DNA from: Kangiella sp. HZ709
GTDB lineage: Bacteria > Pseudomonadota > Gammaproteobacteria > Enterobacterales > Kangiellaceae
NCBI RefSeq assembly: GCF_009674675.1
Contig: NZ_WKJC01000001.1
Span: forward strand, 813,031-877,030
DNA: 64,000 nt
Reading direction: 5' to 3'
The position numbers and the translations under genes were made by a program. Below, piece after piece: positions 1 through 64,000 of the stretch; position 1 is the first letter of the stretch, and each line of letters opens with the position of its first letter. Under the pieces are notes generated by a model, which saw only the letters and a list, made by a program, of their open reading frames with translations, was not told the DNA's origin and did not search any database.

Positions 1-59
1 TTTTTTTAAATATAACTATAATTCCAATCTCGATTGAATAGTAAATACAGGATTTGATT

Positions 60-905
60 ATGGAATACAGAGGTTATAAGACATTTAAAACTAGTAGTGA
101 CAACGGTGTACTAACGGTTACTTTTGATTTTGGCTCAGTTAACGTACAAGGCCAGGAAATGCTGGCTGATTTAAATAGCCTTGCAATGAGGTTGGAGCGA
201 GATAGAGACACTAAGGTAGTTGTGTTCCAATCTGCCAATCCAGAAATTTGGGTGTGCCATTATGACACTGAATTACTCAAGCATATGTCAACAGAAGCTG
301 TCTCTCGTGATGAAGCACAACTGTTAGATCTGCAATCGGTTTGTGAGCGGATCAGTAAAGTACCGCAAGCGACTATTGCTAAGTTAGAAGGTTTTGCTCG
401 AGGCGGTGGCCATGAACTAGCCCTTGCTTTAGACATGAGATTTGCTGCTCGTGGTAAGTTTAAGTTTATGCAAATGGAAGTTGGCATGGGGATCTTGCCT
501 TGTGGCGGCGGAGCTTCTCGCATGGCAAGACAAGCAGGTCTGGGACGCGCACTTGAAATCATTCTTAGCGCTCGTGACTTTGATGCAGACGAGGCAGAAG
601 CTTACGGCACTATCAACAAAGCATTAGAGCCTGATGAAATCGGAGAGTATGTAGACACCTTAGCCAAACGTATTGCTCAATTCCCAGCTGAGTCTATCAA
701 TGCTTGTAAGCAAGCCGTATACGAGTCAATTGATAAACCAATTGATGAGGCTTTAAAAGCTGAAGCTTATTGGCTATATCAAGCTACTAGTAAGACTCCT
801 GCCATAAAGCGCTTCACTATCGCCGATGAGCAAGGACTTGAACACGATATTGAGAATCAAAGAAACTGGAATGAACTAGTTATGAAGGTTCAAGAAATTA
901 ACTAA
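60..905 (+). CDS. Enoyl-CoA hydratase/isomerase (crotonase) family protein
   Basis: Crotonase-fold protein of 281 residues, expected to act on acyl-CoA thioesters in the cytoplasm. The oxyanion-hole segment FARGGGHELALALD (about residues 113-126) is typical. The later QMEVGMGILPCGGG segment and the ALEIILSA helix each keep a Glu where true hydratases have their catalytic pair, so hydratase activity is possible. The ATG at 60 is preferred over an in-frame TTG at 54 because AGGA lies 7 bases upstream of it. It is followed, after a hairpin, by a luciferase-like oxidoreductase and an SDR on the same strand, suggesting a small oxidative operon. The substrate cannot be read from sequence. Confidence 0.88.
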   Translation: MEYRGYKTFKTSSDNGVLTVTFDFGSVNVQGQEMLADLNSLAMRLERDRDTKVVVFQSANPEIWVCHYDTELLKHMSTEAVSRDEAQLLDLQSVCERISKVPQATIAKLEGFARGGGHELALALDMRFAARGKFKFMQMEVGMGILPCGGGASRMARQAGLGRALEIILSARDFDADEAEAYGTINKALEPDEIGEYVDTLAKRIAQFPAESINACKQAVYESIDKPIDEALKAEAYWLYQATSKTPAIKRFTIADEQGLEHDIENQRNWNELVMKVQEIN

Positions 906-923
906 GATCTAGAATATCAATTA

Positions 924-951
924 AACGCTGTGGGATTATTCTCACAGCGTT
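924..951 (+). terminator. Intergenic stem-loop after the crotonase gene
   Basis: A perfect 9-bp inverted repeat (AACGCTGTG / CACAGCGTT) sits between the crotonase and the luciferase-like gene. There is no real T-tract, so it may be a weak terminator or an mRNA-stabilising processing hairpin within one operon. Confidence 0.45.
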
Positions 952-967
952 ATTGCAGGAACTTTGA

Positions 968-1933
968 ATGACAAACATGGCTATCACATCCAAGTTTCAA
1001 TCTTTAAACAACGGCTATAACTCCGTGTTTAAAGCTAATGAATTGAGCGTTGGGTTAGTTGTACCAATAGAGCAATATGAATCTAACTCTGTTCCCAGCA
1101 TGAAGCGTCACTTGGAAAGAGTTAAACTTGCCGAGGAGTTAGGTTTTTCTTCAGTATGGCTAAGGGATGTGCCTTTCAATGTGCCTAGTTTTGGTGATGC
1201 TGGTCAGCCTTATGATCCTTTTGTTTACCTAGGATACCTAGCCGGGCAAACCAGCAAAATAGCACTTGGGGTCGCCAGTATTGTACTACCTCTGAGACAC
1301 CCAGCTCATGTCGCAAAATCAGCAGCAAGCGTGGATGAGTTATCTAGTGGTCGTTTGATCCTTGGCATAGCTTCTGGAGATCGCCCAAATGAGTACCCAG
1401 CAACCAATTTTAATTATCATAATCGTGGTGAGCGCTTTAGGGATAGCTTTGAATACATAAGGAATATGAAGGACAGCAATCCACGTTTTACGAACCAATA
1501 TGGCTCCTTAAATGGCGATATCGATATGCTCCCTAAACCTGTTAGTGAACAACTCCCACTGCTTATTACAGGAGGCAGCCAGCAAAGTGTTGAGTGGATT
1601 GCCCAAAATGGGAATGGATGGATGCTTTATCCTAGACCCGCTGATTTACAGAAAAAAATCATCAGTAAATGGAGAGAGTTCATTGAAATAAAACAGGCTT
1701 ATCAAAAACCAGTTATGGAACCACTCTATGTGGACATATCAAAAAATCCTGATGAAACGCCTACTCCTATTCATTTAGGCTTACGACTTGGAACCAAGCA
1801 TCTAGCCAACTATTTAAGATCAAGAAGGGACATAGGTGTTAATCATGTCGCACTTAACTTAAGATTTAACAAGCAAGATTCTGAAGAAACAATGCAGCAG
1901 ATAGCTTCAGAAGTTTTGCCTCAATTATCATAA
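968..1933 (+). CDS. LLM-class flavin-dependent oxidoreductase (TIGR03571-like)
   Basis: Luciferase-like TIM-barrel monooxygenase of 321 residues. Markers are the N-terminal LSVGLVVPIE strand, GFSSVWLRDVPF, the LGVASIVLPLRHPAHVAKSAAS segment (substrate/FMN side) and SGRLILGIASGDRPNEY. Length and wording fit the TIGR03571 subgroup of LLM oxidoreductases, which use FMNH2 supplied by a separate reductase. The start has an AGGAA Shine-Dalgarno about 7 bases upstream; a second in-frame ATG follows three codons later. It lies 10 bases ahead of an SDR gene, so the two are probably co-transcribed. The natural substrate is unknown. Confidence 0.85.
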   Translation: MTNMAITSKFQSLNNGYNSVFKANELSVGLVVPIEQYESNSVPSMKRHLERVKLAEELGFSSVWLRDVPFNVPSFGDAGQPYDPFVYLGYLAGQTSKIALGVASIVLPLRHPAHVAKSAASVDELSSGRLILGIASGDRPNEYPATNFNYHNRGERFRDSFEYIRNMKDSNPRFTNQYGSLNGDIDMLPKPVSEQLPLLITGGSQQSVEWIAQNGNGWMLYPRPADLQKKIISKWREFIEIKQAYQKPVMEPLYVDISKNPDETPTPIHLGLRLGTKHLANYLRSRRDIGVNHVALNLRFNKQDSEETMQQIASEVLPQLS

Positions 1934-1943
1934 AGGAAAAGCA

Positions 1944-2741
1944 ATGAGTAAAACTATTTTAATCACTGGCGCTACAGATGGAATTGGCTTTGAAACTGCT
2001 AAGAAATTAGTAAAGCTTGGCCATACTATATTGTTACACGGTCGGAGCTCAGAAAAGTTAGCTACTGTAGAAGCAGAGTTATCCTCTTTGGGTAAAGTAG
2101 AAACTTACATAGCTGATCTTTCTGACTTAGCAGAGGTTACCAATTTGTCTGAAGCAATTAAAGCCAATCATAAGTCACTTGATGTAGTTTTAAATAATGC
2201 AGGGGTTTTAAATTCACCAAAAGCTACGGCCAAAAACGGGTTTGATATTCGTTTCGTGGTGAATACTCTGTCACCTTACCTATTAACAAAAAATTTAATG
2301 CCACTGCTAAATGCTGAGTCTCGTATTATTAATCTATCTTCTGCAGCTCAGTCTCCCGTTGATTTACCAGCACTGAAAGGAGAAAAAGGCGTTAACGATA
2401 ACATGAGTGCTTATGCACAAAGCAAGCTAGCCATAACGATGTGGTCAAATGCTTTAGCCAATGTATTGGGCCCATTTGGGCCACAGGTTGTTTCGGTTAA
2501 TCCAGGTTCATTACTTGCAAGTAAAATGGTTAAAGAGGGTTTTGGAATAGAAGGCAAAGACTTAAGTATCGGTGCTGATGTCTTAGTTCGCGCGGCTGTA
2601 TCTTTAGAGTTTGAAAATGCTTCAGGAAAATACTTCGATAACGATTTAGGTAGATTTGGAGAGCCTCATCCGGACGCGTTAGATAGTGAGAAGTGCCTTA
2701 ACTTAGTAAAACAATTAGATTCGATATTAGAGTTCAATTAA
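1944..2741 (+). CDS. Short-chain dehydrogenase/reductase
   Basis: Classical Rossmann-fold SDR of 265 residues. The cofactor motif TGATDGIG is at residues 8-15, NNAG at 84-87, the catalytic Ser in NLSSAA (about 132) and the YxxxK pair at Y157/K161. It probably uses NADP(H), as GR follows the second strand. An AAAGGA ribosome site precedes the ATG. It converges with, and overlaps by 4 bp, the LysR gene. Together with the LLM and crotonase genes it suggests oxidation of a carbonyl or alcohol substrate, not further identifiable. Confidence 0.9.
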   Translation: MSKTILITGATDGIGFETAKKLVKLGHTILLHGRSSEKLATVEAELSSLGKVETYIADLSDLAEVTNLSEAIKANHKSLDVVLNNAGVLNSPKATAKNGFDIRFVVNTLSPYLLTKNLMPLLNAESRIINLSSAAQSPVDLPALKGEKGVNDNMSAYAQSKLAITMWSNALANVLGPFGPQVVSVNPGSLLASKMVKEGFGIEGKDLSIGADVLVRAAVSLEFENASGKYFDNDLGRFGEPHPDALDSEKCLNLVKQLDSILEFN

Positions 2742-3643
2742 CTTACCTGAGACTCCCAATAGGGAGTCTCACCAAAAAACTCAACCATATAATCGATAAA
2801 GCTTCTAACCTTAGGGGCCAATAGTCTTGAACTAGGATAAAGCATCCAAACATCCACTTCCGACACTAAAGGATAGTCTTTTAATAGCTGTACTAACTCA
2901 CCCTTGTTCAACTGCTCATATGCACACCAAATAGAGCAAATGGTTATTCCAACGCCTTCGAGACAAGCATCCCTAATGGACTCACCATTATCAACCACTA
3001 AAGAAGGTTTGGTCTTAATTTTAATTTGCTCACCCATCGGATCTTCAAACGACCAAGTATCTATGGAAGTAAGGTTTATACAGTGATGCTCCAATAAATC
3101 TTCAGGCTTTTCTGGTGATCCATACTTTTCGATATACTCAGGGGAAGCACAGATCACTCGCTTATCATTGGCAATTTTACGAGCTATAAATGAAGAGTCA
3201 TTTAACTTCGCATTTCTTATCGCGATATCAAAGCCACCCTCAACCATATCTACCACTCGATCACTTAAGCTTAAATCCACTTTTAAGTCGGGATATTTTT
3301 CTAGAAAGCCTTTTAGAGCTGGAATGATATGCATTCGACCAAAGGAAGCTGAGGCAGCTACTCTTAACGTTCCTCTTGGCAGAATACTTCCTGAGCCTAC
3401 CGCCGCTTTAGCTGCATCAATGCTGGCGATAACTTCTTCAGCATGGGGCAACAAAGCTAAGCCCTCTTCCGTTAATGACACTTTTCGAGTTGTTCGGTGC
3501 AGTAACTTAACTCCAACCTCATTCTCGAGCTTATTGATATAGGAGCTGGATACCGCGGCCGACAAGCCTAATTCTTTACCTGCTTGGCTTATGTTATGAG
3601 TAGCAGCAATTCGAACAAACAATTTTAAATGCTCAATATTCAT
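2738..3643 (-). CDS. LysR-family transcriptional regulator
   Basis: LTTR of 301 residues. An N-terminal winged HTH (residues 1-60, with ISQAGKELGLSAAVSSSYIN) is followed by a periplasmic-binding-protein-like effector domain (about 90-295). The HTH style resembles the AaeR/QseD-like group that often controls neighbouring SDR, MDR or quinone-reductase genes. An ATG at 3643 is chosen over an in-frame TTG two codons earlier; neither has a strong Shine-Dalgarno. The gene is divergent from the dehydrogenase at 3759 with about 115 bp between them, so that gene is the likely target. Confidence 0.9.
   Translation of the reverse strand: MNIEHLKLFVRIAATHNISQAGKELGLSAAVSSSYINKLENEVGVKLLHRTTRKVSLTEEGLALLPHAEEVIASIDAAKAAVGSGSILPRGTLRVAASASFGRMHIIPALKGFLEKYPDLKVDLSLSDRVVDMVEGGFDIAIRNAKLNDSSFIARKIANDKRVICASPEYIEKYGSPEKPEDLLEHHCINLTSIDTWSFEDPMGEQIKIKTKPSLVVDNGESIRDACLEGVGITICSIWCAYEQLNKGELVQLLKDYPLVSEVDVWMLYPSSRLLAPKVRSFIDYMVEFFGETPYWESQVS
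2749..2770. terminator. Perfect 9-bp hairpin at a convergent gene end
   Basis: GAGACTCCC / GGGAGTCTC with a 4-base loop lies inside the last codons of the LysR gene and just after the SDR stop. There is no T-tract on either strand. It could slow polymerase at the convergent junction. Confidence 0.35.
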
Positions 3644-3758
3644 TATCAATAAAATCTATATTTTAAATATAGTTATCAGCATATTATCAATGATGACATT
3701 GGTAAATATAATTTAATACATTAATTCGAACCCATAAATACGCAAAGGGGTATTTAAT

Positions 3759-4748
3759 ATGAAAGCCATGGTCATTAATGCATTTGGAGATAGCTCTCAA
3801 TTTACAGCAGCTGAAGTATCAAAGCCTAAAGTAGAATCGGGACACCTTGTTATCAAAGTAGCAGCAACCAGTGTTAACACGGTCGATACGATGATCAGAC
3901 AAATGGGGACTAACTTACCTTTCGCTCCAGAACTACCAGCGATATTAGGAATGGATTTTGCAGGAACCGTAGTTGAAGTTGGTGAAGGTGTTAATGAGTT
4001 CAATATTGGTGATGAAGTTTATGGCTGTGCAGGTGGTTTAGCTGATCTTAAAGGCACTTTAGCTGAATACATGCTAGCTGATGCTAAGCTAGTCGCCCAC
4101 AAGCCCAAGACGTTATCCATGAAAGAAGCAGCAGCACTACCCCTAGTTGGAATTACGGCTTACGAAGGTTTGATCCGCGCAGGAGTTGGTGAAGGTCAAA
4201 AAGTGCTTGTCCATGGTGGCTCTGGAGGCGTAGGGCACATAGCGCTGCAATTGGCGAATTACTTCGGCTCAGATGTGTATTCAACTGGTGGCGGTGCTGA
4301 ACAAATTTCTGTAATTGAAAAGCTTGGTGCTACAGGAATTAATTATAGAGAAGAATCTGTTCCCGAATACGTTAACAAACATACCAATGGAAATGGCTTT
4401 GACTTAGTTTATGACTCAGTTGGCGGGCCAAATATCGCAAATTCTTTTGAAGCAGCTGCTTTGAATGGTCAAGTAGCTACAACAGTTTCTTTAGTTGAAA
4501 TGGATTTGTCTGTAGCTCATTTCAAAGGCTTGTCGTTACATGTAGTATTTATGTTGATCCCTATGCTGCATAACTATAAAAGAGAAGAACATCAACGCAT
4601 CCTAACTGAATTAGCCAGAATTGCTGATGAAGGCAAGTTAAAGCCTATAGTGGACAAGGCTGATTTTATGCTTGAAGATATTGGTAAAGCTCAGGATCAC
4701 TTATCAAGTGGCAAAGCCATTGGTAAAGTGGTGGTATCGGTTATTTGA
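3759..4748 (+). CDS. MDR-family NAD(P)-dependent dehydrogenase (quinone oxidoreductase type)
   Basis: Medium-chain dehydrogenase/reductase of 329 residues. The N-terminal GroES-like domain contains GMDFAGTVVEVGEGV; the Rossmann domain contains VLVHGGSGGVGHIALQLA (about 149-166). The structural-zinc Cys cluster is absent, as in zinc-free quinone oxidoreductases (QOR/zeta-crystallin type), which reduce quinones or enones with NADPH. AAAGGGG precedes the ATG. The divergent LysR gene is the likely regulator. A bidirectional terminator follows about 60 bp downstream. Confidence 0.88.
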   Translation: MKAMVINAFGDSSQFTAAEVSKPKVESGHLVIKVAATSVNTVDTMIRQMGTNLPFAPELPAILGMDFAGTVVEVGEGVNEFNIGDEVYGCAGGLADLKGTLAEYMLADAKLVAHKPKTLSMKEAAALPLVGITAYEGLIRAGVGEGQKVLVHGGSGGVGHIALQLANYFGSDVYSTGGGAEQISVIEKLGATGINYREESVPEYVNKHTNGNGFDLVYDSVGGPNIANSFEAAALNGQVATTVSLVEMDLSVAHFKGLSLHVVFMLIPMLHNYKREEHQRILTELARIADEGKLKPIVDKADFMLEDIGKAQDHLSSGKAIGKVVVSVI

Positions 4749-4807
4749 CGTGAGATTATAATGTAGAACGCTATGTGCATTTGCTACCTAATAGCGAGTA
4801 TCTAAAA

Positions 4808-4838
4808 TAAAGCCCTCAATCGAGGGCTTAGTCTTTTA
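4808..4838. terminator. Bidirectional intrinsic terminator
   Basis: AAGCCCTC and GAGGGCTT form a stem with a short loop. TCTTTT follows on the plus strand and a T-rich run on the minus strand. It sits between the convergent MDR dehydrogenase and AbgT genes and can serve both. Confidence 0.8.
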
Positions 4839-4848
4839 TGAAAGATAC

Positions 4849-6396
4849 TTATCCAGCTGGATAAATATAGCTAGCCTGAATACCTAAAGGAATTCCTAAG
4901 CCCCAATAGGCTAATAAGAACAAAGTCCAACCAACCAAAAATACAATTGAGAAAGGTAGCATTAATGAAATCAAGGTGCCAATACCGGTGCCTTTAACAT
5001 ACTTTTGGCAGTAGACCACAACCAATGGGAAGTAAGGCATTAACGGCGTAATAATGTTAGAGCTAGAATCGCCGATACGATAGGCTGCTTGTGTTAAATC
5101 TGGAGAGATACCTAATTGCATCAACATAGGAACGAAAATAGGTGCTAATAAAGCCCATTTGCCCGATGCCGAACCTACAAACAAGTTTACAAACGCTGTT
5201 AAGAATACAATCCCGACGATAGTCACGGCACTTGGCAATGCTAAAGCTTTCAATGCTTGCGCGCCTTCAATAGCCATTAATGCGCCCAGGTTTGATTTAG
5301 CAAAAGCGGCAACGAATAATGCACAGAAGAAAATCATAACCATATAATAAGCCATGCCACCCATAGCTTTACTCATGGCATCAATCATATCTTTAGTTTT
5401 CTTAAAGGTACCCACCGTAAAACCGTAAATCATGCCAGGTATCCAGAACAGTAAGAAAATCAGTGGCACAATCGATTGCATTATAGGCGCGCCAAAATCC
5501 GCTAATTTGCCATTAGCGCTATTTCTGAAGGGCGAGTCATCTGGATAGAGGACTAAAACCAACAGTGCCAAACCTAGTAGCATGACAAAAGAGGCTAGGT
5601 AGAAAGACTTTTTCTCTTTAGAAGTAATCTCATCAAACTTTGGTAAATCATCCGTATCGCCATCCACTGCTGTTTTCTGAAGCCGCGGCTCGATAATTTT
5701 ATCAGTGATATACCAACCCACTAAAATAATGAAAATACTCGAAATTGAAGTAAAGAAGTAATTATTTAGCGGGTTAACTTCCATTGCCGGCTGAATAATT
5801 TGGGCTCCGGTCTGAGTGAAGCCTTGCAACAAAGGATCAATACCTGAGGGAATAAAGTTAGCACTAAAACCACCACTCACACCGGCAAACGCCGCAGCAA
5901 TGCCTGCTAGTGGATGACGCCCCATGGTATAGAAAATCACACCCGCTAGCGGGATCACCAAAACATAACCCGCATCGGTTGCGGTATGACTGACAATACC
6001 CACCAAAATCACTACAGGTGTTAACAGCGCTTTTGGCGTACGTTTAAGCATTAGTTTAATGCCCGTATTGATATAACCCGAGTGCTCAGCTACCCCCACA
6101 CCCAACATCGCCACTAAAACTACCCCAAGTGGCGCAAAGCCAGTAAAGGTTGTGACCATCGTTGAGAGAAAATTAGCTAAGGCATCGCCCGATAACATAT
6201 TATTAATTTGGATGGCTTCACCTGTTCTAGGATCAATCGCACTAAAGCTCATGCCCGATAATGCCCAAGATAAAATCCAAATCGATACCAGCGCAAATAA
6301 GAAAATAATGGCTGGGTCCGGTAATTTATTGCCGACCCGTTCAATAAAATTTAGGAAGCGAGCGATAGCGCCCTGCTTTTCGGTTGTTGTTGTCAT
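4849..6396 (-). CDS. AbgT-family transporter
   Basis: Inner-membrane transporter of 515 residues, the normal AbgT length, with about 10-12 hydrophobic segments. Family hallmarks include HTATDAGYVLVIPLAG, GVSGGFSANFIPSGIDPLL, VNLFVGSASGKWALLAPIF and YRIGDSSSNIITPLMPYFP. AbgT proteins import p-aminobenzoyl-glutamate or export sulphonamide-like antimetabolites using the proton or sodium gradient; which applies here cannot be told. AGGAGAG precedes the ATG. It is a single-gene unit closed by a bidirectional terminator. Confidence 0.93.
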   Translation of the reverse strand: MTTTTEKQGAIARFLNFIERVGNKLPDPAIIFLFALVSIWILSWALSGMSFSAIDPRTGEAIQINNMLSGDALANFLSTMVTTFTGFAPLGVVLVAMLGVGVAEHSGYINTGIKLMLKRTPKALLTPVVILVGIVSHTATDAGYVLVIPLAGVIFYTMGRHPLAGIAAAFAGVSGGFSANFIPSGIDPLLQGFTQTGAQIIQPAMEVNPLNNYFFTSISSIFIILVGWYITDKIIEPRLQKTAVDGDTDDLPKFDEITSKEKKSFYLASFVMLLGLALLVLVLYPDDSPFRNSANGKLADFGAPIMQSIVPLIFLLFWIPGMIYGFTVGTFKKTKDMIDAMSKAMGGMAYYMVMIFFCALFVAAFAKSNLGALMAIEGAQALKALALPSAVTIVGIVFLTAFVNLFVGSASGKWALLAPIFVPMLMQLGISPDLTQAAYRIGDSSSNIITPLMPYFPLVVVYCQKYVKGTGIGTLISLMLPFSIVFLVGWTLFLLAYWGLGIPLGIQASYIYPAG

Positions 6397-6515
6397 ATTC
6401 TCTCCTATGAAAAGTCTCCAGCAAAGAGTCTTCTAAAAGCTACATTGTTTATACTGAATTAAGCTCTTTGATACAAGGACAAGAGTGCTAAGTTGTTGAA
6501 AAAGAATGAAAAGTA

Positions 6516-7142
6516 TTAAATATTATCGGTTGCAGTCTGTTTTTTAACCATATCGGTAAAATTAACCAGCATCTTTATTAGCACTAATAAAATAATTACC
6601 GCTAATTCAAAACCAAATTTGACTACAAATATAGCACCAAGCAATAAAACTACATGTGCAATGATAATGCGTGAATAAGGCTCGACCATTTGTTTAGACG
6701 GCTGTTTATTACTCGACTCATGTAAGTAAAATTGAATAGTATCAAAAAGCCAATAAGCCACCATGGCTAACACTGCTAACCACAAGGTTCCATCGATAGA
6801 TTGCAACCAACTCCATGTCCAATGCCAAATATCCCAAGGCTCTCCATCAAAACTTTTACTAAATATTTCTAGGATAATCATGGCATGGGCGCTAGTAAAA
6901 AATCCGTAATGAAAAACAAAAAATACTGCTAAACCTATATTAGAACGCCAGCTTTTTGGCGTAACGCTGAGTTGATCCCCCCCCTTTGACGCTAATATTT
7001 TTAGACAATTAAATGCCCCTATCACCGCATTCTCTAACCAAAATAACCAAATAACGATAAAAATATCCCATTGCCACAAGATTACTCCAATCAAAGGTAT
7101 CAGGTTCAGTGCTAATAATAGTATCAATCGATGGTAATTCAC
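6516..7142 (-). CDS. DUF6498-like multi-pass membrane protein
   Basis: Protein of 208 residues with about five or six hydrophobic helices and tryptophan-rich segments (VILWQWDIFIVIWLFWLEN, WDIWHWTWSWLQ). The opening helix pattern and WLFWLENAVIG agree with DUF6498, a family of unknown function; the assignment is from memory of the family pattern. No catalytic motif is visible. It is divergent from the MtfA-like gene with about 100 bp between. Confidence 0.65.
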   Translation of the reverse strand: MNYHRLILLLALNLIPLIGVILWQWDIFIVIWLFWLENAVIGAFNCLKILASKGGDQLSVTPKSWRSNIGLAVFFVFHYGFFTSAHAMIILEIFSKSFDGEPWDIWHWTWSWLQSIDGTLWLAVLAMVAYWLFDTIQFYLHESSNKQPSKQMVEPYSRIIIAHVVLLLGAIFVVKFGFELAVIILLVLIKMLVNFTDMVKKQTATDNI

Positions 7143-7244
7143 TTTACTCTTCTCTCATTGGTTGCAAGCTTGTATTTCTTTTCTTGAAATATAAATCTTT
7201 AGCCCAATCATCTTTTATCATGATACCGATTTTATAACGATAAT

Positions 7245-8063
7245 ATGGTTTATTTCTCCGTCTTAGCTATTGCCGCCATCGCCATCTACTGGATTGCCTC
7301 CAGTGGTAAACGTAAAGCTAAAAAGCGTCAAACTATTGCTAGCATTCCATTTCCCACTGAATGGCGCAAAATTCTGCGTAAGAATTTACCTTTCTTTTAT
7401 AAAATACCAGCGGATTTACAATTACAGTTAAAAGATAAGATGCAAATATTCTTATCGGAAAAACAGTTTGTTGGACGCAAAGGCCAAGACATCACTGATG
7501 AAGTGCGCGTTACTATAGCTGCCCAAGCTTGTTTATTATTGCTTAATCGAAATACCGATTTTTATCCTTTTTTAAAAACTATTGTGGTTTACCCGGCAGC
7601 TTTTATAACTCGCCATGCTCAATTTGACCATAATGGTGTTAAAACACAAGATGCCCGAGTTTTGCTTGGTGAGTCTTGGACCCGTGGGCAAGTCGTATTA
7701 TCTTGGCGTGATTCAGCAGCAGGTGGTTCAGATTTTGAAGATGGGCATAACCTTGTTATTCACGAATTCGCCCATCAACTCGATGGTGAGTCAGGCGTCA
7801 CCAATGGCGCACCTCCTCTCAATAAAGAGCAGAATTATCAAGAGTGGTCAAACATACTGTCTGAAGAATTTAAAACTTTACAGTCGCAAGCTCGTAAAAG
7901 ACAAGACAGTTTTCTTGATAAGTATGGAGCAACTAATCCTGCTGAATTTTTTGCAGTATGCTCTGAAGTGTTTTTTGAAAAGCCTACAGAATTGAAAAAA
8001 CTGCATCGAGAATTATTCGAGCAACTCAAAAGTTATTACCAAGTCGACCCCTCTCAATGGTAA
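7245..8063 (+). CDS. mtfA: M90-family zinc metallopeptidase (MtfA-like)
   Basis: Protein of 272 residues with an N-terminal hydrophobic segment (YFSVLAIAAIAIYWIA) and the peptidase core. The zinc motif HEFAHQLDGESG is the MtfA-type HExxH variant, followed by NPAEFFAVCSEVFFE, which supplies the third ligand. In E. coli MtfA binds and inactivates the glucose regulator Mlc and has aminopeptidase activity. Here the N-terminal anchor suggests a membrane-tethered form. No Shine-Dalgarno is obvious at the ATG. Mlc itself is not in the window, so the target is unknown. Confidence 0.88.
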   Translation: MVYFSVLAIAAIAIYWIASSGKRKAKKRQTIASIPFPTEWRKILRKNLPFFYKIPADLQLQLKDKMQIFLSEKQFVGRKGQDITDEVRVTIAAQACLLLLNRNTDFYPFLKTIVVYPAAFITRHAQFDHNGVKTQDARVLLGESWTRGQVVLSWRDSAAGGSDFEDGHNLVIHEFAHQLDGESGVTNGAPPLNKEQNYQEWSNILSEEFKTLQSQARKRQDSFLDKYGATNPAEFFAVCSEVFFEKPTELKKLHRELFEQLKSYYQVDPSQW

Positions 8064-8077
8064 CGCAAACTGTAAGT

Positions 8078-9409
8078 CTATATTGATAACCTTAAATGCA
8101 GCTGAATATCTTTTATTAAAGCACTTGGTACATCATTTTCCCTTGCCAACGGTTGCCACTGAGATACGGCTTGAATCACTTCATCAATGATCTTGTTTAT
8201 TTTCCGGCGCGTAAACAACGAGCTTATTTTTTCAAATTGATAAAAATCTTCTCGACTAAAATGATCTCTTTTACCATTCAATAACATCCAATGACTATTG
8301 ACCCACTTGCTTCCAGGCTTATAACTGTAGGCGACATCATAAGCTGGCGCTAACTTCCATTTATGTTTTCCTGCGGTTTGATCTTGCAACATAAAAGAAA
8401 AGTTTTTGCTGTGATCGTCATGATTGCGCGCAACGATATTAAACACCATTCTTTTAAATAACTGCATAGCTTCGGTTGCTGATAAATTCAGTTCCCTGGC
8501 TACTGAAAATAACTCTTCATAAGAGTAAACACCGGCCTGTTTATAACTGACATGCGCAATACCATTCAAAGTTTGGGTATGTATTCTGTGGTTACCTACT
8601 CGATCAAAGCGTTGGGTAATAAAGTGACGACGCTTGCCCTCTTCCAATAACCGACTCGGCATCATCTCGATACCACAACTTTGTGCCATTAAATAATACA
8701 CATATTCCATGGCACCATAACCTAGCGGATCGCCAAAAGTTTCCTTATTCGATTGGTATTGATTGACCCCATCAAACTTTAATAAGTAATGGGTAAAGCC
8801 CTCTGGCACATCGACTTGTCCTGAGCGAACGGTAGTGAAATCCTCATCAAAAGCTAATACTGCTTTAGGTCTTGCGCCACCAGCGCTCATACCCACGGAC
8901 AATAAAGCGCGCATCGCTTCAGAGTCTTCTTGCCCTGCTTTTGCCAGTTCTACTTGAAACTGCTCACGCTCATCCAGCATCTCTTGCGCAACTTTGACTA
9001 ATGACGCCAGTTGCAATTCCGTTGAGGCATTCAGCTTTTTTAATTTCGTTGCTGGCGAATAAGTTAAAGCGCCAATGCCACGCTTACCAGTATATTTCAA
9101 TCTATCGAGTGGCGAAATATCCTTGACCGATCGTCCCTGCGCAATAATCCAACTGTTCAATACCGCATTACCAAAATCGTCTGGCAAAGAATCGGCGAGC
9201 AATCCTGGCAGTCCTTTAAAGGCTTCATAATCTAATGTTGGAAAGCTATAAATTTTATTACTCAAAGGCATGCGCAATGGGGCCAGCTCAATACCGATTT
9301 TTAAAAAACTCGAAGCATATTCAAAAGATCCAAAGCCGGTATTTTCATCGAAGCTTACCGCTCCTACTTCCTGCCCATGGTATTTAACCAATAAAACATC
9401 CATTACCAT
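8078..9409 (-). CDS. hipA: HipA-family serine/threonine kinase toxin
   Basis: Protein of 443 residues. The HipA N-subdomain is about 1-110. The Gly-rich loop SAGGARPKAVLAF, the catalytic motif RNHDDHSKNFSF and the later LAPAYDVAYS (metal-binding Asp) all match HipA kinases. Known HipA proteins phosphorylate glutamyl-tRNA synthetase or other translation factors and cause growth arrest or persistence. It overlaps the stop of the upstream HTH gene by a few bases, so the pair is translationally coupled. All key motifs look intact, so it is probably active. Confidence 0.9.
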   Translation of the reverse strand: MVMDVLLVKYHGQEVGAVSFDENTGFGSFEYASSFLKIGIELAPLRMPLSNKIYSFPTLDYEAFKGLPGLLADSLPDDFGNAVLNSWIIAQGRSVKDISPLDRLKYTGKRGIGALTYSPATKLKKLNASTELQLASLVKVAQEMLDEREQFQVELAKAGQEDSEAMRALLSVGMSAGGARPKAVLAFDEDFTTVRSGQVDVPEGFTHYLLKFDGVNQYQSNKETFGDPLGYGAMEYVYYLMAQSCGIEMMPSRLLEEGKRRHFITQRFDRVGNHRIHTQTLNGIAHVSYKQAGVYSYEELFSVARELNLSATEAMQLFKRMVFNIVARNHDDHSKNFSFMLQDQTAGKHKWKLAPAYDVAYSYKPGSKWVNSHWMLLNGKRDHFSREDFYQFEKISSLFTRRKINKIIDEVIQAVSQWQPLARENDVPSALIKDIQLHLRLSI

Positions 9410-9729
9410 TTAGCCTTTTCATTAATCTCAGAAGAATCCGAAGAGGAAGCTCGCTTACGCTGCTTACCCTGCATTTTTAGTAACTGCATGGGTGACAAAG
9501 ATTGCTCAGGAATAAATAGTGATAATTGCTCACTAAAACCTAACTGCATCACTATGATGATAAAAGTATCCAATTGCGACTTACCTTTCTCCGCATTTTT
9601 TATCGCATTAAGTGACAAGCCCGTCGCTTCGGATAGTTCTTTCTGTGTGACATTGGCATTTAAGCGAGCTCGCTTAATTCGCCTTCCCAGCTCTTCAGCC
9701 ACCGCACTAGGCGACATATTTTCAAACAT
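9403..9729 (-). CDS. hipB: HipB-like XRE-family antitoxin/repressor
   Basis: Protein of 108 residues with a classic Cro/C1 HTH (LGRRIKRARLNANVTQKELS ... LNAIKNAEKG). The C-terminal tail is basic and Ser-rich. It immediately precedes and overlaps hipA, as in hipBA operons where HipB neutralises HipA and represses the operon. The ATG at 9729 is preferred to one two codons upstream because GAGGA is then 6 bases away. A hairpin-rich stretch lies upstream and may carry the operator and promoter. Confidence 0.88.
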   Translation of the reverse strand: MFENMSPSAVAEELGRRIKRARLNANVTQKELSEATGLSLNAIKNAEKGKSQLDTFIIIVMQLGFSEQLSLFIPEQSLSPMQLLKMQGKQRKRASSSDSSEINEKAKW

Positions 9730-9781
9730 ACTCATTCCTCACAAGAAGATCTCAATACAAGTCCTTCAAAACAACATCACA

Positions 9782-9933
9782 AAAAGCCTTAAGAAGGCTT
9801 TTAAATAACTTTAAAGCAATAAAAGCCTTAATTAGGATTTTTATTATACATCAAATCTAATTTTTTTAAACCCGCTAAAGCCCTATAAAGGGCTGTAGCA
9901 CACCTTTGCAAAGGCTTTGGCCTTCATAAGGCC
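9782..9933. repeat. Cluster of four small hairpins upstream of hipBA
   Basis: This non-coding stretch holds four consecutive inverted repeats: AAAAGCCTT/AAGGCTTTT (9782-9802), AGCCCT/AGGGCT (9879-9894), the palindrome CCTTTGCAAAGG (9903-9914) and GGCCTT/AAGGCC (9919-9933). Several share an AGGC/GCCT core, as if copied. The minus-strand reading of the first looks like a terminator just 50 bp upstream of hipB. Confidence 0.6.
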
Positions 9934-9988
9934 CCTTAAATGATAGCGTGATAATGTCGTTGCTTAAAATCAGAAGTGTCTATAGTCG

Positions 9989-11176
9989 CTAAACGTATTG
10001 TCCAGCGCAATGGCCTGAGGCCCAAGCCCATTGGAAATTAAAGCCGCCTAAATGTCCCGTGACGTCCAATACTTCGCCAATAAAATATAAGCCTTTAACT
10101 TTTGCAGTCTCGAACGTTTTGGAGGAAACTTCATCGGTATCAAGCCCGCCCATGGTCACTTCCGCTGTACGATAACCTTCTGTGCCAGTGGGTTTTAATT
10201 GCCATGCTTGCAACGCCGTTGCGACTTGTTGCAGATCGGCATGCGCAATATCAGCAATAGGTTTATGCGCCAATTCTGAAAACCATAGCTGGCTAAGGCG
10301 CTCGGCCAAGTTTTTGGTTAATTGATCAGACAATAAATTAACTAGATGGCTTTTAGGTTTATCACTTTGCCATTGCTTGAGCTGCTCAAATAAATCTGTG
10401 TCTGGAAATAAATTGATTTCGACCGTATCGCCCGGTTGCCAGAAGGATGAAATCTGTAAAACCGCTGGGCCAGATAAACCGCGGTGAGTGAATAAAATAT
10501 TCTCTCGAAAAGACTGCCCATTGCAACTAACCAATGAGTCCGCAGAGACACCAGATAGGCCCGTGAACTCTTCTAACATTTTTGGATTAAGAGTAAAAGG
10601 CACCAGCGCCGCCCAAGTAGGATATAAACTTAAATCGAATTGTTTAGCTATATCATAACCAAAACCCGTCGCGCCCATGGTCGGGATCGATAAACCGCCA
10701 GTGGCAATGACTAATGACTCACAGTGCCACTTACCGTGACTGGTGGTAACTACAAACCCATCCTCGACTTTCTTAACCGACTCTACGGAACGTTTAATTC
10801 GAACTTTAGCGCCTTTTTCTTCACACTCAGCCAATAACATATTCACTATGTCTTTAGCTTTATTGTCACAAAACAACTGTCCAAGTTTTTTCTCATGAAA
10901 AGGAATCCCATGCTTTTCGACTAACGCAATAAAATCCCATTGAGTATAACGACTTAAAGCTGACTTACAGAAGTGCTCATTGTTGGAAAGGTAATTACTA
11001 GGCTCCGCATAATAATTGGTGAAATTACAACGACCACCACCCGACATTAGGATCTTTTTCCCTACCTTATTGGCATGATCAATCACCATTGTCTGACGGC
11101 CACGACTAGCAGCGCTAATCCCACACATTAAACCCGCCGCACCAGCGCCAATAATTAATACATCAATGGATTGCAA
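9989..11176 (-). CDS. HI0933/BaiN-like flavoprotein
   Basis: NAD(P)/FAD-dependent oxidoreductase of 395 residues. The N-terminal FAD motif IIGAGAAGLMCGISAASRGR (about 8-27), the family signature KILMSGGGRCNFTN and the C-terminal GEVLDVTGHLGGFNFQWAW that closes the FAD site match the HI0933 (YhiN/BaiN) family. Members bind FAD and are mostly uncharacterised; some reduce bile-acid intermediates. Full length, no defects seen. It is monocistronic, with hairpins downstream. Confidence 0.88.
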   Translation of the reverse strand: MQSIDVLIIGAGAAGLMCGISAASRGRQTMVIDHANKVGKKILMSGGGRCNFTNYYAEPSNYLSNNEHFCKSALSRYTQWDFIALVEKHGIPFHEKKLGQLFCDNKAKDIVNMLLAECEEKGAKVRIKRSVESVKKVEDGFVVTTSHGKWHCESLVIATGGLSIPTMGATGFGYDIAKQFDLSLYPTWAALVPFTLNPKMLEEFTGLSGVSADSLVSCNGQSFRENILFTHRGLSGPAVLQISSFWQPGDTVEINLFPDTDLFEQLKQWQSDKPKSHLVNLLSDQLTKNLAERLSQLWFSELAHKPIADIAHADLQQVATALQAWQLKPTGTEGYRTAEVTMGGLDTDEVSSKTFETAKVKGLYFIGEVLDVTGHLGGFNFQWAWASGHCAGQYV

Positions 11177-11332
11177 AAAAGAACCTTATAAATCGTAAAA
11201 GTATGAGAATTATAATGGTTAGGGTAACTAACACCAACTAATCATTCACTAACGATATCCCCATGTATGCTATTATTAATTTCGATTTGTACATACTCAT
11301 CGGCGATACGCTAAGCAATAGATAGGGACTAA

Positions 11333-11530
11333 ATGTTAGATTTTATTAAAGACCTGCTAAAAATAGGCCTTATTACCTTCTTTAAGTTAATAATTGCTTT
11401 CATTATTGGAACCGGTGCAGCCGCTATTGTTTGCTGGTATTACAGTATTCCTTTAGCCTTTTCAATCGTCGGAGGTTTCATTGTATTGGGCGTTTGGCTA
11501 GCATTAATGTCTGACTCCATTTTTGATTAA
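11333..11530 (+). CDS. Small two-helix membrane protein
   Basis: Protein of 65 residues with two hydrophobic segments (about 10-35 and 40-58) separated by a short YYSIP turn. GGGA precedes the ATG. It lies 3 bases before a VOC-family gene, so they are likely co-transcribed. No family is recognised. The coding case rests on the coherent membrane topology and ribosome site. Confidence 0.65.
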   Translation: MLDFIKDLLKIGLITFFKLIIAFIIGTGAAAIVCWYYSIPLAFSIVGGFIVLGVWLALMSDSIFD

Positions 11531-11533
11531 GCT

Positions 11534-11878
11534 ATGCAAATTCATTATTTAGAAATTGTAACCTCCAAAGTTGATGAGCTTTGCGCATACTATTCTAAAG
11601 TTCACGCTACCTATTTCAATGAGCCAGAAGCAAAACTTGGTTATGCTCGCGTAGCTAGTTTAGAGAATGGCGGAATGATCGGGGTTAGAGCTCAAATGCA
11701 TGAATCCGAGGAACCTATAGTTAGGCCTTATTTACTAGTAGATGATATTGAAGTGGCTATCGCACAAGCCATCGATGCTGGCGCCCAAATAGCACATCCA
11801 CCGTTAGAGATTTCTGGCTATGGGCATTTTGCAATATACATTCTTGGTGGTGTTCAACATGGTTTGTGGCAACTCTAA
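11534..11878 (+). CDS. VOC-family (glyoxalase fold) protein
   Basis: Protein of 114 residues, the size of one VOC unit built from two beta-alpha-beta-beta-beta modules. It starts with the usual IHYLEIVTSKVDELCAYYSK and ends with GYGHFAIYILGGVQHGLW. Potential metal ligands are His/Glu at the strand ends (H3, and the HFAIYI strand). The VOC superfamily covers glyoxalases, dioxygenases and resistance proteins, so the reaction is not predictable. It converges with and overlaps by 4 bp the next gene. Confidence 0.8.
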   Translation: MQIHYLEIVTSKVDELCAYYSKVHATYFNEPEAKLGYARVASLENGGMIGVRAQMHESEEPIVRPYLLVDDIEVAIAQAIDAGAQIAHPPLEISGYGHFAIYILGGVQHGLWQL

Positions 11879-12930
11879 TCTATTGTAATAGCTTTAGATC
11901 CTTCCAAAGTCTCAACAAAATTAGCACCCATTATTTGAGATGGTGTTGTTGAGCCCGCGTCTACTGGATTTTGCATAAAGTGTTCGACGATGCCTACTGC
12001 GCCATAAACCGTTAAGTCATAACCGCTAGCAGTTTCGACTCTTGCCGTGACTTTTTTACCATCAGCATTTACCGCTTCACCCCAAACATAAGTTCTAAGC
12101 TGATCACGTTTTTCTTTATTAGGCCCGCGGACTTTTTTATCAATTTGTTTCTTAAGAAAATTTTGTACAAAACCTAAACCCAACAATGGCCTAACATAGT
12201 TTAATCGCTTCATTCGCTTTACTAATCGTGGTGAGGCAGGAATATAAGTTTCAATATTAGGGATGCCGGTGCTGTGATAGGCAGTTGAAACATCCCCCCA
12301 AGGTATGGTCATAGCCAACTTTTCACCATCGCCAAAATTTATCTTTTGCACGCCATGAGCAAAGCCCACTTTTGTAATAATGCCATCTTTGCGCACGCGA
12401 CCGCCCTCTTTTAAACCTTCCACTGAAGTTTTTGCGGTTCCCGGACTCAAACCTGAGCGCGAATCAAAACCCAATTGCAGCGAAACAGCATCAGGCAATT
12501 CTTGTTTTAAGGTAGCAGCGATACAGTCTGTTGGAATAACATCAAAACCAACACCTGAACATAAAGTAACCCCAGAGTTTTTAGCGGCTTGATTTAATTC
12601 ATGGCAATCTTCAAACACGCTAATCTCGCCGGTAATATCTAAATAGTGAGTTTGACCTTGCAGGCAAGCTTGCATCATAGGCTTAGCTGTTTGCGAAAAT
12701 GGTCCTGCGCAGTGTAAAACCAGATCCACATTAGCGACTTCAGAGTTTGTAACTTTAGTATCATTTAAATCAAAAACACAGGACTCTAAATGATATTTAT
12801 CTGCGATGGCAGTGACTTTTTTAATATCGCGACCTGCAACGATAGGCTTTAGACCTTTTTTTACAGCTTCTTCAACCATTAGCTGACCAGTATAGCCAGT
12901 CGCACCATATATCATCCACTTTTGAACCAT
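11875..12930 (-). CDS. Saccharopine dehydrogenase NADP-binding family / trans-enoyl reductase-like
   Basis: Protein of 351 residues beginning with a Rossmann segment (IYGATGYTGQLMVEEAVKKG) and continuing VLHCAGPFSQTAKPMMQACL and YLDITGEISVF, the pattern of the saccharopine-dehydrogenase-like proteins often labelled trans-acting enoyl reductase. These are NAD(P)-dependent and act in lipid or amino-acid metabolism; the substrate is unclear. GAGG precedes the ATG. An SDR gene on the same strand lies about 70 bp upstream, perhaps in one operon. Confidence 0.82.
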   Translation of the reverse strand: MVQKWMIYGATGYTGQLMVEEAVKKGLKPIVAGRDIKKVTAIADKYHLESCVFDLNDTKVTNSEVANVDLVLHCAGPFSQTAKPMMQACLQGQTHYLDITGEISVFEDCHELNQAAKNSGVTLCSGVGFDVIPTDCIAATLKQELPDAVSLQLGFDSRSGLSPGTAKTSVEGLKEGGRVRKDGIITKVGFAHGVQKINFGDGEKLAMTIPWGDVSTAYHSTGIPNIETYIPASPRLVKRMKRLNYVRPLLGLGFVQNFLKKQIDKKVRGPNKEKRDQLRTYVWGEAVNADGKKVTARVETASGYDLTVYGAVGIVEHFMQNPVDAGSTTPSQIMGANFVETLEGSKAITID

Positions 12931-12997
12931 CGAGAACCTCTATAATATTATGTGTTACTTATCGAAACTGTTAATCGACATTTCTAACCAACATTAG

Positions 12998-13831
12998 CTA
13001 GTCAACCAAGTATCGAGTCATCTTCTTTATTTTGTTGAAGAAAAATTCTGGAAACCAGCGTTTAATTCTATCATGCATTGTTGAGTCTTTATGCGGTATC
13101 ACTTTAAATCGATTATCCATGACCGATTGGTAAATAATTTTGGCAATATCGTCAGCATTAAGTGGCGACTTGTCCATTAACTTACTAGCGACCTTTTTAA
13201 CTTTATCTTCATTTGAGCGAAGGTCCTTAAGTAAGTTAGTCCTAAAAAATGAAGGACAAACGACTGAAACACCTACGGGGCTATAAGCCAGCTCTCCTCG
13301 AATGGTCTCACTAAAAGAAACCACTGCCGCTTTACTGGCATTATAGGCGCCGGAAGCTGGAGGATTAGCAATCGCGGCAAAAGAAGCAATATTGACCACG
13401 TGAGCCCGAGAACATTGCTTTAGATCTTGCGCAAAAGCCTGATAGCCATTAACCACACCAAAGAAGTTAATGTTGAACGCCCAATCTAGAGTAGCTCTAT
13501 CAACGGTATCAAACTCACCGCCAGCACTAACCCCAGCATTATTTATTAACACGTCGATCCCTTTAAATGACTCAAAAGCTTGTTGACGAAGGGTTGCAAG
13601 CTCATCGGTATTAGTGACATCGGCTTTTGCAGCAATCGCTGTTGCCCCCTGTCCTTTAACCTCAGCTAAGGTTTCGTTAACCGACTCTAAGTTGCTATCG
13701 GATAACACTAATTGCCAGCCTTGCGTTGCGAACTGGTGAGCTAATGCTTTACCTAAGCCACTGCCAGCACCCGTTATCACCACAGTTTTAAACTCAAACG
13801 GCCTGCTTTCTAGTTTACTCAAATTAGCCAT
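12998..13831 (-). CDS. Short-chain dehydrogenase/reductase
   Basis: SDR of 277 residues. TGAGSGLG (about 20-27) binds the cofactor, NNAG follows, and the YNASKAAVVSFSE segment carries the catalytic Tyr and Lys. The C-terminal basic extension (RIKRWFPEFFFNKIKKM) is typical of SDRs acting near membranes on lipids or retinoid/steroid-like substrates. It is divergent from the phosphatase/acyl-CoA dehydrogenase operon. The intergenic GAACGATCGTTC at 13879-13890 is a perfect 12-bp palindrome of TetR-operator type, so the TetR at 15855 may control both directions. Confidence 0.88.
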   Translation of the reverse strand: MANLSKLESRPFEFKTVVITGAGSGLGKALAHQFATQGWQLVLSDSNLESVNETLAEVKGQGATAIAAKADVTNTDELATLRQQAFESFKGIDVLINNAGVSAGGEFDTVDRATLDWAFNINFFGVVNGYQAFAQDLKQCSRAHVVNIASFAAIANPPASGAYNASKAAVVSFSETIRGELAYSPVGVSVVCPSFFRTNLLKDLRSNEDKVKKVASKLMDKSPLNADDIAKIIYQSVMDNRFKVIPHKDSTMHDRIKRWFPEFFFNKIKKMTRYLVD

Positions 13832-13878
13832 CCATCATTAATTTTAGATTTATCATACACAGTATTGGCAATAATGTG

Positions 13879-13890
13879 AACGATCGTTCA
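13879..13890. promoter_or_regulatory. Candidate TetR-type operator palindrome
   Basis: GAACGATCGTTC is a perfect 12-bp palindrome in the divergent region between the SDR gene at 12998 and the acyl-CoA operon starting at 13938. Its GAACG...CGTTC arms are common in TetR operators controlling fatty-acid genes. The TetR gene at 15855 is three genes into the operon and is the natural candidate to bind here. Confidence 0.55.
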
Positions 13891-13937
13891 TAATATAAAT
13901 ATTAGCCAATCCTATTGAGCGATAAATCAGCTTAAGC

Positions 13938-14639
13938 ATGAAAAGAATTTTTTTGGTTCGACATGGACAAGCCTCTTTTGGTCATGATCATTACGATCAA
14001 CTTTCAACTAATGGCGAACAACAAGCCAAGCTGCTGGCTCAATCATGGCAACAGATTAAACTACAACCCTGTGCTTGGCTTAGCGGAACTTTACAGCGTC
14101 AGAAACATACCTTGGATATTATCCAACGAGATATTGGTGCTAATTCGAACAGCATCCAAATGAACTGCTTCGATGAATTTCCAGCTGAAGCTATAACAGA
14201 GCATTACCTTCCGCTGGTTGTGGCTAAGAAAAATGATCCTAGTCTTACCCGCGAAAAAATATTTTCTGATAATTTAATTTTTCAAAAATTATTCGGCGAA
14301 GTATTGAAACTTTGGATAACCGAATCTACTCCAGAAAATTTTGATTTTGAATCCTTTGCAGGTTTTTCCGAACGGGTTAATCAAGCAATGACGCAACTAA
14401 AAAGCCATGAATTTAAAGATTCATTGGCAGTCTTTACCTCTGCTGGATGTATCGCAGCGATTTGCTATCAGATCATCAACAATAACCGCCAGCTCGATAT
14501 GCAAATGTTCAAAATAGCTTGGAACATTATTAACAGCTCAGTCACCGAATTACGGCTCAATAAAGGGCAGCTGTATTTGCACAGCTTAAATCAATACGCC
14601 CACCTTAATTTAAACCCAAATCTGATTACCTATCGATAG
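13938..14639 (+). CDS. Histidine phosphatase (phosphoglycerate mutase-like) family protein
   Basis: Protein of 233 residues starting with the RHGQ catalytic motif (residues 8-11, as LVRHGQASFG). The second conserved His expected in the C-terminal half is replaced by VFTSAGCIAAI, where the usual pattern is V(S/T)HGG. The acceptor His may therefore work without its partner, or activity may be lost. It heads the acyl-CoA operon directly before the acyl-CoA dehydrogenase (8-bp gap). Similar genes co-occur with ACAD10/11-like enzymes, fitting a role in removing phosphate from intermediates. Confidence 0.82.
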   Translation: MKRIFLVRHGQASFGHDHYDQLSTNGEQQAKLLAQSWQQIKLQPCAWLSGTLQRQKHTLDIIQRDIGANSNSIQMNCFDEFPAEAITEHYLPLVVAKKNDPSLTREKIFSDNLIFQKLFGEVLKLWITESTPENFDFESFAGFSERVNQAMTQLKSHEFKDSLAVFTSAGCIAAICYQIINNNRQLDMQMFKIAWNIINSSVTELRLNKGQLYLHSLNQYAHLNLNPNLITYR

Positions 14640-14647
14640 GATCAATT

Positions 14648-15829
14648 ATGGACTTTTCAGTATCACCCAAAATACACCAAGACTTGAAGTTAATGCGCTC
14701 TTTTGTCAAAGAGGAACTCTATCCAATTGAATCTAAACGGCTCCATGAGTCATGGCCAACACTAGAATCCACTTTGCAACCTTTGCGCGATACGGTTAAA
14801 TCTAATGGTTGGTGGGCACCCTATTTCCATGGCAATAAACAGGGCAAGAGCTACTCCTTAGTTGAGTTGGGCTTGATCTCTGAGGTCATGGGGGCATCGC
14901 CACTTGGCCATTACGTATTCGGTAGCCAAGCACCCGATGCGGGCAATGCTGAATTGTTGGAAGCCTTTGGCAGCGAGGAACAAAAGGAACAATACCTCAA
15001 GCCGTTAGTAGATGGCAAAATTCGTAGCTGCTTTGCTATGACCGAACCTGCTGTAGCCGGCTCTAATCCGACTTTGCTCGAAGCCACAGCAGAAAAAGAT
15101 GGCGATGATTATATTATTAATGCACATAAATGGTTCACCTCTTCTGCCGACGGTGCAAATTTTGCCATTATTATGGCGGTAACCAACCCCGAAGCTGATA
15201 TCTATCAACGCTCTAGCATGTTGATTGTCGATTGTGATAATCCAGGATTCGAATTAGTTCGAAATATTTCCATTATGGGCGAACAAGGCGCCGGCTACTT
15301 CAGCCATGCCGAAACTAAATTTACCAATTGTCGTGTACCGAAAACGGCGTTAATTGGTGCAGAAGGCGAAGGCTTTAAACTGGCACAAACACGCCTAGGA
15401 CCAGGCCGCATTCATCATTGCATGCGTTGGTTAGGGATTGCTGATCGCGCCCTAAAAATGCATTGCGATTATGCGAAAACGCGAATGATAGGTCACAAGC
15501 GTTCATTGGCAGATTCAGATATAACCAAACAGCGAATCGCTGAAAATGCTGCCAATATTGCAGCAGCAAAGGCGCTCGTTTTACAAACCGCATGGCAAAT
15601 TGAGCATCAAGGCTTTAAAGCGGCTCGCTTTAATATCAGCATGATTAAATACTTTACCGCTAATGTGTTGCAAAAATCTTTAGACGACGCCATTCAAGCT
15701 ATGGGCGGTTTAGGCATGACCGATGATACGATACTGGCCTACTTCTTTAGGCACGAGCGAGCGGCGAGAATTTATGATGGGCCAGATGAAGTACATCAAG
15801 TATCTGTTGCCAAGCAACTGCTTAAATAA
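14648..15829 (+). CDS. Acyl-CoA dehydrogenase (ACAD10/11-like)
   Basis: FAD-dependent dehydrogenase of 393 residues in the usual three-domain ACAD order: an all-helix N-domain; a beta-domain with CFAMTEPAVAGSNPT and KWFTSSADGANF; and a C-domain with QAMGGLGMT. The closing RIYDGPDEVHQVSVAKQLL is the wording of the ACAD10/ACAD11 group. Mammalian ACAD10/11 carry a fused APH-type kinase and break down 4-hydroxy acids through a phosphorylated intermediate. Here the kinase is encoded two genes downstream, supporting the same chemistry by inference. Confidence 0.92.
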   Translation: MDFSVSPKIHQDLKLMRSFVKEELYPIESKRLHESWPTLESTLQPLRDTVKSNGWWAPYFHGNKQGKSYSLVELGLISEVMGASPLGHYVFGSQAPDAGNAELLEAFGSEEQKEQYLKPLVDGKIRSCFAMTEPAVAGSNPTLLEATAEKDGDDYIINAHKWFTSSADGANFAIIMAVTNPEADIYQRSSMLIVDCDNPGFELVRNISIMGEQGAGYFSHAETKFTNCRVPKTALIGAEGEGFKLAQTRLGPGRIHHCMRWLGIADRALKMHCDYAKTRMIGHKRSLADSDITKQRIAENAANIAAAKALVLQTAWQIEHQGFKAARFNISMIKYFTANVLQKSLDDAIQAMGGLGMTDDTILAYFFRHERAARIYDGPDEVHQVSVAKQLLK

Positions 15830-15854
15830 GTATTAAATAGTTGATGAGCCACTT

Positions 15855-16556
15855 TTGAATATTCAATCACTCGATAACTTAACCGACTTTAAACGCGATC
15901 TTGAAGTGCTTGAAGAAAAACAATTTTTGCTATTGGTTGAAACTAATCAAGACATCATCAAGGTTTCTACCAAGACTGCACTGAAGAACTTACCGAAAAT
16001 ATTCGATGAAGCAATAAAGATTGGTAACACTAAAGGTTTTAATGCGACATCTCTTAGAGATCTAAGTCAAGCTACGGATATGAGCCTTGGCAAAATTTAT
16101 ACTTATATCAGCGCTAAAGATGACTTACTACTAATGCTGCATTCGCATTACATTAAAGTGATAGAAGATACCTTTAATCAAATCGGTTTGCCGCATAAGA
16201 ACCCGATGGATAATTTATTATTGGCAGTTAAGGCGCATTTATACTTGAGCCAAGTATTTCGCCCATGGTTTTATTTTGCATTTACTGAATCGAAACATTT
16301 GAATAAAAAAATCATTGCCCTGGCCAAAGAGTCAGAGTTAAAAAGCGATTTATATTTTCGCAATATAATTCAATCTGGCATACAGGCAAAACGCTTTGCT
16401 GCTGTTGATAGGAACTTTACTTCTTCAATGATAAAAGCGTTATTACAAGACTGGTATTTAAAGCCTTGGAAGTATGCCGAAAGAAACATTGATGTCGATA
16501 GCTATTTTAAGGAAATAGCGAATTTATTAACCATTTACTTAACGCCTAAAGATTAG
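15855..16556 (+). CDS. TetR-family regulator
   Basis: Protein of 233 residues with the TetR HTH (KIGNTKGFNATSLRDLSQAT ... SLGKIYTYISAKDDLL at about 56-98) displaced from the N-terminus by about 45 extra residues. The C-terminal helical ligand domain probably senses an acyl-CoA. The only workable start is TTG at 15855; no in-frame ATG precedes the HTH. It is embedded in the acyl-CoA operon, which it likely represses through the palindrome near 13879. Confidence 0.85.
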   Translation: MNIQSLDNLTDFKRDLEVLEEKQFLLLVETNQDIIKVSTKTALKNLPKIFDEAIKIGNTKGFNATSLRDLSQATDMSLGKIYTYISAKDDLLLMLHSHYIKVIEDTFNQIGLPHKNPMDNLLLAVKAHLYLSQVFRPWFYFAFTESKHLNKKIIALAKESELKSDLYFRNIIQSGIQAKRFAAVDRNFTSSMIKALLQDWYLKPWKYAERNIDVDSYFKEIANLLTIYLTPKD

Positions 16557-16571
16557 ACTTTAAATACGATT

Positions 16572-18434
16572 ATGAATGATATGGACTATACCGATAAACC
16601 AACCCAAGTTCGTGAAGATGAAACCTTAGATGAAGCATCGCTGTTAGCTTATCTAAATCAGCAATTAGACCTTAATGCTTCCAGTTTAGAAGTTCTGCAA
16701 TTTCCCGGTGGAAACTCTAACCTGACTTATCAAATCACCATCAATCAGCAAAATTATATATTACGTCGCCCACCAATAGGCACTAAGGCTAAATCTGCGC
16801 ACGATATGGGTCGAGAATTTACCGTACTCAATGAGCTAAAGCCTTATTTTGATAAAGCGCCTGAAGCTATTTTGTTTTGCGACGACCTGTCGGTTATTGG
16901 TTCAGAGTTTTATTTAATGAAGGCTCTGGAAGGTATTATCTTTAGAAAAAACCCACCCAAAGGCATGCGCATTTCAGCTAGCCAAGCCAAGCAGCTTTGT
17001 CATGATATGGTGAAAACGCTAGTGGATCTGCATTCGATAGAAATAGGCAAAACTCCTTTAGCAGAATTAGGCCGGATGGATGGTTATGTTGAGCGACAAG
17101 TAGAAGGTTGGGCCAAGCGTTATCGCAACGCTAAGACCGATGATGTACCTAATGGCGAAAATGTTATCGAATGGTTACAGGCTCATATGCCAGAGGACTA
17201 TCATAAGCCGACGCTTATTCATAATGATTATAAATTTGATAATTTAGTTTTGGCTGAACATGACGATTCGCTCGATATTATTGGCGTTTTAGACTGGGAA
17301 ATGACCACCTTAGGTCATCCTCTAATGGATCTAGGTTCTTCCTTAGCCTACTGGGTAGAAGCGACCGATGCACCACAAATGCATGCTTTAAGAACTATGC
17401 CGACGCAAATCGATGGCATGATGAAACGCGATGAAATCGTAAAGCTCTACTCTGAACTTTCTGGTGTAGATATTGAAGACTTTACTTATTACTATGTGTT
17501 CGGCCTGTTTCGTTTGGCGGGAATCGTGCAGCAAATTTATTATCGTTTTTATCATGGACAAACCAAGGACAAACGCTTTGCACAATTTGGCCAAGTCTGC
17601 GGGATCTTATTAGCCAAGGCACAAGAAGAAATTAATAACTATCAAAGAAAGCATCAAACTCAAGAATCAGGAGCAAACCCAATGTTAAATTTTAAAGACA
17701 AGGTCGCCTTAATTTCAGGCGCTAGCCGTGGCATTGGCGAAGCAACCGCAAAGCTCATTGCACAAAATGGCGCTCATGTGATTCTGACCAGCCGCAGTAA
17801 AGACTCGTTAGAAAAAGTGGCACAAGATATTAGTGATGCTGGCGGCAAAGTATCGGTAATGCCCTGTCATATTGGTGAACCAGCAGCGATTGATAAGCTT
17901 TTTAGTGATATTCAAGCACAGTTCGGTAAGTTAGATATACTAATTAACAATGCTGCCACCAACCCTTATTTTGGCCATGTCTTAGACATGCCCGTTGATG
18001 CGTTTGATAAGACCATTGACGTAAATATCAAAGGATATTTTTTAATGAGTCAGAAAGCAGGACAGCTCATGAAAAACAATGGTGGCGGCGCTATGGTGAA
18101 TATTGCTTCCGTCAATGGTAAAACCCCTGCGCCCATGCAAGCGGTCTACTCCATGACTAAGTCTGCGGTCATCTCAATGACTCAAGCCTTTGCAAAAGAA
18201 TGTGCTGCCTTTAATATTCGAGTGAATGCAGTCCTACCGGGTTTAACCGATACTAAGTTTGCCTCAGCACTGACACAAAATGAACAAATGCTTAAAATGA
18301 TCTTGCCATTGATCCCAATGGGCCGAATGGCACAACCAGAAGAAATAGCGCCCAGCATTGCATTCTTAGTGTCAGATGCAGCAAGTTATGTTACCGGAAC
18401 TTGCTTAAGTGTGGACGGCGGCTATTTGAGTTAA
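16572..18434 (+). CDS. APH-family kinase fused to a short-chain dehydrogenase
   Basis: Two-domain protein of 620 residues. Residues 1-365 are an aminoglycoside-phosphotransferase-like kinase of the ACAD10/11 type, with FPGGNSNLTYQI, the Brenner motif HNDYKFDNL and the metal site GVLDWEMTTLGHPLMDLG. Residues 371-620 are a complete SDR with SGASRGIG, NNAA, and Tyr/Lys in YSMTKS. Elsewhere these are usually separate neighbours. An AGGAG Shine-Dalgarno at 17669-17673, 8 bases before the in-frame ATG at 17682, could also start a free SDR. With the adjacent acyl-CoA dehydrogenase it suggests phosphorylation of a hydroxyacyl-CoA and removal of the phosphate. Confidence 0.88.
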   Translation: MNDMDYTDKPTQVREDETLDEASLLAYLNQQLDLNASSLEVLQFPGGNSNLTYQITINQQNYILRRPPIGTKAKSAHDMGREFTVLNELKPYFDKAPEAILFCDDLSVIGSEFYLMKALEGIIFRKNPPKGMRISASQAKQLCHDMVKTLVDLHSIEIGKTPLAELGRMDGYVERQVEGWAKRYRNAKTDDVPNGENVIEWLQAHMPEDYHKPTLIHNDYKFDNLVLAEHDDSLDIIGVLDWEMTTLGHPLMDLGSSLAYWVEATDAPQMHALRTMPTQIDGMMKRDEIVKLYSELSGVDIEDFTYYYVFGLFRLAGIVQQIYYRFYHGQTKDKRFAQFGQVCGILLAKAQEEINNYQRKHQTQESGANPMLNFKDKVALISGASRGIGEATAKLIAQNGAHVILTSRSKDSLEKVAQDISDAGGKVSVMPCHIGEPAAIDKLFSDIQAQFGKLDILINNAATNPYFGHVLDMPVDAFDKTIDVNIKGYFLMSQKAGQLMKNNGGGAMVNIASVNGKTPAPMQAVYSMTKSAVISMTQAFAKECAAFNIRVNAVLPGLTDTKFASALTQNEQMLKMILPLIPMGRMAQPEEIAPSIAFLVSDAASYVTGTCLSVDGGYLS

Positions 18435-18564
18435 ACCATCCATTAATAACTACTTATGATTTACGCACACTAACTCACTAAATTACAATTTATGAACGGT
18501 AGTAAAAACACAAAACACTGGAAAGCAGTAGAAGAACTCCTTAAAGTTTTAAATATGGCTAAAA

Positions 18565-19470
18565 ATGATCAAGCTTTTTAACTCCACCCTGTTTCTCTAC
18601 ATCTTCACCGTACTAGTATGGGGTAGTACTTGGTTTACCATTGAGTACCAGCTTGGTGTAGTTCCGCATGAATATTCAAGTTTCTATCGCTTTATTTCTG
18701 CTAGCCTAATATTGTTTGCGTATTGTTTTTATAGAAAGCTTAATCTCAAGTTTTCTCTTAAGCATCACTTTTGGATGCTGTTGCTTGGGTTAACACTTTT
18801 TAGCTTTAACTATATTATGGTTTATGAAGCACAAGAGCATCTAACTTCAGCCATGGCCTCGGTAATTTTCTCGGCAATTCTAATCGTCAATATTTTCAAT
18901 TCTTGGCTATTCTTTAGAACCCCTATCAGTAAAGAGGTCATTATTGGCGCTATCATTGGCCTTACTGGAATCGTGCTTATCTTTTGGAAAGACATTGGCG
19001 ACTTTAGTTTTGAGAATAAAGCTCTGTATGGCCTAGTTATATCCTTACTTGGTGTGCTTGCTGCCTCCATTGGCAATATGGTCTCGGTGCAAACCCAGAA
19101 GTATCAGCTACCCGTAATGCAAATGAATGCCTACGCTATGGGCTATGGTGCTTTATTAAGTTTGTTAATTGGCTTAGTTCAAGGTAAAGCGCTAATTTAC
19201 GACACAGCTACTTCTTACAGTATTAGCATGATCTATTTATCACTGTTTGGCTCTGTATTAGCCTTTGGGGCTTATTTGACGCTACTAAGACGAATAGGTA
19301 TTCACAAGGCAACCTATGTTGTCGTCATGTTTCCAGCTGTGGCACTACTAATTTCAACTTTCTTTGAAGACTTTGTTTGGACTTGGCCAATCGCCATTGG
19401 CATCATCTTAATAGGCATTGGGAACTTATTTGTGGTGAATCGAAAAGATTTATCGAAAAAAGAGTCTTAG
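18565..19470 (+). CDS. EamA/DMT-family transporter
   Basis: Ten-helix drug/metabolite transporter of 301 residues made of two EamA repeats. It opens with FTVLVWGSTWFTIEYQLG, the standard first helix of the family, and each repeat ends in the LTGIVLIF / GIILIGIGNLFVV pattern. Substrates of such exporters vary (amino acids, nucleosides, metabolites) and cannot be assigned. No strong ribosome site is seen. Its last 21 bases overlap a convergent small gene. Confidence 0.88.
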   Translation: MIKLFNSTLFLYIFTVLVWGSTWFTIEYQLGVVPHEYSSFYRFISASLILFAYCFYRKLNLKFSLKHHFWMLLLGLTLFSFNYIMVYEAQEHLTSAMASVIFSAILIVNIFNSWLFFRTPISKEVIIGAIIGLTGIVLIFWKDIGDFSFENKALYGLVISLLGVLAASIGNMVSVQTQKYQLPVMQMNAYAMGYGALLSLLIGLVQGKALIYDTATSYSISMIYLSLFGSVLAFGAYLTLLRRIGIHKATYVVVMFPAVALLISTFFEDFVWTWPIAIGIILIGIGNLFVVNRKDLSKKES

Positions 19471-19632
19471 ACAGATAGAACAAGAGCGGCTTGCCCACTC
19501 AGAAACTTTAAGTCTTGTTTCTTGTTTGCTCGCCGCCCTTTTCGCTTTTTTAGATTTTTCGTGGACTCCGCCTCGATTTTGATGGAGATTCCGCGCCACA
19601 GGATTTCTCCGCTTAATTTTTTTTGTTTGCAT
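19450..19632 (-). CDS. Small basic protein downstream of rtcB (DUF7230-like)
   Basis: Protein of 60 residues, strongly basic, with the run RRNPVARNLHQNRGGVHEKS near the start. This matches short NP-x-A-R ... HxxKS proteins (DUF7230) found in many gammaproteobacteria, recalled by pattern. AGAGG lies 6 bases before the ATG, a good ribosome site. It follows rtcB by 37 bp on the same strand, separated by a weak terminator. Basic composition suggests RNA or ribosome binding. The 3' end overlaps the convergent transporter gene. Confidence 0.7.
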   Translation of the reverse strand: MQTKKIKRRNPVARNLHQNRGGVHEKSKKAKRAASKQETRLKVSEWASRSCSICLRLFFR

Positions 19633-19651
19633 AATTACCTCTTTGCTTAAT

Positions 19652-19680
19652 AAAAAGAGCTAGCTTACGCTAGCCCTTAA
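19652..19680 (-). terminator. Intrinsic terminator at the end of rtcB
   Basis: On the minus strand GCTAGC-GTAA-GCTAGC is followed by TCTTTTT. The stem starts in the last codons of rtcB. The short stem suggests partial read-through to the small basic gene. Confidence 0.6.
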
Positions 19681-20866
19681 TACAGACCACTTGCTTTAAA
19701 GTGTGCACGACTTCAACCAAGTCATGCTGGTTTTCCATAACCGTGTCAATATCCTTATAAGCCGCAGGGATTTCGTCAATGACTTGACTGTCTTTGCGGC
19801 ACTCAACGCCTTTAGTTTGCATCTCTAAGTCAGAACGCTTAAACAACTTCTTAGCAGCGGTACGACTTAATGTTCGACCAGCGCCATGCGAACATGAGCA
19901 GAATGATTGCGGGTTACCTTTTCCTCGAACAATAAATGACTTAGCACCCATTGAGCCAGGAATAATCCCTAAATCACCTTCTCTTGCGCGGATAGCGCCT
20001 TTACGCGTTAAGTAAACGTTTTCTCCAAAGTGATTTTCCATCTCGACATAATTGTGATGACAGTTAATCGCTTCTTTAGTCACGCTAAATTCTGGCAACT
20101 GTTGTTTTAAAACATCCAACACTAAAGCCATCATTTTTTGACGATTTTTGTAGGCATAATCTTGCCCCCACTTAACCGCAAACCAGTAATCGTCAAAAGA
20201 TTCAGTACCTTCGCTTAAATAAGCTAAATCTTTATCTGGCAAATTAATATGATGCGTTTGCATCTCTTTCTTCGCCAATTGAATAAAGTACTGGCCAATT
20301 TGATTACCTATACCGCGCGAACCTGAATGCAACATCACCCAAACATCGTTATTCTCATCTAGGCATAATTCAATAAAATGGTTTCCTCCACCTAAGGTTC
20401 CCATTTGAATGATCGGTGTTTTATGTGGCGCCTTCATTCGCTTAATAATCGCCGGATGCTTGGCGATAATTTTATCTAAACCATCCATTAATGGTCTTGA
20501 ATACTTATCGTCAAACCCCGTCCATTTATGAGCCGCAAAGCCCACAGGAACTTTATCCTCAATTGCCATACGAATTGGCTTTAAGTTATCCGGTAATTGA
20601 TAAGCTTTTAGCGATAAACGCACCGCATTCATCCCACAACCGATATCCACTCCAACTGCTGCCGGGATAATCGCTTTTTTAGTTGGGATCACTGATCCAA
20701 CTGTTGCCCCTTTACCCAAATGCACATCTGGCATTGCTGCGATATGCGAATGAATAAAAGGTAAGTGCGACATATTTTCCAACTGCTGAATAGCTTCTGG
20801 TGCTATATCTTCGGTATATACTTTTACCGGCACTTTGCCTTTTTTAAATACTCTTTGAATAGGCAT
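19670..20866 (-). CDS. rtcB: RtcB-family RNA 3'-phosphate ligase
   Basis: RNA ligase of 398 residues. Metal- and guanylate-binding signatures are present: GVDIGCGMNAVR, TLGGGNHFIEL, LHSGSRGIGN, NCHHNYVE and CSHGAGR, whose His is the GMP-accepting residue. RtcB joins RNA ends carrying 2',3'-cyclic or 3'-phosphate to 5'-OH ends with GTP and Mn2+. In bacteria this repairs tRNAs and rRNA cut by nucleases. No RtcR activator or RtcA cyclase is seen nearby. Control is more likely by the leader/attenuator at 21009-21152. GGAAAGG precedes the ATG. Confidence 0.93.
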   Translation of the reverse strand: MPIQRVFKKGKVPVKVYTEDIAPEAIQQLENMSHLPFIHSHIAAMPDVHLGKGATVGSVIPTKKAIIPAAVGVDIGCGMNAVRLSLKAYQLPDNLKPIRMAIEDKVPVGFAAHKWTGFDDKYSRPLMDGLDKIIAKHPAIIKRMKAPHKTPIIQMGTLGGGNHFIELCLDENNDVWVMLHSGSRGIGNQIGQYFIQLAKKEMQTHHINLPDKDLAYLSEGTESFDDYWFAVKWGQDYAYKNRQKMMALVLDVLKQQLPEFSVTKEAINCHHNYVEMENHFGENVYLTRKGAIRAREGDLGIIPGSMGAKSFIVRGKGNPQSFCSCSHGAGRTLSRTAAKKLFKRSDLEMQTKGVECRKDSQVIDEIPAAYKDIDTVMENQHDLVEVVHTLKQVVCIKG

Positions 20867-21008
20867 ATTCTTTACCTTTCCTTTATTTTCATATTGTCAG
20901 TATCACTACTGTCTAAAACTAATTATAAAAATTAGCTGTCCTTTTTTATCCCATGCCATATGATCACCTAAACCTATAGCGCAACGAATAAACTATAAAT
21001 ACAGGCAT

Positions 21009-21152
21009 AAAAAAACCCTTAGACTCTTTCGAGGCCAAGGGTTTTAGGATTCTTGGCTCGAGATAATAATTACCTCGAGCTTTCAATAAGGTGCCCGAGG
21101 TTTAGCTTTGTTCTAAACTCCAATCATAATTAAACTGTTTCATCGGGAACCT
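21009..21152 (-). promoter_or_regulatory. Predicted transcription attenuator of rtcB
   Basis: Read on the minus strand, five consecutive pairings compete. Segment 1 (21144-21152, AGGTTCCCG) pairs with 2 (21089-21101, ACCTCGGGCACCT). Segment 2 pairs with 3 (21072-21080, GCTCGAGGT). Segment 3 pairs with 4 (21052-21062, CTCGAGCCAAG). Segment 4 pairs with 5 (21030-21043, CTTGGCCTCG part). Segment 5 pairs with 6 to give an intrinsic terminator (AACCCTT/AAGGGTT plus T7 at 21009-21015). A 13-codon ORF runs between segments 1 and 2. If a ribosome stalls inside it, 2:3 and 4:5 form and the terminator is lost; if it finishes or never starts, 3:4 and the terminator form. Confidence 0.78.
21102..21143 (-). 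CDS. 13-residue leader peptide of the rtcB attenuator
   Basis: The ORF encodes MKQFNYDWSLEQS. It starts at an ATG 6 bases after a consensus GGAGG and ends directly before antiterminator segment 2. Codons 5-7 are AAT, TAT and GAT (Asn, Tyr, Asp), all read by queuosine-type GUN-anticodon tRNAs, followed by a Trp codon. Such tRNAs are the known targets of the colicin E5-type anticodon nuclease. The distance from codon 7 to the stop (about 7 codons) leaves segment 2 free when a ribosome stalls there. That the peptide works as a sensor is inferred. Confidence 0.72.
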   Translation of the reverse strand: MKQFNYDWSLEQS

Positions 21153-21172
21153 CCAAATCGATTCTTTAAAAC

Positions 21173-21190
21173 GTTTGCACCATTGCAAAC
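21173..21190. promoter_or_regulatory. Palindrome upstream of the rtcB leader
   Basis: GTTTGCA and TGCAAAC flank a 4-base centre. It lies about 30 bases upstream of the leader-peptide ATG and could be a repressor site or a 5' hairpin of the leader RNA. Confidence 0.4.
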
Positions 21191-21324
21191 TTGGCTGAAG
21201 ATTATAGTGATTAATTATTAAACTGCAAATTTTTTATCAAATGATTACTAAAACTATACTTAAGATATCTTTCAGCACAATACTTCAGTGTCATAATAAG
21301 TATAAAGATGATTGGGGTGAATTT

Positions 21325-21795
21325 ATGAGTACTATTTTATTTGTTTGTTTAGGCAATATTTGCCGCTCACCACTAGCGGAAGGTATATTCAGAGAAAAGT
21401 TAAAACAGCATTCATTAGACGGTGACTTCCATCTGGATTCCGCTGCAATAAAAGGATATCACGTAGGCAAAAGTCCAGATAAAAGAGCCATGATGATGGC
21501 TAAAATCAATGAATATGACATAAGCAATTTGAGAGCCAGAGAAATCACTGTATCAGATTTCGAAAAATTTGATTTAATCATTGGCATGGATAAAAAAAAC
21601 ATCGAATCTCTAAAGGATATATCTCCTCTTATTTATCATTACAAAATAAAGCTTATGTTAGATGATTACGCACCTAGCTTAGGCTTATCCGAATTAGCGG
21701 ATCCATACAAAGGTAATTTAAATGACTTTCAAACTACAATAGACCATCTAGAAATAGCGTGCGAAAATTTATTGAAGGAATTCCTAGAACTCTAG
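21325..21795 (+). CDS. Low-molecular-weight protein-tyrosine phosphatase
   Basis: Phosphatase of 156 residues. The P-loop CLGNICRS sits near the N-terminus and the general-acid pair in LADPYKG near the end, as in the Wzb/Etp/YwlE class. The reading frame is open to 21241, but the ATG at 21325 preceded by GGGGTGA gives the normal family start. Enzymes of this class often dephosphorylate tyrosine autokinases of polysaccharide export. No such kinase is in the window, but a glycan operon lies immediately beside it (convergent, 4-bp overlap). Confidence 0.9.
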   Translation: MSTILFVCLGNICRSPLAEGIFREKLKQHSLDGDFHLDSAAIKGYHVGKSPDKRAMMMAKINEYDISNLRAREITVSDFEKFDLIIGMDKKNIESLKDISPLIYHYKIKLMLDDYAPSLGLSELADPYKGNLNDFQTTIDHLEIACENLLKEFLEL

Positions 21796-23036
21796 AAGCG
21801 ATAATTAAACCCCATACTTACTTGCTTCAAATTTAGCTGTTTACTATTAGCCACAGAAGCATTCAATGACAGTCTATTAGTTATTCTCCTGCGATAATTG
21901 ATAAAGTATGTTTGCTGTGTACCTATCACATCATTACGGCTGACACTCAACCCGGTATCTACAGAGTTATCCCCATACCTTTTATTAGCTGCAAATAAAA
22001 GCCCATGGGTTTTATTGTTGTTAAAATCTTTGCTAATGAATACCTTACCTCGCAAATTAAAATCATCGCTAATTTTACTTAAATAACTTACTCCAAGTAG
22101 CTTGGCACTGCTTGATTTCTGCTGACTGTACTGAATATCCACACCAATCTGATGTTCATTATTAAACTTAAAGTGCTTTTCTCCTCCGATTACCCAATTA
22201 CTTCCTCTGCTTTTATCTTTGTTAATAGCGACTGATAGTGAATGAGAAGTATTATAATAAAACTGGTTCCAATTAACTGATAGTTTTTCGGATCCCGCTA
22301 CCTCGATCGGAACACCCAGTTGATTAAATTCAAATTCATTGATAACAGAGCTTCTACTTTCAAGCCTTAAGTTCACAAATGTAATTGCTGAGTACTGATA
22401 ACTCAGCCCCATGTTGTAGCTATTAATAGCCGATGAAACATTATTTGACTCTCTTACACTATTCACTGTGATGCTATATCGCTCATGATTTTTAATCTTA
22501 TTTAACAAAATCAAATAATTTTCTTGCTTGGGTTTTATAGTCAATGCTTTTTTTATACTTTCAACTGCACTACTGAGATCCATTTTTAGAAAGTATATAT
22601 CTGCCATCTGATAGTGGTATTCTGAAATTTCCAACTCTGGGGATACTTGATTCAAGTAATGAAAGGCCTGTTCCCATTCCCCCATCCACTTAGATACGCG
22701 GCTTAAACCTAACAATGAAGCTTTGTGATAAGGATTTAATTTCAAGGCATTTGCATGGCTATTCAAAGCTTCATCCAACTTGTTACTCCACTCTAATGCA
22801 ATAGACTTCTCATGAATTAAATTTACATTCTCGGGCTGTAACTCCAGTCCTTTATTAAATGCTATAATAGCTTCCATTAAGCATTTATCAGTTCTCAAAT
22901 TCACACCTAACTCTAAATAGTAGGATGCTTTTCTTTCCGTTTCCAATGTGTAAGGCTGCAGTATATCGCAGCTGGCAAAAGCTGCTTTTGAACATGATAA
23001 CAATACGCATGCAATCAAGTATTTTTTTGTATTCAT
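21792..23036 (-). CDS. TPR plus YaiO-like outer-membrane beta-barrel protein
   Basis: Protein of 414 residues. A signal peptide (1-21, ending AAFA) precedes TPR repeats at about 27-185 (AIIAFNKGLELQPENVNLIH, ALNSHANALKLNPYHKASLL) and a C-terminal domain of alternating amphipathic strands ending in aromatic MGFNYRF, as for YaiO-type barrels. This is the PgaA layout: periplasmic TPRs plus an outer-membrane barrel that exports polysaccharide. It is the last gene of the glycan operon; its ATG overlaps the stop of the 46-residue gene (ATGA) after a good AGAGAGG site. Confidence 0.85.
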   Translation of the reverse strand: MNTKKYLIACVLLSCSKAAFASCDILQPYTLETERKASYYLELGVNLRTDKCLMEAIIAFNKGLELQPENVNLIHEKSIALEWSNKLDEALNSHANALKLNPYHKASLLGLSRVSKWMGEWEQAFHYLNQVSPELEISEYHYQMADIYFLKMDLSSAVESIKKALTIKPKQENYLILLNKIKNHERYSITVNSVRESNNVSSAINSYNMGLSYQYSAITFVNLRLESRSSVINEFEFNQLGVPIEVAGSEKLSVNWNQFYYNTSHSLSVAINKDKSRGSNWVIGGEKHFKFNNEHQIGVDIQYSQQKSSSAKLLGVSYLSKISDDFNLRGKVFISKDFNNNKTHGLLFAANKRYGDNSVDTGLSVSRNDVIGTQQTYFINYRRRITNRLSLNASVANSKQLNLKQVSMGFNYRF

Positions 23037-23173
23037 ATTAAAACCTCTCTTATTACCACTAACGCAATAATTATTGCCATGATCCTTACTTCCTTCATAA
23101 ACAATTTTTTTTCAAACTCTTTATCATCTGCTGCGAGCTTATGGTTAACACCTAGTAAGTTAATCTCATTCAC
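23033..23173 (-). CDS. 46-residue single-helix membrane protein between synthase and exporter
   Basis: A GTG-started ORF begins inside the end of the glycosyltransferase gene (8-base overlap) and ends in an ATGA overlap with the exporter gene. Translational coupling at both ends argues that it is real. The first half is charged (KLAADDKEFEKKLFMKE); the second is a hydrophobic stretch (MAIIIALVVI). In pga operons the small membrane subunit PgaD aids the synthase. This could be a functional counterpart, though no homology is claimed. Confidence 0.6.
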   Translation of the reverse strand: MNEINLLGVNHKLAADDKEFEKKLFMKEVRIMAIIIALVVIREVLI

Positions 23174-24656
23174 CTAATATTTTTACGTTGCCTTTTTTTT
23201 CTGTTTTATCCCATTTCAGCTCTTTTTTTTGAAGCTCTGAAATATAAGAGTTAAGCGTAATCATGCACAAAAAAGGACCAAATCCAGCTAGCAACAATTG
23301 AAATTTAACAAGCAGTTCTGGCACGCCTTTTTTTTCTGTTATCATCGTTAGGTAGGCTGCCAACATCCCCAAGGACAGCCATGCGTACATAAATAAAATC
23401 ACGCAAGCTTGCCATGAAAAGCCACTAGGCCTAGCAACTTTATCCACAAACAAAAGACCTTCTAACCAAATTGGATTGATAGAGAAGCACATAATCACCA
23501 TTGAAATAATCCCAGGGAATAAAAAGCCTTCAAACCATGCCCGCTTTGCAGTTGACGGATCAATTTCAAAAGAAAAGAGCGTAATAAAAAGATATATGAT
23601 TATGTTAATAATCCAAACTAGCTGAAACAACTTCCAAGATAGTGGAAAGTCCAAGAAATATAGAGAGATTAAGCCAACACTTCCAAATATTAAAAAGAAC
23701 GGCATTAGCATTATCGGAAACCATAAAAATGCAAAAGACACGCTACCCAAGGCAGCACTTATGCTTCTATTAAACCAAAGGTGCTTAAAGGCTTTTGTTA
23801 CTTGAATATTACCTCTAGCCCACCTTAATCTCTGCTTCCACACAGCATCTAAAGTATCTGGTTCCTCTGCCCAAACAATGGCATTTGGCTCAAAAACCGC
23901 TTTTCGTCCGGAAATTTGAGTCTTAAATGTTGTAAAGGTATCCTCTGCTAAGGAGCTGGTATCAATCGCTCCTCCAATAGCTTTTAAGTTCTCTGCAGTA
24001 TGCAACTGAGCACCACCAGCTAAGCAAGCTAAATGCTGCAATAAATTTTGAGCCCTCCTAGAAGCAGCTTGAGCAGTAATGTACTCGAATGCTATAAATC
24101 GAGTAATAAGATTCCCGGGGAAACTACCTTCTTTTATATAAGCAGTCACCGAGCCTACTGACTTATCGTTTAAATGCCTTGTCATCCTTATTAAACTGTA
24201 TTTTTCAAACAACACATCAGCATCAATAATCATTAATGCTTCAAACCACCCTTGTTTCAGTAGCTTCTTAATCCCGTAATTCAATGTATGCGCTTTTCCC
24301 TGACCTCCATTCTCTCTTCTCATATGGTAAACATTTTCTGGATATAAGTTATGTTTACGTTTTGCAATTTCCGGGGTATCATCCGTTGATGCATCATCAA
24401 TGATATAAATTTTTAATTTACTCTTTGGATAGTGCAATTTCATTAAAGACTCAACCGTATTTCCAATGACTCCTTCTTCGTTCCAAGCAGGAATAATAAT
24501 TGCAAGACGAGGGAAGTTATTTTTATGAGGAATCGGCTTTCGTCCATGAAAACCGATGAGGACAAATTGGAATAAAGAAGCTAACAATGGACTTACTCCG
24601 ACTAAAACCATTGATGTCAAAATCCACTCGAACATATTAAGCTCTGACAAACTCAT
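23166..24656 (-). CDS. Processive family-2 glycosyltransferase (PgaC/IcaA-like)
   Basis: Membrane synthase of 496 residues. An N-terminal helix is followed by a GT-A domain with IIIPAWNEEGVIG, IDDASTDDT, MIIDADVLFE and AEDTFTTFK, then the processivity motif QRLRWARG. Four or five C-terminal helices form the export channel. This D,D,D,QxxRW set is that of PgaC, IcaA, hyaluronan and cellulose synthases, so it should polymerise a UDP-sugar, probably a hexosamine given the PIG-L deacetylase in the operon. It overlaps the ATP-grasp gene by 20 bp. Confidence 0.9.
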   Translation of the reverse strand: MSLSELNMFEWILTSMVLVGVSPLLASLFQFVLIGFHGRKPIPHKNNFPRLAIIIPAWNEEGVIGNTVESLMKLHYPKSKLKIYIIDDASTDDTPEIAKRKHNLYPENVYHMRRENGGQGKAHTLNYGIKKLLKQGWFEALMIIDADVLFEKYSLIRMTRHLNDKSVGSVTAYIKEGSFPGNLITRFIAFEYITAQAASRRAQNLLQHLACLAGGAQLHTAENLKAIGGAIDTSSLAEDTFTTFKTQISGRKAVFEPNAIVWAEEPDTLDAVWKQRLRWARGNIQVTKAFKHLWFNRSISAALGSVSFAFLWFPIMLMPFFLIFGSVGLISLYFLDFPLSWKLFQLVWIINIIIYLFITLFSFEIDPSTAKRAWFEGFLFPGIISMVIMCFSINPIWLEGLLFVDKVARPSGFSWQACVILFMYAWLSLGMLAAYLTMITEKKGVPELLVKFQLLLAGFGPFLCMITLNSYISELQKKELKWDKTEKKGNVKILGE

Positions 24657-25596
24657 CCATAGTTACGAATTTTTCAGCCCAATATCTAACTACTGCAATT
24701 TCTTCATAGTCTATTTTTATATTTTCCAGTTTATTATTTAATTCTCTTAGACATAATTCTGGCATATTAACCCCAGCGCCTACTGTAAGAGGCATCGTCC
24801 CTGGGAAGCGAGGATTGATTTCTAGTAGCTTTGGAGAACCATTTAAATCTCTTTTAAATTGAATGTTAGATACGTATCTTAAATTTAAATTTCTTGCTAT
24901 CTCGCTAGCGGCACTTTCCAATTCTTTATCTTTTATTGTGCAACTTGCTACAGCCACTCCTGAATCTGTCTTAAGTCTAGCTCTGATAACAGCCGAAACA
25001 ACAAATCCTGACTGGTTCATATAGGTGTCAACAGAGTACTCTTCACCTGGCAGAAATTCTTGGATTAAATAACTACCGTCCGATGGGATTGAATCAAGTT
25101 CACTTTCGTGATTGATATACTTAATTCCTCTTCCACCGCTGCCCGTTCTTGGTTTTGCAATAACTGGATAAATCCAATCTTTTTTTAATGGCAGGCCTTT
25201 ATATAATTCAAATTTTGCAAGAGGAGCTATTCCTGTTAAGCATTGCATCAGCGCGTATTTATCTAAACAAGTTGCAAGCGTATTTTCTGTCGAGATTGGA
25301 ACTTTTATATTATTTGCTCTAAATTTGTGCATATTTTGAGCAATAGGTACTAATTCACAATCTACCGTGGGTATTAAGACATCAATTTTTTCTTTAACAC
25401 ATACTTCTAAAAGACAATTGACAAAGTTCAAATCAGAACCTTTCTTCACAATGTGCCTTTTGTGTTCAGGCACTAAATAAAGGCCAACTGCTAATGGATC
25501 TATGTCGGCCATATGAATATTCAAATCTAGATAAGATACTGATTTGAAAAAAGACACTGCAGCTGCACCGCCGGCACCAGATACTAAAACTCTCAT
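24637..25596 (-). CDS. ATP-grasp family enzyme
   Basis: Protein of 319 residues. The N-terminal Rossmann-like preATP-grasp has VLVSGAGGAAAVSFF. The ATP-grasp core has PVIAKPRTGSGGRGI and YLIQEFLPGEEYSVDTYM, and the metal site is LLEINPRFPGT. The group resembles carbamoyl-phosphate-synthase-like ATP-grasp ligases, which join a carboxylate to an amine or other nucleophile through an acyl phosphate. AAGGAG precedes the ATG. In a glycan operon it might add an amino-acid or carboxylic substituent to amino sugars freed by the deacetylase; this is inference. Confidence 0.82.
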   Translation of the reverse strand: MRVLVSGAGGAAAVSFFKSVSYLDLNIHMADIDPLAVGLYLVPEHKRHIVKKGSDLNFVNCLLEVCVKEKIDVLIPTVDCELVPIAQNMHKFRANNIKVPISTENTLATCLDKYALMQCLTGIAPLAKFELYKGLPLKKDWIYPVIAKPRTGSGGRGIKYINHESELDSIPSDGSYLIQEFLPGEEYSVDTYMNQSGFVVSAVIRARLKTDSGVAVASCTIKDKELESAASEIARNLNLRYVSNIQFKRDLNGSPKLLEINPRFPGTMPLTVGAGVNMPELCLRELNNKLENIKIDYEEIAVVRYWAEKFVTMDEFVRA

Positions 25597-25606
25597 GATA
25601 TACTCC

Positions 25607-26590
25607 TTAACTTACTCTAATTACTTCAAGAGGCTCTACAAATTGGTAATTTGTATAACGGCCCCAATACTCGGCAGAAGACTTAATCAAGCTTTCCTTT
25701 AGGTAATTACACTTTTCTTTCTGACTACGATACAAGCCAATGACGCTCTTCTTTTCATCGATGAAGTTACTTATGTTGTTGAATTTAGTTGGCTCAAAGC
25801 TAATAGTAGAAGATGGACTTTGATAGCAAAAAACACTTCTAACTTGTCTGCAAGCAACGATAGAAGCTGAGTGAACACAACGATGATCCTGATGGTTATC
25901 GTGAATAGAATGGGTATAGACAATGTCTGGCTGCACTTCTGCAACCACTTTTTCAATTTCACTTATTAAATTAGAAGACTCATGAATTTTAGTATCTGCA
26001 AAATCCTTTAGAATTAATGTTGCAGATATTGCATCTGCTGCATCTAACGCCTCTTCTGTTCTGGTGCTTGCACTTCCTCCTGCTGCACCTTTGCTCAGTG
26101 TCAAAATATATACAAGATCACCATTTTTTGTATGCTTAATTAAGCTACCTCCGCAACCTATCTCAACATCATCAGGGTGAGCTCCAATTGCTAAAATAAC
26201 CTTAGGTTCTACGCTTTTTCTGCTCTGTGAAAGCAACCTTACCACTTCATTTTCTAGAGCTTTGTTATCAAAAGGTTTTTGCAAAAAAGCATCCACATGC
26301 AGCTCCATTGCTTCTAGGGTAACATCTAGGCTTGCATGACCGGTCATTAACAGAATAGGAACATGTGGCTTAATACTACGGCAATGTTTAACTATATCTA
26401 AGCCATGGATGCAGGGTAACTTATAATCTGTGATAATTAGATCCCAATCTTGGCAATATATTTTCTCTAAAGCTGACTTTCCGTCTTGTGAATAATCAAC
26501 TTCAGCCTTTAAACTCCTACTCAAAACTCTTTCAATAATGAAACAGAATTCATTGTCATCATCTATTACAAGTATTTTTGATTTTTTCAT
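25607..26590 (-). CDS. Response-regulator receiver domain fused to PIG-L deacetylase
   Basis: Fusion of 327 residues. Residues 1-122 form a receiver domain with acidic D10-D12, phospho-acceptor D55 (ITDYKLP), T83 and K105. Residues 130-327 form a PIG-L/LmbE deacetylase with the zinc motif AIGAHPDDVEIGCGGS (H138, D140, D141) and the later HDNHQDHR. PIG-L enzymes remove N-acetyl from GlcNAc-type substrates. The architecture implies an enzyme whose activity is switched by phosphorylation rather than a transcription factor. It heads the glycan operon and is divergent from the H-NOX/histidine-kinase operon, its likely input. Confidence 0.88.
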   Translation of the reverse strand: MKKSKILVIDDDNEFCFIIERVLSRSLKAEVDYSQDGKSALEKIYCQDWDLIITDYKLPCIHGLDIVKHCRSIKPHVPILLMTGHASLDVTLEAMELHVDAFLQKPFDNKALENEVVRLLSQSRKSVEPKVILAIGAHPDDVEIGCGGSLIKHTKNGDLVYILTLSKGAAGGSASTRTEEALDAADAISATLILKDFADTKIHESSNLISEIEKVVAEVQPDIVYTHSIHDNHQDHRCVHSASIVACRQVRSVFCYQSPSSTISFEPTKFNNISNFIDEKKSVIGLYRSQKEKCNYLKESLIKSSAEYWGRYTNYQFVEPLEVIRVS

Positions 26591-26669
26591 TAACTATTCC
26601 TCCGTTACAACTACCTTAGCCTTTTTGATAACAATTACTATTCACTAAAAGTCTAATCCTCAGGCTATT

Positions 26670-26688
26670 AAGATATTAAGAATATCTT
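26670..26688. promoter_or_regulatory. Dyad between the divergent glycan and NO-sensing operons
   Basis: AAGATATT-AAG-AATATCTT has two perfect 8-base arms. It lies near the middle of the 176-bp divergent intergenic region, so a bound regulator could control both operons. The LuxR-type response regulator at 28982 is the nearest candidate. Confidence 0.5.
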
Positions 26689-26766
26689 TCGGAGGTTTTT
26701 TATATCTTTTGATACCTACACTTATTTTTTCAACTAGTTTAAGATAGCCCTTAAAATGGAGGCTTT

Positions 26767-27312
26767 ATGAAAGGCATAGTATTTAACTCATTTGTTAGTT
26801 TTATAGAAGAAAATTACGGATTAGACTTTCTTAACTATTTAGAAGAAAAAACTGGGCCTGAATCAGAATTTGCTTACACCACTATTGGCAACTATTCGAG
26901 TTCAGAAATTGTTAATTGTCTTATTGTAATGTCGGAAGAATCAGGTCGCTCAGTCAATGACATAACTATCAATTTCGGACAATATTTATTTCAATCTCTA
27001 GCAAAAGCTCATAACAAATTTATTGAAAAATATGATAATGCGATCCCTTGCTTGTATGCCCTTGAAAATGAAATCCATAAACAAGTACGAAAAATGTATC
27101 AAAATACTTCATTACCTAGCTTTGACGTTCATTTAAATGATGAAGGTGATGAACTATCCATGTTATATTTGTCAAAAAGGCCTATGGCAGACCTTGCAGA
27201 AGGCTTAATCGCTGGATGTATTGAACATTACGGTAACAGTTGCAAAGTAGTTAGAGAAGATAAAGAGCCTTTTAATGGTACCCATGCTTTATTCACTATT
27301 ACAAACATATAA
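26767..27312 (+). CDS. H-NOX (heme nitric-oxide/oxygen binding) sensor protein
   Basis: Stand-alone H-NOX protein of 181 residues. It begins with the family wording MKGIVFNSFVSFIEENYG. It keeps the proximal heme ligand H104 (ENEIHKQVRKMY) and the propionate-clamping YxSxR motif (Y134, S136, R138 in YLSKR), then ends with MADLAEGLIAGCIEHYG. H-NOX proteins bind NO on ferrous heme and regulate a partner histidine kinase or diguanylate cyclase, usually to control biofilm. GGAGG precedes the ATG. The kinase gene begins directly after its stop codon, so they are co-expressed partners. Confidence 0.93.
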   Translation: MKGIVFNSFVSFIEENYGLDFLNYLEEKTGPESEFAYTTIGNYSSSEIVNCLIVMSEESGRSVNDITINFGQYLFQSLAKAHNKFIEKYDNAIPCLYALENEIHKQVRKMYQNTSLPSFDVHLNDEGDELSMLYLSKRPMADLAEGLIAGCIEHYGNSCKVVREDKEPFNGTHALFTITNI

Positions 27313-28974
27313 ATGAATGATATAGCTAGCTTAGAAAAAAAAATAGCGCGCGAAATAAAAGCAAGGCAAGAAGCTGAGAGTATACTCGAGTCTTTATCCG
27401 AAGAACTCTATGAATCATCTTTATTAATAGAAAAAACTGAAATCAAGTTGAAATATGCACTTGATAATATTCTTGATGGCATAGTGGTTATAGATAGTTA
27501 TTTTACGGTATCTTTGATAAACAACCAATTCAACTCAATTTATTTTAATAGCACTCTGGATCTTGCTCAGGGCGATAATGTTGAAGAGCACCTAAAAGAT
27601 ATTGTTAATAATCCATCATTTCCCAAACAAAGCAATGTAAGCGAGCAAGCTACATTTGAAATTCAACTTGATGCCAGCAGATGGATACTGTGTAAAATTA
27701 ATAAAACCCCTGATGATTTATGGATCATTCTAGTCAATGACATTACATGGAGAAAAAATGCTGAACTAGAGAAGTCGAAGCTTTCAAAGAAACTGTATCA
27801 ATCACAAAAACAGGAAGCGATAGGTCGAATGGCCAGCGTGATCGCTCATGACTTTAACAATATTCTAGGCGCTATTAATGGTTTTGCAAATTTCCTAAAA
27901 GAAGATTTAGAGACTAACTCCGAACTTCAATCATTTTCTCTAAAAATTCTAAGCGCAGTGGACAGAGGAAAAAAAATCATACAAAACCTCTCCGAATTTA
28001 ATTATCAAAAGATTTCTGAGCAATCTTCAATTTTAATTTTAGAGGTCATAGAAGAGTCTATTGAGATCGTACAAAATACTATTAATCAAAAAATACAATT
28101 TAATAGTCCTGATTACTTAGGGAAAATCCTTATCGATGGAAATAAAACACAATTGATTAGACTTTTCACTAACCTATTAACTAACTCTAGAGATGCTTGT
28201 CACGATAAAAATGCTCAAATAATCATAAACCTTGATGCCCATAAGGAATATACTCCCGATGTAAACTTGCTCTCAAAAAAAGTATTCAAAAACGCTAAGA
28301 ATATTAGTGCTACTAGTGCTGGGGTTTCAAAGCTGCCGGCTGGTTGCATTACTATTTCGATACAGGACAATGGTTGCGGAATGTCTCAAGAAACTTTAGA
28401 TAAAGCATTCGAGCCTTATTTTACTACTAAAGATAAAGGCAGTGGCACAGGGCTTGGTATGTACAGTGTATTTGAAACTGTTTCACAGCATGAAAGTAAT
28501 ATTACTATACTATCGACACCCAACCTGGGAACCTACTGCGAGGTTTCATTTCCTATTATAGCGTCTGAGGTCAAGTACCTGCCTACAGAGAAGACTAGTA
28601 ACACTCCACCTCACTCCAATGAAATATTATTAGTTGATGATGATCAGAATCATTTGGAGTACTTATCAACACTAGTTATGAGAATGGGGTTTAAACCTAT
28701 TGCTCACTCCTCTTCGTATGAGGGCTTAAAAGCTCTTATGAAGAGCCCTAATACATGGAAATGCATTATCAGTGACTATATGATGCCAGGAATTAAAGGA
28801 ACTGACATACTAGATTACCTGAGAAAGGGAAATACAACTATTCCTTTTATCCTTTGCACAGGATATATTACAAGTGAAAAAGTTAAAGCTCTTGCTGATG
28901 TAGAAAATGTTCACCTACTAGAAAAGCCTATTGACACAAATAGACTGCGAGAATTATTAGAATCCATAAACTAA
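27313..28974 (+). CDS. Hybrid sensor histidine kinase (HnoK-like)
   Basis: Cytoplasmic kinase of 553 residues without membrane helices. Residues 5-50 are a coiled coil, 45-150 a PAS-like domain (YALDNILDGIVVI), then HisKA with H179 in ASVIAHDFNNILG and HATPase boxes NSRDACHD, QDNGCGM and GSGTGLGM. The C-terminal receiver (about 436-553) has phospho-acceptor D488. Absence of a membrane sensor and adjacency to H-NOX suggest H-NOX is its sensory partner, with NO inhibiting autophosphorylation as known for other H-NOX kinases. The likely outputs are the LuxR regulator downstream and the divergent receiver/PIG-L fusion. Confidence 0.9.
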   Translation: MNDIASLEKKIAREIKARQEAESILESLSEELYESSLLIEKTEIKLKYALDNILDGIVVIDSYFTVSLINNQFNSIYFNSTLDLAQGDNVEEHLKDIVNNPSFPKQSNVSEQATFEIQLDASRWILCKINKTPDDLWIILVNDITWRKNAELEKSKLSKKLYQSQKQEAIGRMASVIAHDFNNILGAINGFANFLKEDLETNSELQSFSLKILSAVDRGKKIIQNLSEFNYQKISEQSSILILEVIEESIEIVQNTINQKIQFNSPDYLGKILIDGNKTQLIRLFTNLLTNSRDACHDKNAQIIINLDAHKEYTPDVNLLSKKVFKNAKNISATSAGVSKLPAGCITISIQDNGCGMSQETLDKAFEPYFTTKDKGSGTGLGMYSVFETVSQHESNITILSTPNLGTYCEVSFPIIASEVKYLPTEKTSNTPPHSNEILLVDDDQNHLEYLSTLVMRMGFKPIAHSSSYEGLKALMKSPNTWKCIISDYMMPGIKGTDILDYLRKGNTTIPFILCTGYITSEKVKALADVENVHLLEKPIDTNRLRELLESIN

Positions 28975-28981
28975 ATATAAA

Positions 28982-29608
28982 ATGAATATCTTACTTGCTG
29001 ACGATCATGATTTATTCAGAGATGCCATAGAGCTTTTACTGAAAAGAGATTTAAAAGCTTCTAACATAGACCATGCAGATTCTTATGCATCAGTGCGCGA
29101 TAATTTAGAACAAAACAAGCAAGATCTAGTGCTTTTAGATTATCAAATGCCTGGAATGAAAGGTATTGACTCTATTCGCGATCTAATCCAAATTCAAGAA
29201 ACTCCGTTTATTATTCTTTCAGGCTTTGTTGATAAGCCGTTAATTCAAAAATTATTCGAAAGCGATGTTAATGGTGTAATACCCAAAACAATTGCAGGAG
29301 AAACACTGGGAAGTGCTATAGAGTTAGTGCTAAAAGGTGGCAAGTATATTCCTGATATACTTCTGAATGAGGATCAACATGACGATTTTAAACGTAACAA
29401 CTCACCTAAACTAACTCAAAGGGAGTCTGATGTTCTGCATATGCTTGTAGAGGGGATGTCAAATAAAGAAATTGCACGCGGCTTAAATCTAGAAGAGTCG
29501 ACTGTGAAACTCCATATTAGAGCTTTATGCTCTAAACTCGATTCAAAAAATCGCACCGGAGTTGTTGTTTCAGCGTTCAAATTGGGCTTGATAAGTATTA
29601 ACTCCTAA
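28982..29608 (+). CDS. NarL/LuxR-type response regulator
   Basis: Response regulator of 208 residues: receiver domain 1-120 with phospho-acceptor D53 (LLDYQMPGMK), then a LuxR-type HTH (LTQRESDVLHMLVEGMSNKE ... STVKLHIRALCSKL). It is the third gene of the H-NOX operon, 7 bp after the kinase, and presumably takes phosphate from it to regulate promoters such as the divergent one carrying the AAGATATT dyad. It overlaps the convergent slyX stop by 4 bp. Confidence 0.92.
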   Translation: MNILLADDHDLFRDAIELLLKRDLKASNIDHADSYASVRDNLEQNKQDLVLLDYQMPGMKGIDSIRDLIQIQETPFIILSGFVDKPLIQKLFESDVNGVIPKTIAGETLGSAIELVLKGGKYIPDILLNEDQHDDFKRNNSPKLTQRESDVLHMLVEGMSNKEIARGLNLEESTVKLHIRALCSKLDSKNRTGVVVSAFKLGLISINS

Positions 29609-29832
29609 TAGTGGGGAGGCAATTCGTCAGCCGGGTTGAAACCTTTACTTGGCATTTGACTTTCCATATCTTGGATTTTCTCACCGATCAATAAAAAACG
29701 CTCTTCCATCTTACGGATAATCGAGTCTTGCTTTGTAATAATTTTGTTTAATTGCTCAATCCCATCATCTTGAAAAGAAACCTTCATTTCTAACTCTTCA
29801 ACTCTCTTTATAAGAGTATTTATATCGCTCAT
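29605..29832 (-). CDS. slyX: SlyX homologue
   Basis: Coiled-coil protein of 75 residues with the SlyX layout: heptad-rich RVEELEMKVSFQDDGIEQLN, a second helix, and the hallmark ending DELPPHY. The frame extends 12 codons further upstream, but the MSDINTLIKRVEELE start gives the normal SlyX length; no clear Shine-Dalgarno decides it. SlyX function is unknown; in enterobacteria the gene sits beside slyD/fkpA. Here it stands alone, convergent with the response regulator. Confidence 0.85.
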   Translation of the reverse strand: MSDINTLIKRVEELEMKVSFQDDGIEQLNKIITKQDSIIRKMEERFLLIGEKIQDMESQMPSKGFNPADELPPHY

Positions 29833-29920
29833 ATTGTAGAATCTTTGGTTACATTTGTAGTTAGCCATTATAAAACTAATCTGGCAATATATGCATGCTT
29901 AATATTTTTAGACATATTTA

Positions 29921-31468
29921 ATGACTATCCTTAAAACTTCAGATCTTATTATTGATACCAAGCAACGGACTGTTTCTTACGGGAAGCAAGCCTTAGAGCT
30001 TCCGAGTTTGAGCTTTGACCTTTTGCTGTTTTTAGTAAAAAACTCTTCTCGTATTAACTCAATTGATAACATTATTAACTCTGTATGGAAAAATAATGTT
30101 AGTGATGAGACGGTGACTCAAAGAGTTGCTTTAATACGCAAAGAGCTCAAGCAAGCCGGAATAGAGAGCAAGCTTATCGAATCAGTTAGAGGTCAAGGTT
30201 ATCGCTGGCTTCCAAGCGTTAAGCAAACAGAACTAACATTAGAAAAGCCCTCATCGAGTATCAAAATCTTAGCCTTATTCTTCATCCCGATTACTTCAAT
30301 AGCATTAGCGTACTTCTCTTTAAAACCAAAAGAGCTTGTAAAGGTCGCCACAATAAATGAGCAATCCAGGGAATACATTAAACAAGGGCAGTTTTACCTT
30401 GGTAAATTTGATGCTGATAGTAACGACATTGCCATTGACTTATTTGATAAAGCCTTACAGGAAGAACCAAGAGCCATTGAAGCTCTGATAGGACAAAGCG
30501 TAGCCTATTCACATGAACTAACCAAATATAATGGTCCTGAGTCGCTCGGGGTAAAAGCCATCCAATTAGCAAGTTTAGCTTCCCAGTTAGCACCAAGAAA
30601 TGCCGCATCCTGGTCTAGCTTAGGCTATGCCTATGATGCAGCTGGCGACATCAACTCAGCCATTGCTTATTATCAAAAAAGTTTGTCTTTAGATGCTAAC
30701 AATACTGGAATTCAAGCCTCACTGGCCTACTTACTGATGATTAAAGGGCACTTGTTTGAATCTTTAAAGCTTAATATGAAAGCCATAGATGGCAAACACC
30801 ATTATCGATTTTTACAAGTCGCGCAAACCCTAGAACTTTTGGGCTTTCACCAAGCTTCAGATTCCTGGTATCAAAAGTCCTTACAATACGCTCCTGACAA
30901 TGTTGTTTCTATTTCGACCTATGCAAAATACTTATTTTCCCACCAAAGAACAGATGAAGCCTTGTCGATTATTAACGAGTCTATAAATAAAAATTATCAT
31001 TCAGCAGATATTTACGTCATTAAAAGCCTAATTCATTTTGAAAAACAACAGAATCAACAAGCTGTGATAGCTATTCAAAAAGCAGTATCTATTAATGACA
31101 AATTTCAGAATCTAACATGGCAGGCATTGATAAGTTCTAGCATAAAAAACCAATCAATAAGTAACCTATCTTTTTTGAGCGCCTCGATTGATAAACATCA
31201 AAACAGTGTTAGTTGGCCTGAAACATTTATCTTATTTTCCATTGTTAAGAGTTTAATGGGCGAAATGGAGTTAGCTATGATTACGATAAATAGAGCTATC
31301 GAACTTGGCTATCGCAACAAAGCTTTCCTTTCTAAAGTCGGGACACTTCTCAACTGGCATGCTGATAGCCAGTTCAAAGAGCATCTTGATAGAATTGAAA
31401 CGCTTGTTGAACAAGAAAAAAATAACATTGTTCAACAAGCATGGCTGCCCAAAGACTTAATCAAGTAA
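29921..31468 (+). CDS. Membrane-anchored winged-helix regulator with TPR domain
   Basis: CadC/ToxR-like protein of 515 residues. The cytoplasmic OmpR-type winged helix is at 1-100 (VTQRVALIRKELKQAGIESK, ESVRGQGYRWLPS) and one transmembrane helix at about 113-133. The periplasmic part is built of TPR repeats (AIDLFDKALQEEPRAIEALI, AIAYYQKSLSLDANNTGIQA). Such proteins regulate transcription from the membrane in response to periplasmic signals. The target is unknown; the convergent beta-lactamase-fold gene overlaps its end by 12 bp. Confidence 0.85.
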   Translation: MTILKTSDLIIDTKQRTVSYGKQALELPSLSFDLLLFLVKNSSRINSIDNIINSVWKNNVSDETVTQRVALIRKELKQAGIESKLIESVRGQGYRWLPSVKQTELTLEKPSSSIKILALFFIPITSIALAYFSLKPKELVKVATINEQSREYIKQGQFYLGKFDADSNDIAIDLFDKALQEEPRAIEALIGQSVAYSHELTKYNGPESLGVKAIQLASLASQLAPRNAASWSSLGYAYDAAGDINSAIAYYQKSLSLDANNTGIQASLAYLLMIKGHLFESLKLNMKAIDGKHHYRFLQVAQTLELLGFHQASDSWYQKSLQYAPDNVVSISTYAKYLFSHQRTDEALSIINESINKNYHSADIYVIKSLIHFEKQQNQQAVIAIQKAVSINDKFQNLTWQALISSSIKNQSISNLSFLSASIDKHQNSVSWPETFILFSIVKSLMGEMELAMITINRAIELGYRNKAFLSKVGTLLNWHADSQFKEHLDRIETLVEQEKNNIVQQAWLPKDLIK

Positions 31469-32533
31469 GCTCTTTAACACAACTTTCTCAAAAATTTCCT
31501 GCGTCTGCTGGTGCATATAAGAAGTGTTGTAAGCTGTGCTCGTAACCAAAGATACCAACTCTAATTCAGGAACAACCCACAAATAATTACCTCCATTTCC
31601 TGCCGCTGCATACGCTCTAATCTGTTTGCCCTGATGTTCAAAAGGAAATATCCACCAAAGATATCCGTATTCAATTCCTCTATCAGGCATAGCAAGCGAG
31701 CGCGCTTTTAACATCTTATTTATCCAGCTAGCATTTATGATTGATTGGCCTTTGTAGACTCCCTTGTCTAATATGAGTTGTCCTAATTTTAAATAATCTC
31801 TACTGCTTAGTCTTAGACCTCCGCCACCCTGAGCAATGCCCATTGGGGAATATGGCCATACAGATTTATTAATTTCCATTGGAGAAAATAAATATTTCTC
31901 GGCAAAGTCATCCAAGCCCATTTTTGCTTTACGTGATATAGCCGAGCCAGTTAAAAACACCCCGCCAGTACAATAACTGTAAGCCACGCCGTAAGGTCTG
32001 TCTTCAACAGACGGCTCCCATGGTGGCGTACCTCTATTCGGTAAATCTAAAACAAATCGCTCCCAATCTTCCAATAAATACATGCGTTCTTCATTACCTT
32101 GAGACATATTATTCCAATCGTTGCACTCCATCGGAGGATTCATCATTAAGAGGTCTTGGAAGGTCATATTTGCCTTCTTAGGTGTTAAGTTAGCTATGGG
32201 CTGCTTATCTGCAAATACTGGAATAACTTTATCTTGTTCGGAATTGAAAAGTCCATTTTCAATCGCTTGACCAAATAGTAATGCCGTAATGGACTTACTT
32301 GCTGAGCGAACGTCGTTTAAATGGCTTTTACTTCCTTCATTGAAATATTTTTCATACACCAAACTTCCTTTTTTGTTAACTAAAACACTCGTGATTTTTT
32401 TATAGTCTTTATTAACAATTTTATTTTCCATTTCATCAAATGGATCCAAATTTATAGCTGTTTCACTCGCTTGTGTAGATAGGGAGCATAAGCTAATAGC
32501 AATGGCGATTAAAATTTTTGAACTGCTCTTCAT
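31457..32533 (-). CDS. Secreted class C beta-lactamase-fold serine hydrolase
   Basis: Protein of 358 residues with a signal peptide (1-22, SLCSLSTQA). The catalytic SxxK is in VRSASKSITALLFG and the second conserved element in AYSYCTGG, where the usual Tyr-x-Asn is Tyr-x-Tyr. GGGGLRLSSRDYLKLGQLI is the family's typical helix. This family (esterases, D-amino peptidases, beta-lactamases) is broad, and resistance function should not be assumed. GAGGA precedes the ATG. Monocistronic. Confidence 0.85.
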   Translation of the reverse strand: MKSSSKILIAIAISLCSLSTQASETAINLDPFDEMENKIVNKDYKKITSVLVNKKGSLVYEKYFNEGSKSHLNDVRSASKSITALLFGQAIENGLFNSEQDKVIPVFADKQPIANLTPKKANMTFQDLLMMNPPMECNDWNNMSQGNEERMYLLEDWERFVLDLPNRGTPPWEPSVEDRPYGVAYSYCTGGVFLTGSAISRKAKMGLDDFAEKYLFSPMEINKSVWPYSPMGIAQGGGGLRLSSRDYLKLGQLILDKGVYKGQSIINASWINKMLKARSLAMPDRGIEYGYLWWIFPFEHQGKQIRAYAAAGNGGNYLWVVPELELVSLVTSTAYNTSYMHQQTQEIFEKVVLKSLLD

Positions 32534-32647
32534 GATTTTTCCTCATTAATAAATATGAGGTTTCATGGTAGATATTCTGGAATGAATAAGTCTGAAGTAT
32601 GGCTAAAGAAATCTAAAGAAAAATAAAGTTACTTATATAACAACAGC

Positions 32648-33124
32648 TTATATCAATAAGTGACATTTCTTGGCTTTTAAGCCACTTTGACAAGGACATT
32701 GATCATTTCGCGCGATCTTTTCAACAGTCTTGGGTTGATACTCGCCATCAGTATAAAACCATTGATTAGCTTCTAATACAAAGTTGGAAATTTCATGCAT
32801 ACAATGAAGCTTATCTTTTTCAAAAAAATAAGCTTTGAAATTTACTTTATCATTACTCTCTAACTGCTCAGATTCTAAAACTTCTAGACGGCACCAGTTA
32901 GTGGATTGAGCGCTAGCAGTATAATCTTCGACCGTTCCATTTCTAAAGTCCGCATGGTGGGTATCAAAAATGTATTTCCCTAAGCCTAAGAAAAAAGCAC
33001 TATAGCGGCTACGCATTAACTCTTCTGCCGATTGGGCTTTTGTTAAGCCCTTATGCTTTGATTCGCAACAATCTTCATACAGTCTTGCATTTGTAGCGCT
33101 TTTATCTTGGCAGGGACATATCAT
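32648..33124 (-). CDS. YchJ-like SEC-C metal-binding protein
   Basis: Protein of 158 residues in the YchJ arrangement: an N-terminal Cys cluster (CPCQ ... YEDCC), a central NTF2-like domain (AEELMRSRYSAFFLGLGKYI) and a C-terminal SEC-C zinc motif (RNDQCPCQSGLKAKKCH). SEC-C modules bind zinc and mediate protein contacts, as in SecA. It is the last gene of the rdgC operon, 16 bp after the preceding gene. Confidence 0.88.
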   Translation of the reverse strand: MICPCQDKSATNARLYEDCCESKHKGLTKAQSAEELMRSRYSAFFLGLGKYIFDTHHADFRNGTVEDYTASAQSTNWCRLEVLESEQLESNDKVNFKAYFFEKDKLHCMHEISNFVLEANQWFYTDGEYQPKTVEKIARNDQCPCQSGLKAKKCHLLI

Positions 33125-33140
33125 GACTTATTTAAAAAGG

Positions 33141-34604
33141 TTAATCTGAAGGTAATTCAGGCAGTTCGCAATAACCAAACATACACTTATCTTTAATTTC
33201 GTCGCGAATAGCTTCCGGCAACTGCTTCTCCCAGTCACCTTGTCCTAAAGGAATTTCTTTAGCGATATTATGCGCCGAAATATGTAGATTTTCATCATTC
33301 CAAGTTTCTGTTGCTACTAATAGCTTATTGTCTTTCAAGTGCTGTAACAAATAATGAGTGTTTTCAGAAACCTTTACATTATCTAAGGTAATCAAGCCGC
33401 CATTCACGCGAGTAGGATAAACATAAACGTTGGTGTTGCCAGAGAAGAGTTTTCCCATGGCTTCTAAAATACCGCCTTCTAAACCTTCGTAATACTCTTC
33501 ATTAAACAGCTGATCGAAATCTAAGATACTGAGTACAATACCAATTCGATTCTGAGTATAGCGGCGCATCCAAGAGCGCAAGCGGAAGAAACGCAAATAA
33601 TCTGAAATTAATACGTTATAGCCCAGCTTATTCAGCAAATCTACACGCGCTAAGAAACTAGCATCGGTTTCATCATCGTCTGAAGCCAGCTCAGCCATGG
33701 TGATTTCAGCAACGGTACAAACCTTTTCAGGGTTAATACCATCTTCTTTTAAAAACTGCTGCATGGCAGCTTCGGTCATATCCAAATGCACTTTTGTCGG
33801 CGGCTTGAACGAACCACGAATGACCATCACATCCTTTTTGCGTAGCAAACTTCCAGGAACCTCTGACTGACCTTCTGCATCGAACATAACTGCGCGGCAG
33901 CACCAAGAACGAACCAAATGCAAATTCATCAAACGGTTTTCAATAGTTTTAAATTGACTGCCCGAGAAGTGAATAAGATCGACTTCTATTCGCTTCTGAC
34001 CAAAGCCATCCACCAAATTATCTAATAAAGATTCAATAAAGACTTTTGGCTGATCTTTATAGTGAAAAGCACCATAAACCACATTTACACCAAAAATGCC
34101 TAGCGCTTCAGATTGCTCACGATTAGTATCGTCCAGCATGCGAACATGCATAATGATTTCGCTAGCTTCTGCATCAGCTTCTGGCTGAAATTTAATCCCG
34201 ATCCAGCCATGACATTCATTTTTCTGGGAATAACTTTTTGCGGTTACCGTTGCGGCATAACTGAAATATTGAGTTTCTTGTGGGCGAACTTCACCTAATC
34301 GTTTATGCAATAATTCATACTCATGACTGAGCATTTGCTCCAGTCGCTCACGACTTACATAGCGTCCAGCTTTACCGTAGATATCATCACTGACCTGCAT
34401 ATCATAAGCAGACATGGTTTTTGCGACTGTACCGGCGGCTGCACCAGCAGAGAAGAACTGGCGAGCGACCTCTTGACCTGCACCAATTTCAACAAAAGTA
34501 CCATACTGATTATTATCAAGATTAATGGATAATGCTTTTTGCTCGGTGCTTAAAGTCTTATCATGTTTTTGGTCATATTTCTTGTCGTGATTTGTTTCGT
34601 TCAC
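33141..34604 (-). CDS. Conserved uncharacterised cytoplasmic protein
   Basis: Protein of 487 residues with no signal peptide or membrane helix. Conserved-looking blocks include FVEIGAGQEVARQFFSAGAA, GTVAKTMSAYDMQVSD, NECHGWIGIKFQPE, LGIFGVNVVYGAFH and NLHLVRSWCCRAVMFDA. I recognise it as a widespread proteobacterial family without established function. Labels sometimes attached to relatives, such as receptor or nucleotidyltransferase, find no support in the residues seen. It starts at GTG with AGGA 6 bases upstream and lies between rdgC (24-bp gap) and ychJ, suggesting a link to DNA or nucleoid biology. Confidence 0.8.
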   Translation of the reverse strand: MNETNHDKKYDQKHDKTLSTEQKALSINLDNNQYGTFVEIGAGQEVARQFFSAGAAAGTVAKTMSAYDMQVSDDIYGKAGRYVSRERLEQMLSHEYELLHKRLGEVRPQETQYFSYAATVTAKSYSQKNECHGWIGIKFQPEADAEASEIIMHVRMLDDTNREQSEALGIFGVNVVYGAFHYKDQPKVFIESLLDNLVDGFGQKRIEVDLIHFSGSQFKTIENRLMNLHLVRSWCCRAVMFDAEGQSEVPGSLLRKKDVMVIRGSFKPPTKVHLDMTEAAMQQFLKEDGINPEKVCTVAEITMAELASDDDETDASFLARVDLLNKLGYNVLISDYLRFFRLRSWMRRYTQNRIGIVLSILDFDQLFNEEYYEGLEGGILEAMGKLFSGNTNVYVYPTRVNGGLITLDNVKVSENTHYLLQHLKDNKLLVATETWNDENLHISAHNIAKEIPLGQGDWEKQLPEAIRDEIKDKCMFGYCELPELPSD

Positions 34605-34628
34605 AATAATTCCTAGTGATTTTCCGTT

Positions 34629-35531
34629 TTAATGTTCTACTTTAACTTTAAACAGCCGCTTCAACTCAGCAATAAATCCAGCCAATGTTTGCGTCATTAA
34701 AACAAAGTCAGCATCGAATTGCGCATACTGCTCCGATTTATCTATATTATCATTTTCTGCAACTAACTCATCGCTGTATTTAATGCTCTTTATTAGCAAG
34801 TCACTTTGAATCACTGCTTTAAATGTATCTTGATAGTTTATGCCTAACTTTTGTAACCAATAACCATCTTCTATCAATTCATGGATCAAGCTATTATTCG
34901 CTTCATTATCTTTGAATTTAGCCACTCGCTCATCTTTTGGATCTTTAAGTTCATATTGGCCAGTCAAAGACCAAGCATCTGGCATATTATCCAATAGCCA
35001 CTGATTCATAATTTGACTTGGGTTTTCTTCACCGATCAGTTTAACAGCACCTAAAGTTCCCAGCGAATCAATCAGAAGCTGAACAAAGGTATCGGCAACT
35101 CCATTAGAACCTGCATTCACAACTAGTAGTTGATTCCTAAAATCAAAATAACCAAACGTATGACTCGATTTCGTCAAAGCCTTAGGCTTCAGCAAACTTA
35201 GAATATCGTCTTTTAAAGCGCTCTTTTCTTTGCCATAGACTTTGCGCCCTTCATTATTTTCAATAGCCTGCACTCGGTCTTCTAAGCGTTCTTTGAGCAT
35301 ACTCGCAGGGATCACTTTTTGTTCTTTGCGTAAACATACCAAATGGCAGCCATTAGCAGAGTGTACTAATGTCTCCAGATTTCGATTTAAAGGGGAAATC
35401 CAGCCCACCCTTTCAGCTTCTTGTCTGCCTACTTCAGAAAATCGATGTGATTCAAGTTTTTCTGTTAATGACTCTGCCGAAAGCTCGGTTTCTTTGCTAA
35501 GTAAATAGATGTAGCAGTTTTTAAACCACAT
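34629..35531 (-). CDS. rdgC: Recombination-associated protein RdgC
   Basis: Protein of 300 residues closely following RdgC: MWFKNCYIYLLSKE, GWISPLNRNLETLVHSANG, the conserved YGKEKSALKDDILSLLKPKA helix and QFDADFVLMTQTLAGFIAEL at the end. RdgC forms a ring around DNA, binds the nucleoid and restrains RecA filament formation. The frame is open 20 codons further upstream, but ATGTGGTTT at 35531 is the universal family start. First gene of an operon with the unknown 487-residue protein and YchJ. Confidence 0.93.
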   Translation of the reverse strand: MWFKNCYIYLLSKETELSAESLTEKLESHRFSEVGRQEAERVGWISPLNRNLETLVHSANGCHLVCLRKEQKVIPASMLKERLEDRVQAIENNEGRKVYGKEKSALKDDILSLLKPKALTKSSHTFGYFDFRNQLLVVNAGSNGVADTFVQLLIDSLGTLGAVKLIGEENPSQIMNQWLLDNMPDAWSLTGQYELKDPKDERVAKFKDNEANNSLIHELIEDGYWLQKLGINYQDTFKAVIQSDLLIKSIKYSDELVAENDNIDKSEQYAQFDADFVLMTQTLAGFIAELKRLFKVKVEH

Positions 35532-35738
35532 ATTGATATTCGTATTATTAAGGATTAGCCGCATTATCGCTAAATTCTTCACGGAACACACTAGCGATGG
35601 CAGATTTTTAACAGTATTTTTCCGTTTGAGCCAAAAATCGAGTTTGCCCCTTTAATAATCTTAAGATGCCCCAAGATACTAGCCTATCAATCCTTTTATT
35701 CACTCTTTATTTAAAGAATTCATAACCAAGAGATTACT

Positions 35739-36353
35739 ATGTCTGATTTTAAAACTACTGAAGCTAGAGCTTCTTATGGCATTGGCATGCAAATGGGCCA
35801 ACAAGCACATGGCGCATTCAAAGGCGTCGAATTAACCGCGCTAGTCGCAGGCTTACAAGATGCTTTCAATGGTCAAGCTCCACAAGTTGATCCTAATGAT
35901 ATCAATGCTGCTTTCCAAGAAATCCAACAGCAACTTCAAGTGCAACAAGCAGAAGATGCGGAAAAATTTGCCGCTGAAGGTGAAGCTTTCTTGGCGGAAA
36001 ACGCTAAGCGCGAAGAAGTGACTGTTTTAGAATCTGGCTTACAATATGAAGTTATAGAAACTGGTACTGGTGAAACCCCAACCGCAGCTTCAACAGTAAA
36101 AACTCACTACGCAGGCACCTTAATCGATGGTAAAGAATTCGATAGTTCATACCGTCGTGGGCAACCAGCTGAATTCCCAGTGGGTGGCGTTATTAAAGGT
36201 TGGACAGAAGCACTTCAGCTAATGCCAGTGGGTTCTAAGTGGAAACTTTATATTCCTTATGACTTAGCCTATGGCGCGCAAGGTGCTGGTGGCGACATTG
36301 GTCCATATCAAGCATTAGTCTTCGATATTGAACTATTAGATATCGTTGCTTAG
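35739..36353 (+). CDS. fklB: FklB-type FKBP peptidyl-prolyl isomerase
   Basis: Protein of 204 residues with an N-terminal dimerisation region (ASYGIGMQMGQQAHG, residues 10-70), a linking helix and the C-terminal FKBP domain (about 110-204: VKTHYAGTLIDGKEFDSSY, PVGGVIKGWTEALQLMPVGS). No signal peptide, so it is the cytoplasmic FklB/FKBP22-like type rather than periplasmic FkpA. It catalyses cis-trans isomerisation of Xaa-Pro bonds. A strong bidirectional terminator follows. Confidence 0.93.
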   Translation: MSDFKTTEARASYGIGMQMGQQAHGAFKGVELTALVAGLQDAFNGQAPQVDPNDINAAFQEIQQQLQVQQAEDAEKFAAEGEAFLAENAKREEVTVLESGLQYEVIETGTGETPTAASTVKTHYAGTLIDGKEFDSSYRRGQPAEFPVGGVIKGWTEALQLMPVGSKWKLYIPYDLAYGAQGAGGDIGPYQALVFDIELLDIVA

Positions 36354-36373
36354 TTTCTAAGCTACAAGAAATT

Positions 36374-36405
36374 AAAAAGCCCAGCATCAGCTGGGCTTTT
36401 TTCTT
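36374..36405. terminator. Strong bidirectional intrinsic terminator
   Basis: AAAGCCCAGC and GCTGGGCTTT form a 10-bp stem with loop ATCA, with T-runs on both strands. It separates fklB from the convergent lipoprotein gene. Confidence 0.88.
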
Positions 36406-36414
36406 ATTTACAAA

Positions 36415-38367
36415 CTATTGATTATCTATAATAGTTTCTTCGATCTCATCCTCAACTGACTCAATAACTTCACTTTCAATTTCGATCACATCGATATCTT
36501 CCAGCTCTTCTAGAGCTTCGATGGCATTTTGTTGCGTCTCATATTGACGATAAGCTTGTAACTCAGCTCGCTTTACATAATCTTGGTAGGCCGGAATAGC
36601 TACCGCAGCTAAAATACCGGTAACTGCCACAGCCTGCATAGTGCCCGCTGCATGAAAAATATCCAAAGGACCTTGCTCAAAGGTAATTTCTACAGCGAAC
36701 TGGTTTTCTGTAGAATCCACTTGCATCCCCATGGTGCCTTGCTCTGCAAATGCTAGCTTTTCTGCACTAGGAATAGCCATAACATCAATATCTGCATTAA
36801 CTAATTCAGAAGCAAACAAAAGCAACTCCACATAGGTATGATAAGCACTTCTCGATAAGCCATCAAAAGTACCGCTAGCTGCAAATAAGGCATTCTCGAT
36901 ATTTTGACCTTGATTTATCGCAACCCAAGTCGCTAAATCGATATCAGCTCCCTTTTCGATACGCTCCATTAAAGGCTGCGGTATTGAAGCAAGCAATAAA
37001 TGTCCATCTTCTTCGATCCAAAACATATGACTGCTAAGCTGACTTAACATCCCTAAAACTTCACCAGCAGATGGACTGCTTAAAGCCGATAAACCTGTAG
37101 CGCCAGCTACTTGAAAGGTTAGATGGTGAATATCAGTTCCTTTAAAAGAGCGAGTCTTATAATCACCATGACCAGACTGCTTTAATTTTTCAATCAGCAG
37201 ATTCAATCCAGCTTTATCATTCAACCGAACTGCAAAGAAGCTACCCACTGTATCTTTAAAAATAGTCATTTCAGGACCAAGAACAGATGCTAATTGTTTG
37301 AAATCGATACCTAAAGCTTCTTGAGTCTCTTTATTAATGTCTTCCAAAGCTTTTTCAGCTTCATTTGGCTCTATACGACGAATAATTTGCTCTAACTGCT
37401 CATACGTTGGCAATGACAACAAAGCAAATGCTGAGGGTTCACCTACAGTTTTTAGTTGAAGCTTATTTTCAACTTTTGGCAAAAACTGTCTTACGCCAAC
37501 ATGCGGCATATCTACAGCAAAACGCATTCTTGCTTTGCTGTTAGCTGTACCGTAACCAAGCGCCACAGCGTTTACTTCACCCAAGCCTAACTCTTGCAGT
37601 TGAGCCATTTCATAAGGAGGCATCATCATTTCTGCCATTGGCATCACGTCTTTACCATTGACCCAAGCAAATAAGCCTTGACCACTTGTATCAACTTGAT
37701 TTTGAAGTTCTTGCATTGCCTTAGGCTGGCCTGGTTTAAGCTGATCAGCAACCGCCTTTAAAGTTGTCATATCAAACATGCCAAACATCAATCTAAACTG
37801 ACCATTAGCCTGATTAAATTGATAATGAGCACTACCGCCCTGAATAGACAGCTCGCCTTCACCTTGCTGATTAATTGGCGCAAGCTCCTGAATCATTGGC
37901 AAGCCCTGCAATACTTGCTGGAATTGTTTAGCAAAAGCATCCGTTGATTCAAAGTCAAACTTAGAAGCTATCATTAATACTGGCATCACTTGACCGGGCC
38001 TTTCTTGTAAAACAGCGATCTCTAACGGCGAGGTCTGGTGCTTTAAAAATAACTCTAATGCCGCTTTATTTGGAATTTGTGCTGAGTCGATAAAAGTGCG
38101 AAACAAGCCATTTCTAACAGCAGCAACCTGTAGGTTGTGGCCTTTGTTGGACTGAGCATATTCAAAACCATTTGCTTGTCCTGAAAAGAAAAACCATGGA
38201 TTTGGAATGCGAATATAACCTAAAGCATTTTCTGGTAAGTTATTTTGCAACCAACCGGCAGTAACTAATGTCTCTTTACTAACCTTTGCTGAAGGCTTAG
38301 CATCGTCTTTTGAGCAAGATATAAGAATCAAACTCAGCAAGCATGTGAAGGTGATTTTTTTGAACAT
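36415..38367 (-). CDS. Large lipoprotein with an internal pilin-like helix and acidic tail
   Basis: Protein of 650 residues. The signal sequence ends in a lipobox (LILISCSKD), so it should be membrane-anchored through Cys. The bulk (about 40-575) is an alpha/beta domain of unknown family, with phrases such as ALGYIRIPNPWFFFSG and LATWVAINQGQNIENALFA. Near residue 580 is TGILAAVAIPAYQDYVKRAE, nearly identical to the hydrophobic helix of type IV pilins but lacking the prepilin cleavage motif. A tail of about 40 residues extremely rich in Glu/Asp follows. The function is unknown. Confidence 0.82.
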   Translation of the reverse strand: MFKKITFTCLLSLILISCSKDDAKPSAKVSKETLVTAGWLQNNLPENALGYIRIPNPWFFFSGQANGFEYAQSNKGHNLQVAAVRNGLFRTFIDSAQIPNKAALELFLKHQTSPLEIAVLQERPGQVMPVLMIASKFDFESTDAFAKQFQQVLQGLPMIQELAPINQQGEGELSIQGGSAHYQFNQANGQFRLMFGMFDMTTLKAVADQLKPGQPKAMQELQNQVDTSGQGLFAWVNGKDVMPMAEMMMPPYEMAQLQELGLGEVNAVALGYGTANSKARMRFAVDMPHVGVRQFLPKVENKLQLKTVGEPSAFALLSLPTYEQLEQIIRRIEPNEAEKALEDINKETQEALGIDFKQLASVLGPEMTIFKDTVGSFFAVRLNDKAGLNLLIEKLKQSGHGDYKTRSFKGTDIHHLTFQVAGATGLSALSSPSAGEVLGMLSQLSSHMFWIEEDGHLLLASIPQPLMERIEKGADIDLATWVAINQGQNIENALFAASGTFDGLSRSAYHTYVELLLFASELVNADIDVMAIPSAEKLAFAEQGTMGMQVDSTENQFAVEITFEQGPLDIFHAAGTMQAVAVTGILAAVAIPAYQDYVKRAELQAYRQYETQQNAIEALEELEDIDVIEIESEVIESVEDEIEETIIDNQ

Positions 38368-38479
38368 AGATATTCTTGAATTGGGATTTGTGAAAGGATT
38401 GTAACCAAGATTGACGTTAAATTGAACTTCATTGCATAAGATGTAACTAACTTAATAATAAAGTTCACAGAAAATACAT

Positions 38480-39322
38480 ATGAAACCTATTCGAATTGCT
38501 TTTTTACTAGTCAGCATTATGTTGCTTCAATCTTGCGGCCTGAAATTTTGGTACAACAGACTGGATTGGGTGGTCAGCTGGCAAGCTGATGATTATGTTG
38601 AATTAAGCAGTGAACAAGAGGATCGACTCGAAGCCTTAGTAAGAGAAAAGTTGCAATGGCACCGGACTACCCAGCTGCCGAGATATGTCACTTTAATCAA
38701 GCAGCTAGAATCAGAAATCGGTACAGAAAAAATAGCCGAAAACTATGACTATTATCAATCCACTTTAATAGACTTCTATCGAACCGCCGCCAAAGAGTTA
38801 GTTCCTGAAGTAGTCGCTCAAATGTCTGACTTAGATGATGAGCAAGTTCAAGAGCTCATGCAAAATATCAATGATACCGCAAATAAGCGCCTACAAAAAT
38901 ATAAAAAAACAAAGCCAGCAAAACGTACAAAGAACAGCCGAGAGAGCGTTACCGACGGCGTTGAAGAATGGACAGGTCGTTTATCCAAAAACCAAAAAGC
39001 ACTAATTAAGCAGTGGATCACTGAAATGCAGTCCACCAGTGAATTACGTTTTAATTACGGTAACCAATGGCGGGTCGCTATGGATTATGCTTTAGCTGAG
39101 CGTAAGACTTCGGAAGGCCAAAAAAAAATGATACAGCTAATGTTAAACCCAGGTGAGTTGCAAAGCCCAGAATTGCAAAGTCGATATGCATACAACAAAG
39201 AATTAGAGAAAAGCTATATTTTACAACTGCATCAAAGCATGACCAAAAAGCAAAAAAAGAAGCTATTAAGAAAATTAAAAAGCTATCGTGAAGATTTTCA
39301 GGATTTAATCGAAGATGATTAA
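38480..39322 (+). CDS. DUF6279-like lipoprotein
   Basis: Protein of 280 residues with a signal peptide and lipobox (LLQSCGLKFWYNRLDWVV). The first mature segment (KFWYNRLDW ... WQADDYVELSSEQEDRLEAL) is the wording of DUF6279 lipoproteins. The rest is helical and highly charged, with a Lys-rich C-terminus (MTKKQKKKLLRKLKSY). The function of the family is unknown. Monocistronic, with a weak hairpin downstream. Confidence 0.82.
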   Translation: MKPIRIAFLLVSIMLLQSCGLKFWYNRLDWVVSWQADDYVELSSEQEDRLEALVREKLQWHRTTQLPRYVTLIKQLESEIGTEKIAENYDYYQSTLIDFYRTAAKELVPEVVAQMSDLDDEQVQELMQNINDTANKRLQKYKKTKPAKRTKNSRESVTDGVEEWTGRLSKNQKALIKQWITEMQSTSELRFNYGNQWRVAMDYALAERKTSEGQKKMIQLMLNPGELQSPELQSRYAYNKELEKSYILQLHQSMTKKQKKKLLRKLKSYREDFQDLIEDD

Positions 39323-39358
39323 TAGAGCTTTAGCAGCCTTGTGCTAAGCATTCTTATA

Positions 39359-40270
39359 TTAAGCGACCTTTATAGGAATTCTAGAGTCACTAAACCGCTC
39401 TATGTATTGACAGCGTTGGCATAGCTTCTCAACCAACTCCTTATTCTTAAAGCCCCTTAATATTGCCTGCGCTCGACTGGAAGCCAATATCTCTTTTATG
39501 GGCTGCTGAGTAGCATTACCAATTGGAATGGCGGCCTCTTTATCAAGGCAACATGGAACGACCGTACCATCTGCCAATATGCCAAAATGGGAAGAGAGAC
39601 CATAACAAGTACCTTTAGTTCCTAACATAGGCAAATCCAAACTAGGCCAAATAAACTCCGTGTCAAAATGAAGATAAAGCCTGTCTTGAATCTTAATACT
39701 TTTTTTCTTACGAACGTCTATTTCTGATGGTGGTTCAAAATTAAATTGCTCGCAAATTTGAGCTAGCATTTGAGTATTCTGAGTTTGACTACCCATAGGA
39801 TCATTAAGGTTCCATAGACGATAGTTCAAATATAGTTCAGGGCGTTTTTCTAACGCCAATCTTGTGAAGTTAAAAATCCGAGTCAAATACTTCTCTGGAT
39901 TCTTATCGGGAAAGTTGTCAAAAAAACTGTGCAATGAAAAATTTATTTGATAAAAACGCGGATGTAACAAAAGCTCAAACTTTTCAGGTTTAAGTAATAC
40001 ACCATTAGTCACTAAGAAGATGTTTAAATCATATTCGTCACAAATATCAATCATTTCCTTGAGTTTAGGGTGCACCAGAGGATCGCCCATTAAGTGCAGG
40101 CAAACCAGCTCGGTCATTGGTGCAATTTGCTTCACTAGATCTCGAAACAAATCGAGCGACATCATTTTATTATCACGTTCAACAGGCGGACAGAAACTGC
40201 ATTGCAGGTTGCAAATGTTGCTTATTTCAATATGAATTTTATGGAAACGCTTTCGCTGCTTTCTAGTCAA
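39359..40270 (-). CDS. Radical SAM / SPASM domain protein
   Basis: Protein of 303 residues. The radical-SAM cluster motif is CNLQCSFC (CxxxCxxC, about residues 18-25). The SPASM part has CYGLSSHFGILADGTVVPCC and a final KLCQRCQY, giving Cys for one or two auxiliary Fe-S clusters. SPASM enzymes modify peptides or mature other proteins. No precursor peptide is evident beside it, so the substrate is unknown. The only workable start is TTG at 40270. It lies 36 bp downstream of recQ on the same strand. Confidence 0.85.
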   Translation of the reverse strand: MTRKQRKRFHKIHIEISNICNLQCSFCPPVERDNKMMSLDLFRDLVKQIAPMTELVCLHLMGDPLVHPKLKEMIDICDEYDLNIFLVTNGVLLKPEKFELLLHPRFYQINFSLHSFFDNFPDKNPEKYLTRIFNFTRLALEKRPELYLNYRLWNLNDPMGSQTQNTQMLAQICEQFNFEPPSEIDVRKKKSIKIQDRLYLHFDTEFIWPSLDLPMLGTKGTCYGLSSHFGILADGTVVPCCLDKEAAIPIGNATQQPIKEILASSRAQAILRGFKNKELVEKLCQRCQYIERFSDSRIPIKVA

Positions 40271-40306
40271 AAGATTGTCTCTAGCAGTTTTGCTAAATTA
40301 TGATAA

Positions 40307-42421
40307 TTAGATGGCATTAATAACACATTTTAACTCGCCATAACTGTATTGCCCATTAAATTCCTCAAATAATGGTTTTAATGAGGAATCTGAGCCGATA
40401 TCTAAGAAATTTGCGGTTTGAATAATTTCCTCAATATCCTCCGAGCTTATAGTCAAAACTTGCTCATACTCTAATAATCCAGCGGCGATAGCTTGTGCAA
40501 AGTGGCTATATATTGAAGACTTGGTTAAGCCTCGCTTTTCTGCGATTTCATCAGCATTTAATTCTTGAAGCAACAACTCTAAAGTATCATTAACGGTATC
40601 CGATAATTGGTTATTTAAAATACCTGGCCTAGGATGTTCATTGATTACCGATAGAAAGACTCCTCCATAGCGCTTAAGCTTGCTCTCACCTACTCCAGAA
40701 ATAAATTGAAACTCCTTTGTAGTTGAAGGTCTATCAGCAATCATTTGCTCTAACGTTGAATCATGAAAAATCATATAAGGGGGTATTTCTTGCTCCTCTG
40801 CTAACTGCTTACGTAATAGCTTCAATGCTTCAAATAATGGTTCGTCACTGCTTCTGATTTTTTTATTTATTTTATTTTTACTGGCTGCTTTAGTAGGAGC
40901 AATATACTTTCGCGCAAAAAACACTTCCAAGCCTTTTAGTAACGGTCGAGATTTTTCTGTCAATTCCAAAGCTCCGAAGCGCTCAACATTGGTGTAGAGA
41001 TAATTTTGAGCAATTAGCTGCCGATAAATGCTACGCCACTCTGCGCTGGTTAAGTTAGCACCAATTCCCCAGGTACTAACTTTGTCATGCTGGTTTTTCT
41101 CTATTCGGTCGTCAATTTTACCAAGCAACACCTTGCTTAAATAGTCCACACCAAAACTTTGGCCTGTTCTATACACTGTGGATAGTGCTTTTTGTGCATC
41201 AACCGTAGCATCCCAAGTTTCAGGTGGATTGAGACAATTGTCACAATGACCGCAAGGTTCCGCTAATTCTTCAGCAAAATATTTCAACAAAGTTTGACGA
41301 CGGCAAGTCACCAACTCACATAGACCTAACATGGCGTTCAATTTGTGTTGTGTGATGCGCTTATAATCTTCATTACCACTACTTTGTTGCATCATTTGAC
41401 TCAAGGTAATGACGTCTTGCAGTCCATAATTCATCCAGGCGTTTGAGGGCCGACCATCTCTTCCTGCACGGCCTGTTTCTTGATAATAAGATTCTATATT
41501 TTTGGGTAAATTCAAATGCGCAACAAACCGAACATCAGGTTTATCAATCCCCATACCAAAAGCAATGGTCGCCACTATAATAACTCCACTTTCTTGTAAA
41601 AATCGCTTTTGATTATGCTGCCGAAGCTGATGACTTAAACCTGCATGATAGGGCAATGCCTTAAACCCTTGATCAGACAAGTGCTCCGCCACCGACTCTA
41701 CTTTCTTACGCGATAGGCAATAGACTATTCCTGAATCTTTAGCATGATTGGCTTTTATAAAATTGACTAACCGGGCACGATCATTGGTGGCTTCCTCGAT
41801 GGTATAGTGGATATTCTTTCGATCAAAACTATCAATATATACTTTTGAATCTTCTAACCCTAATAACGAAACCATTTCGTCGCGTGTACGTTGATCGGCT
41901 GTTGCCGTTAATGCAATCCTAGGTACAGTATCAAAGCGCTCCGATAAGATTGAAAGTTTTTGATACTCTGGTCTGAAATCATGCCCCCATTGCGAAACGC
42001 AGTGAGCTTCATCAATCGCAAATAAAGATATATTGGCTTGAGATAATAGCTGAAGCGTGCTTTCGTTCAACAATCGTTCCGGTGCGATGTATAAAAGCTC
42101 AATATCATTATTGAGTAACTGCTGTTCAACTAGTCTCTGCTCATCATGGTTCATGCTAGAGTTTAAAAAAGCAGCTTTGATTCCTAGCTGCTCCAAAGCA
42201 TCCACTTGATCTTGCATTAAAGCAATTAATGGCGATACCACTACCCCGGTGCCAAATCTTAAAATCGCAGGTATTTGATAGCATAAAGACTTACCACCGC
42301 CAGTAGGCATCAGCACTAAAGCATTTTTCCCAGACAGCAAGTCATCAATAATAGCTAGTTGATTATGCCTAAACTCGGCATAACCAAAAGTATCTTGTAG
42401 TAGCTCTATTGCTGGTTGCAT
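40307..42421 (-). CDS. recQ: ATP-dependent DNA helicase RecQ
   Basis: Protein of 704 residues. Walker A is MPTGGGKSLCYQ; the DEAH box is AIDEAHCVSQWGHDFRPEY. The helicase C domain has GRAGRDGRP. The RecQ-Ct zinc site is CRRQTLLKYFAEELAEPCGH followed by CDNC. The HRDC domain is at about 520-600. A further C-terminal helical segment of about 90 residues with an HTH look (IAEKRGLTKSSIYSHFAQAI) makes it longer than E. coli RecQ. RecQ unwinds DNA 3'-5' in RecF-pathway recombination and fork repair. Confidence 0.95.
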   Translation of the reverse strand: MQPAIELLQDTFGYAEFRHNQLAIIDDLLSGKNALVLMPTGGGKSLCYQIPAILRFGTGVVVSPLIALMQDQVDALEQLGIKAAFLNSSMNHDEQRLVEQQLLNNDIELLYIAPERLLNESTLQLLSQANISLFAIDEAHCVSQWGHDFRPEYQKLSILSERFDTVPRIALTATADQRTRDEMVSLLGLEDSKVYIDSFDRKNIHYTIEEATNDRARLVNFIKANHAKDSGIVYCLSRKKVESVAEHLSDQGFKALPYHAGLSHQLRQHNQKRFLQESGVIIVATIAFGMGIDKPDVRFVAHLNLPKNIESYYQETGRAGRDGRPSNAWMNYGLQDVITLSQMMQQSSGNEDYKRITQHKLNAMLGLCELVTCRRQTLLKYFAEELAEPCGHCDNCLNPPETWDATVDAQKALSTVYRTGQSFGVDYLSKVLLGKIDDRIEKNQHDKVSTWGIGANLTSAEWRSIYRQLIAQNYLYTNVERFGALELTEKSRPLLKGLEVFFARKYIAPTKAASKNKINKKIRSSDEPLFEALKLLRKQLAEEQEIPPYMIFHDSTLEQMIADRPSTTKEFQFISGVGESKLKRYGGVFLSVINEHPRPGILNNQLSDTVNDTLELLLQELNADEIAEKRGLTKSSIYSHFAQAIAAGLLEYEQVLTISSEDIEEIIQTANFLDIGSDSSLKPLFEEFNGQYSYGELKCVINAI

Positions 42422-42617
42422 AGTTCCTGTTGTTTTGAATCTATTGTTGAGTAAATCGATTTGATGGTGAGACTTTATGCTATAACCAGCTTAATGTCAT
42501 CTTGATTACAGCGAATAACGAAATAACTGAGGCCCACATAAGAACAAGCACATTATTCCTAGCATCAATTAAAAGCTATGATAAAATTGCATAAAATGTC
42601 ATTTACAACGAAGACCT

Positions 42618-43175
42618 ATGGCTGGCTCACTTCAAGATCAATTGCTTAAAAAAGGCCTTGTTAATAAAAACAAAGCAAAAAAAATACAACGCGAGCAACA
42701 ACACCAGAAACGCATCAGTAATAAACATAAAACTGAACTAGTCGATGAAGCAAAAGTTGCAGCTCAGCAAGCCATAAAAGAAAAGGCCAAATTAGATAAA
42801 AAGCTCAACCAACAGCAGAAAGAAAAAGCTGAAGCCATTGCTATAGCTGCTCAAATAAAGCAGCTAATCAACAATAACAGTATCGAGATAGACTCCAAGG
42901 ATATTGCTTTTGTATTCAACCACCATGCTAAGTCACGGACCTTGGTGGTTTCAAAACTACAAGAACAACAAATCAAGCAAGGTCGATTAGTTATCGTTCA
43001 ATCAATAGATACTAAAAACCCTGATAATTATCATTTAGTTGCAAGCCCAGTAGCGGATAAGATTGCTACTCGCGATGCCAAATACATTGCATACCAAGCT
43101 GACTTGCAAGCATTAGAACAAGATGAAGAAGACCCTTACGCCGACTATCAGATCCCTGACGATTTAATGTGGTAA
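42618..43175 (+). CDS. DUF2058-family (YaiL-like) protein
   Basis: Protein of 185 residues that begins LQDQLLKKGLVNKNKAKKIQ, the DUF2058/YaiL hallmark. A long Lys/Gln-rich coiled helix (to about 75) and a compact C-terminal domain ending in YADYQIPDDLMW follow. Family members are annotated as nucleoprotein or polynucleotide-associated enzyme regulators, without firm biochemical role. Divergent from recQ with about 200 bp between. Confidence 0.88.
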   Translation: MAGSLQDQLLKKGLVNKNKAKKIQREQQHQKRISNKHKTELVDEAKVAAQQAIKEKAKLDKKLNQQQKEKAEAIAIAAQIKQLINNNSIEIDSKDIAFVFNHHAKSRTLVVSKLQEQQIKQGRLVIVQSIDTKNPDNYHLVASPVADKIATRDAKYIAYQADLQALEQDEEDPYADYQIPDDLMW

Positions 43176-43204
43176 AGCTGTACTAATACCTACTCTACTA
43201 GTTA

Positions 43205-43693
43205 TTAAATCTTTTGCTTTTGCAGCGTTTTATGGATTGCATTTACTTTCATTAAAGCGGCTGAGCCATAATACCGAGTTAGCTCATAGGTGAATATTCC
43301 AGCCATAACCGTGGGGTCGGTTTTAACTAATTCTTCGGCCTCTTCAATAGTTTTTACATTAAAGATGAATAAACCTCGCTTTGGTTTATTGCCAGCTAGA
43401 GGTCCTGCCAAAACCAGTTTACCTTGCTCTGCTAACCTTCCCATATTGTCAAAGTGGCCTTTAAATAATTTTGCTCTTCGCTCTTTATCAGTGATTTTCG
43501 AGTCTTCAGGCCCGGTATTTAAAACGACCATAACATAAGACTTCATACCGTAATCATCGGCACCTAACTCTTTTGCCAATTCAGCATTGTAGCTAACATT
43601 AATAGCTTGAGCTTTTTGGGAAGGCTGACCAGCCTGACAGGCGATAGCGCTAAAAAGGAAAGTCGATAAAAAAATAAGTTTAAATAGTTTCAT
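43205..43693 (-). CDS. YciI-like lipoprotein
   Basis: Protein of 162 residues. The signal sequence has a possible lipobox (FSAIACQAG) and is followed by a YciI-type ferredoxin-like fold (YVMVVLNTGPED, HFDNMGRLAEQGKLVLAGPL, EAEELVKTDPTVMAGIFTYE). YciI relatives are small putative dehydratases or transferases; an exported version is unusual but seen in marine bacteria. AGGGG precedes the ATG. Confidence 0.82.
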   Translation of the reverse strand: MKLFKLIFLSTFLFSAIACQAGQPSQKAQAINVSYNAELAKELGADDYGMKSYVMVVLNTGPEDSKITDKERRAKLFKGHFDNMGRLAEQGKLVLAGPLAGNKPKRGLFIFNVKTIEEAEELVKTDPTVMAGIFTYELTRYYGSAALMKVNAIHKTLQKQKI

Positions 43694-43796
43694 AAGAATT
43701 ACCCCTAGTTTTTCATTAGTTTAGTTCTAGCGGAGATGATAGGCAATGAATTCGATAAAGATATGACAGAAACTTAATAGGATTGCAGGCATAATA

Positions 43797-43818
43797 AAAG
43801 GCAGCCGTAGCTGCCTTT
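43797..43818 (-). terminator. Intrinsic terminator after the DUF4785 gene
   Basis: AAAGGCAGC and GCTGCCTTT form a 9-bp stem with a 4-base loop; on the minus strand a short T-run follows. It closes the two-gene operon 43835-45959. Confidence 0.75.
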
Positions 43819-43834
43819 ATACTATAAAAAAACT

Positions 43835-45097
43835 TTATTTAGCTTCTAGTAAAGCCATTTGTTTTTGATCTCGCAGTTGAATATTTCTTATCGCAAACGG
43901 AGCTTTAAGTCCCGTCGCAGAAAGAATTTTTTGATCGAACTGCATGTTAATAACCCCCATACCAGGAGTTAAATCGCTAGCAGCATGAGTAACCATGACA
44001 GGAACTAACTTGCCATAGGAATTAGTGCCATATAAAACGCCTCTAACTTCATAACGACCCAGACGCTTAACGTTCACCGGAATAGCCGTCGAAAGGTTAT
44101 CTCCTCTAACAGTAACCAATGGCTGCATCTTTGACAGGTTTGCCGTTTTATCAGCGAAAGAAAATGCTACCTTTGCAATACGCTTTACCATTTGACCATC
44201 AACCATTGCCTCAGCTTCAGTCTCTAATGTCCATAAGGCACCCGGTACGCGACTAGCATTCATGTTGAGTGGCAATTGCATCTGACCAGATTTATTCGCC
44301 AATACCTTAAACTTCTCGCCAGTCGGAGAAATCAAACGTGATTGCAAAGCATTAAAAGGAAGTTTCTTTCCATCAAACCATAACGCTGATTTGATATTCA
44401 TCGAATGACCTTTTAAATAATTACTTTTATTAGCGGTTAAATGCAGTTCTAAATCACTGTTTTTTTCGAACACATTCACCAGATAACGATCGCCATCGGC
44501 GACCTGCTGCTGAGTTTGTAATTTAAAGGCACCCTTACCAACTTGCTCAGAAATTTTAAAACCCGTAGTTCCACGCTGAAAACCGACGCCCGTTTTAGTC
44601 ATCATTCGACTATCAACTAAAGTATCGAAGGCTGTACCCTTAGCAAACTTTTGATCAGAAACTACTAGGCTCAAATTTTGCGGCTCAATCGCATTGTTGT
44701 TATTAAAACCAGAAATACGCACTAAAGCGCCTGGAGCTGTGGTATTCAACTTTATACCTTGACGAAGTTGCTTACCGGTAACTTCCATTCGGTATTGACG
44801 ACTTTGACTGTGAGCTTGCTTTTCAGAAAAATCCATAGCCATTTTATTAGCGACAGGAAAACTGAAACTAACCGATTTATTTTGAAACGGTTTTTGCCTG
44901 AAGGTATCAATATCTTCAGGTTCAAAATCACGAATGCCCGGCTCAAATCTTGGTAAAGCAACAGCTCGTTCTACTGCACCAATTTTATTGAAAACCATTC
45001 TTTCTTCTAACTCTAATGATTGACGCTCAGTTGCAACTGCTGAGATAGCGAAGCTCGACGCTAGAGCCATACTTAACATTGAAAATTTAATATTCAT
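43835..45097 (-). CDS. DUF4785-like secreted protein
   Basis: Protein of 420 residues with a signal peptide (1-22, ISAVATE). The N-terminal part (about 45-210) has SFPVANKMAMDFSEKQAHSQ and NTTAPGALVRISGF. The C-terminal half looks like two Ig-like beta domains (KSNYLKGHSMNIKSALWFDG, YEVRGVLYGTNSYGKLVPVM), matching the DUF4785 pattern of gammaproteobacteria. Function unknown; probably periplasmic or exported. AAGGAG precedes the ATG. It lies 10 bp downstream of a lipase-like gene, forming an operon. Confidence 0.78.
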   Translation of the reverse strand: MNIKFSMLSMALASSFAISAVATERQSLELEERMVFNKIGAVERAVALPRFEPGIRDFEPEDIDTFRQKPFQNKSVSFSFPVANKMAMDFSEKQAHSQSRQYRMEVTGKQLRQGIKLNTTAPGALVRISGFNNNNAIEPQNLSLVVSDQKFAKGTAFDTLVDSRMMTKTGVGFQRGTTGFKISEQVGKGAFKLQTQQQVADGDRYLVNVFEKNSDLELHLTANKSNYLKGHSMNIKSALWFDGKKLPFNALQSRLISPTGEKFKVLANKSGQMQLPLNMNASRVPGALWTLETEAEAMVDGQMVKRIAKVAFSFADKTANLSKMQPLVTVRGDNLSTAIPVNVKRLGRYEVRGVLYGTNSYGKLVPVMVTHAASDLTPGMGVINMQFDQKILSATGLKAPFAIRNIQLRDQKQMALLEAK

Positions 45098-45107
45098 GAA
45101 TAGCTCC

Positions 45108-45959
45108 TTATATGCGATCGCGTAAGAAAACGTCTAAGTTAAAACACTTTCGACGGCTTTGTTGATGACTTAATGGTTCTCTGCCTCGAGTGCGCGACTT
45201 ATCTCTGAACCAAAGCGAACCTGCTGCCTCTTGCGAACTACAATTTAAGAAACCATCAGAACAATTGTCTAGCCAGTTTTGGGTAAACTCCAAACCAACT
45301 TGCTGAGCATAACCCCCACAATAGCTGTCTCCATCCCATATAGCTGACTCAACATCTGTTCCTACTACATTGACCATATTTTTTGGCAACGCAGGACGTC
45401 CAGTGGTACCAAACAACCAATTCTGATTGTAATAAGCCATCCAAGAAACTTGCTGCATTCTGACAGCGTTATTTTTAAATCCTAATAACCAACCTAAAGC
45501 AGATTCAAAAACATTGCCTTCTATCACTGCATCCGCTAACGGCGTACCAGCACTTGAAGGTGCTAAAGCAATAACTTCTTTAGTCTTGTTAATGATATTG
45601 GGGTAACGACTATCCCAAGTCGGGTTCGACATGATCCAACGAACGACATTGGCCCCATTTGAGTGAGTAATCAACGTCATTTGCGTAATGCCCTTGGCAT
45701 TTATAAAACTAGTTAATTGCTCGGCAAGACAACCGGATGCTCTTGAGTCCCACATGTACTGCTCAAAATCACAATTGATAACCGTGTAATTACTTGAGTT
45801 AGGTAAACCTGAGACAATAGAGTTGACGTTTTGACTGGTCCAATAATCATTTAATGCGTCAGTTGCGTTTCCTGTGCCATGAACAAATGCGACTCCTTCA
45901 TTGGCTTGTGCAGAAAATGCAATAGTAGCAAAAACGATTGCGATGAGTTTCTTAAACAT
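45108..45959 (-). CDS. Secreted alpha/beta-hydrolase (lipase-like)
   Basis: Protein of 283 residues with a signal peptide (MFKKLIAIVFATIAFSAQA). After FVHGTGNATDALNDYW, the HG oxyanion region, comes the nucleophile elbow THSNGAN, and a possible catalytic His in EPLSHQQ near the end. Six or more Cys in the second half suggest disulphides, fitting secretion. The ATG at 45959 is chosen over one four codons upstream because GGGGGTAG is then correctly spaced. Operonic with the DUF4785 gene, perhaps a secreted enzyme and its companion. Confidence 0.8.
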   Translation of the reverse strand: MFKKLIAIVFATIAFSAQANEGVAFVHGTGNATDALNDYWTSQNVNSIVSGLPNSSNYTVINCDFEQYMWDSRASGCLAEQLTSFINAKGITQMTLITHSNGANVVRWIMSNPTWDSRYPNIINKTKEVIALAPSSAGTPLADAVIEGNVFESALGWLLGFKNNAVRMQQVSWMAYYNQNWLFGTTGRPALPKNMVNVVGTDVESAIWDGDSYCGGYAQQVGLEFTQNWLDNCSDGFLNCSSQEAAGSLWFRDKSRTRGREPLSHQQSRRKCFNLDVFLRDRI

Positions 45960-46252
45960 AACTACCCCCATAGTTAATTGAAAAGATTGACTGCAATGTT
46001 TGCATTAGATTTTTTTTGCAAGACAGGTTATACCACTAGCCCATACGCTTGTAAAAAACATCCGTTTTAAACAAGCAAAGCAGCATAAATTTAAGTTTAA
46101 CTCATTGAAAATAGTTATTTTTTAATTCGGATAAACAAAAATCAAACAAGGAGGCAGAAAAACTCAATGATAAGAATAATTAATCCGGTGTATTTCACCT
46201 CAAAGTGTGACGCAGTTTGCATTTTGTTTTTAGAGATTAAAAGAAAGCGAAA

Positions 46253-46283
46253 AAAAAGCCCTGAAATATCAGGGCTTTAATAA
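46253..46283 (-). terminator. tRNA-Leu terminator
   Basis: On the minus strand AAAGCCCTGA-TATT-TCAGGGCTTT is followed by a run of eight T. It begins just after the tRNA 3' end. Confidence 0.88.
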
Positions 46284-46286
46284 AGA

Positions 46287-46373
46287 TGGTACCAGAGGCC
46301 GGACTCGAACCGGCACGCTTTTAAGGGCGGGGGATTTTGAATCCCCTGTGTATACCAATTTCACCACTCTGGC
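46287..46373 (-). tRNA. tRNA-Leu (anticodon CAA)
   Basis: 87 bases including an encoded CCA. The acceptor stem GCCAGAG pairs with CTCTGGT with one G-T pair. The anticodon stem GGGGA/TCCCC encloses loop TTCAAAA, giving anticodon CAA for UUG codons. A long class-II variable arm and the T-arm GCCGGTTCGAGTCCGGC are present. It is a single-gene unit with its own promoter and terminator. Confidence 0.96.
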
Positions 46374-46419
46374 TAAACTTAGAAATGGCTGAATGAACTC
46401 AGTCATTTAAGTGGCGGGC

Positions 46420-46447
46420 ATTATATCTCACTATTGATTCATTGCAA
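46420..46447 (-). promoter_or_regulatory. Sigma-70 promoter of tRNA-Leu
   Basis: On the minus strand TTGCAA (46442-46447) and a perfect TATAAT (46420-46425) are 16 bases apart. A GCCCGCC discriminator follows directly, the GC-rich type seen at ppGpp-sensitive stable-RNA promoters. It overlaps the end of the upstream small gene. Confidence 0.75.
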
Positions 46448-46706
46448 TAGTGGTCTTTTGATTTTCGTTGCTATCTATACAAGAGCTTATTAATTGATAG
46501 TTTTTTGACGCATTTAGTAGGCACTCATTGGGGTTTGGTCGCGCAGTAGCTATCTTCAAATTACCGGTTACCTTTGTCGACAATTCATCAACCAAAGAAG
46601 TACAGTTTGGCGAACCCGATGCCTGACTGTAAAGCACCTCTTTTAATAAGATCGAAGCGCTAATGATTAATAAGGCTCCAATTAATAATAAATATTTAAG
46701 ATTCAT
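46431..46706 (-). CDS. Small secreted or membrane-anchored protein
   Basis: Protein of 91 residues with one N-terminal hydrophobic helix (YLLLIGALLIISASILL) and a polar remainder with three Cys, which could form disulphides in the periplasm. No family recognised. It is the third gene of an operon with an HTH regulator and a four-helix membrane protein (15-bp gap). Its last codons carry the -35/-10 region of the tRNA promoter. Confidence 0.65.
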   Translation of the reverse strand: MNLKYLLLIGALLIISASILLKEVLYSQASGSPNCTSLVDELSTKVTGNLKIATARPNPNECLLNASKNYQLISSCIDSNENQKTTIAMNQ

Positions 46707-46721
46707 ATTAGCAACTTTTAA

Positions 46722-46940
46722 CTATTCGTCGTTTGAAGAAGTTAATGAAAACACTTCCTCCAGTGGTACTTTGAAATATTGTGCTATTTTCAGAGCAATA
46801 ATAGTCGAAGGTACGAACCGTCCTACTTCAATAGTACTGATCGTTTTGCGAGAGACGCCTATGGCTTCTGCTAAATCGGCTTGGCTCATGCGATGCTCAG
46901 CTCGGAATACCCGAATACGATTATTTAATTCACTATTCAT
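46722..46940 (-). CDS. XRE-family HTH regulator
   Basis: Compact Cro/C1-type repressor of 72 residues (RIRVFRAEHRMSQADLAEAI, GVSRKTISTIEVGRFVPST), of the YgzD-like group usually paired with a membrane protein gene. GGAG precedes the ATG. It lies 2 bp after a four-helix membrane protein gene. Such pairs are typically autorepressed; a perfect ACCTTAAGGT palindrome at 47473-47482 upstream of the operon is the likely operator. Confidence 0.9.
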   Translation of the reverse strand: MNSELNNRIRVFRAEHRMSQADLAEAIGVSRKTISTIEVGRFVPSTIIALKIAQYFKVPLEEVFSLTSSNDE

Positions 46941-46942
46941 TG

Positions 46943-47416
46943 TTACTCCTCCAAATCTTCAACGTCATCATTACGAGTAAGATAAAAGAAACTCAAGCTT
47001 GCCGTTAACGTCATAAATCCAAATAAAACAATTAAGTAAAATGATGTCTCAATATTCCAATCGTCAATGTATTTTTGAAATGCCAGAGCCACTGTCGTAG
47101 TGATCATTGTCACCATCCAAGAGTTTTTAAAACTGGTATGCATAGCGTCGGTCATAAAGCTTTCCGGTTCAGACTTACTTAAAAGCTTACCTCCTGCCTT
47201 TAGCTTCATTACGGGGAAAATACCCCAAAGCGTCACACCCATAGTTAAGACAACACCCACGCCTGATGCAATGTCCAAAGCACTATTCAAAGCGCCAGGT
47301 TCTAACAGCTTTTCGGCCGCCTGCATAAAATAAGTTATCCCAACAAATAACAAACCCCAAGCCACTTTACGGTTCATATTATCGATAGCTTCGGCACAAT
47401 TTACTGATTTACTCAT
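46943..47416 (-). CDS. Four-helix membrane protein paired with an HTH regulator
   Basis: Protein of 157 residues with about four membrane helices (VAWGLLFVGITYFMQ, IASGVGVVLTMGVTLWGIF, WMVTMITTTVALAF, FYLIVLFGFMTLTASLSFFY) and an acidic C-terminus. I do not recognise a named family. The pairing with a small XRE regulator is common in bacteria, where the membrane protein is thought to sense membrane or envelope state. First gene of a three-gene operon. Confidence 0.75.
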   Translation of the reverse strand: MSKSVNCAEAIDNMNRKVAWGLLFVGITYFMQAAEKLLEPGALNSALDIASGVGVVLTMGVTLWGIFPVMKLKAGGKLLSKSEPESFMTDAMHTSFKNSWMVTMITTTVALAFQKYIDDWNIETSFYLIVLFGFMTLTASLSFFYLTRNDDVEDLEE

Positions 47417-47472
47417 ATTTACTCATCCTCTTTTTTAGGTGCCACAAAGAAACCTATGAACACCTTTTTGAT

Positions 47473-47482
47473 ACCTTAAGGT
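47473..47482. promoter_or_regulatory. Palindrome upstream of the HTH/membrane operon
   Basis: ACCTTAAGGT is a perfect 10-bp palindrome about 57 bp upstream of the first start codon, with related AACCTA / AGGTTCC halves beside it. A plausible operator for the XRE regulator. Confidence 0.45.
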
Positions 47483-47577
47483 TCCATTATGGGTTAAAAA
47501 GGTGGCTATGTCAAGTTGTAGATATCCAAGGGGGTTTAAAAAGCCTCATCAGGAGCGATGAAGCTTCTTCGTTCAAA

Positions 47578-47780
47578 CTAAAACCAAAATATGAATTTAC
47601 TTTTTGATTTCTTCTTTTTGAGCTTTGATAAAATCATCAATCTGCTCTTCCAGAACTGACAAAGGTACAGATCCCTGCCCCAGATGTAGGCACCAGCTCC
47701 TTTTGACCGCCAGACCAGAATAACCTGACCACCGAATCCAAAAAGACCTGACCAGCCTGCTAGTATAAATTGACCATTGA
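47578..47780 (-). pseudogene. Decayed coding remnant
   Basis: Two different minus-strand frames show protein-like wording here: GWSGLFGFGGQVILVWRSKG in one and VPLSVLEEQIDDFIKAQKEE with a stop in another. Neither has a credible start; the longer frame would begin inside the terminator of the upstream immunity gene. I read this as a frameshifted fragment of a lost gene next to the orphan Rhs module. The family is not recognised. Confidence 0.35.
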
Positions 47781-47784
47781 AAAG

Positions 47785-47810
47785 CAAAAAAGCCAGCAAA
47801 ATGCTGGCTT
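47785..47810 (-). terminator. Terminator of the Rhs toxin/immunity unit
   Basis: On the minus strand AAGCCAGC-ATTTT-GCTGGCTT is followed by TTTT. It lies 17 bp after the stop of the immunity-like gene. Confidence 0.85.
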
Positions 47811-47826
47811 AAATTGTTTTACACGT

Positions 47827-48294
47827 TTATGGTGCTATAGGTTTTAATGACTCAACCCATTTATTAGGTGTGTTATTGAAGTAATCTCGAAGTCTATCTT
47901 CTACATGTTCAGCCTCCCAAACAGCAGCACACTCTAAATATTTACACTCTTCATAGGTTGAAGAAGTAATGTCTCCGGTATTTGGATTGTATAATTCGAA
48001 ATCTCCGCTGATGCTATCTTGGATAAACTTCATAGGAAGCTCTAAAAAATCATCTCTAATATCAAGCTTTCCAACTTTGAGCCAATGCCCTTTTGTTATA
48101 ACATCGTCATACACCGTCGTAAAAAAAGCTAGCTCTGAATCATTCAACTTTAATAAGTCATTCTTTTTAAGCGGTTTTTCTGACTTTAGAGCAAAGAATG
48201 CCATAGAATCTTCTAATACCTGCGCATACGAATAAGCATTATCTTCTAAGATAATTTCTACAATCATTCCCGGTATCTTTCTTTGTCTTTTCAT
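47827..48294 (-). CDS. Imm26-like immunity protein
   Basis: Protein of 155 residues. The opening KIPGMIVEIILEDNAYSYAQVLEDSMAF is split here for length: KIPGMIVEIILEDN then AYSYAQVLEDSMAF; this resembles the Imm26 pattern (GDIVxIPLxDGxYAYGQVL). No signal peptide. It directly follows, by 18 bp, the Rhs C-terminal toxin fragment, the standard place for its cognate immunity gene. It presumably binds and blocks the nuclease domain; this pairing is inferred from position and family. Confidence 0.75.
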   Translation of the reverse strand: MKRQRKIPGMIVEIILEDNAYSYAQVLEDSMAFFALKSEKPLKKNDLLKLNDSELAFFTTVYDDVITKGHWLKVGKLDIRDDFLELPMKFIQDSISGDFELYNPNTGDITSSTYEECKYLECAAVWEAEHVEDRLRDYFNNTPNKWVESLKPIAP

Positions 48295-48312
48295 TTTTAG
48301 TCTGAAACCTCT

Positions 48313-49128
48313 CTATTTTTTAAACTCTTCATCAGCAGCTTTCATATACTGTTCTTTCTTAGGGTTTTTATCTGAAATACCGTTAATGGCATTTCCAGAA
48401 GAGCCCCCTTGTGATTTAGCCCCACCATTATTTTCAATTTGTTGCTGCTCCCTGCCTCTAATAGCATCTTTGTTTTTAGAGGACTTATCAAGCTTTGCAG
48501 GCCCAAACCCCTTTTTATTCATATGGTGGTTAGAATCCCTTTTTGCAACATTCTTTTCAGGTTTATCTGTGCCACTCGTTCGGCCAGTATATGTCTCTCC
48601 TGTTTCTTCATTCTTCTTTGTATAAGTTTGGTAGGTCTTTTCTGTTTTTTTACTATTATCACCTATTTTAGATGGATCTGATGCTTGATTATTAGCTTTT
48701 GGTCCTTGAGAATCATTTTTTCCATTTTCAACTTTCGGTGTATTAGGTTTGTCGAGCTTCTTAGCTACCGCCTTAACGGCATCTACAGCAACATCAGCTT
48801 TTCTTAACACAACTTCTTGAGCTGCTGTTTTTGCTAGATCTATAGCTGCATCTGAAGCATCAATTTCTCCTAATTCTACTTTTGCAACTGTCTCACCAGC
48901 TGCCTTTGCGGTTTCGACTGCTCCATATGCTGTCAAACCAGCAGCAATTCCTTTTACTATATAAGGCACAGCAAACCAAAATACATAGCCTGATGGATCT
49001 GTCCCAGCCATTGGGTTATTCATTCCATAACTGTACGGATTCATGCTTTGACTGTTGCCAGGCGCTTGTATAAACGGGTCAACGGATAAGAACCTACCCA
49101 AATTGTAATCATACGCGCGTCCATTCAT
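48313..49128 (-). pseudogene. Orphan Rhs C-terminal toxin fragment (URI/GIY-YIG-like nuclease)
   Basis: The 271 residues begin with the end of an Rhs core (MNGRAYDYNLGRFLSVDPFI, SMNPYSYGMNNPMAGTDPSG) and continue into a variable tip. The tip (about 165-271) has TYTKKNEETGETYTGRTSG, RDSNHHMNKKGFGPAKL, AIRGREQQQIENNGG and GNAINGIS, resembling URI-fold (GIY-YIG-like) toxin nucleases. The frame is closed by a stop about eight codons upstream, and the large YD-repeat core is absent. There is no ribosome site at the apparent ATG. This is the displaced orphan-toxin state common at rhs loci; it could be silent or a recombination reserve. Confidence 0.8.
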
Positions 49129-49397
49129 ATGAATGGGTGCACTTGCTAAGAATCAAACTTTAAAAGAACAATGCAATAACAGGCTGTTTTTTACAGCTAG
49201 AAGACCCAAAAAGCAAAAAAAAAAACACCGAATCTGAACAAATTTCAACCAAATCATGCTGTTTTTTTACGTTTTGGATACCCAGTTAATAAGTCTGAGA
49301 CTCATATTGAAGGTATGCACGGCAAAAAAGTGAAAGTTTTGCATGTATGTATTTTAAAAATCAAATAACCTTATGAGTAAATCTCAGGAGAACAACA

Positions 49398-50150
49398 ATG
49401 CTAATAACATATTGGACAACCATTGTCGCACCACTAATAGTTGGAGTTATCTTAATAGTCATAACCAAGCTATTTAGTAAGAATGGAAGTGAATCCGGCG
49501 GAAGTAATAATACCAACATCACGATGAACCAGATCAAAATTTACAATATCAATAACTCTAGAAACTATAACTCCAGGCCTCGGCGAAGAAATACTAAATC
49601 AGAGACTGACTTGATTATGGGGTTAGTTTTATTTGGAGGGTTGTTTTTTGATAAAGCTGTTCCTTACATGGTCGCTGGAATTTTATCTATTACATTTCTG
49701 ATATTGGGGATTTTTGTTTACACGACGCTTTATAGCTACAGAAGGAGTATTATACATGGTGATAACTGGCTTTACTTTTTACTGACAACTGTCGGCATTA
49801 CACTAGTTACTGGACTTTTAGCTTTAAACTTACTAGAACCAATTCATAAAATAGACTTTGCCGCTAAAGATCCTATGTTCGGAGCAATAACAAAAATATT
49901 CGCACCCTCTTATAGAACAATTGGCGTTTTATTTGTAGGGCTAGGTATGTACCTGATCGTCATGACACAGATACATTATTTATCTGGGTTGAGGTTACTA
50001 ACATCAAATAGACAGAGTGGGATTGCGCACACTATATTTAATAGAACTCAACGATTTAGAAAACCATGGCTATTAGTTGCATTCGCTACGCTATCATTTT
50101 TAATTGCATTTTTCTTTATAAATAATTATGCATACCAATGGATTAGCTAG
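49398..50150 (+). CDS. Multi-pass membrane protein, unknown
   Basis: Protein of 250 residues. An N-terminal helix (TIVAPLIVGVILIVIT) is followed by a polar Asn/Arg-rich linker (about 33-70, NNTNITMNQIKIYNINNS, RPRRR), then four further helices to the end. CAGGAG precedes the ATG. No family recognised. The linker between the first helix and the helix bundle might contact nucleic acid or protein. It stands alone on the plus strand, closed by a 9-bp stem terminator. Confidence 0.7.
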   Translation: MLITYWTTIVAPLIVGVILIVITKLFSKNGSESGGSNNTNITMNQIKIYNINNSRNYNSRPRRRNTKSETDLIMGLVLFGGLFFDKAVPYMVAGILSITFLILGIFVYTTLYSYRRSIIHGDNWLYFLLTTVGITLVTGLLALNLLEPIHKIDFAAKDPMFGAITKIFAPSYRTIGVLFVGLGMYLIVMTQIHYLSGLRLLTSNRQSGIAHTIFNRTQRFRKPWLLVAFATLSFLIAFFFINNYAYQWIS

Positions 50151-50156
50151 TAAATT

Positions 50157-50180
50157 CTGGCCTTCGTATTTGAAGGCCAG
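50157..50180. terminator. Stem-loop between convergent genes
   Basis: CTGGCCTTC and GAAGGCCAG form a perfect 9-bp stem with a 6-base loop. It ends the membrane-protein gene and the convergent small gene. The T-content after it is modest. Confidence 0.6.
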
Positions 50181-50185
50181 AATAA

Positions 50186-50446
50186 TTAATCCATAGTTTT
50201 TCCTGTAGCAATTTTTTTCCCTTCCAAGTCATACTTACACCAACCTTCATCTACTTTTTGAGGGGGATAGATACTCATGTGATGCCAAACATGATATTTA
50301 GCTACCACTTCTCCGTCCGGCGAGACCTCATCATAATATGAGTCATCATTATCCATCCCCTTCTTTTGACTGCTCTTAAAGTCTGTACGAATTAGATGGT
50401 TTCCATCACTAACTGGTAAATATGGAAAATTACTCGCGTCAATCAT
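50186..50446 (-). CDS. Small hypothetical protein
   Basis: Protein of 86 residues, no signal or membrane helix, rich in Asp, Tyr and Trp (DDSYYDEVSPDGEVVAKYHV, WHHMSIYPP), suggesting a small beta-rich domain. AAAGGAG precedes the ATG at 50446; a GTG two codons earlier is too close to that site. Not recognised. Such compact acidic proteins in accessory regions are sometimes immunity or anti-defence factors, but nothing here proves it. Confidence 0.6.
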   Translation of the reverse strand: MIDASNFPYLPVSDGNHLIRTDFKSSQKKGMDNDDSYYDEVSPDGEVVAKYHVWHHMSIYPPQKVDEGWCKYDLEGKKIATGKTMD

Positions 50447-50482
50447 TTTCACTCCTTTTTTTATACATGAAAAATCACTAAC

Positions 50483-51241
50483 TTAAGTGCTTTCACACTT
50501 TTGGGTTACAACTATGACACCTATAAAGTGGTAATCTTCATCCCCATTCAATCCAAATTGCTGAATATAGGGATCATCTTGTTCCGGAAGGCTCCCACGA
50601 CGAATAGTAGTGACATCAATTTTATGGCATAGCTTTTTTAATTCATCGTCTTCCGCTATGTAACCTTCATATTTGCGCTCCACTTTCTCAATATTCTTGG
50701 CTTCTTTGCTATCCGACCATACCTTCTGATAACTATGTAAAGCAACAAAAAATGCAAAAGGCAACTCCGACTTCCCTGTTGGGGAAGACAAATTAAAATA
50801 GTCCGCATTTCGCTGTAAATCTTTAACAATCTCACGTTTATTCGCGTTAAAACCTTTAACCTCAATTGGACAGAATGCCTGATCAAATCCATTAGAATCA
50901 ATATAAATTGCAATATCAATCTTTCCTGGTCGTCTAGTATCATTTTGACACCGTGCCACACTTTTGAACCCCATAAAGTTATCAGCAGGCTTCTTTCCCA
51001 GGATTGGGGTGCAAGCTGTAGCAAATCTTTTAGTATTATCCTCAAGTCTTATTTTATATGGGACACCAAAACCTTGGTTTAACTCTTGAATAGCTTTTGC
51101 AGAGTTAACTGTCAATAAGTACTCAGCATCAATTAAGTTTGTTTCATCGTCCGAGAAGTAAAGCGCATCATCGCATGATGTTTCCATTGCTTTTTTAAGC
51201 TTATTTGAAATATCAAGCTCTGCTTGAATTATATTTATCAT
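50483..51241 (-). CDS. Hypothetical protein with PD-(D/E)xK-like nuclease signature
   Basis: Protein of 252 residues. The central segment KIDIAIYID, about 17 residues, then CPIEVKGFN gives the D...ExK spacing of the restriction-endonuclease-like fold (Asp near 109, Glu near 127, Lys near 129). The flanking helix REIVKDLQRNADYF fits the same fold. No HTH or membrane part. It could be a defence nuclease or a decayed restriction subunit. The ATG at 51241 is chosen; an in-frame GTG lies two codons upstream and no ribosome site decides between them. Confidence 0.65.
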   Translation of the reverse strand: MINIIQAELDISNKLKKAMETSCDDALYFSDDETNLIDAEYLLTVNSAKAIQELNQGFGVPYKIRLEDNTKRFATACTPILGKKPADNFMGFKSVARCQNDTRRPGKIDIAIYIDSNGFDQAFCPIEVKGFNANKREIVKDLQRNADYFNLSSPTGKSELPFAFFVALHSYQKVWSDSKEAKNIEKVERKYEGYIAEDDELKKLCHKIDVTTIRRGSLPEQDDPYIQQFGLNGDEDYHFIGVIVVTQKCEST

Positions 51242-51293
51242 ATTCACTACAGAAAGTTTTAGCTAGATTAGTAGGCATACCAATATAATCGTT

Positions 51294-51992
51294 TTAACTC
51301 TCTCTAAACCCATTATTTTTAAAATAATACTTTCCTCTTAAATCCAGAGAAAACCCGCCACCTCGAATAACACCGAAGTAGAAACAAAGTACAATTAGTG
51401 CATAGAAGCAAAATGCCAATAGTTGCGTAACAAAAGGCTCTATTGAATCTTTAAAGAAAGGCATTAGGTTAGATATCAGAGCTTGTTTACTGTCATTATA
51501 GGCGTAATAATTTAGAAGAATAGAAATCAAAAAAGCCAAACAGAAGTGCTCAAGCTGACTATCTCTATAGGAGTCCTCAACTAATTCATTATGGTAATTA
51601 TAAGCTATAGAGTTATTATTCTTAATAGCGAACTCTTTCAGTTCACTAGTATAAAACGTATCTTCATGGCTTATATCTTTCCATTTATCGTTATGAAAAA
51701 AGTACAATATTTTAAAAGGAATCAAGTAGGCAATAACACGTAGCAACCACTGGACTAAAGGCACGCAGAAAGATAAATAAAATGCAAATAAGCATAAAAA
51801 TATTAATATATGTCCAAAGTTTAATCCTGTTGTCAAAAAATCAAATGTAACTTGAGTAAGTGCCTTCTCATAAAATATTATTAAACTAAAATCTAAAAAG
51901 AAAAGGAATGAAGCTAACATAGCAAAATAACGGAAATCTTTCGCTTTATCTAATTGTGAGTTTGTAGTTTTGACAATCTTATCCCAAGACAT
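51294..51992 (-). CDS. Four-helix membrane protein, unknown
   Basis: Protein of 232 residues with helices at about 24-42, 58-98, 145-163 and 187-205, and a hydrophilic loop of about 45 residues between the second and third (DKWKDISHEDTFYTSELKEF). GAGGA precedes the ATG. Family not recognised. It lies 37 bp after the 52030 gene and about 50 bp before the PD-(D/E)xK-like gene on the same strand, so the three may be one operon. Confidence 0.7.
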   Translation of the reverse strand: MSWDKIVKTTNSQLDKAKDFRYFAMLASFLFFLDFSLIIFYEKALTQVTFDFLTTGLNFGHILIFLCLFAFYLSFCVPLVQWLLRVIAYLIPFKILYFFHNDKWKDISHEDTFYTSELKEFAIKNNNSIAYNYHNELVEDSYRDSQLEHFCLAFLISILLNYYAYNDSKQALISNLMPFFKDSIEPFVTQLLAFCFYALIVLCFYFGVIRGGGFSLDLRGKYYFKNNGFRES

Positions 51993-52029
51993 ATACTTTC
52001 CTCATAAAGTCATAATTATTAATAAGAAA

Positions 52030-52623
52030 CTAATTATTTTCGATCCACAACTCGGCTTCTTTTACATAAGTACTATAAAACTCAAGCCCTAGCTCAGCTA
52101 TTGATACGGGATGCAAATCTTTAATCCTCTTTTTAAGATGGCTCCAAGGTGGGTTATACCACTTTCCCCTGTTTTTTATTTTTACTAATGTTGGATCTGT
52201 AGGGACAATATTTACGTCAACGTCAGGTATAAGATCAGGTGTATCAATATCTATTATTAATGTTCCACATTCTAGCTTTGATGAAATCGAATTAATCAAA
52301 AGCCCTCTTCCCGTTTTATCCTTTAGAACCATATGCAGCGGCTTGTTTACAGTAGGGCTGATACTGTGCATTTCAGAGTTTCTGGCTTGTTTTAAGAAAA
52401 CAAGCAGAGGGTCTTTTTTCCTAAAGTGAGTATAGGGCTTATGCCACTGCTCAATTCCTTTTCGCTTTTTTAGCTGCCTCTCTGTTAACTCCCAAGCTCG
52501 CTCAATGCGAAAAAGAAAATTTTCCCAGCTTTCACGGAACTCATCAAAACTTGTTGTTTGTCTCATATTTTTAATCTGTGAAGCAGCTATATCTAAATCC
52601 CTTTTAGGGCCAACTAAAGCCAT
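52030..52623 (-). CDS. Hypothetical protein with an HEPN-like RNxxxH motif
   Basis: Protein of 197 residues. The N-terminal half is helical (FDEFRESWENFLFRIERAWE, RQLKKRKG) and contains FLKQARNSEMHSI, i.e. R81-N82-xxx-H86, the signature of HEPN ribonuclease domains. The C-terminal half is beta-rich (TLIIDIDTPDLIPDVDVNIV). HEPN proteins often serve as RNA-cleaving effectors in defence or toxin systems. No clear ribosome site at the ATG. Next to the transposition module. Confidence 0.6.
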   Translation of the reverse strand: MALVGPKRDLDIAASQIKNMRQTTSFDEFRESWENFLFRIERAWELTERQLKKRKGIEQWHKPYTHFRKKDPLLVFLKQARNSEMHSISPTVNKPLHMVLKDKTGRGLLINSISSKLECGTLIIDIDTPDLIPDVDVNIVPTDPTLVKIKNRGKWYNPPWSHLKKRIKDLHPVSIAELGLEFYSTYVKEAELWIENN

Positions 52624-52639
52624 ATCATTTGAGTTTATG

Positions 52640-52656
52640 TGTATTGATGCTGGATT
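52640..52656 (+). repeat. Left copy of a 17/18-bp direct repeat flanking the recombinase module
   Basis: TGTATTGATGCTGGATT matches TGTATTGAATGCTGGATT at 58405-58422 except for one extra A. It lies 8 bp outside the stop of the tyrosine recombinase gene, where attachment sites usually are. Confidence 0.5.
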
Positions 52657-52664
52657 GTAACATC

Positions 52665-53645
52665 TTAAACTTGATGGTTCTTTAAAGAGCTGAGCTCTAA
52701 TTTATGTGTATAGCCAAACGGATGCGTCTTTTTATACACTTTCTTTAGCATTCGAGGACTAACATGGGTATAAATTTGAGTAGTGGATATATCAGCATGT
52801 CCTAGCATTTCTTGAATAAAGCGAATATCCGCACCATTTTCCAACATTAATATAGCTGTTGAACGCCTCAAAAGGTTACAAGCGCCACGACGATTTATCC
52901 CTGTTTTCTTCATATACTTATTAACTAAATACGTTAATTGATGCTTACGGTATCGCTTGCCATCATTGGGTAAAAATAGAGCATTACCAGACTCAGGGAT
53001 AGCCAATTTAGGCCGTATCAATTCAAAATAACGATTGATTTGATAGCAAGTTCTATACGAAATAGGAACCACTCGATCTTTATTACCCTTGGCATTTCTT
53101 ATGACTAAAACCCTTTTCTCAAAGTCCACATCCTTTATGTCCAGATTAGCTAACTCCATGCAGCGCAAAGCGCCTCCCAAGTATACTTCTAATACTCCGA
53201 TATCTCGAACACCTCTCCATCCACACAAAGATGCTTGAAATATCATTCGGTTGAACTCATCGAGTGTAAAGCTATCCGCAGGGATCACTCTGGATGTTTT
53301 AGGCAAAGGCAATCTTTCAGCAAAGTTAGCAGGAATAACTTCATGATAGTAAAGCCTAGATACGAATATCTTTACCGCCGTGAGCTTATTGCGGAGCGTT
53401 CCTCTACTTAAAGGTTGTTTAGTATTAGGCTGCCTATAAGAACTTAAATAGCGCCGATACTTTTCTATCAGGTGGATATCCACATCATCTATATTTATTG
53501 CTCCTTCAGAAATACAGAACCTAATAAAACCACCTATATTTGATTCTTTACCTTCTACTGTGCGAGAAGACTCCCCGCGTGCGAGGCAGTCTTCTAAATA
53601 AAACTTCAAGCACGCAAGAAGTGATGTGATATCAATCTTCGTCAT
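52665..53645 (-). CDS. Tyrosine recombinase with altered HxxR motif
   Basis: Protein of 326 residues with an N-terminal SAM-like core-binding domain (1-110) and a catalytic domain with R161 (GALRCMELANL), a Lys near 186, R260, H283 (LGHADISTTQ) and nucleophile Y292 (IYTHVSP). The first His of HxxR is replaced by Asn (CNLLRRS, N257). The C-terminal wording ENGADIRFIQEMLGHA is typical of integrases associated with proteobacterial transposable elements. It overlaps the Toprim-like gene by 14 bp, so it belongs to the transposition operon. Confidence 0.88.
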   Translation of the reverse strand: MTKIDITSLLACLKFYLEDCLARGESSRTVEGKESNIGGFIRFCISEGAINIDDVDIHLIEKYRRYLSSYRQPNTKQPLSRGTLRNKLTAVKIFVSRLYYHEVIPANFAERLPLPKTSRVIPADSFTLDEFNRMIFQASLCGWRGVRDIGVLEVYLGGALRCMELANLDIKDVDFEKRVLVIRNAKGNKDRVVPISYRTCYQINRYFELIRPKLAIPESGNALFLPNDGKRYRKHQLTYLVNKYMKKTGINRRGACNLLRRSTAILMLENGADIRFIQEMLGHADISTTQIYTHVSPRMLKKVYKKTHPFGYTHKLELSSLKNHQV

Positions 53646-54393
53646 TCATATAGTCCTTGAATGAGATCCCTAATGATACACAGGCATATTCAAGCTGGCT
53701 CCTAAATAGCTCATCCTCATCTGAGCCATTAGAAATAACCGATACTTTCTTTGTCGGAAATTGATGTAACAAATCATAGTAGGTATCTTCAGTAGCACCA
53801 TTGCTAACAATGGCTACCGTATTATCGTACCCAGCTTGAATCATCTTTAAAGCAGTTAATGCACAACTAGTAACGTTAATATGCTCATAGATATCGGCTG
53901 CTCGTTTATTAACCATAGCAATACCTTTCCTGCTCCATAAGATTGGGCGAGACCTTAATTTCTTAGTTTTATGATCAACCCAGTAGGTTACAACCCCATA
54001 AAAAAGAGAATTAATATCTAGCTCTACAGGGATAATAAATGCCTTTGAGAACGTAAACCGCCCTATGTCATTTAACAACCCCAGGCGCTGCATCGCACCA
54101 CGTTCATATCCACCTTCAAATGAGTCTCGATGTGGCAAATGTTTCAGGTAAGAGCCATCGGTATATCCCATTGAGAATTGATCGACCAAATTAAAGTCAT
54201 GGATCCCCAGCTCATCAAGTTTATCTATGGCATCCAAGCTTTCCCGGAGAGCTTGATGACTGAAACTGCAAAACCTTTGGCCGGAGCTCAAGTCCAAGCT
54301 ATCAGGTTCGTATTGCTGTAGAAAAATATCCGTAGGGGGAAATTTCATTTGAGTTCGACGGATAGAACCATTAGCTTTTGAAATAATATTCAT
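53632..54393 (-). CDS. Toprim-like (DnaG-type) protein of the transposition module
   Basis: Protein of 253 residues. The middle section (GRFTFSKAFIIPVELDINSL, FYGVVTYWVDHKTKK, PILWSRKGIAMV) resembles primase-type catalytic cores. The C-terminal part (VTSCALTALKMIQAGYDNTV, VSVISNGSDEDELF) follows the Toprim pattern but lacks the first Glu and has SDED where DxD is expected, so it may be inactive or structural. AGGAGG precedes the ATG. It lies between istB-like and recombinase genes, an unusual partner for both. The Toprim call is by pattern and uncertain. Confidence 0.6.
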   Translation of the reverse strand: MNIISKANGSIRRTQMKFPPTDIFLQQYEPDSLDLSSGQRFCSFSHQALRESLDAIDKLDELGIHDFNLVDQFSMGYTDGSYLKHLPHRDSFEGGYERGAMQRLGLLNDIGRFTFSKAFIIPVELDINSLFYGVVTYWVDHKTKKLRSRPILWSRKGIAMVNKRAADIYEHINVTSCALTALKMIQAGYDNTVAIVSNGATEDTYYDLLHQFPTKKVSVISNGSDEDELFRSQLEYACVSLGISFKDYMNDED

Positions 54394-54410
54394 ATCTTTA
54401 CCTCCTAATA

Positions 54411-55139
54411 TTAATCTGCGGTGCGGCGTGATTTACCTGAAAGTTTAACGATGTGAGCTCGACTTATAATGCGATCTACTAAGGCGTCACCTATAGTTTT
54501 ATCGCCAATGTAATCACGCCATTTTTCGTGAGGTAGCTGGGAAGTAATAATCAAAGAACCTTTTTGAGAGCGGTCTTCAACTATTTCCAATAAGTCTTGT
54601 CGTGCACGAGCAGTAAGCGGTGTAAGACCGAAATCATCCAACACCAAGATGGGAATTTTAGATAAGTAGCTACGGTACTTAAGATGATTACCTTCGCTAC
54701 GTTTGATTTCCAAAGTATCTAACAACTCAGGAACTCGCAGCCACAGTACTCGCTTTTTCATTTTAATAGCCAGAATTGCTAGTGCCGATGCTATCCAGCT
54801 CTTTCCAACACCTGTAGCCCCCTCTAAAATGATATGCTGTAAAAGTTCAATCCAGTTCCCTTGTGTGAGTAACTGCAACTGCTCCTTGTTCTCATATCTC
54901 TCTGCGTCAAAATGAATATCACTAATATCAGCTGTTATTTCTTTAATTTTTGAGCGGTTTATCGCGCTTTGAAATGCGACTTTTTCATTATGGGCTAGTT
55001 GGGCACTAAAGTAATAAATTAGCAGCTCTTCGAAGCTCATTTGATGCCTGTCCGTTCGCTTCATATCCTGTTGGTAGAGAGACTTGACTATATGTAGTTT
55101 TAACGCCTCTAATAGTTTGATTAGTTCGGAGCTATTCAT
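54411..55139 (-). CDS. istB: IstB-like AAA+ ATPase
   Basis: Protein of 242 residues: an N-terminal helical region (MSFEELLIYYFSAQLAHNEK), then Walker A GATGVGKSWIASALA, Walker B ILVLDDFGL and sensor region IITSQLPHEKW, with the final ALVDRIISRAHIVKLSGKSR common to IstB/DnaC-like proteins. In IS21 elements IstB assembles on target DNA and directs the IstA transposase. The start overlaps the istA stop as ATGA. Intact. Confidence 0.92.
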   Translation of the reverse strand: MNSSELIKLLEALKLHIVKSLYQQDMKRTDRHQMSFEELLIYYFSAQLAHNEKVAFQSAINRSKIKEITADISDIHFDAERYENKEQLQLLTQGNWIELLQHIILEGATGVGKSWIASALAILAIKMKKRVLWLRVPELLDTLEIKRSEGNHLKYRSYLSKIPILVLDDFGLTPLTARARQDLLEIVEDRSQKGSLIITSQLPHEKWRDYIGDKTIGDALVDRIISRAHIVKLSGKSRRTAD

Positions 55140-56677
55140 AATTGTATTCCTCTGTTTGAGAAGTCAGAATCTGGACGAATGTTATGATGAGTTGGTAATT
55201 GATAATTCTCATCGATCTCGATAAGCCAAGGTTTGGTACGCATTAATGACTCAATATCCGTAGCAGAAATGCTTAATCGGCCTTGTGAAATAGCATAATT
55301 ACAAGCTTTCAAAAATATTGGCTGCTCATTCGTATCATCAAAGAGCTTTCGGATATTGCTACACTTATCAGCTGCCACTTTATTGATAGGCTCTTTACCT
55401 ACATAAGCCAACTCAACAATAGTGATAAGCGATGAAGAGATACCGGCTGCCCAATGTAAATAGTCGTTTTTGCACGCTCCCCAGCGCTTGTAGTTTTCTG
55501 GTAAATGACTATCAATATATGTAAAGCCTCCATCTTGATAACTGCGTTTATGTGTAATGAAAGCCTTTTCATCTTCGTTAATAAAGTATACGAAATCGCT
55601 GTTGTATTTAGTTTCGAGCTTCTTACCAAAAAAATCACGGGGAACAGAGTAATAATGCCCCTCAACTATTAAGTAACAATCTCGGCCAACAACTCTAGCC
55701 TTCATCCATTCAAAATATTGAAATGGTGTCTTTGGAAGCGGCTTTAATTTTGATTTATCATGCTGTTCAAATCGGATATTGCGTGAATCACCGCCTTTAC
55801 TACTACGCTCATTGAGTTCGAAAACCTTTTGAGAAATGAAACTTTGCACTTCATCTAGACTAAAGAATTTCAACTTGCGCATATCAGTAAAAATTCGTTC
55901 GTTGAATATTCTTACCGCACGCTCCACGCGAGCTTTGTCTTGAGGCTTCCTGGGACGGGCATTCATGATGATACAACCGTAGTGTTTGGCCATTGCCTCA
56001 TAAATGCGGTTGAGCTGTCGTCGCTTACCCGCTTTTATAACGGCAGCCTTAACATTGTCGCAAACGACTATCTCTGGAACGCCTCCATAGAAAATAAACA
56101 TAGCCACATGAGCTTTAATCCACTCTCGCGTGGACTGATTACGGCACGCAAAGGCAAAGATTTTCCCACTATCATCTATAGTGGCAACAAAAATGGATAA
56201 GTGTACCTTTTCACCATTGGTGTCGATGTACCAAGGTTGAGAACCAGCAAAATCAACTTCAATAAGATAACCTGGATACCGACGTAGTTTAGAGGTCAAG
56301 TTACGTTTTAATCGCTCTTTCTTTACTAACTTAAAGAAACTAGAGCGTTTATAACCGTTTGGATAGATTTCTTGATACTTCTCAAATTCCTTTTGAATAG
56401 TGCCATATTTTTTCTCTGTTTCTTTTAGAATAAGATCCCAATCAGGTTCATATTCTTTCTTATATTGCTTAGTAGTTTCATAAAATATTTCTTTCCACTC
56501 TTCAGTTGTCTTTTTATCTAACTCAGCGACTGTTAATCCTGAGGATTTAAACTTATCGTAGTAATCGTACACTGTAGTAGGACTAACAGAGCAGAATTCA
56601 GCTATTTGATTACAACTAAAAGCCGATTTTTCAAAAAAATTAAACATCCTCAAGAGGATAGCCCGTTCTATTTTCAT
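55136..56677 (-). CDS. istA: IstA-like DDE transposase (IS21 family)
   Basis: Protein of 513 residues. The N-terminal HTH is CNQIAEFCSVSPTTVYDYY; a second DNA-binding segment has YQEIYPNGYKRSSFFKLVKK. The RNase H-like core keeps D142 (IEVDFAGSQPW), D207 (VVCDNVKAA) and E252 (QDKARVERAVR); a C-terminal beta-barrel (DCYLIVEGHYYSVPRDF) follows. The frame is open to 56815, but the ATG at 56677 with GGAGGGA upstream gives the normal IS21 length. Catalytic residues are intact. Confidence 0.92.
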   Translation of the reverse strand: MKIERAILLRMFNFFEKSAFSCNQIAEFCSVSPTTVYDYYDKFKSSGLTVAELDKKTTEEWKEIFYETTKQYKKEYEPDWDLILKETEKKYGTIQKEFEKYQEIYPNGYKRSSFFKLVKKERLKRNLTSKLRRYPGYLIEVDFAGSQPWYIDTNGEKVHLSIFVATIDDSGKIFAFACRNQSTREWIKAHVAMFIFYGGVPEIVVCDNVKAAVIKAGKRRQLNRIYEAMAKHYGCIIMNARPRKPQDKARVERAVRIFNERIFTDMRKLKFFSLDEVQSFISQKVFELNERSSKGGDSRNIRFEQHDKSKLKPLPKTPFQYFEWMKARVVGRDCYLIVEGHYYSVPRDFFGKKLETKYNSDFVYFINEDEKAFITHKRSYQDGGFTYIDSHLPENYKRWGACKNDYLHWAAGISSSLITIVELAYVGKEPINKVAADKCSNIRKLFDDTNEQPIFLKACNYAISQGRLSISATDIESLMRTKPWLIEIDENYQLPTHHNIRPDSDFSNRGIQL

Positions 56678-56693
56678 AGCACTTCCCTCCATT

Positions 56694-56918
56694 TCAAGTT
56701 GAACTAATTTGAATTTCTTTAGTGTCGCTAAAATCTCGTTTACGAACCTCATTTTTATACCTTTTGTAGAACTGAGATTTTGAGAAACCATTTGGATGTA
56801 TTCGATGGTATTCACACCATATTTGGTAAAGGGTTACTTTTTTAGACTGCTGACCAAGCCTGTTAACACTTGGACAGCTAATGCTTTTAGTTGGATTTTC
56901 TAAATTGTTTGATTTCAT
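56694..56918 (-). CDS. Mini-HTH protein resembling the second DNA-binding segment of IstA
   Basis: Protein of 74 residues. LYQIWCEYHRIHPNGFSKSQ followed by FYKRYKNEVRKR parallels IstA residues 98-125 (FEKYQEIYPNGYKRSSFFKL). It is thus a free copy of that segment, preceded by a Ser/Asn-rich N-terminus. AGAGGT lies about 8 bases before the ATG at 56918. It ends 16 bp before istA and is the first gene of the five-gene operon; it may act as repressor or end-binding accessory factor. Confidence 0.65.
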   Translation of the reverse strand: MKSNNLENPTKSISCPSVNRLGQQSKKVTLYQIWCEYHRIHPNGFSKSQFYKRYKNEVRKRDFSDTKEIQISST

Positions 56919-56926
56919 TGGGCAAT

Positions 56927-56999
56927 ACCTCTTTTGTACTGTGTAAGACACAGTATTACTAAGCAAGACAACGCCTTACTTTGGTTACTAAAAAGAGGT
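56927..56999. promoter_or_regulatory. Nested inverted repeats at the head of the transposition operon
   Basis: An outer inverted repeat (ACCTCTTTT 56927-56935, AAAAGAGGT 56991-56999) encloses the palindrome ACTGTGT-AAG-ACACAGT (56938-56954). This is directly upstream of the mini-HTH gene and overlaps its leader, fitting an operator for autoregulation or a transposase-binding element. Confidence 0.5.
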
Positions 57000-57003
57000 G
57001 AGC

Positions 57004-57114
57004 GCGTGCTTGACAAGCCACGCATAGAACAGGAAAATGAATATGTCAGGGCTCTGAGCTATGACAAATTCGAAGGCCGCTTGATATTGCAGTATCAAAG
57101 CGGCTTTTCCTTTT
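57004..57114 (+). ncRNA. Possible structured plus-strand RNA ending in a terminator
   Basis: A hairpin GCGTGCTTG / CAAGCCACGC (57004-57023) is followed about 50 bases later by GCCGCTTGATA / TATCAAAGCGGC and TTTTCCTTTT (57076-57114), a good plus-strand terminator. No plus-strand gene precedes it, so a short RNA divergent from the transposition operon is possible. An 80-codon frame across it has no ribosome site and no protein-like character. Confidence 0.35.
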
Positions 57115-57135
57115 CAGGACTCACCGTTAAAACAT

Positions 57136-57405
57136 TTAAGATTCAAGATTTTCTTCGGCCTCAATTCTTTTCTTAGCAAGAAAATGAGCAACATCTTTTG
57201 TTAAAGCAAACTTCCCTTTTCTATGTTCTATAGAAAAAATATGAACAGGTAATTGTTTACGAGTCAATGCTTGATTAAGGGCATACATAGATTTATAGCC
57301 TATTGCTTTCATAAGTGCTTCGCCGCTTAGGAGCATTCCGTAGCGATCGAATAATTGTGATTCCAGCTCTTTTTCAAGCTCTACAAGTTTATTTTTCAAA
57401 GACAT
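57136..57405 (-). CDS. Small HTH/excisionase-like protein
   Basis: Protein of 89 residues: an N-terminal helix (KNKLVELEKELESQLFDRY), then LLSGEALMKAIGYKSMYALN followed by QALTRKQLPVHIFSIEHRKG, resembling AlpA/MerR-like winged HTH folds of excisionases, and a basic tail. It is divergent from the basic 57502 gene and upstream of the transposition operon; a regulator or directionality factor is plausible. The ribosome site is weak. Confidence 0.6.
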   Translation of the reverse strand: MSLKNKLVELEKELESQLFDRYGMLLSGEALMKAIGYKSMYALNQALTRKQLPVHIFSIEHRKGKFALTKDVAHFLAKKRIEAEENLES

Positions 57406-57501
57406 TAACCAAATCTAATTGAATCCACCGTTTAGTTTGTAACAGCTCGTCTTTGACATCAATAATTTGTCTGGTAAGTTTAATTAGACTTTTTCTACCC
57501 T

Positions 57502-58338
57502 ATGAAAATTAAAATTGCTTTAAAAACAATGCCTTATCAAAGACTATGTTTTCAGTATAAAGATGAAACTAAGATTAGCCGAGTAAATGTACTCCAAAGT
57601 CGTACTTGGTCTGATCTTGTGATCCCAAAAGATCCTAAAGAAAGGAACAAATGGGACGCCATGTACATATCTCATAATGGCAAAACAACAGGAACAGCAA
57701 AACAGTGGAAAATCTATGCCCGAATTGCATCGAAAATGCTAGTAAACAGGATTAACAAAAGAAAACCTGGTACTGGAGACTTTTATTTTTTAATACTATT
57801 CCCGTTACTCAGAAACAAAGACTACTCACCTGGAGAAGTGCGAGGGTTAATAAGGCCTTTTCTATCAAGTGAGCCTACTTTGCATAATCATAAATATACT
57901 GCTTTCAGTTTCAAAAAATTTGAAAATGTCAAAAAACTTTGCTGTAGCGATAGATATATTTATATGTTCACCTGTAAGTTAGCAGAACTAAGAATGGCTG
58001 AAACTGATTGCTATTATAAATATCACTATCAACTAATGAATGAGATTTATTTTGAATATTGCTTCCTAGCCAGAACAAGATACTTTAAAAAACATTCAGC
58101 TTTACTCTATAAAATACTTAGGATTTTACAAAAAAGGCATACCACTACGCGCACCTACTTCGTACCCAATTTCAAAGTTATGCGAAAATATCTAAGAAAA
58201 CAGCTCTATTATCCAAACTTCAATAATAACCTACCTCGCTTTAACCAATCGGAAGGACTTTGGATGCTTTCAAGGGATGCTGAGCGTGCATTGAGTTGTT
58301 CGCTAATACCTAGAGCAAATAATAAGTTCACAAGATAA
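57502..58338 (+). CDS. Basic Tyr/Lys-rich protein of unknown function
   Basis: Protein of 278 residues, strongly basic, rich in Tyr, Phe and Lys (RYIYMFTCKLAELRMAETDC, YYKYHYQLMNEIYFEYCFLA, RTRYFKKHSALLYKILRIL). No membrane helix is certain. No family recognised; the charge suggests nucleic-acid binding, perhaps a replication or recombination accessory of the mobile element. No Shine-Dalgarno at the ATG. The iteron-like array starts 34 bp after its stop. Confidence 0.65.
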   Translation: MKIKIALKTMPYQRLCFQYKDETKISRVNVLQSRTWSDLVIPKDPKERNKWDAMYISHNGKTTGTAKQWKIYARIASKMLVNRINKRKPGTGDFYFLILFPLLRNKDYSPGEVRGLIRPFLSSEPTLHNHKYTAFSFKKFENVKKLCCSDRYIYMFTCKLAELRMAETDCYYKYHYQLMNEIYFEYCFLARTRYFKKHSALLYKILRILQKRHTTTRTYFVPNFKVMRKYLRKQLYYPNFNNNLPRFNQSEGLWMLSRDAERALSCSLIPRANNKFTR

Positions 58339-58372
58339 AAGTTAAAGTGAAAGACTTAATTTCACTTGTCAT

Positions 58373-58550
58373 TGGATTTTATCCATTACAAAATGGATTC
58401 AATATGTATTGAATGCTGGATTAGCAAATCAACTCAACTGGATTATACACTTGTAGAATCCACACTCTATCGAAAACCCGTCCACTTTGTACTGGATAAT
58501 CAGTCCATTTATATAACAATAAAATCCACTCCAAAACTAAATAAATGGAT
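58373..58550 (+). repeat. Iteron-like TGGATT array
   Basis: TGGATT occurs at 58373, 58394, 58417 and 58439, spaced 21, 23 and 22 bases, i.e. two helical turns. Inverted or shortened copies follow at 58457 (AATCCA), 58493 (TGGAT), 58523 (AATCCA) and 58546 (TGGAT). The phased direct repeats look like protein-binding sites: transposon-end, replication or recombinase arm sites. A 90-codon frame over this stretch is judged non-coding. Confidence 0.65.
58405..58422 (+). repeat. Right copy of the 17/18-bp direct repeat
   Basis: TGTATTGAATGCTGGATT, matching 52640-52656 with one inserted A. It includes the third TGGATT unit of the array, so it may be an attachment core or simply share a binding site with the left copy. 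Confidence 0.5.
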
Positions 58551-58634
58551 GACATATTCCGTTATAGCCAATTATGCGATCACTACCTCCAATAAAACTT
58601 ACAACGTTTTTATAAAGAAAAGACAAGACCTGTA

Positions 58635-58664
58635 TTGAATAAAGAAAGATAGTCCCTATATAAA
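58635..58664 (+). promoter_or_regulatory. Candidate promoter of the MBL/E2-E1-JAB/patatin operon
   Basis: TTGAAT (58635-58640) and TATAAA (58659-58664) are 18 bases apart, 35 bp ahead of the first start codon. This is the best sigma-70-like match in the AT-rich leader. Confidence 0.5.
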
Positions 58665-58698
58665 TTAGAGAATTTTTATAAAAATTGAAGGAATAATG

Positions 58699-59877
58699 AT
58701 GTCCACAAAACATATAGTTAAGTTTTATCCTGTTGGTAATGGCGATACAAGCCAAATCATCTTAGACAACGGCCGTAGAATTCTTATGGATTACCATCAC
58801 CAAAAATCCAAAGAAGACGAGACATCTCCCGAAATAGACCTCAAAAAAAAGTTAAAACATGAATTAGATACTGCTGATAGAGATAACTTTGACGTTGTTG
58901 CTTTTACTCATGCGGACAAAGATCACATTTCTGGGAGCACTGACTTTTTTGAGCTCCAGCATGCAAAGAAGTATCAAGGTGGGGATAGAGTAAAGATTGA
59001 CGAACTCTGGGTTCCAGCAGCTATGTTATTAGAAGAGGCTGACAACGATCATCAGTCAGACGAGTTTGTAATTTTACGCCAAGAGGCTAGACATAGATTA
59101 CTTGAAGGTAAGGATATTTTAGTTTTTTCTAAGCCAAAAGCGTTAAAAGAGTGGCTAGAACCAATATTAGAAGAAAGAGGCGAGAGTATTGATTCTCGTG
59201 ATCATCTTTTTGTTGATGCTGGAACTGTAGTCAACAGTTTTACTCTATCAAAAGATGGGGTTGAATTTTTCTGTCACTCCCCTTTCATTAAACATTGCGA
59301 TGATGGTGATATTGTTCGAAACTCTGCGTCCTTAATATTCAATATAAGGTTTGATGCTGATGGAGAAAAGTATGATTACTTAGCTATTGGCGATACTGAA
59401 TGGGAAGACTTAGAAGAAATCGTCACTATCACGAAAAGGCATAAAAATGAAGATAGGCTTGCTTGGAATCTATTTAATGTACCTCATCACTGCAGCTACT
59501 TAGCCCTCAGCGATGAAAAAGGAGAAAAAGAAACCATACCAAAGCCATTAATTCAAGAATTGTTACTAAAAGGGGCTAAAGATTCATACGAAGTTAGCTC
59601 AAGTCGCCCTATCGATGACTCAAAGGAAGGTCAAGAACAAACTCAACCACCACATATTCAAGCAAAAAAAGCTTATGAAAAATATTTAGAAGAAGTAAAA
59701 GGAAGAAGATTCTTAGTGACAATGGAAGAACCCAATGTAGATAAGCCTAAGCCTCTTGAGTTTGAGATTTCAAAAGGCGGAGTCATATGGAAAAGAAACA
59801 CTAAAGCTGGAGCTGCAGCTATAGTTACCACTACACCTCCAAGGGCTGGCAAATGCAAAGCAAGTATTATGAATTAA
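58699..59877 (+). CDS. ComEC/Rec2-like metallo-beta-lactamase-fold protein
   Basis: Protein of 392 residues without membrane helices. After VGNGDTSQIILDNG come the metal motif THADKDHISGS (His, Asp, Asp, His), an Asp in AIGDTEWEDL and the late His pair in NVPHHCSY, the pattern of ComEC-like hydrolases acting on nucleic acids or nucleotides. The second of two adjacent ATGs is chosen because AAGGA is then 6 bases away. Its 3' end overlaps the E2-E1-JAB gene by 25 bp. MBL proteins beside E2-E1-JAB genes have been noted in comparative studies of prokaryotic ubiquitin-like systems. Confidence 0.85.
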   Translation: MSTKHIVKFYPVGNGDTSQIILDNGRRILMDYHHQKSKEDETSPEIDLKKKLKHELDTADRDNFDVVAFTHADKDHISGSTDFFELQHAKKYQGGDRVKIDELWVPAAMLLEEADNDHQSDEFVILRQEARHRLLEGKDILVFSKPKALKEWLEPILEERGESIDSRDHLFVDAGTVVNSFTLSKDGVEFFCHSPFIKHCDDGDIVRNSASLIFNIRFDADGEKYDYLAIGDTEWEDLEEIVTITKRHKNEDRLAWNLFNVPHHCSYLALSDEKGEKETIPKPLIQELLLKGAKDSYEVSSSRPIDDSKEGQEQTQPPHIQAKKAYEKYLEEVKGRRFLVTMEEPNVDKPKPLEFEISKGGVIWKRNTKAGAAAIVTTTPPRAGKCKASIMN

Positions 59878-62084
59878 AAAATGCAGTGCAGGTATCTGGA
59901 AGCCAAGGCCTTAAGATACCTTCAGCAAGAAATATTGCTACTGCCATACAATCTAATAGAGACTACCAAGTTATTGATTTATTAAGTCATTCAGAAGATG
60001 GCAGCTTAAAATATGAGTATATCGTGGTTGATGTCGAGTGTGATGAGGTTCTTCCAAATAACAGTCCAGGAATTGAATTTAAAGAGCGCTTAGCTTTACG
60101 TGTATCAAAAGATCCAAGAAAATTAGTAGAAGTTTTGGCTTTGCGCAAAGACTTCCCTATTTTAATGCATCAAAACCAAGTTCCTTATAACTCTCCTGCA
60201 AGCCTGTGTTTATATTTTGAACCTGCTGTTTCAGTTATGAGAACGTGGACACCTCATAAATTTCTACGAAGAATACAGTGGTGGTTGATAAATAGTGCTA
60301 ATGAAGAGTTGCATGTAGCTGATCAACCTTTAGAGCAGTTATTTTTCCAGAGCATTTATGAATTAGTAATTCCCATTGATTTTAAAGACAAAAAAAGCAA
60401 AAACTTTATTGCGCATCGAAGTCATCAAAGATTAAACGGTGGCTTTAGTTTTATATTAACTGAGGATATGTCAACACAAAGCAATGTAAATCTGCTTTAT
60501 ATTGAGTTGCCAACAATTGTTCATGATCGTATTGAGGGTGAACCTCAAAATTTAGGTGAGTTACAACAAATATTAAGTAATAGACAAATTGACTTAATTG
60601 AACACATAAACTCGTCTGTTGCTCAATTAGTAGATGCGAATGGAATAGGAATAGACAAGGATAATAACCAAGCAATATTATTATTACGTATACCAATAAG
60701 CCGTGATCAAGATAATGGACCTGAACGAATAACATATCGAGCTTTTTTATTTCTCAAAGGAGTATATGAACTAGGATATAACACAGGTGCTCTGATACAA
60801 CATGATGGAAAGTATTACCAGTATACGCCTATAGCTGATCAAGCTCCTTCAACTTTAGATTGGGAAAACTTACCATTACTACCGATGCAGGTTCTTTGGG
60901 AAAATAATCACGATTCAGCGAGACTACAATCAGGAATATCGGAAAAGGGGCCTAAATCAGCACTTATTGGAGTCGGGTCGTTAGGGAGTGCTTTGCTTAA
61001 TCTGTGGCATAGAAGCGGCTGGGGACACTGGACTATCATTGATAATGATCATATCAAACCACATAACTTATCAAGACACACAGCATTCTTTTGTAACATA
61101 GGACAACCAAAAGTTGATGCTGTTTCAGAACTACAAGCTGCTTCAAGAAGAGACACAGAAGTTCAGCCTATATTAGCTGATGCAACTGACCTCGACACTA
61201 CGATTTCTGAAAGACTCAGTGATCTTGACTTGGTTATTGATGCATCAACCACGTTAGAATACCCTCGAATTGCCAGTAATATAGATAAATATCCACGGCA
61301 TGCATCTACATTTGTAACTCATAACGGATGCTCTTCAGTTCTTCTTTTTGAAGATGAGTCTAGAACAATTCGTCTTAGGACATTAGAAGCTCAATATTAT
61401 AGAGCATTAATTCAAAATAAGTGGGGAAAAGATCATCTAGGAGGAGTAACCTCTACTTTTTGGAGTGGAGCAGGATGTCGTGATATTTCCTTAGTAATGC
61501 CTTACTCTAGTGTGCTTGTCCACGCAAGTAATTTGGCAGAACAGATCCAAATCAAAACTATCAATAAAGAAGCATCTATTTGCATTTGGGAACGCAATTC
61601 TAAAAGCGGAGAAATAGCTATTCATGATATTGAGCCCCATAAAGAGAACTGTATCCAGAAAGATGGATATAGTGTGTTTTATGACGACGGTATAGAGGAA
61701 ACAATAAAGGAGTTGAGGCAACAACAACTGCCAGATGAAACTGGCGGTATACTCTTAGGATATTTTGATCTAAACATAAATACTATTGTAATTGTAGATG
61801 TGCTTCCTGCGCCACCTGATAGTAAAGGCTCAAAAAGTTCATTTGAAAGAGGTGTTTCGGGATTAGAGGAACAAGTTCAAGAGGCCTCCAAAAGAACGGC
61901 TGGGATTGTAACTTATATTGGAGAGTGGCATAGTCATCCCGACGACTGCTCTACAGCCCTTAGCAATGATGATATTGTTCAACTATCCTATCTTGCGGAA
62001 AAAATGAAAGAAGATGGGTTACCAGTCATTTCATTAATTGCAAATAAGGATGACTTAGGTATTTATATAGGAGAGCTTTATTAA
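59853..62084 (+). CDS. E2-E1-JAB triple fusion (ubiquitin-like conjugation and deconjugation enzyme)
   Basis: Protein of 743 residues. Residues about 50-170 are an E2-like domain with catalytic-Cys candidate C119 (SPASLCLYF) and the downstream WTPHKFLRRIQWWL. Residues 365-570 are a ThiF/E1 domain with ALIGVGSLGSALLNLW, IIDNDHIKPHNLSRH and a possible catalytic Cys at C542 (GAGCRD). Residues 610-743 are a JAB/JAMM peptidase with E629 and a perfect HSHP-x7-SxxD (H693, H695, S704, D707). In type II CBASS these functions are split between Cap2 and Cap3. Here a single chain can in principle both attach and remove a modifier. No ubiquitin-like protein gene is visible. Confidence 0.87.
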   Translation: MQSKYYELKNAVQVSGSQGLKIPSARNIATAIQSNRDYQVIDLLSHSEDGSLKYEYIVVDVECDEVLPNNSPGIEFKERLALRVSKDPRKLVEVLALRKDFPILMHQNQVPYNSPASLCLYFEPAVSVMRTWTPHKFLRRIQWWLINSANEELHVADQPLEQLFFQSIYELVIPIDFKDKKSKNFIAHRSHQRLNGGFSFILTEDMSTQSNVNLLYIELPTIVHDRIEGEPQNLGELQQILSNRQIDLIEHINSSVAQLVDANGIGIDKDNNQAILLLRIPISRDQDNGPERITYRAFLFLKGVYELGYNTGALIQHDGKYYQYTPIADQAPSTLDWENLPLLPMQVLWENNHDSARLQSGISEKGPKSALIGVGSLGSALLNLWHRSGWGHWTIIDNDHIKPHNLSRHTAFFCNIGQPKVDAVSELQAASRRDTEVQPILADATDLDTTISERLSDLDLVIDASTTLEYPRIASNIDKYPRHASTFVTHNGCSSVLLFEDESRTIRLRTLEAQYYRALIQNKWGKDHLGGVTSTFWSGAGCRDISLVMPYSSVLVHASNLAEQIQIKTINKEASICIWERNSKSGEIAIHDIEPHKENCIQKDGYSVFYDDGIEETIKELRQQQLPDETGGILLGYFDLNINTIVIVDVLPAPPDSKGSKSSFERGVSGLEEQVQEASKRTAGIVTYIGEWHSHPDDCSTALSNDDIVQLSYLAEKMKEDGLPVISLIANKDDLGIYIGELY

Positions 62085-62085
62085 T

Positions 62086-63159
62086 ATGTTGGTTAATAAA
62101 CCTAAAGAGATTGCATTAGCTTTATCTGGCGGAGGAGTAAGAGCTATGGTTTTTCATTTAGGGGTTATTAAATTCTTAGCTGAAGAAAACTTATTAGAAC
62201 GAGTATCCAATGTTTCCACCGTCTCCGGCGGTAGCTTATTAATTGGCTTATTACTACAAAATAATAAAATGAGCTGGCCTACTTCTCAAGATTTCATTCA
62301 AAGATCTTTACCTTATTTCCAAGAAAATCTATGCACCAGAAATATGATGACAGATATTCTCTTACAACTCCGGTATCCTAAAAATTGGAAATATCTTTTT
62401 TCAAGAGCAAATCTACTATCGAAAGCACTGAAAACAAATTGGGGAGTTAATGCGCAGTTATCCGAGCTTCCATCAAAGCCAGAGATATCCATAAATGGAA
62501 CTACCGCTGAAACAGGTAAGAGATTTCGATTTAAAAAGGAAAACATTGGCGAGTACGTATTGGGGTATTCAGCATCTGAAAAATTCAGCTTGTCAGATGC
62601 TTTAGCTGTATCAGCTGCTTTTCCAGGAGGAATTGGACCTCTTGTAATAGAGGCGTCAAAAAAAAGCTGGTTTAAAAGAAAATGGGGAGAGCCCATAGAA
62701 AAAAATTCGGAGGTAGTCTTGCCGTATAAACGCCTCCACCTATATGATGGTGGCGTTTACGACAACTTAGGAATTGAGCCTTTCTTTGATAATGGTAATC
62801 TAGAAAAGAAGCCATTACTAAACGCTGAAACTAAAATTATTGTATCTGATGCAGGAGCTCCCCTAGTAGACGGCTTTTCATTATCTAAACTAAACCCAAA
62901 AAGATTGAAAAGAGTTGCAGACATTATGTCTGAACAATCAAGAGCACTACGAGTGAGATCTTTTATGAGCTACCTTAATAAAGGTAATAATGGAGCTTAT
63001 TATTGTATTAAAGAGTCTATTAGTAATCTTGGTGATTGTGAATCAGCAAGTTTTGCCTCAAACTTTCCCACAACTCTAAGAAAGTTAAAAAACAAAGAAT
63101 TTGAAACTTTACTTAACCACGGATATCAAGTTGCTAAGAAAATCAGCTCTCGAGATTAA
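62086..63159 (+). CDS. Patatin-like phospholipase
   Basis: Protein of 357 residues. The oxyanion motif SGGGVRAMVFHLGV is at 14-27, the nucleophile elbow TVSGGS has Ser47, and the catalytic Asp is in YDGGVYDNLG (D221). It thus has a full Ser-Asp dyad. Patatin-like enzymes cleave membrane phospholipids; CapV in CBASS does so to kill infected cells. The gene starts 1 bp after the E2-E1-JAB stop, so it belongs to that operon and is the likely toxic effector. Confidence 0.9.
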   Translation: MLVNKPKEIALALSGGGVRAMVFHLGVIKFLAEENLLERVSNVSTVSGGSLLIGLLLQNNKMSWPTSQDFIQRSLPYFQENLCTRNMMTDILLQLRYPKNWKYLFSRANLLSKALKTNWGVNAQLSELPSKPEISINGTTAETGKRFRFKKENIGEYVLGYSASEKFSLSDALAVSAAFPGGIGPLVIEASKKSWFKRKWGEPIEKNSEVVLPYKRLHLYDGGVYDNLGIEPFFDNGNLEKKPLLNAETKIIVSDAGAPLVDGFSLSKLNPKRLKRVADIMSEQSRALRVRSFMSYLNKGNNGAYYCIKESISNLGDCESASFASNFPTTLRKLKNKEFETLLNHGYQVAKKISSRD

Positions 63160-63232
63160 TATATTCACAACTTAATATTACAATAAGTCACACCGTAACT
63201 AATAAATAAAGCGGTTTAAATTAGTAATCTTA

Positions 63233-63260
63233 AGCAAAAAAAACCTGCGCATTGCAGGTT
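63233..63260 (-). terminator. Minus-strand intrinsic terminator
   Basis: On the minus strand AACCTGC-AATGC-GCAGGTT is followed by eight T. Its source transcript is unclear: either the gene entering from beyond 64000 or a short RNA starting near 63420 with a 16-codon frame (MCNKFFKSRVNIGSVE, AGGAAG 6 bases upstream). Confidence 0.7.
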
Positions 63261-63472
63261 CTTAAATTATGAAACGTGACATTTCCACTCTAATTCCGTG
63301 GTGTGAGAGGTTCCATATGCAAATGATATAGATCTTTCCCTGATTATTCAACGCTACCGATATTAACTCTACTTTTAAAAAACTTGTTGCACATATTAAA
63401 ACTTCCTATATGAAAATAGTTTTGAGATAATAAGATCAAGAAAAACACCTGATTTTTATTATCTATAACAAA

Positions 63473-63817
63473 ATGAAAAACTCATTGATAGCAATTTTTC
63501 CATATAAGTATGAAGGTACATGGGTCTTTGATGACGAGCACTTCGACCTCGTTAAAGAGCCTTTTGTATTTGGAATTCCTGAAATGATAGAGGAACTAGT
63601 TACTGAAGTTGAAAATGCAGAAAAAGGTTTTAAGCTTATTTTCTCACAAAAACCTTTCCCTGGTTTTCAAATGAAGATTAATTGGTTGAGAGAGGAATGC
63701 GAAGGAAACTGGTATGAATTGGAAGGTACTAATGAAGAAGGCTGGTTATGTCCAGCCTTAATGCATTACTTTGAAAGCCCGCCAATTCATATTTATGCTA
63801 AGGCAGAAACTAAATAG
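63473..63817 (+). CDS. DUF6717-like small protein
   Basis: Protein of 114 residues matching the DUF6717 wording: IAIFPYKYEGTWVFDDEHFD, EPFVFGIPEMIEELV, FKLIFSQKPFPGFQ and EGWLCPALMHYFESPP. The family is small, cytoplasmic and of unknown function, common in accessory regions of marine bacteria and planctomycetes. No strong ribosome site. It is convergent with, and directly abuts, the truncated gene at the window end. Confidence 0.75.
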   Translation: MKNSLIAIFPYKYEGTWVFDDEHFDLVKEPFVFGIPEMIEELVTEVENAEKGFKLIFSQKPFPGFQMKINWLREECEGNWYELEGTNEEGWLCPALMHYFESPPIHIYAKAETK

Positions 63818-64000
63818 TTATTTAGTACCTAATGGAAACATTCTCAAAATACTCATAAGACCAAACATTTCTGCGCCTGACGGAGCCCATACCAAAACAT
63901 CTTCATTTATTAAATGTAAGAAATTTGAATGTCTTTTGATCTCTTCTTGAGTAGCATTTTGGGGATGAAATACTTCTATGTCTTTAGCAATTAAATCTAA
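63818..64000 (-). CDS. C-terminal end of a gene running off the window
   Basis: Sixty C-terminal codons and a TAA stop are visible on the minus strand (DIEVFHPQNATQEEIKRHSN, ending EMFGLMSILRMFPLGTK). The start is beyond 64000. Codon pattern and composition look genuine. No family can be named from this fragment. Confidence 0.65.
   Translation of the reverse strand, partial: LDLIAKDIEVFHPQNATQEEIKRHSNFLHLINEDVLVWAPSGAEMFGLMSILRMFPLGTK

Follow-up and report, generated by a model that had tools for sequence, protein, structure and literature searches.

Does the DNA upstream of rtcB in Kangiella sp. HZ709 control this RNA ligase gene by attenuation, and if so, what would it sense? A sequence-only reading of the window (the whole stretch of DNA analysed, 64,000 nucleotides of a 2.41-Mb genome) had described, on the rtcB strand, a 13-codon open reading frame (ORF) with a perfect GGAGG, five competing helices and a terminator with seven T residues, and had proposed that this leader responds to damaged tRNA. 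We analyzed the leader by RNA folding, by comparison with shuffled sequences and by searching the regions upstream of rtcB in other gammaproteobacteria. The leader probably acts as a ribosome-mediated transcription attenuator, which would control rtcB according to the state of translation, with elongation in general as its input.

Anatomy and predicted mechanism of the Kangiella leader

Folding and shuffling confirmed the anatomy that had been described. The features are as follows.

21201 to 21229, minus strand: promoter-like site TTTGCA-17-TATAAT, matching 10 of 12 consensus positions; the similarity among Kangiella loci begins just upstream of it
21173 to 21190, minus strand: 5' hairpin GTTTGC..GCAAAC, from the RNA fold, at the expected transcript start
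21143 to 21154, minus strand: segment 1, containing the Shine-Dalgarno (SD) sequence GGAGG (21154-21150)
21102 to 21143, minus strand: leader ORF of 13 codons, MKQFNYDWSLEQS followed by a stop, with GGAGG upstream
21088 to 21101, minus strand: segment 2, immediately 3' of the stop codon, partner of segment 1 or 3
21069 to 21080, minus strand: segment 3, partner of segment 2 or 4
21052 to 21067, minus strand: segment 4, partner of segment 3 or 5
21029 to 21039, minus strand: segment 5, within the terminator 5' arm and loop
21009 to 21044, minus strand: intrinsic terminator with T7; hairpin 21044-21013, -16.9 kcal/mol
19670 to 20866, minus strand: rtcB, 398 aa, the downstream gene and predicted target, assigned from RtcB family models and relatives

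The calculated duplex energies were -14.5 kcal/mol for 1:2, -17.2 for 2:3, -17.2 for 3:4 and -12.8 for 4:5. The fold of the whole leader had a z of -5.35. Downstream of the stop codon, the strongest run of three successive helices scored -41.5, whereas shuffles averaged -15.8 (sd 3.7). In both tests, none of 200 shuffles did as well. Because both the fold and the helix chain exceed the shuffles, we regard the leader as a real observation and not a product of chance. The terminator was found by RNA folding and is absent from the output of a simple terminator scan. It ends about 145 bp upstream of rtcB, whose product matches the RtcB family models with scores below the curated cut-offs and has relatives with up to 99% identity. 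The gap between the terminator and rtcB also holds a second small ORF lacking an SD sequence on the minus strand (MAWDKKGQLIFIISFRQ, 17 codons), which starts 93 nt before rtcB (about 20959). Its counterpart at locus L003 is VAWDKESYLVIWLISLRQ, 18 codons read from GTG, and at L002 only MAWDKKDC, 8 codons.

The site TTTGCA-17-TATAAT was the top promoter-like site of the scanned stretch and lies directly upstream of the leader. Since the scan found no more sites in this stretch than in shuffles (10 vs 13.3), the predicted promoter rests on its place and its conservation. Transcription would be expected to start near 21194. In L003 the 5' hairpin at that point reads GTTAGC..GCTAAC, a two-sided change that keeps the pair.

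Among 20 Kangiella genomes, rtcB is present in three, and a DNA search found the leader in all three. In the 17 genomes without rtcB, two of which are less than 90% complete, the best match to the leader DNA had an E value of about 1e-3 or worse. The two other Kangiella loci become similar to the window at 21234 and 21233, just before the -35 box. ORF codons 5-13 (NYDWSLEQS), segments 2-5, the terminator stem and the T-run are identical in the three species, while the spacers and codons 3-4 differ.

The leader thus combines a short SD-led ORF upstream of rtcB with mutually exclusive helices ending in an intrinsic terminator, which suggests the following mechanism. RNA polymerase would start at about 21194, and a ribosome would load at the GGAGG of the short ORF. 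On reaching the stop codon, this ribosome would cover segment 2, leaving 3:4 free to form and the terminator to end the transcript. Without ribosome loading, 1:2 would form and permit 3:4, again leading to termination. A ribosome held in the first codons would cover segment 1 only, and 2:3 and then 4:5 could form, pre-empting the terminator and letting rtcB be transcribed. The input would probably be poor elongation generally (various cut tRNAs, damaged ribosomes or ribosome-blocking drugs).

Leaders of the same plan in other gammaproteobacteria

The same plan, in a different sequence, was found to precede rtcB in other gammaproteobacteria. Leaders were sought upstream of rtcB, and elsewhere by DNA search in the Kangiella genomes. 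Of the 84 upstream regions handled, 72 had a hairpin before a T-run; 15 of these were dropped by hand for a poor terminator or a doubtful ORF and three had no ORF, leaving 54 leaders that were folded. Hand curation fixed the ORFs of L006, L036, L037 and L169, and at L110, which offered two ORFs, one was selected.

In the order of genome G371 (f101), where 33 of 63 genomes have rtcB, 30 of the 31 loci inspected yielded both a leader ORF and a terminator. This rtcB is carried by 77 of 175 Acinetobacter genomes, and a first scan found an ORF of 8-10 codons with a terminator in 61 of the 77 upstream regions, 55 of these 61 leaders sharing the stem CTAGCATTCGCTAG. The 16 loci missed at first, owing to the start-codon pattern used, were rescanned with looser limits, and 15 had an ORF (7-10 codons) and a terminator, giving 76 of 77; the last, L201, shows a terminator only. 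In f59, 10 of 29 rtcB loci had both (the L169 leader among them), and single cases were L006 (ORF without SD), L012, L036, L037, L077, L107, L110, L122 and L124. The leader ORF has 13 codons in Kangiella and mostly 9-14 elsewhere.

Applied to every group, one uniform rule recovered 33 of the 34 leaders from Kangiella and f101 and 60 of the 61 from Acinetobacter. The same rule called no leader in 28 Psychrobacter loci, five of which have less than 200 nt upstream, or in 26 loci from an order search; L077, from the order search and with only five T, was missed by the rule and called in other scans. Order searches around G494 (three genomes) and G401 (two genomes) yielded no new locus. The rtcB of Psychrobacter is of the same kind (64-67% identical; loci L009, L011, L013-L035 and L039-L041), and no terminator-bearing leader was called there. 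Within f101, 13 of the 14 loci of genus g373 have no gap between the T-run and the rtcB start codon (L145, L147-L149, L151-L153, L155-L159 and L162; the exception is L144). The terminator hairpin of these loci could also block the rtcB ribosome-binding site.

Covariation of the alternative helices was judged in f101 and Acinetobacter, as the three Kangiella loci are too similar. We used a swap test, in which the pairing of each segment with its own-species partner is compared by permutation with its pairing to partners from other species. The test keeps composition and does not fully remove shared ancestry; its segment windows were picked by eye, with L147 and Acinetobacter landmarks as guides. 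In a set of 15 f101 leaders sharing less than 75% identity, the count among 20,000 permutations was 0 for each of 3:4, 4:5 and a helix between the start codon and a segment X, 88 for 1:2 and 347 for 2:3. For 15 Acinetobacter leaders it was 0 for each of 1:2, 2:3 and 3:4, and 4:5 did not covary (10,048 of 20,000). None of the control pairings, five in the f101 set of 15 and three in Acinetobacter, fell below 5%. In a larger f101 set of 28 leaders with relatives kept, all five helices were below 2% (0, 59, 0, 0 and 0 of 5,000), and two of six controls fell below 5%, namely 3:5 (15 of 5,000) and start codon:2 (246 of 5,000). The low value of 3:5 is expected because both segments pair with segment 4.

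The additional f101 helix is long-range and joins the leader start codon and codons 2-3 to X, which lies just before the terminator (L147, L148, L164 and others). Its pairs include ATGTTC/GAACAT, GTGCAAA/TTTGCAC and ATGCGT/ACGCAT, and it is weak in L138, L143, L145 and L146. Crossing 4:5, it should favour the terminator when no ribosome is on the start codon. An attenuator requires mutually exclusive helices, and in two lineages, f101 and Acinetobacter, such helices appear to be maintained through compensating changes, which supports the attenuator plan of the sequence-only reading.

We modelled the effect of ribosome position in 50 leaders (one from each of 35 peptide clusters, plus 15 from Acinetobacter) by blocking a 28-nt footprint and folding the transcript as far as the terminator loop. 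The probability that an upstream segment had already captured the terminator 5' arm was 0.59 for a ribosome on the start codon and 0.58 on codon 3, compared with 0.46 without a ribosome and 0.40 for one at the stop. Capture with a ribosome at the start was higher than with none in 27 leaders, lower in one and level in 22 (Wilcoxon p 9e-8), and higher than at the stop in 31, lower in three and level in 16 (Wilcoxon p 9e-8). The effect was gone when the post-stop segment was shuffled (0.48, 0.47, 0.48 and 0.48). Ribosome position thus decided the helices in silico, weakly so in Acinetobacter, where the modelled effect was small (0.43 to 0.47). An earlier fold run on 54 leaders pointed the same way; the window leader showed less contrast there, its stop state being 0.59 by the arm measure.

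In the window leader, P-site codons 1-3 gave 2:3 at 0.74 and 4:5 at about 0.9. With the stop codon in the A-site, 2:3 was at most 0.02 and 3:4 about 0.6. Without a ribosome, 1:2 was at 0.59 (0.80 in L003). The OFF states of the window are leaky in the model, as 4:5 remains at 0.35-0.40 without a ribosome or at the stop (0.40 and about 0.36, respectively). At codons 8-10 the window leader again took mostly the ON fold, which L003 did not; from codon 4 onward the modelled outcome varies with the assumed footprint, and single-codon results differ in L003. The trp-type logic suggested earlier, with 2:3 and 4:5 after an early stall and 3:4 with the ribosome at the stop, is thus reproduced by the folding model. 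Because the fold without a ribosome favours 1:2, a lack of initiation should mean OFF. Loss of the anti-SD sequence at the 16S 3' end, considered as an ON signal, was rejected on this basis.

The anatomical case for a ribosome-read rtcB attenuator that is real and taxonomically wide is strong, as judged from sequences and folding models. We infer that the ORF is translated, that stalling leads to read-through and that the input is a general stress.

Leader codons and the predicted input

The sequence-only reading held that the leader senses the loss of Asn, Tyr and Asp (and His) tRNAs through cutting of the colicin E5 type and turns on RtcB to mend them. N5-Y6-D7 is indeed identical in three Kangiella species, and in the model N or Y in the A-site puts the window leader mostly in the ON fold; the result for D, however, depends on the footprint, and in L003 the outcomes for N and Y are likewise borderline. 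To follow the codons across lineages, we compared 53 leaders (37 peptide clusters) with shuffles of each ORF; two of the leaders were from Acinetobacter, and L006, which has no SD, was excluded. At least one of N/Y/D/H occurs in 50 of these 53 leaders, the exceptions being L132, L175 and L179, but the group was only weakly enriched (z 2.0), with His at 0.6, Asp at -1.0 and Tyr at -2.6. Thr, Lys and Tyr were depleted in the leader ORFs (37 clusters).

The Acinetobacter peptides, of which MPTLQGKTD, MPLQLGTTP and MPTLQGKTQ are common, differ further. A few carry runs such as DNYY. Among 39 distinct peptides of the first scan, 24 hold one of N/Y/D/H and three hold two consecutively; 13 further peptides, counted by hand, lean more to these residues (11 hold one and five hold two consecutively). 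In all 52, 17 have none of the four and 44 lack two consecutive ones. N-Y-D is kept only within Kangiella, in three close species, so that the conservation expected of a sensor for these tRNAs was not found, and the colicin E5 link had no support beyond the Kangiella peptide. With Tyr and Asp below expectation and 17 of 52 Acinetobacter peptides free of all four residues, we judge sensing of these tRNAs very improbable. As a general rule, queuosine-tRNA (N/Y/D/H) sensing was rejected on the codon statistics and the Acinetobacter peptides.

The residues that stand out are others. Asn had a z of 5.0 against ORF shuffles (4.9 against dinucleotide shuffles) and Gln a z of 4.3 (2.3), and Asn made up 15.6% in frame vs 8.0% and 6.7% in the other two frames. 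Compared with 59 AT-matched gene starts, the leaders were richer in Asn (15.6% vs 3.9%), Gln (9.4% vs 3.2%) and His (5.1% vs 1.1%), with Tyr at 2.9% vs 2.3% and Asp at 1.6% vs 4.2%. This could mean that mainly the decoding of asparagine, perhaps also glutamine, is sensed, with low charged or cut tRNA-Asn or tRNA-Gln as the signal. However, Asn is spread over all ORF positions, the last codon included, at which stalling should have no effect. Only six Acinetobacter peptides repeat one residue three or more times in a row, always Leu or Thr, so that no such run is of Asn, and 26 of the 52 distinct Acinetobacter peptides lack Asn altogether (hand count). The enrichment could instead reflect a need for unstructured, easily read codons. 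Sensing of Asn or Gln decoding therefore seems unlikely, while the Asn enrichment leaves room for codon-specific sensing as far as sequence statistics go.

We found no codon common to all leaders and no shared run of codons for one amino acid. Some leader codons are constrained by RNA pairing, through the start codon with X or segment 2. Given how the codons vary from lineage to lineage, a single amino acid or tRNA is probably not what is sensed. We favour the reading in which the ORF serves as a general test of elongation and senses ribosomes that start but cannot elongate. This accords with the known response of E. coli, in which rtcAB is activated when translation is impaired by various agents and lesions (PMC5175333).

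AbsR28, RtcR and related control systems

The Acinetobacter leader coincides with a described RNA. The Rfam model RF02606 (AbsR28) matches the A. baumannii leader at L132 2305-2484 with 225 bits and L010 with 60 bits; it had no match in the other nine of 11 leader loci scanned or in the Kangiella window. In L132, where the annotated rtcB start is at 2501, the T-run (2461-2467) and the 9-codon ORF lie inside the 180-nt match, which extends 17 nt beyond the T-run, and a promoter-like TTGATC-16-TAAAAT ends 7 nt before 2305. The published AbsR28 probe (minus its tail) and primer strings have exact matches in L132.

AbsR28 was reported from a Northern signal and RACE as an RNA of about 180 nt, about the terminated size, placed in A. 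baumannii between A1S_2838 (lysine permease) and A1S_2839 (hypothetical), and its level was about equal across the growth phases tested (Sharma et al., PMC3976366). RNA-seq of AB5075 gave 203 nt (PMC5320573). From its place after the lysine permease, A1S_2839 is taken to be rtcB. Our literature search found no paper naming both AbsR28 and RtcB, and searches for an rtcB attenuator gave none among the matches listed. AbsR28 is most simply read as the terminated rtcB leader, published as a stand-alone sRNA.

The published view differs. AbsR28 has been described as an Mn2+-binding sRNA that acts in trans and reduces T6SS; with Mn2+ it reportedly binds tssM mRNA and, with Hfq and RNase E, hastens the decay of this mRNA, and deletion of absR28 is reported to have had no polar effect on the downstream A1S_2839 (PMC11796373). 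Of the published findings available, this lack of a polar effect speaks most strongly against strong attenuation under the condition of that study. The short RNA would then come from an independent sRNA gene, with rtcB having its own promoter and the ORF and stems serving the sRNA; our leader search, confined to regions upstream of rtcB apart from the Kangiella DNA search, also leaves space for such a gene. Set against this, the Kangiella genomes without rtcB are also without the leader, the alternative helices covary, which a plain sRNA does not need, and the T-run abuts the rtcB start codon in 13 of 14 g373 loci. We regard an independent sRNA gene as distinctly unlikely.

Mn2+ is the metal used by RtcB. 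A leader responding to a ligand such as Mn2+ rather than to the ribosome would fit the change in AbsR28 structure with Mn2+ (PMC11796373), but the lineages aligned have an SD-led ORF whose stop codon adjoins segment 2, and by eye they share no sequence core, as a ligand pocket would need. We hold this to be extremely improbable, and prefer a leader read by the ribosome.

A. baylyi ADP1 is reported to have an AbsR28 homologue. In A. baylyi MGD6, evolution in LB led to substitutions within or close to AbsR28 in five of six clones (PMC11426457). Loss of tRNA genes through the deletion in MGD6, which might account for these mutations, was not found described in the available parts of PMC11426457 and PMC7192602. 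Deletion of rnd, encoding a tRNA-processing RNase, helps MGD6 in minimal medium (PMC11426457).

Control of rtc genes by RtcR was also compared. RtcR was detected as PF06956, which among 14 control genomes matched in E. coli only. It was absent within 6 kb of all 53 leader-bearing rtcB places, at least six of which lie less than 6 kb from a contig start, where a neighbour could be missed, vs presence at 24 of 27 comparison places (26 genomes, order search). Upstream scans of 26 of the 27 comparison places found a leader only at L077, the place in G249 without an adjacent RtcR. Elsewhere in the genome, RtcR was found in 30 of 53 leader genomes (19 of 26 in f101, 11 of 17 in Acinetobacter, 0 of 3 in Kangiella and 0 of 7 others); its absence in the window genome, noted before, thus extends to all three Kangiella genomes with rtcB.

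We lean towards the view that these leaders form a class of translation-stress attenuators in several gammaproteobacterial orders, in which 9-14 mixed codons test elongation and failure leads to RtcB without a protein sensor, RtcR being the alternative and AbsR28 the stump of such a leader. If so, repair would be tied directly to the function spoiled by broken tRNA or rRNA, in bacteria without an adjacent RtcR. AbsR28, examined in a hospital pathogen as an sRNA acting in trans, would also have to be seen in a new light, and the mutations reported around it in evolved A. baylyi would gain a possible explanation.

These leaders resemble several known systems in part. RtcR/sigma-54 control of rtcBA serves the same enzyme and also responds to damage to the translation machinery, but through a protein sensor that binds tRNA halves (Hughes et al., PMC7790460, whose main text, as available, has no words beginning attenuat- or leader) and that is absent within 6 kb of the 53 leader-bearing places. 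AbsR28 (RF02606) and the Acinetobacter leader appear to be the same RNA, with promoter, 9-codon ORF, stems and terminator before rtcB; it was published as an intergenic sRNA, with no ORF or rtcB mentioned in the available text of PMC3976366, and the Kangiella leader has no match to its model. Upstream ORFs responding to ribosome-targeting antibiotics, such as the E. coli topAI-yjhQ leader (PMC12121999), likewise use a short ORF that reports translation stress to control a downstream gene, which there is a different gene from rtcB. Attenuators of the trp/his type share the SD-led ORF, the competing helices, the terminator, the stop next to segment 2 and the predicted antitermination on stalling. 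Unlike them, the rtcB leaders would control an RNA ligase and not a biosynthetic operon, have a longer helix chain and lack a shared codon run for one amino acid, their codons differing between lineages.
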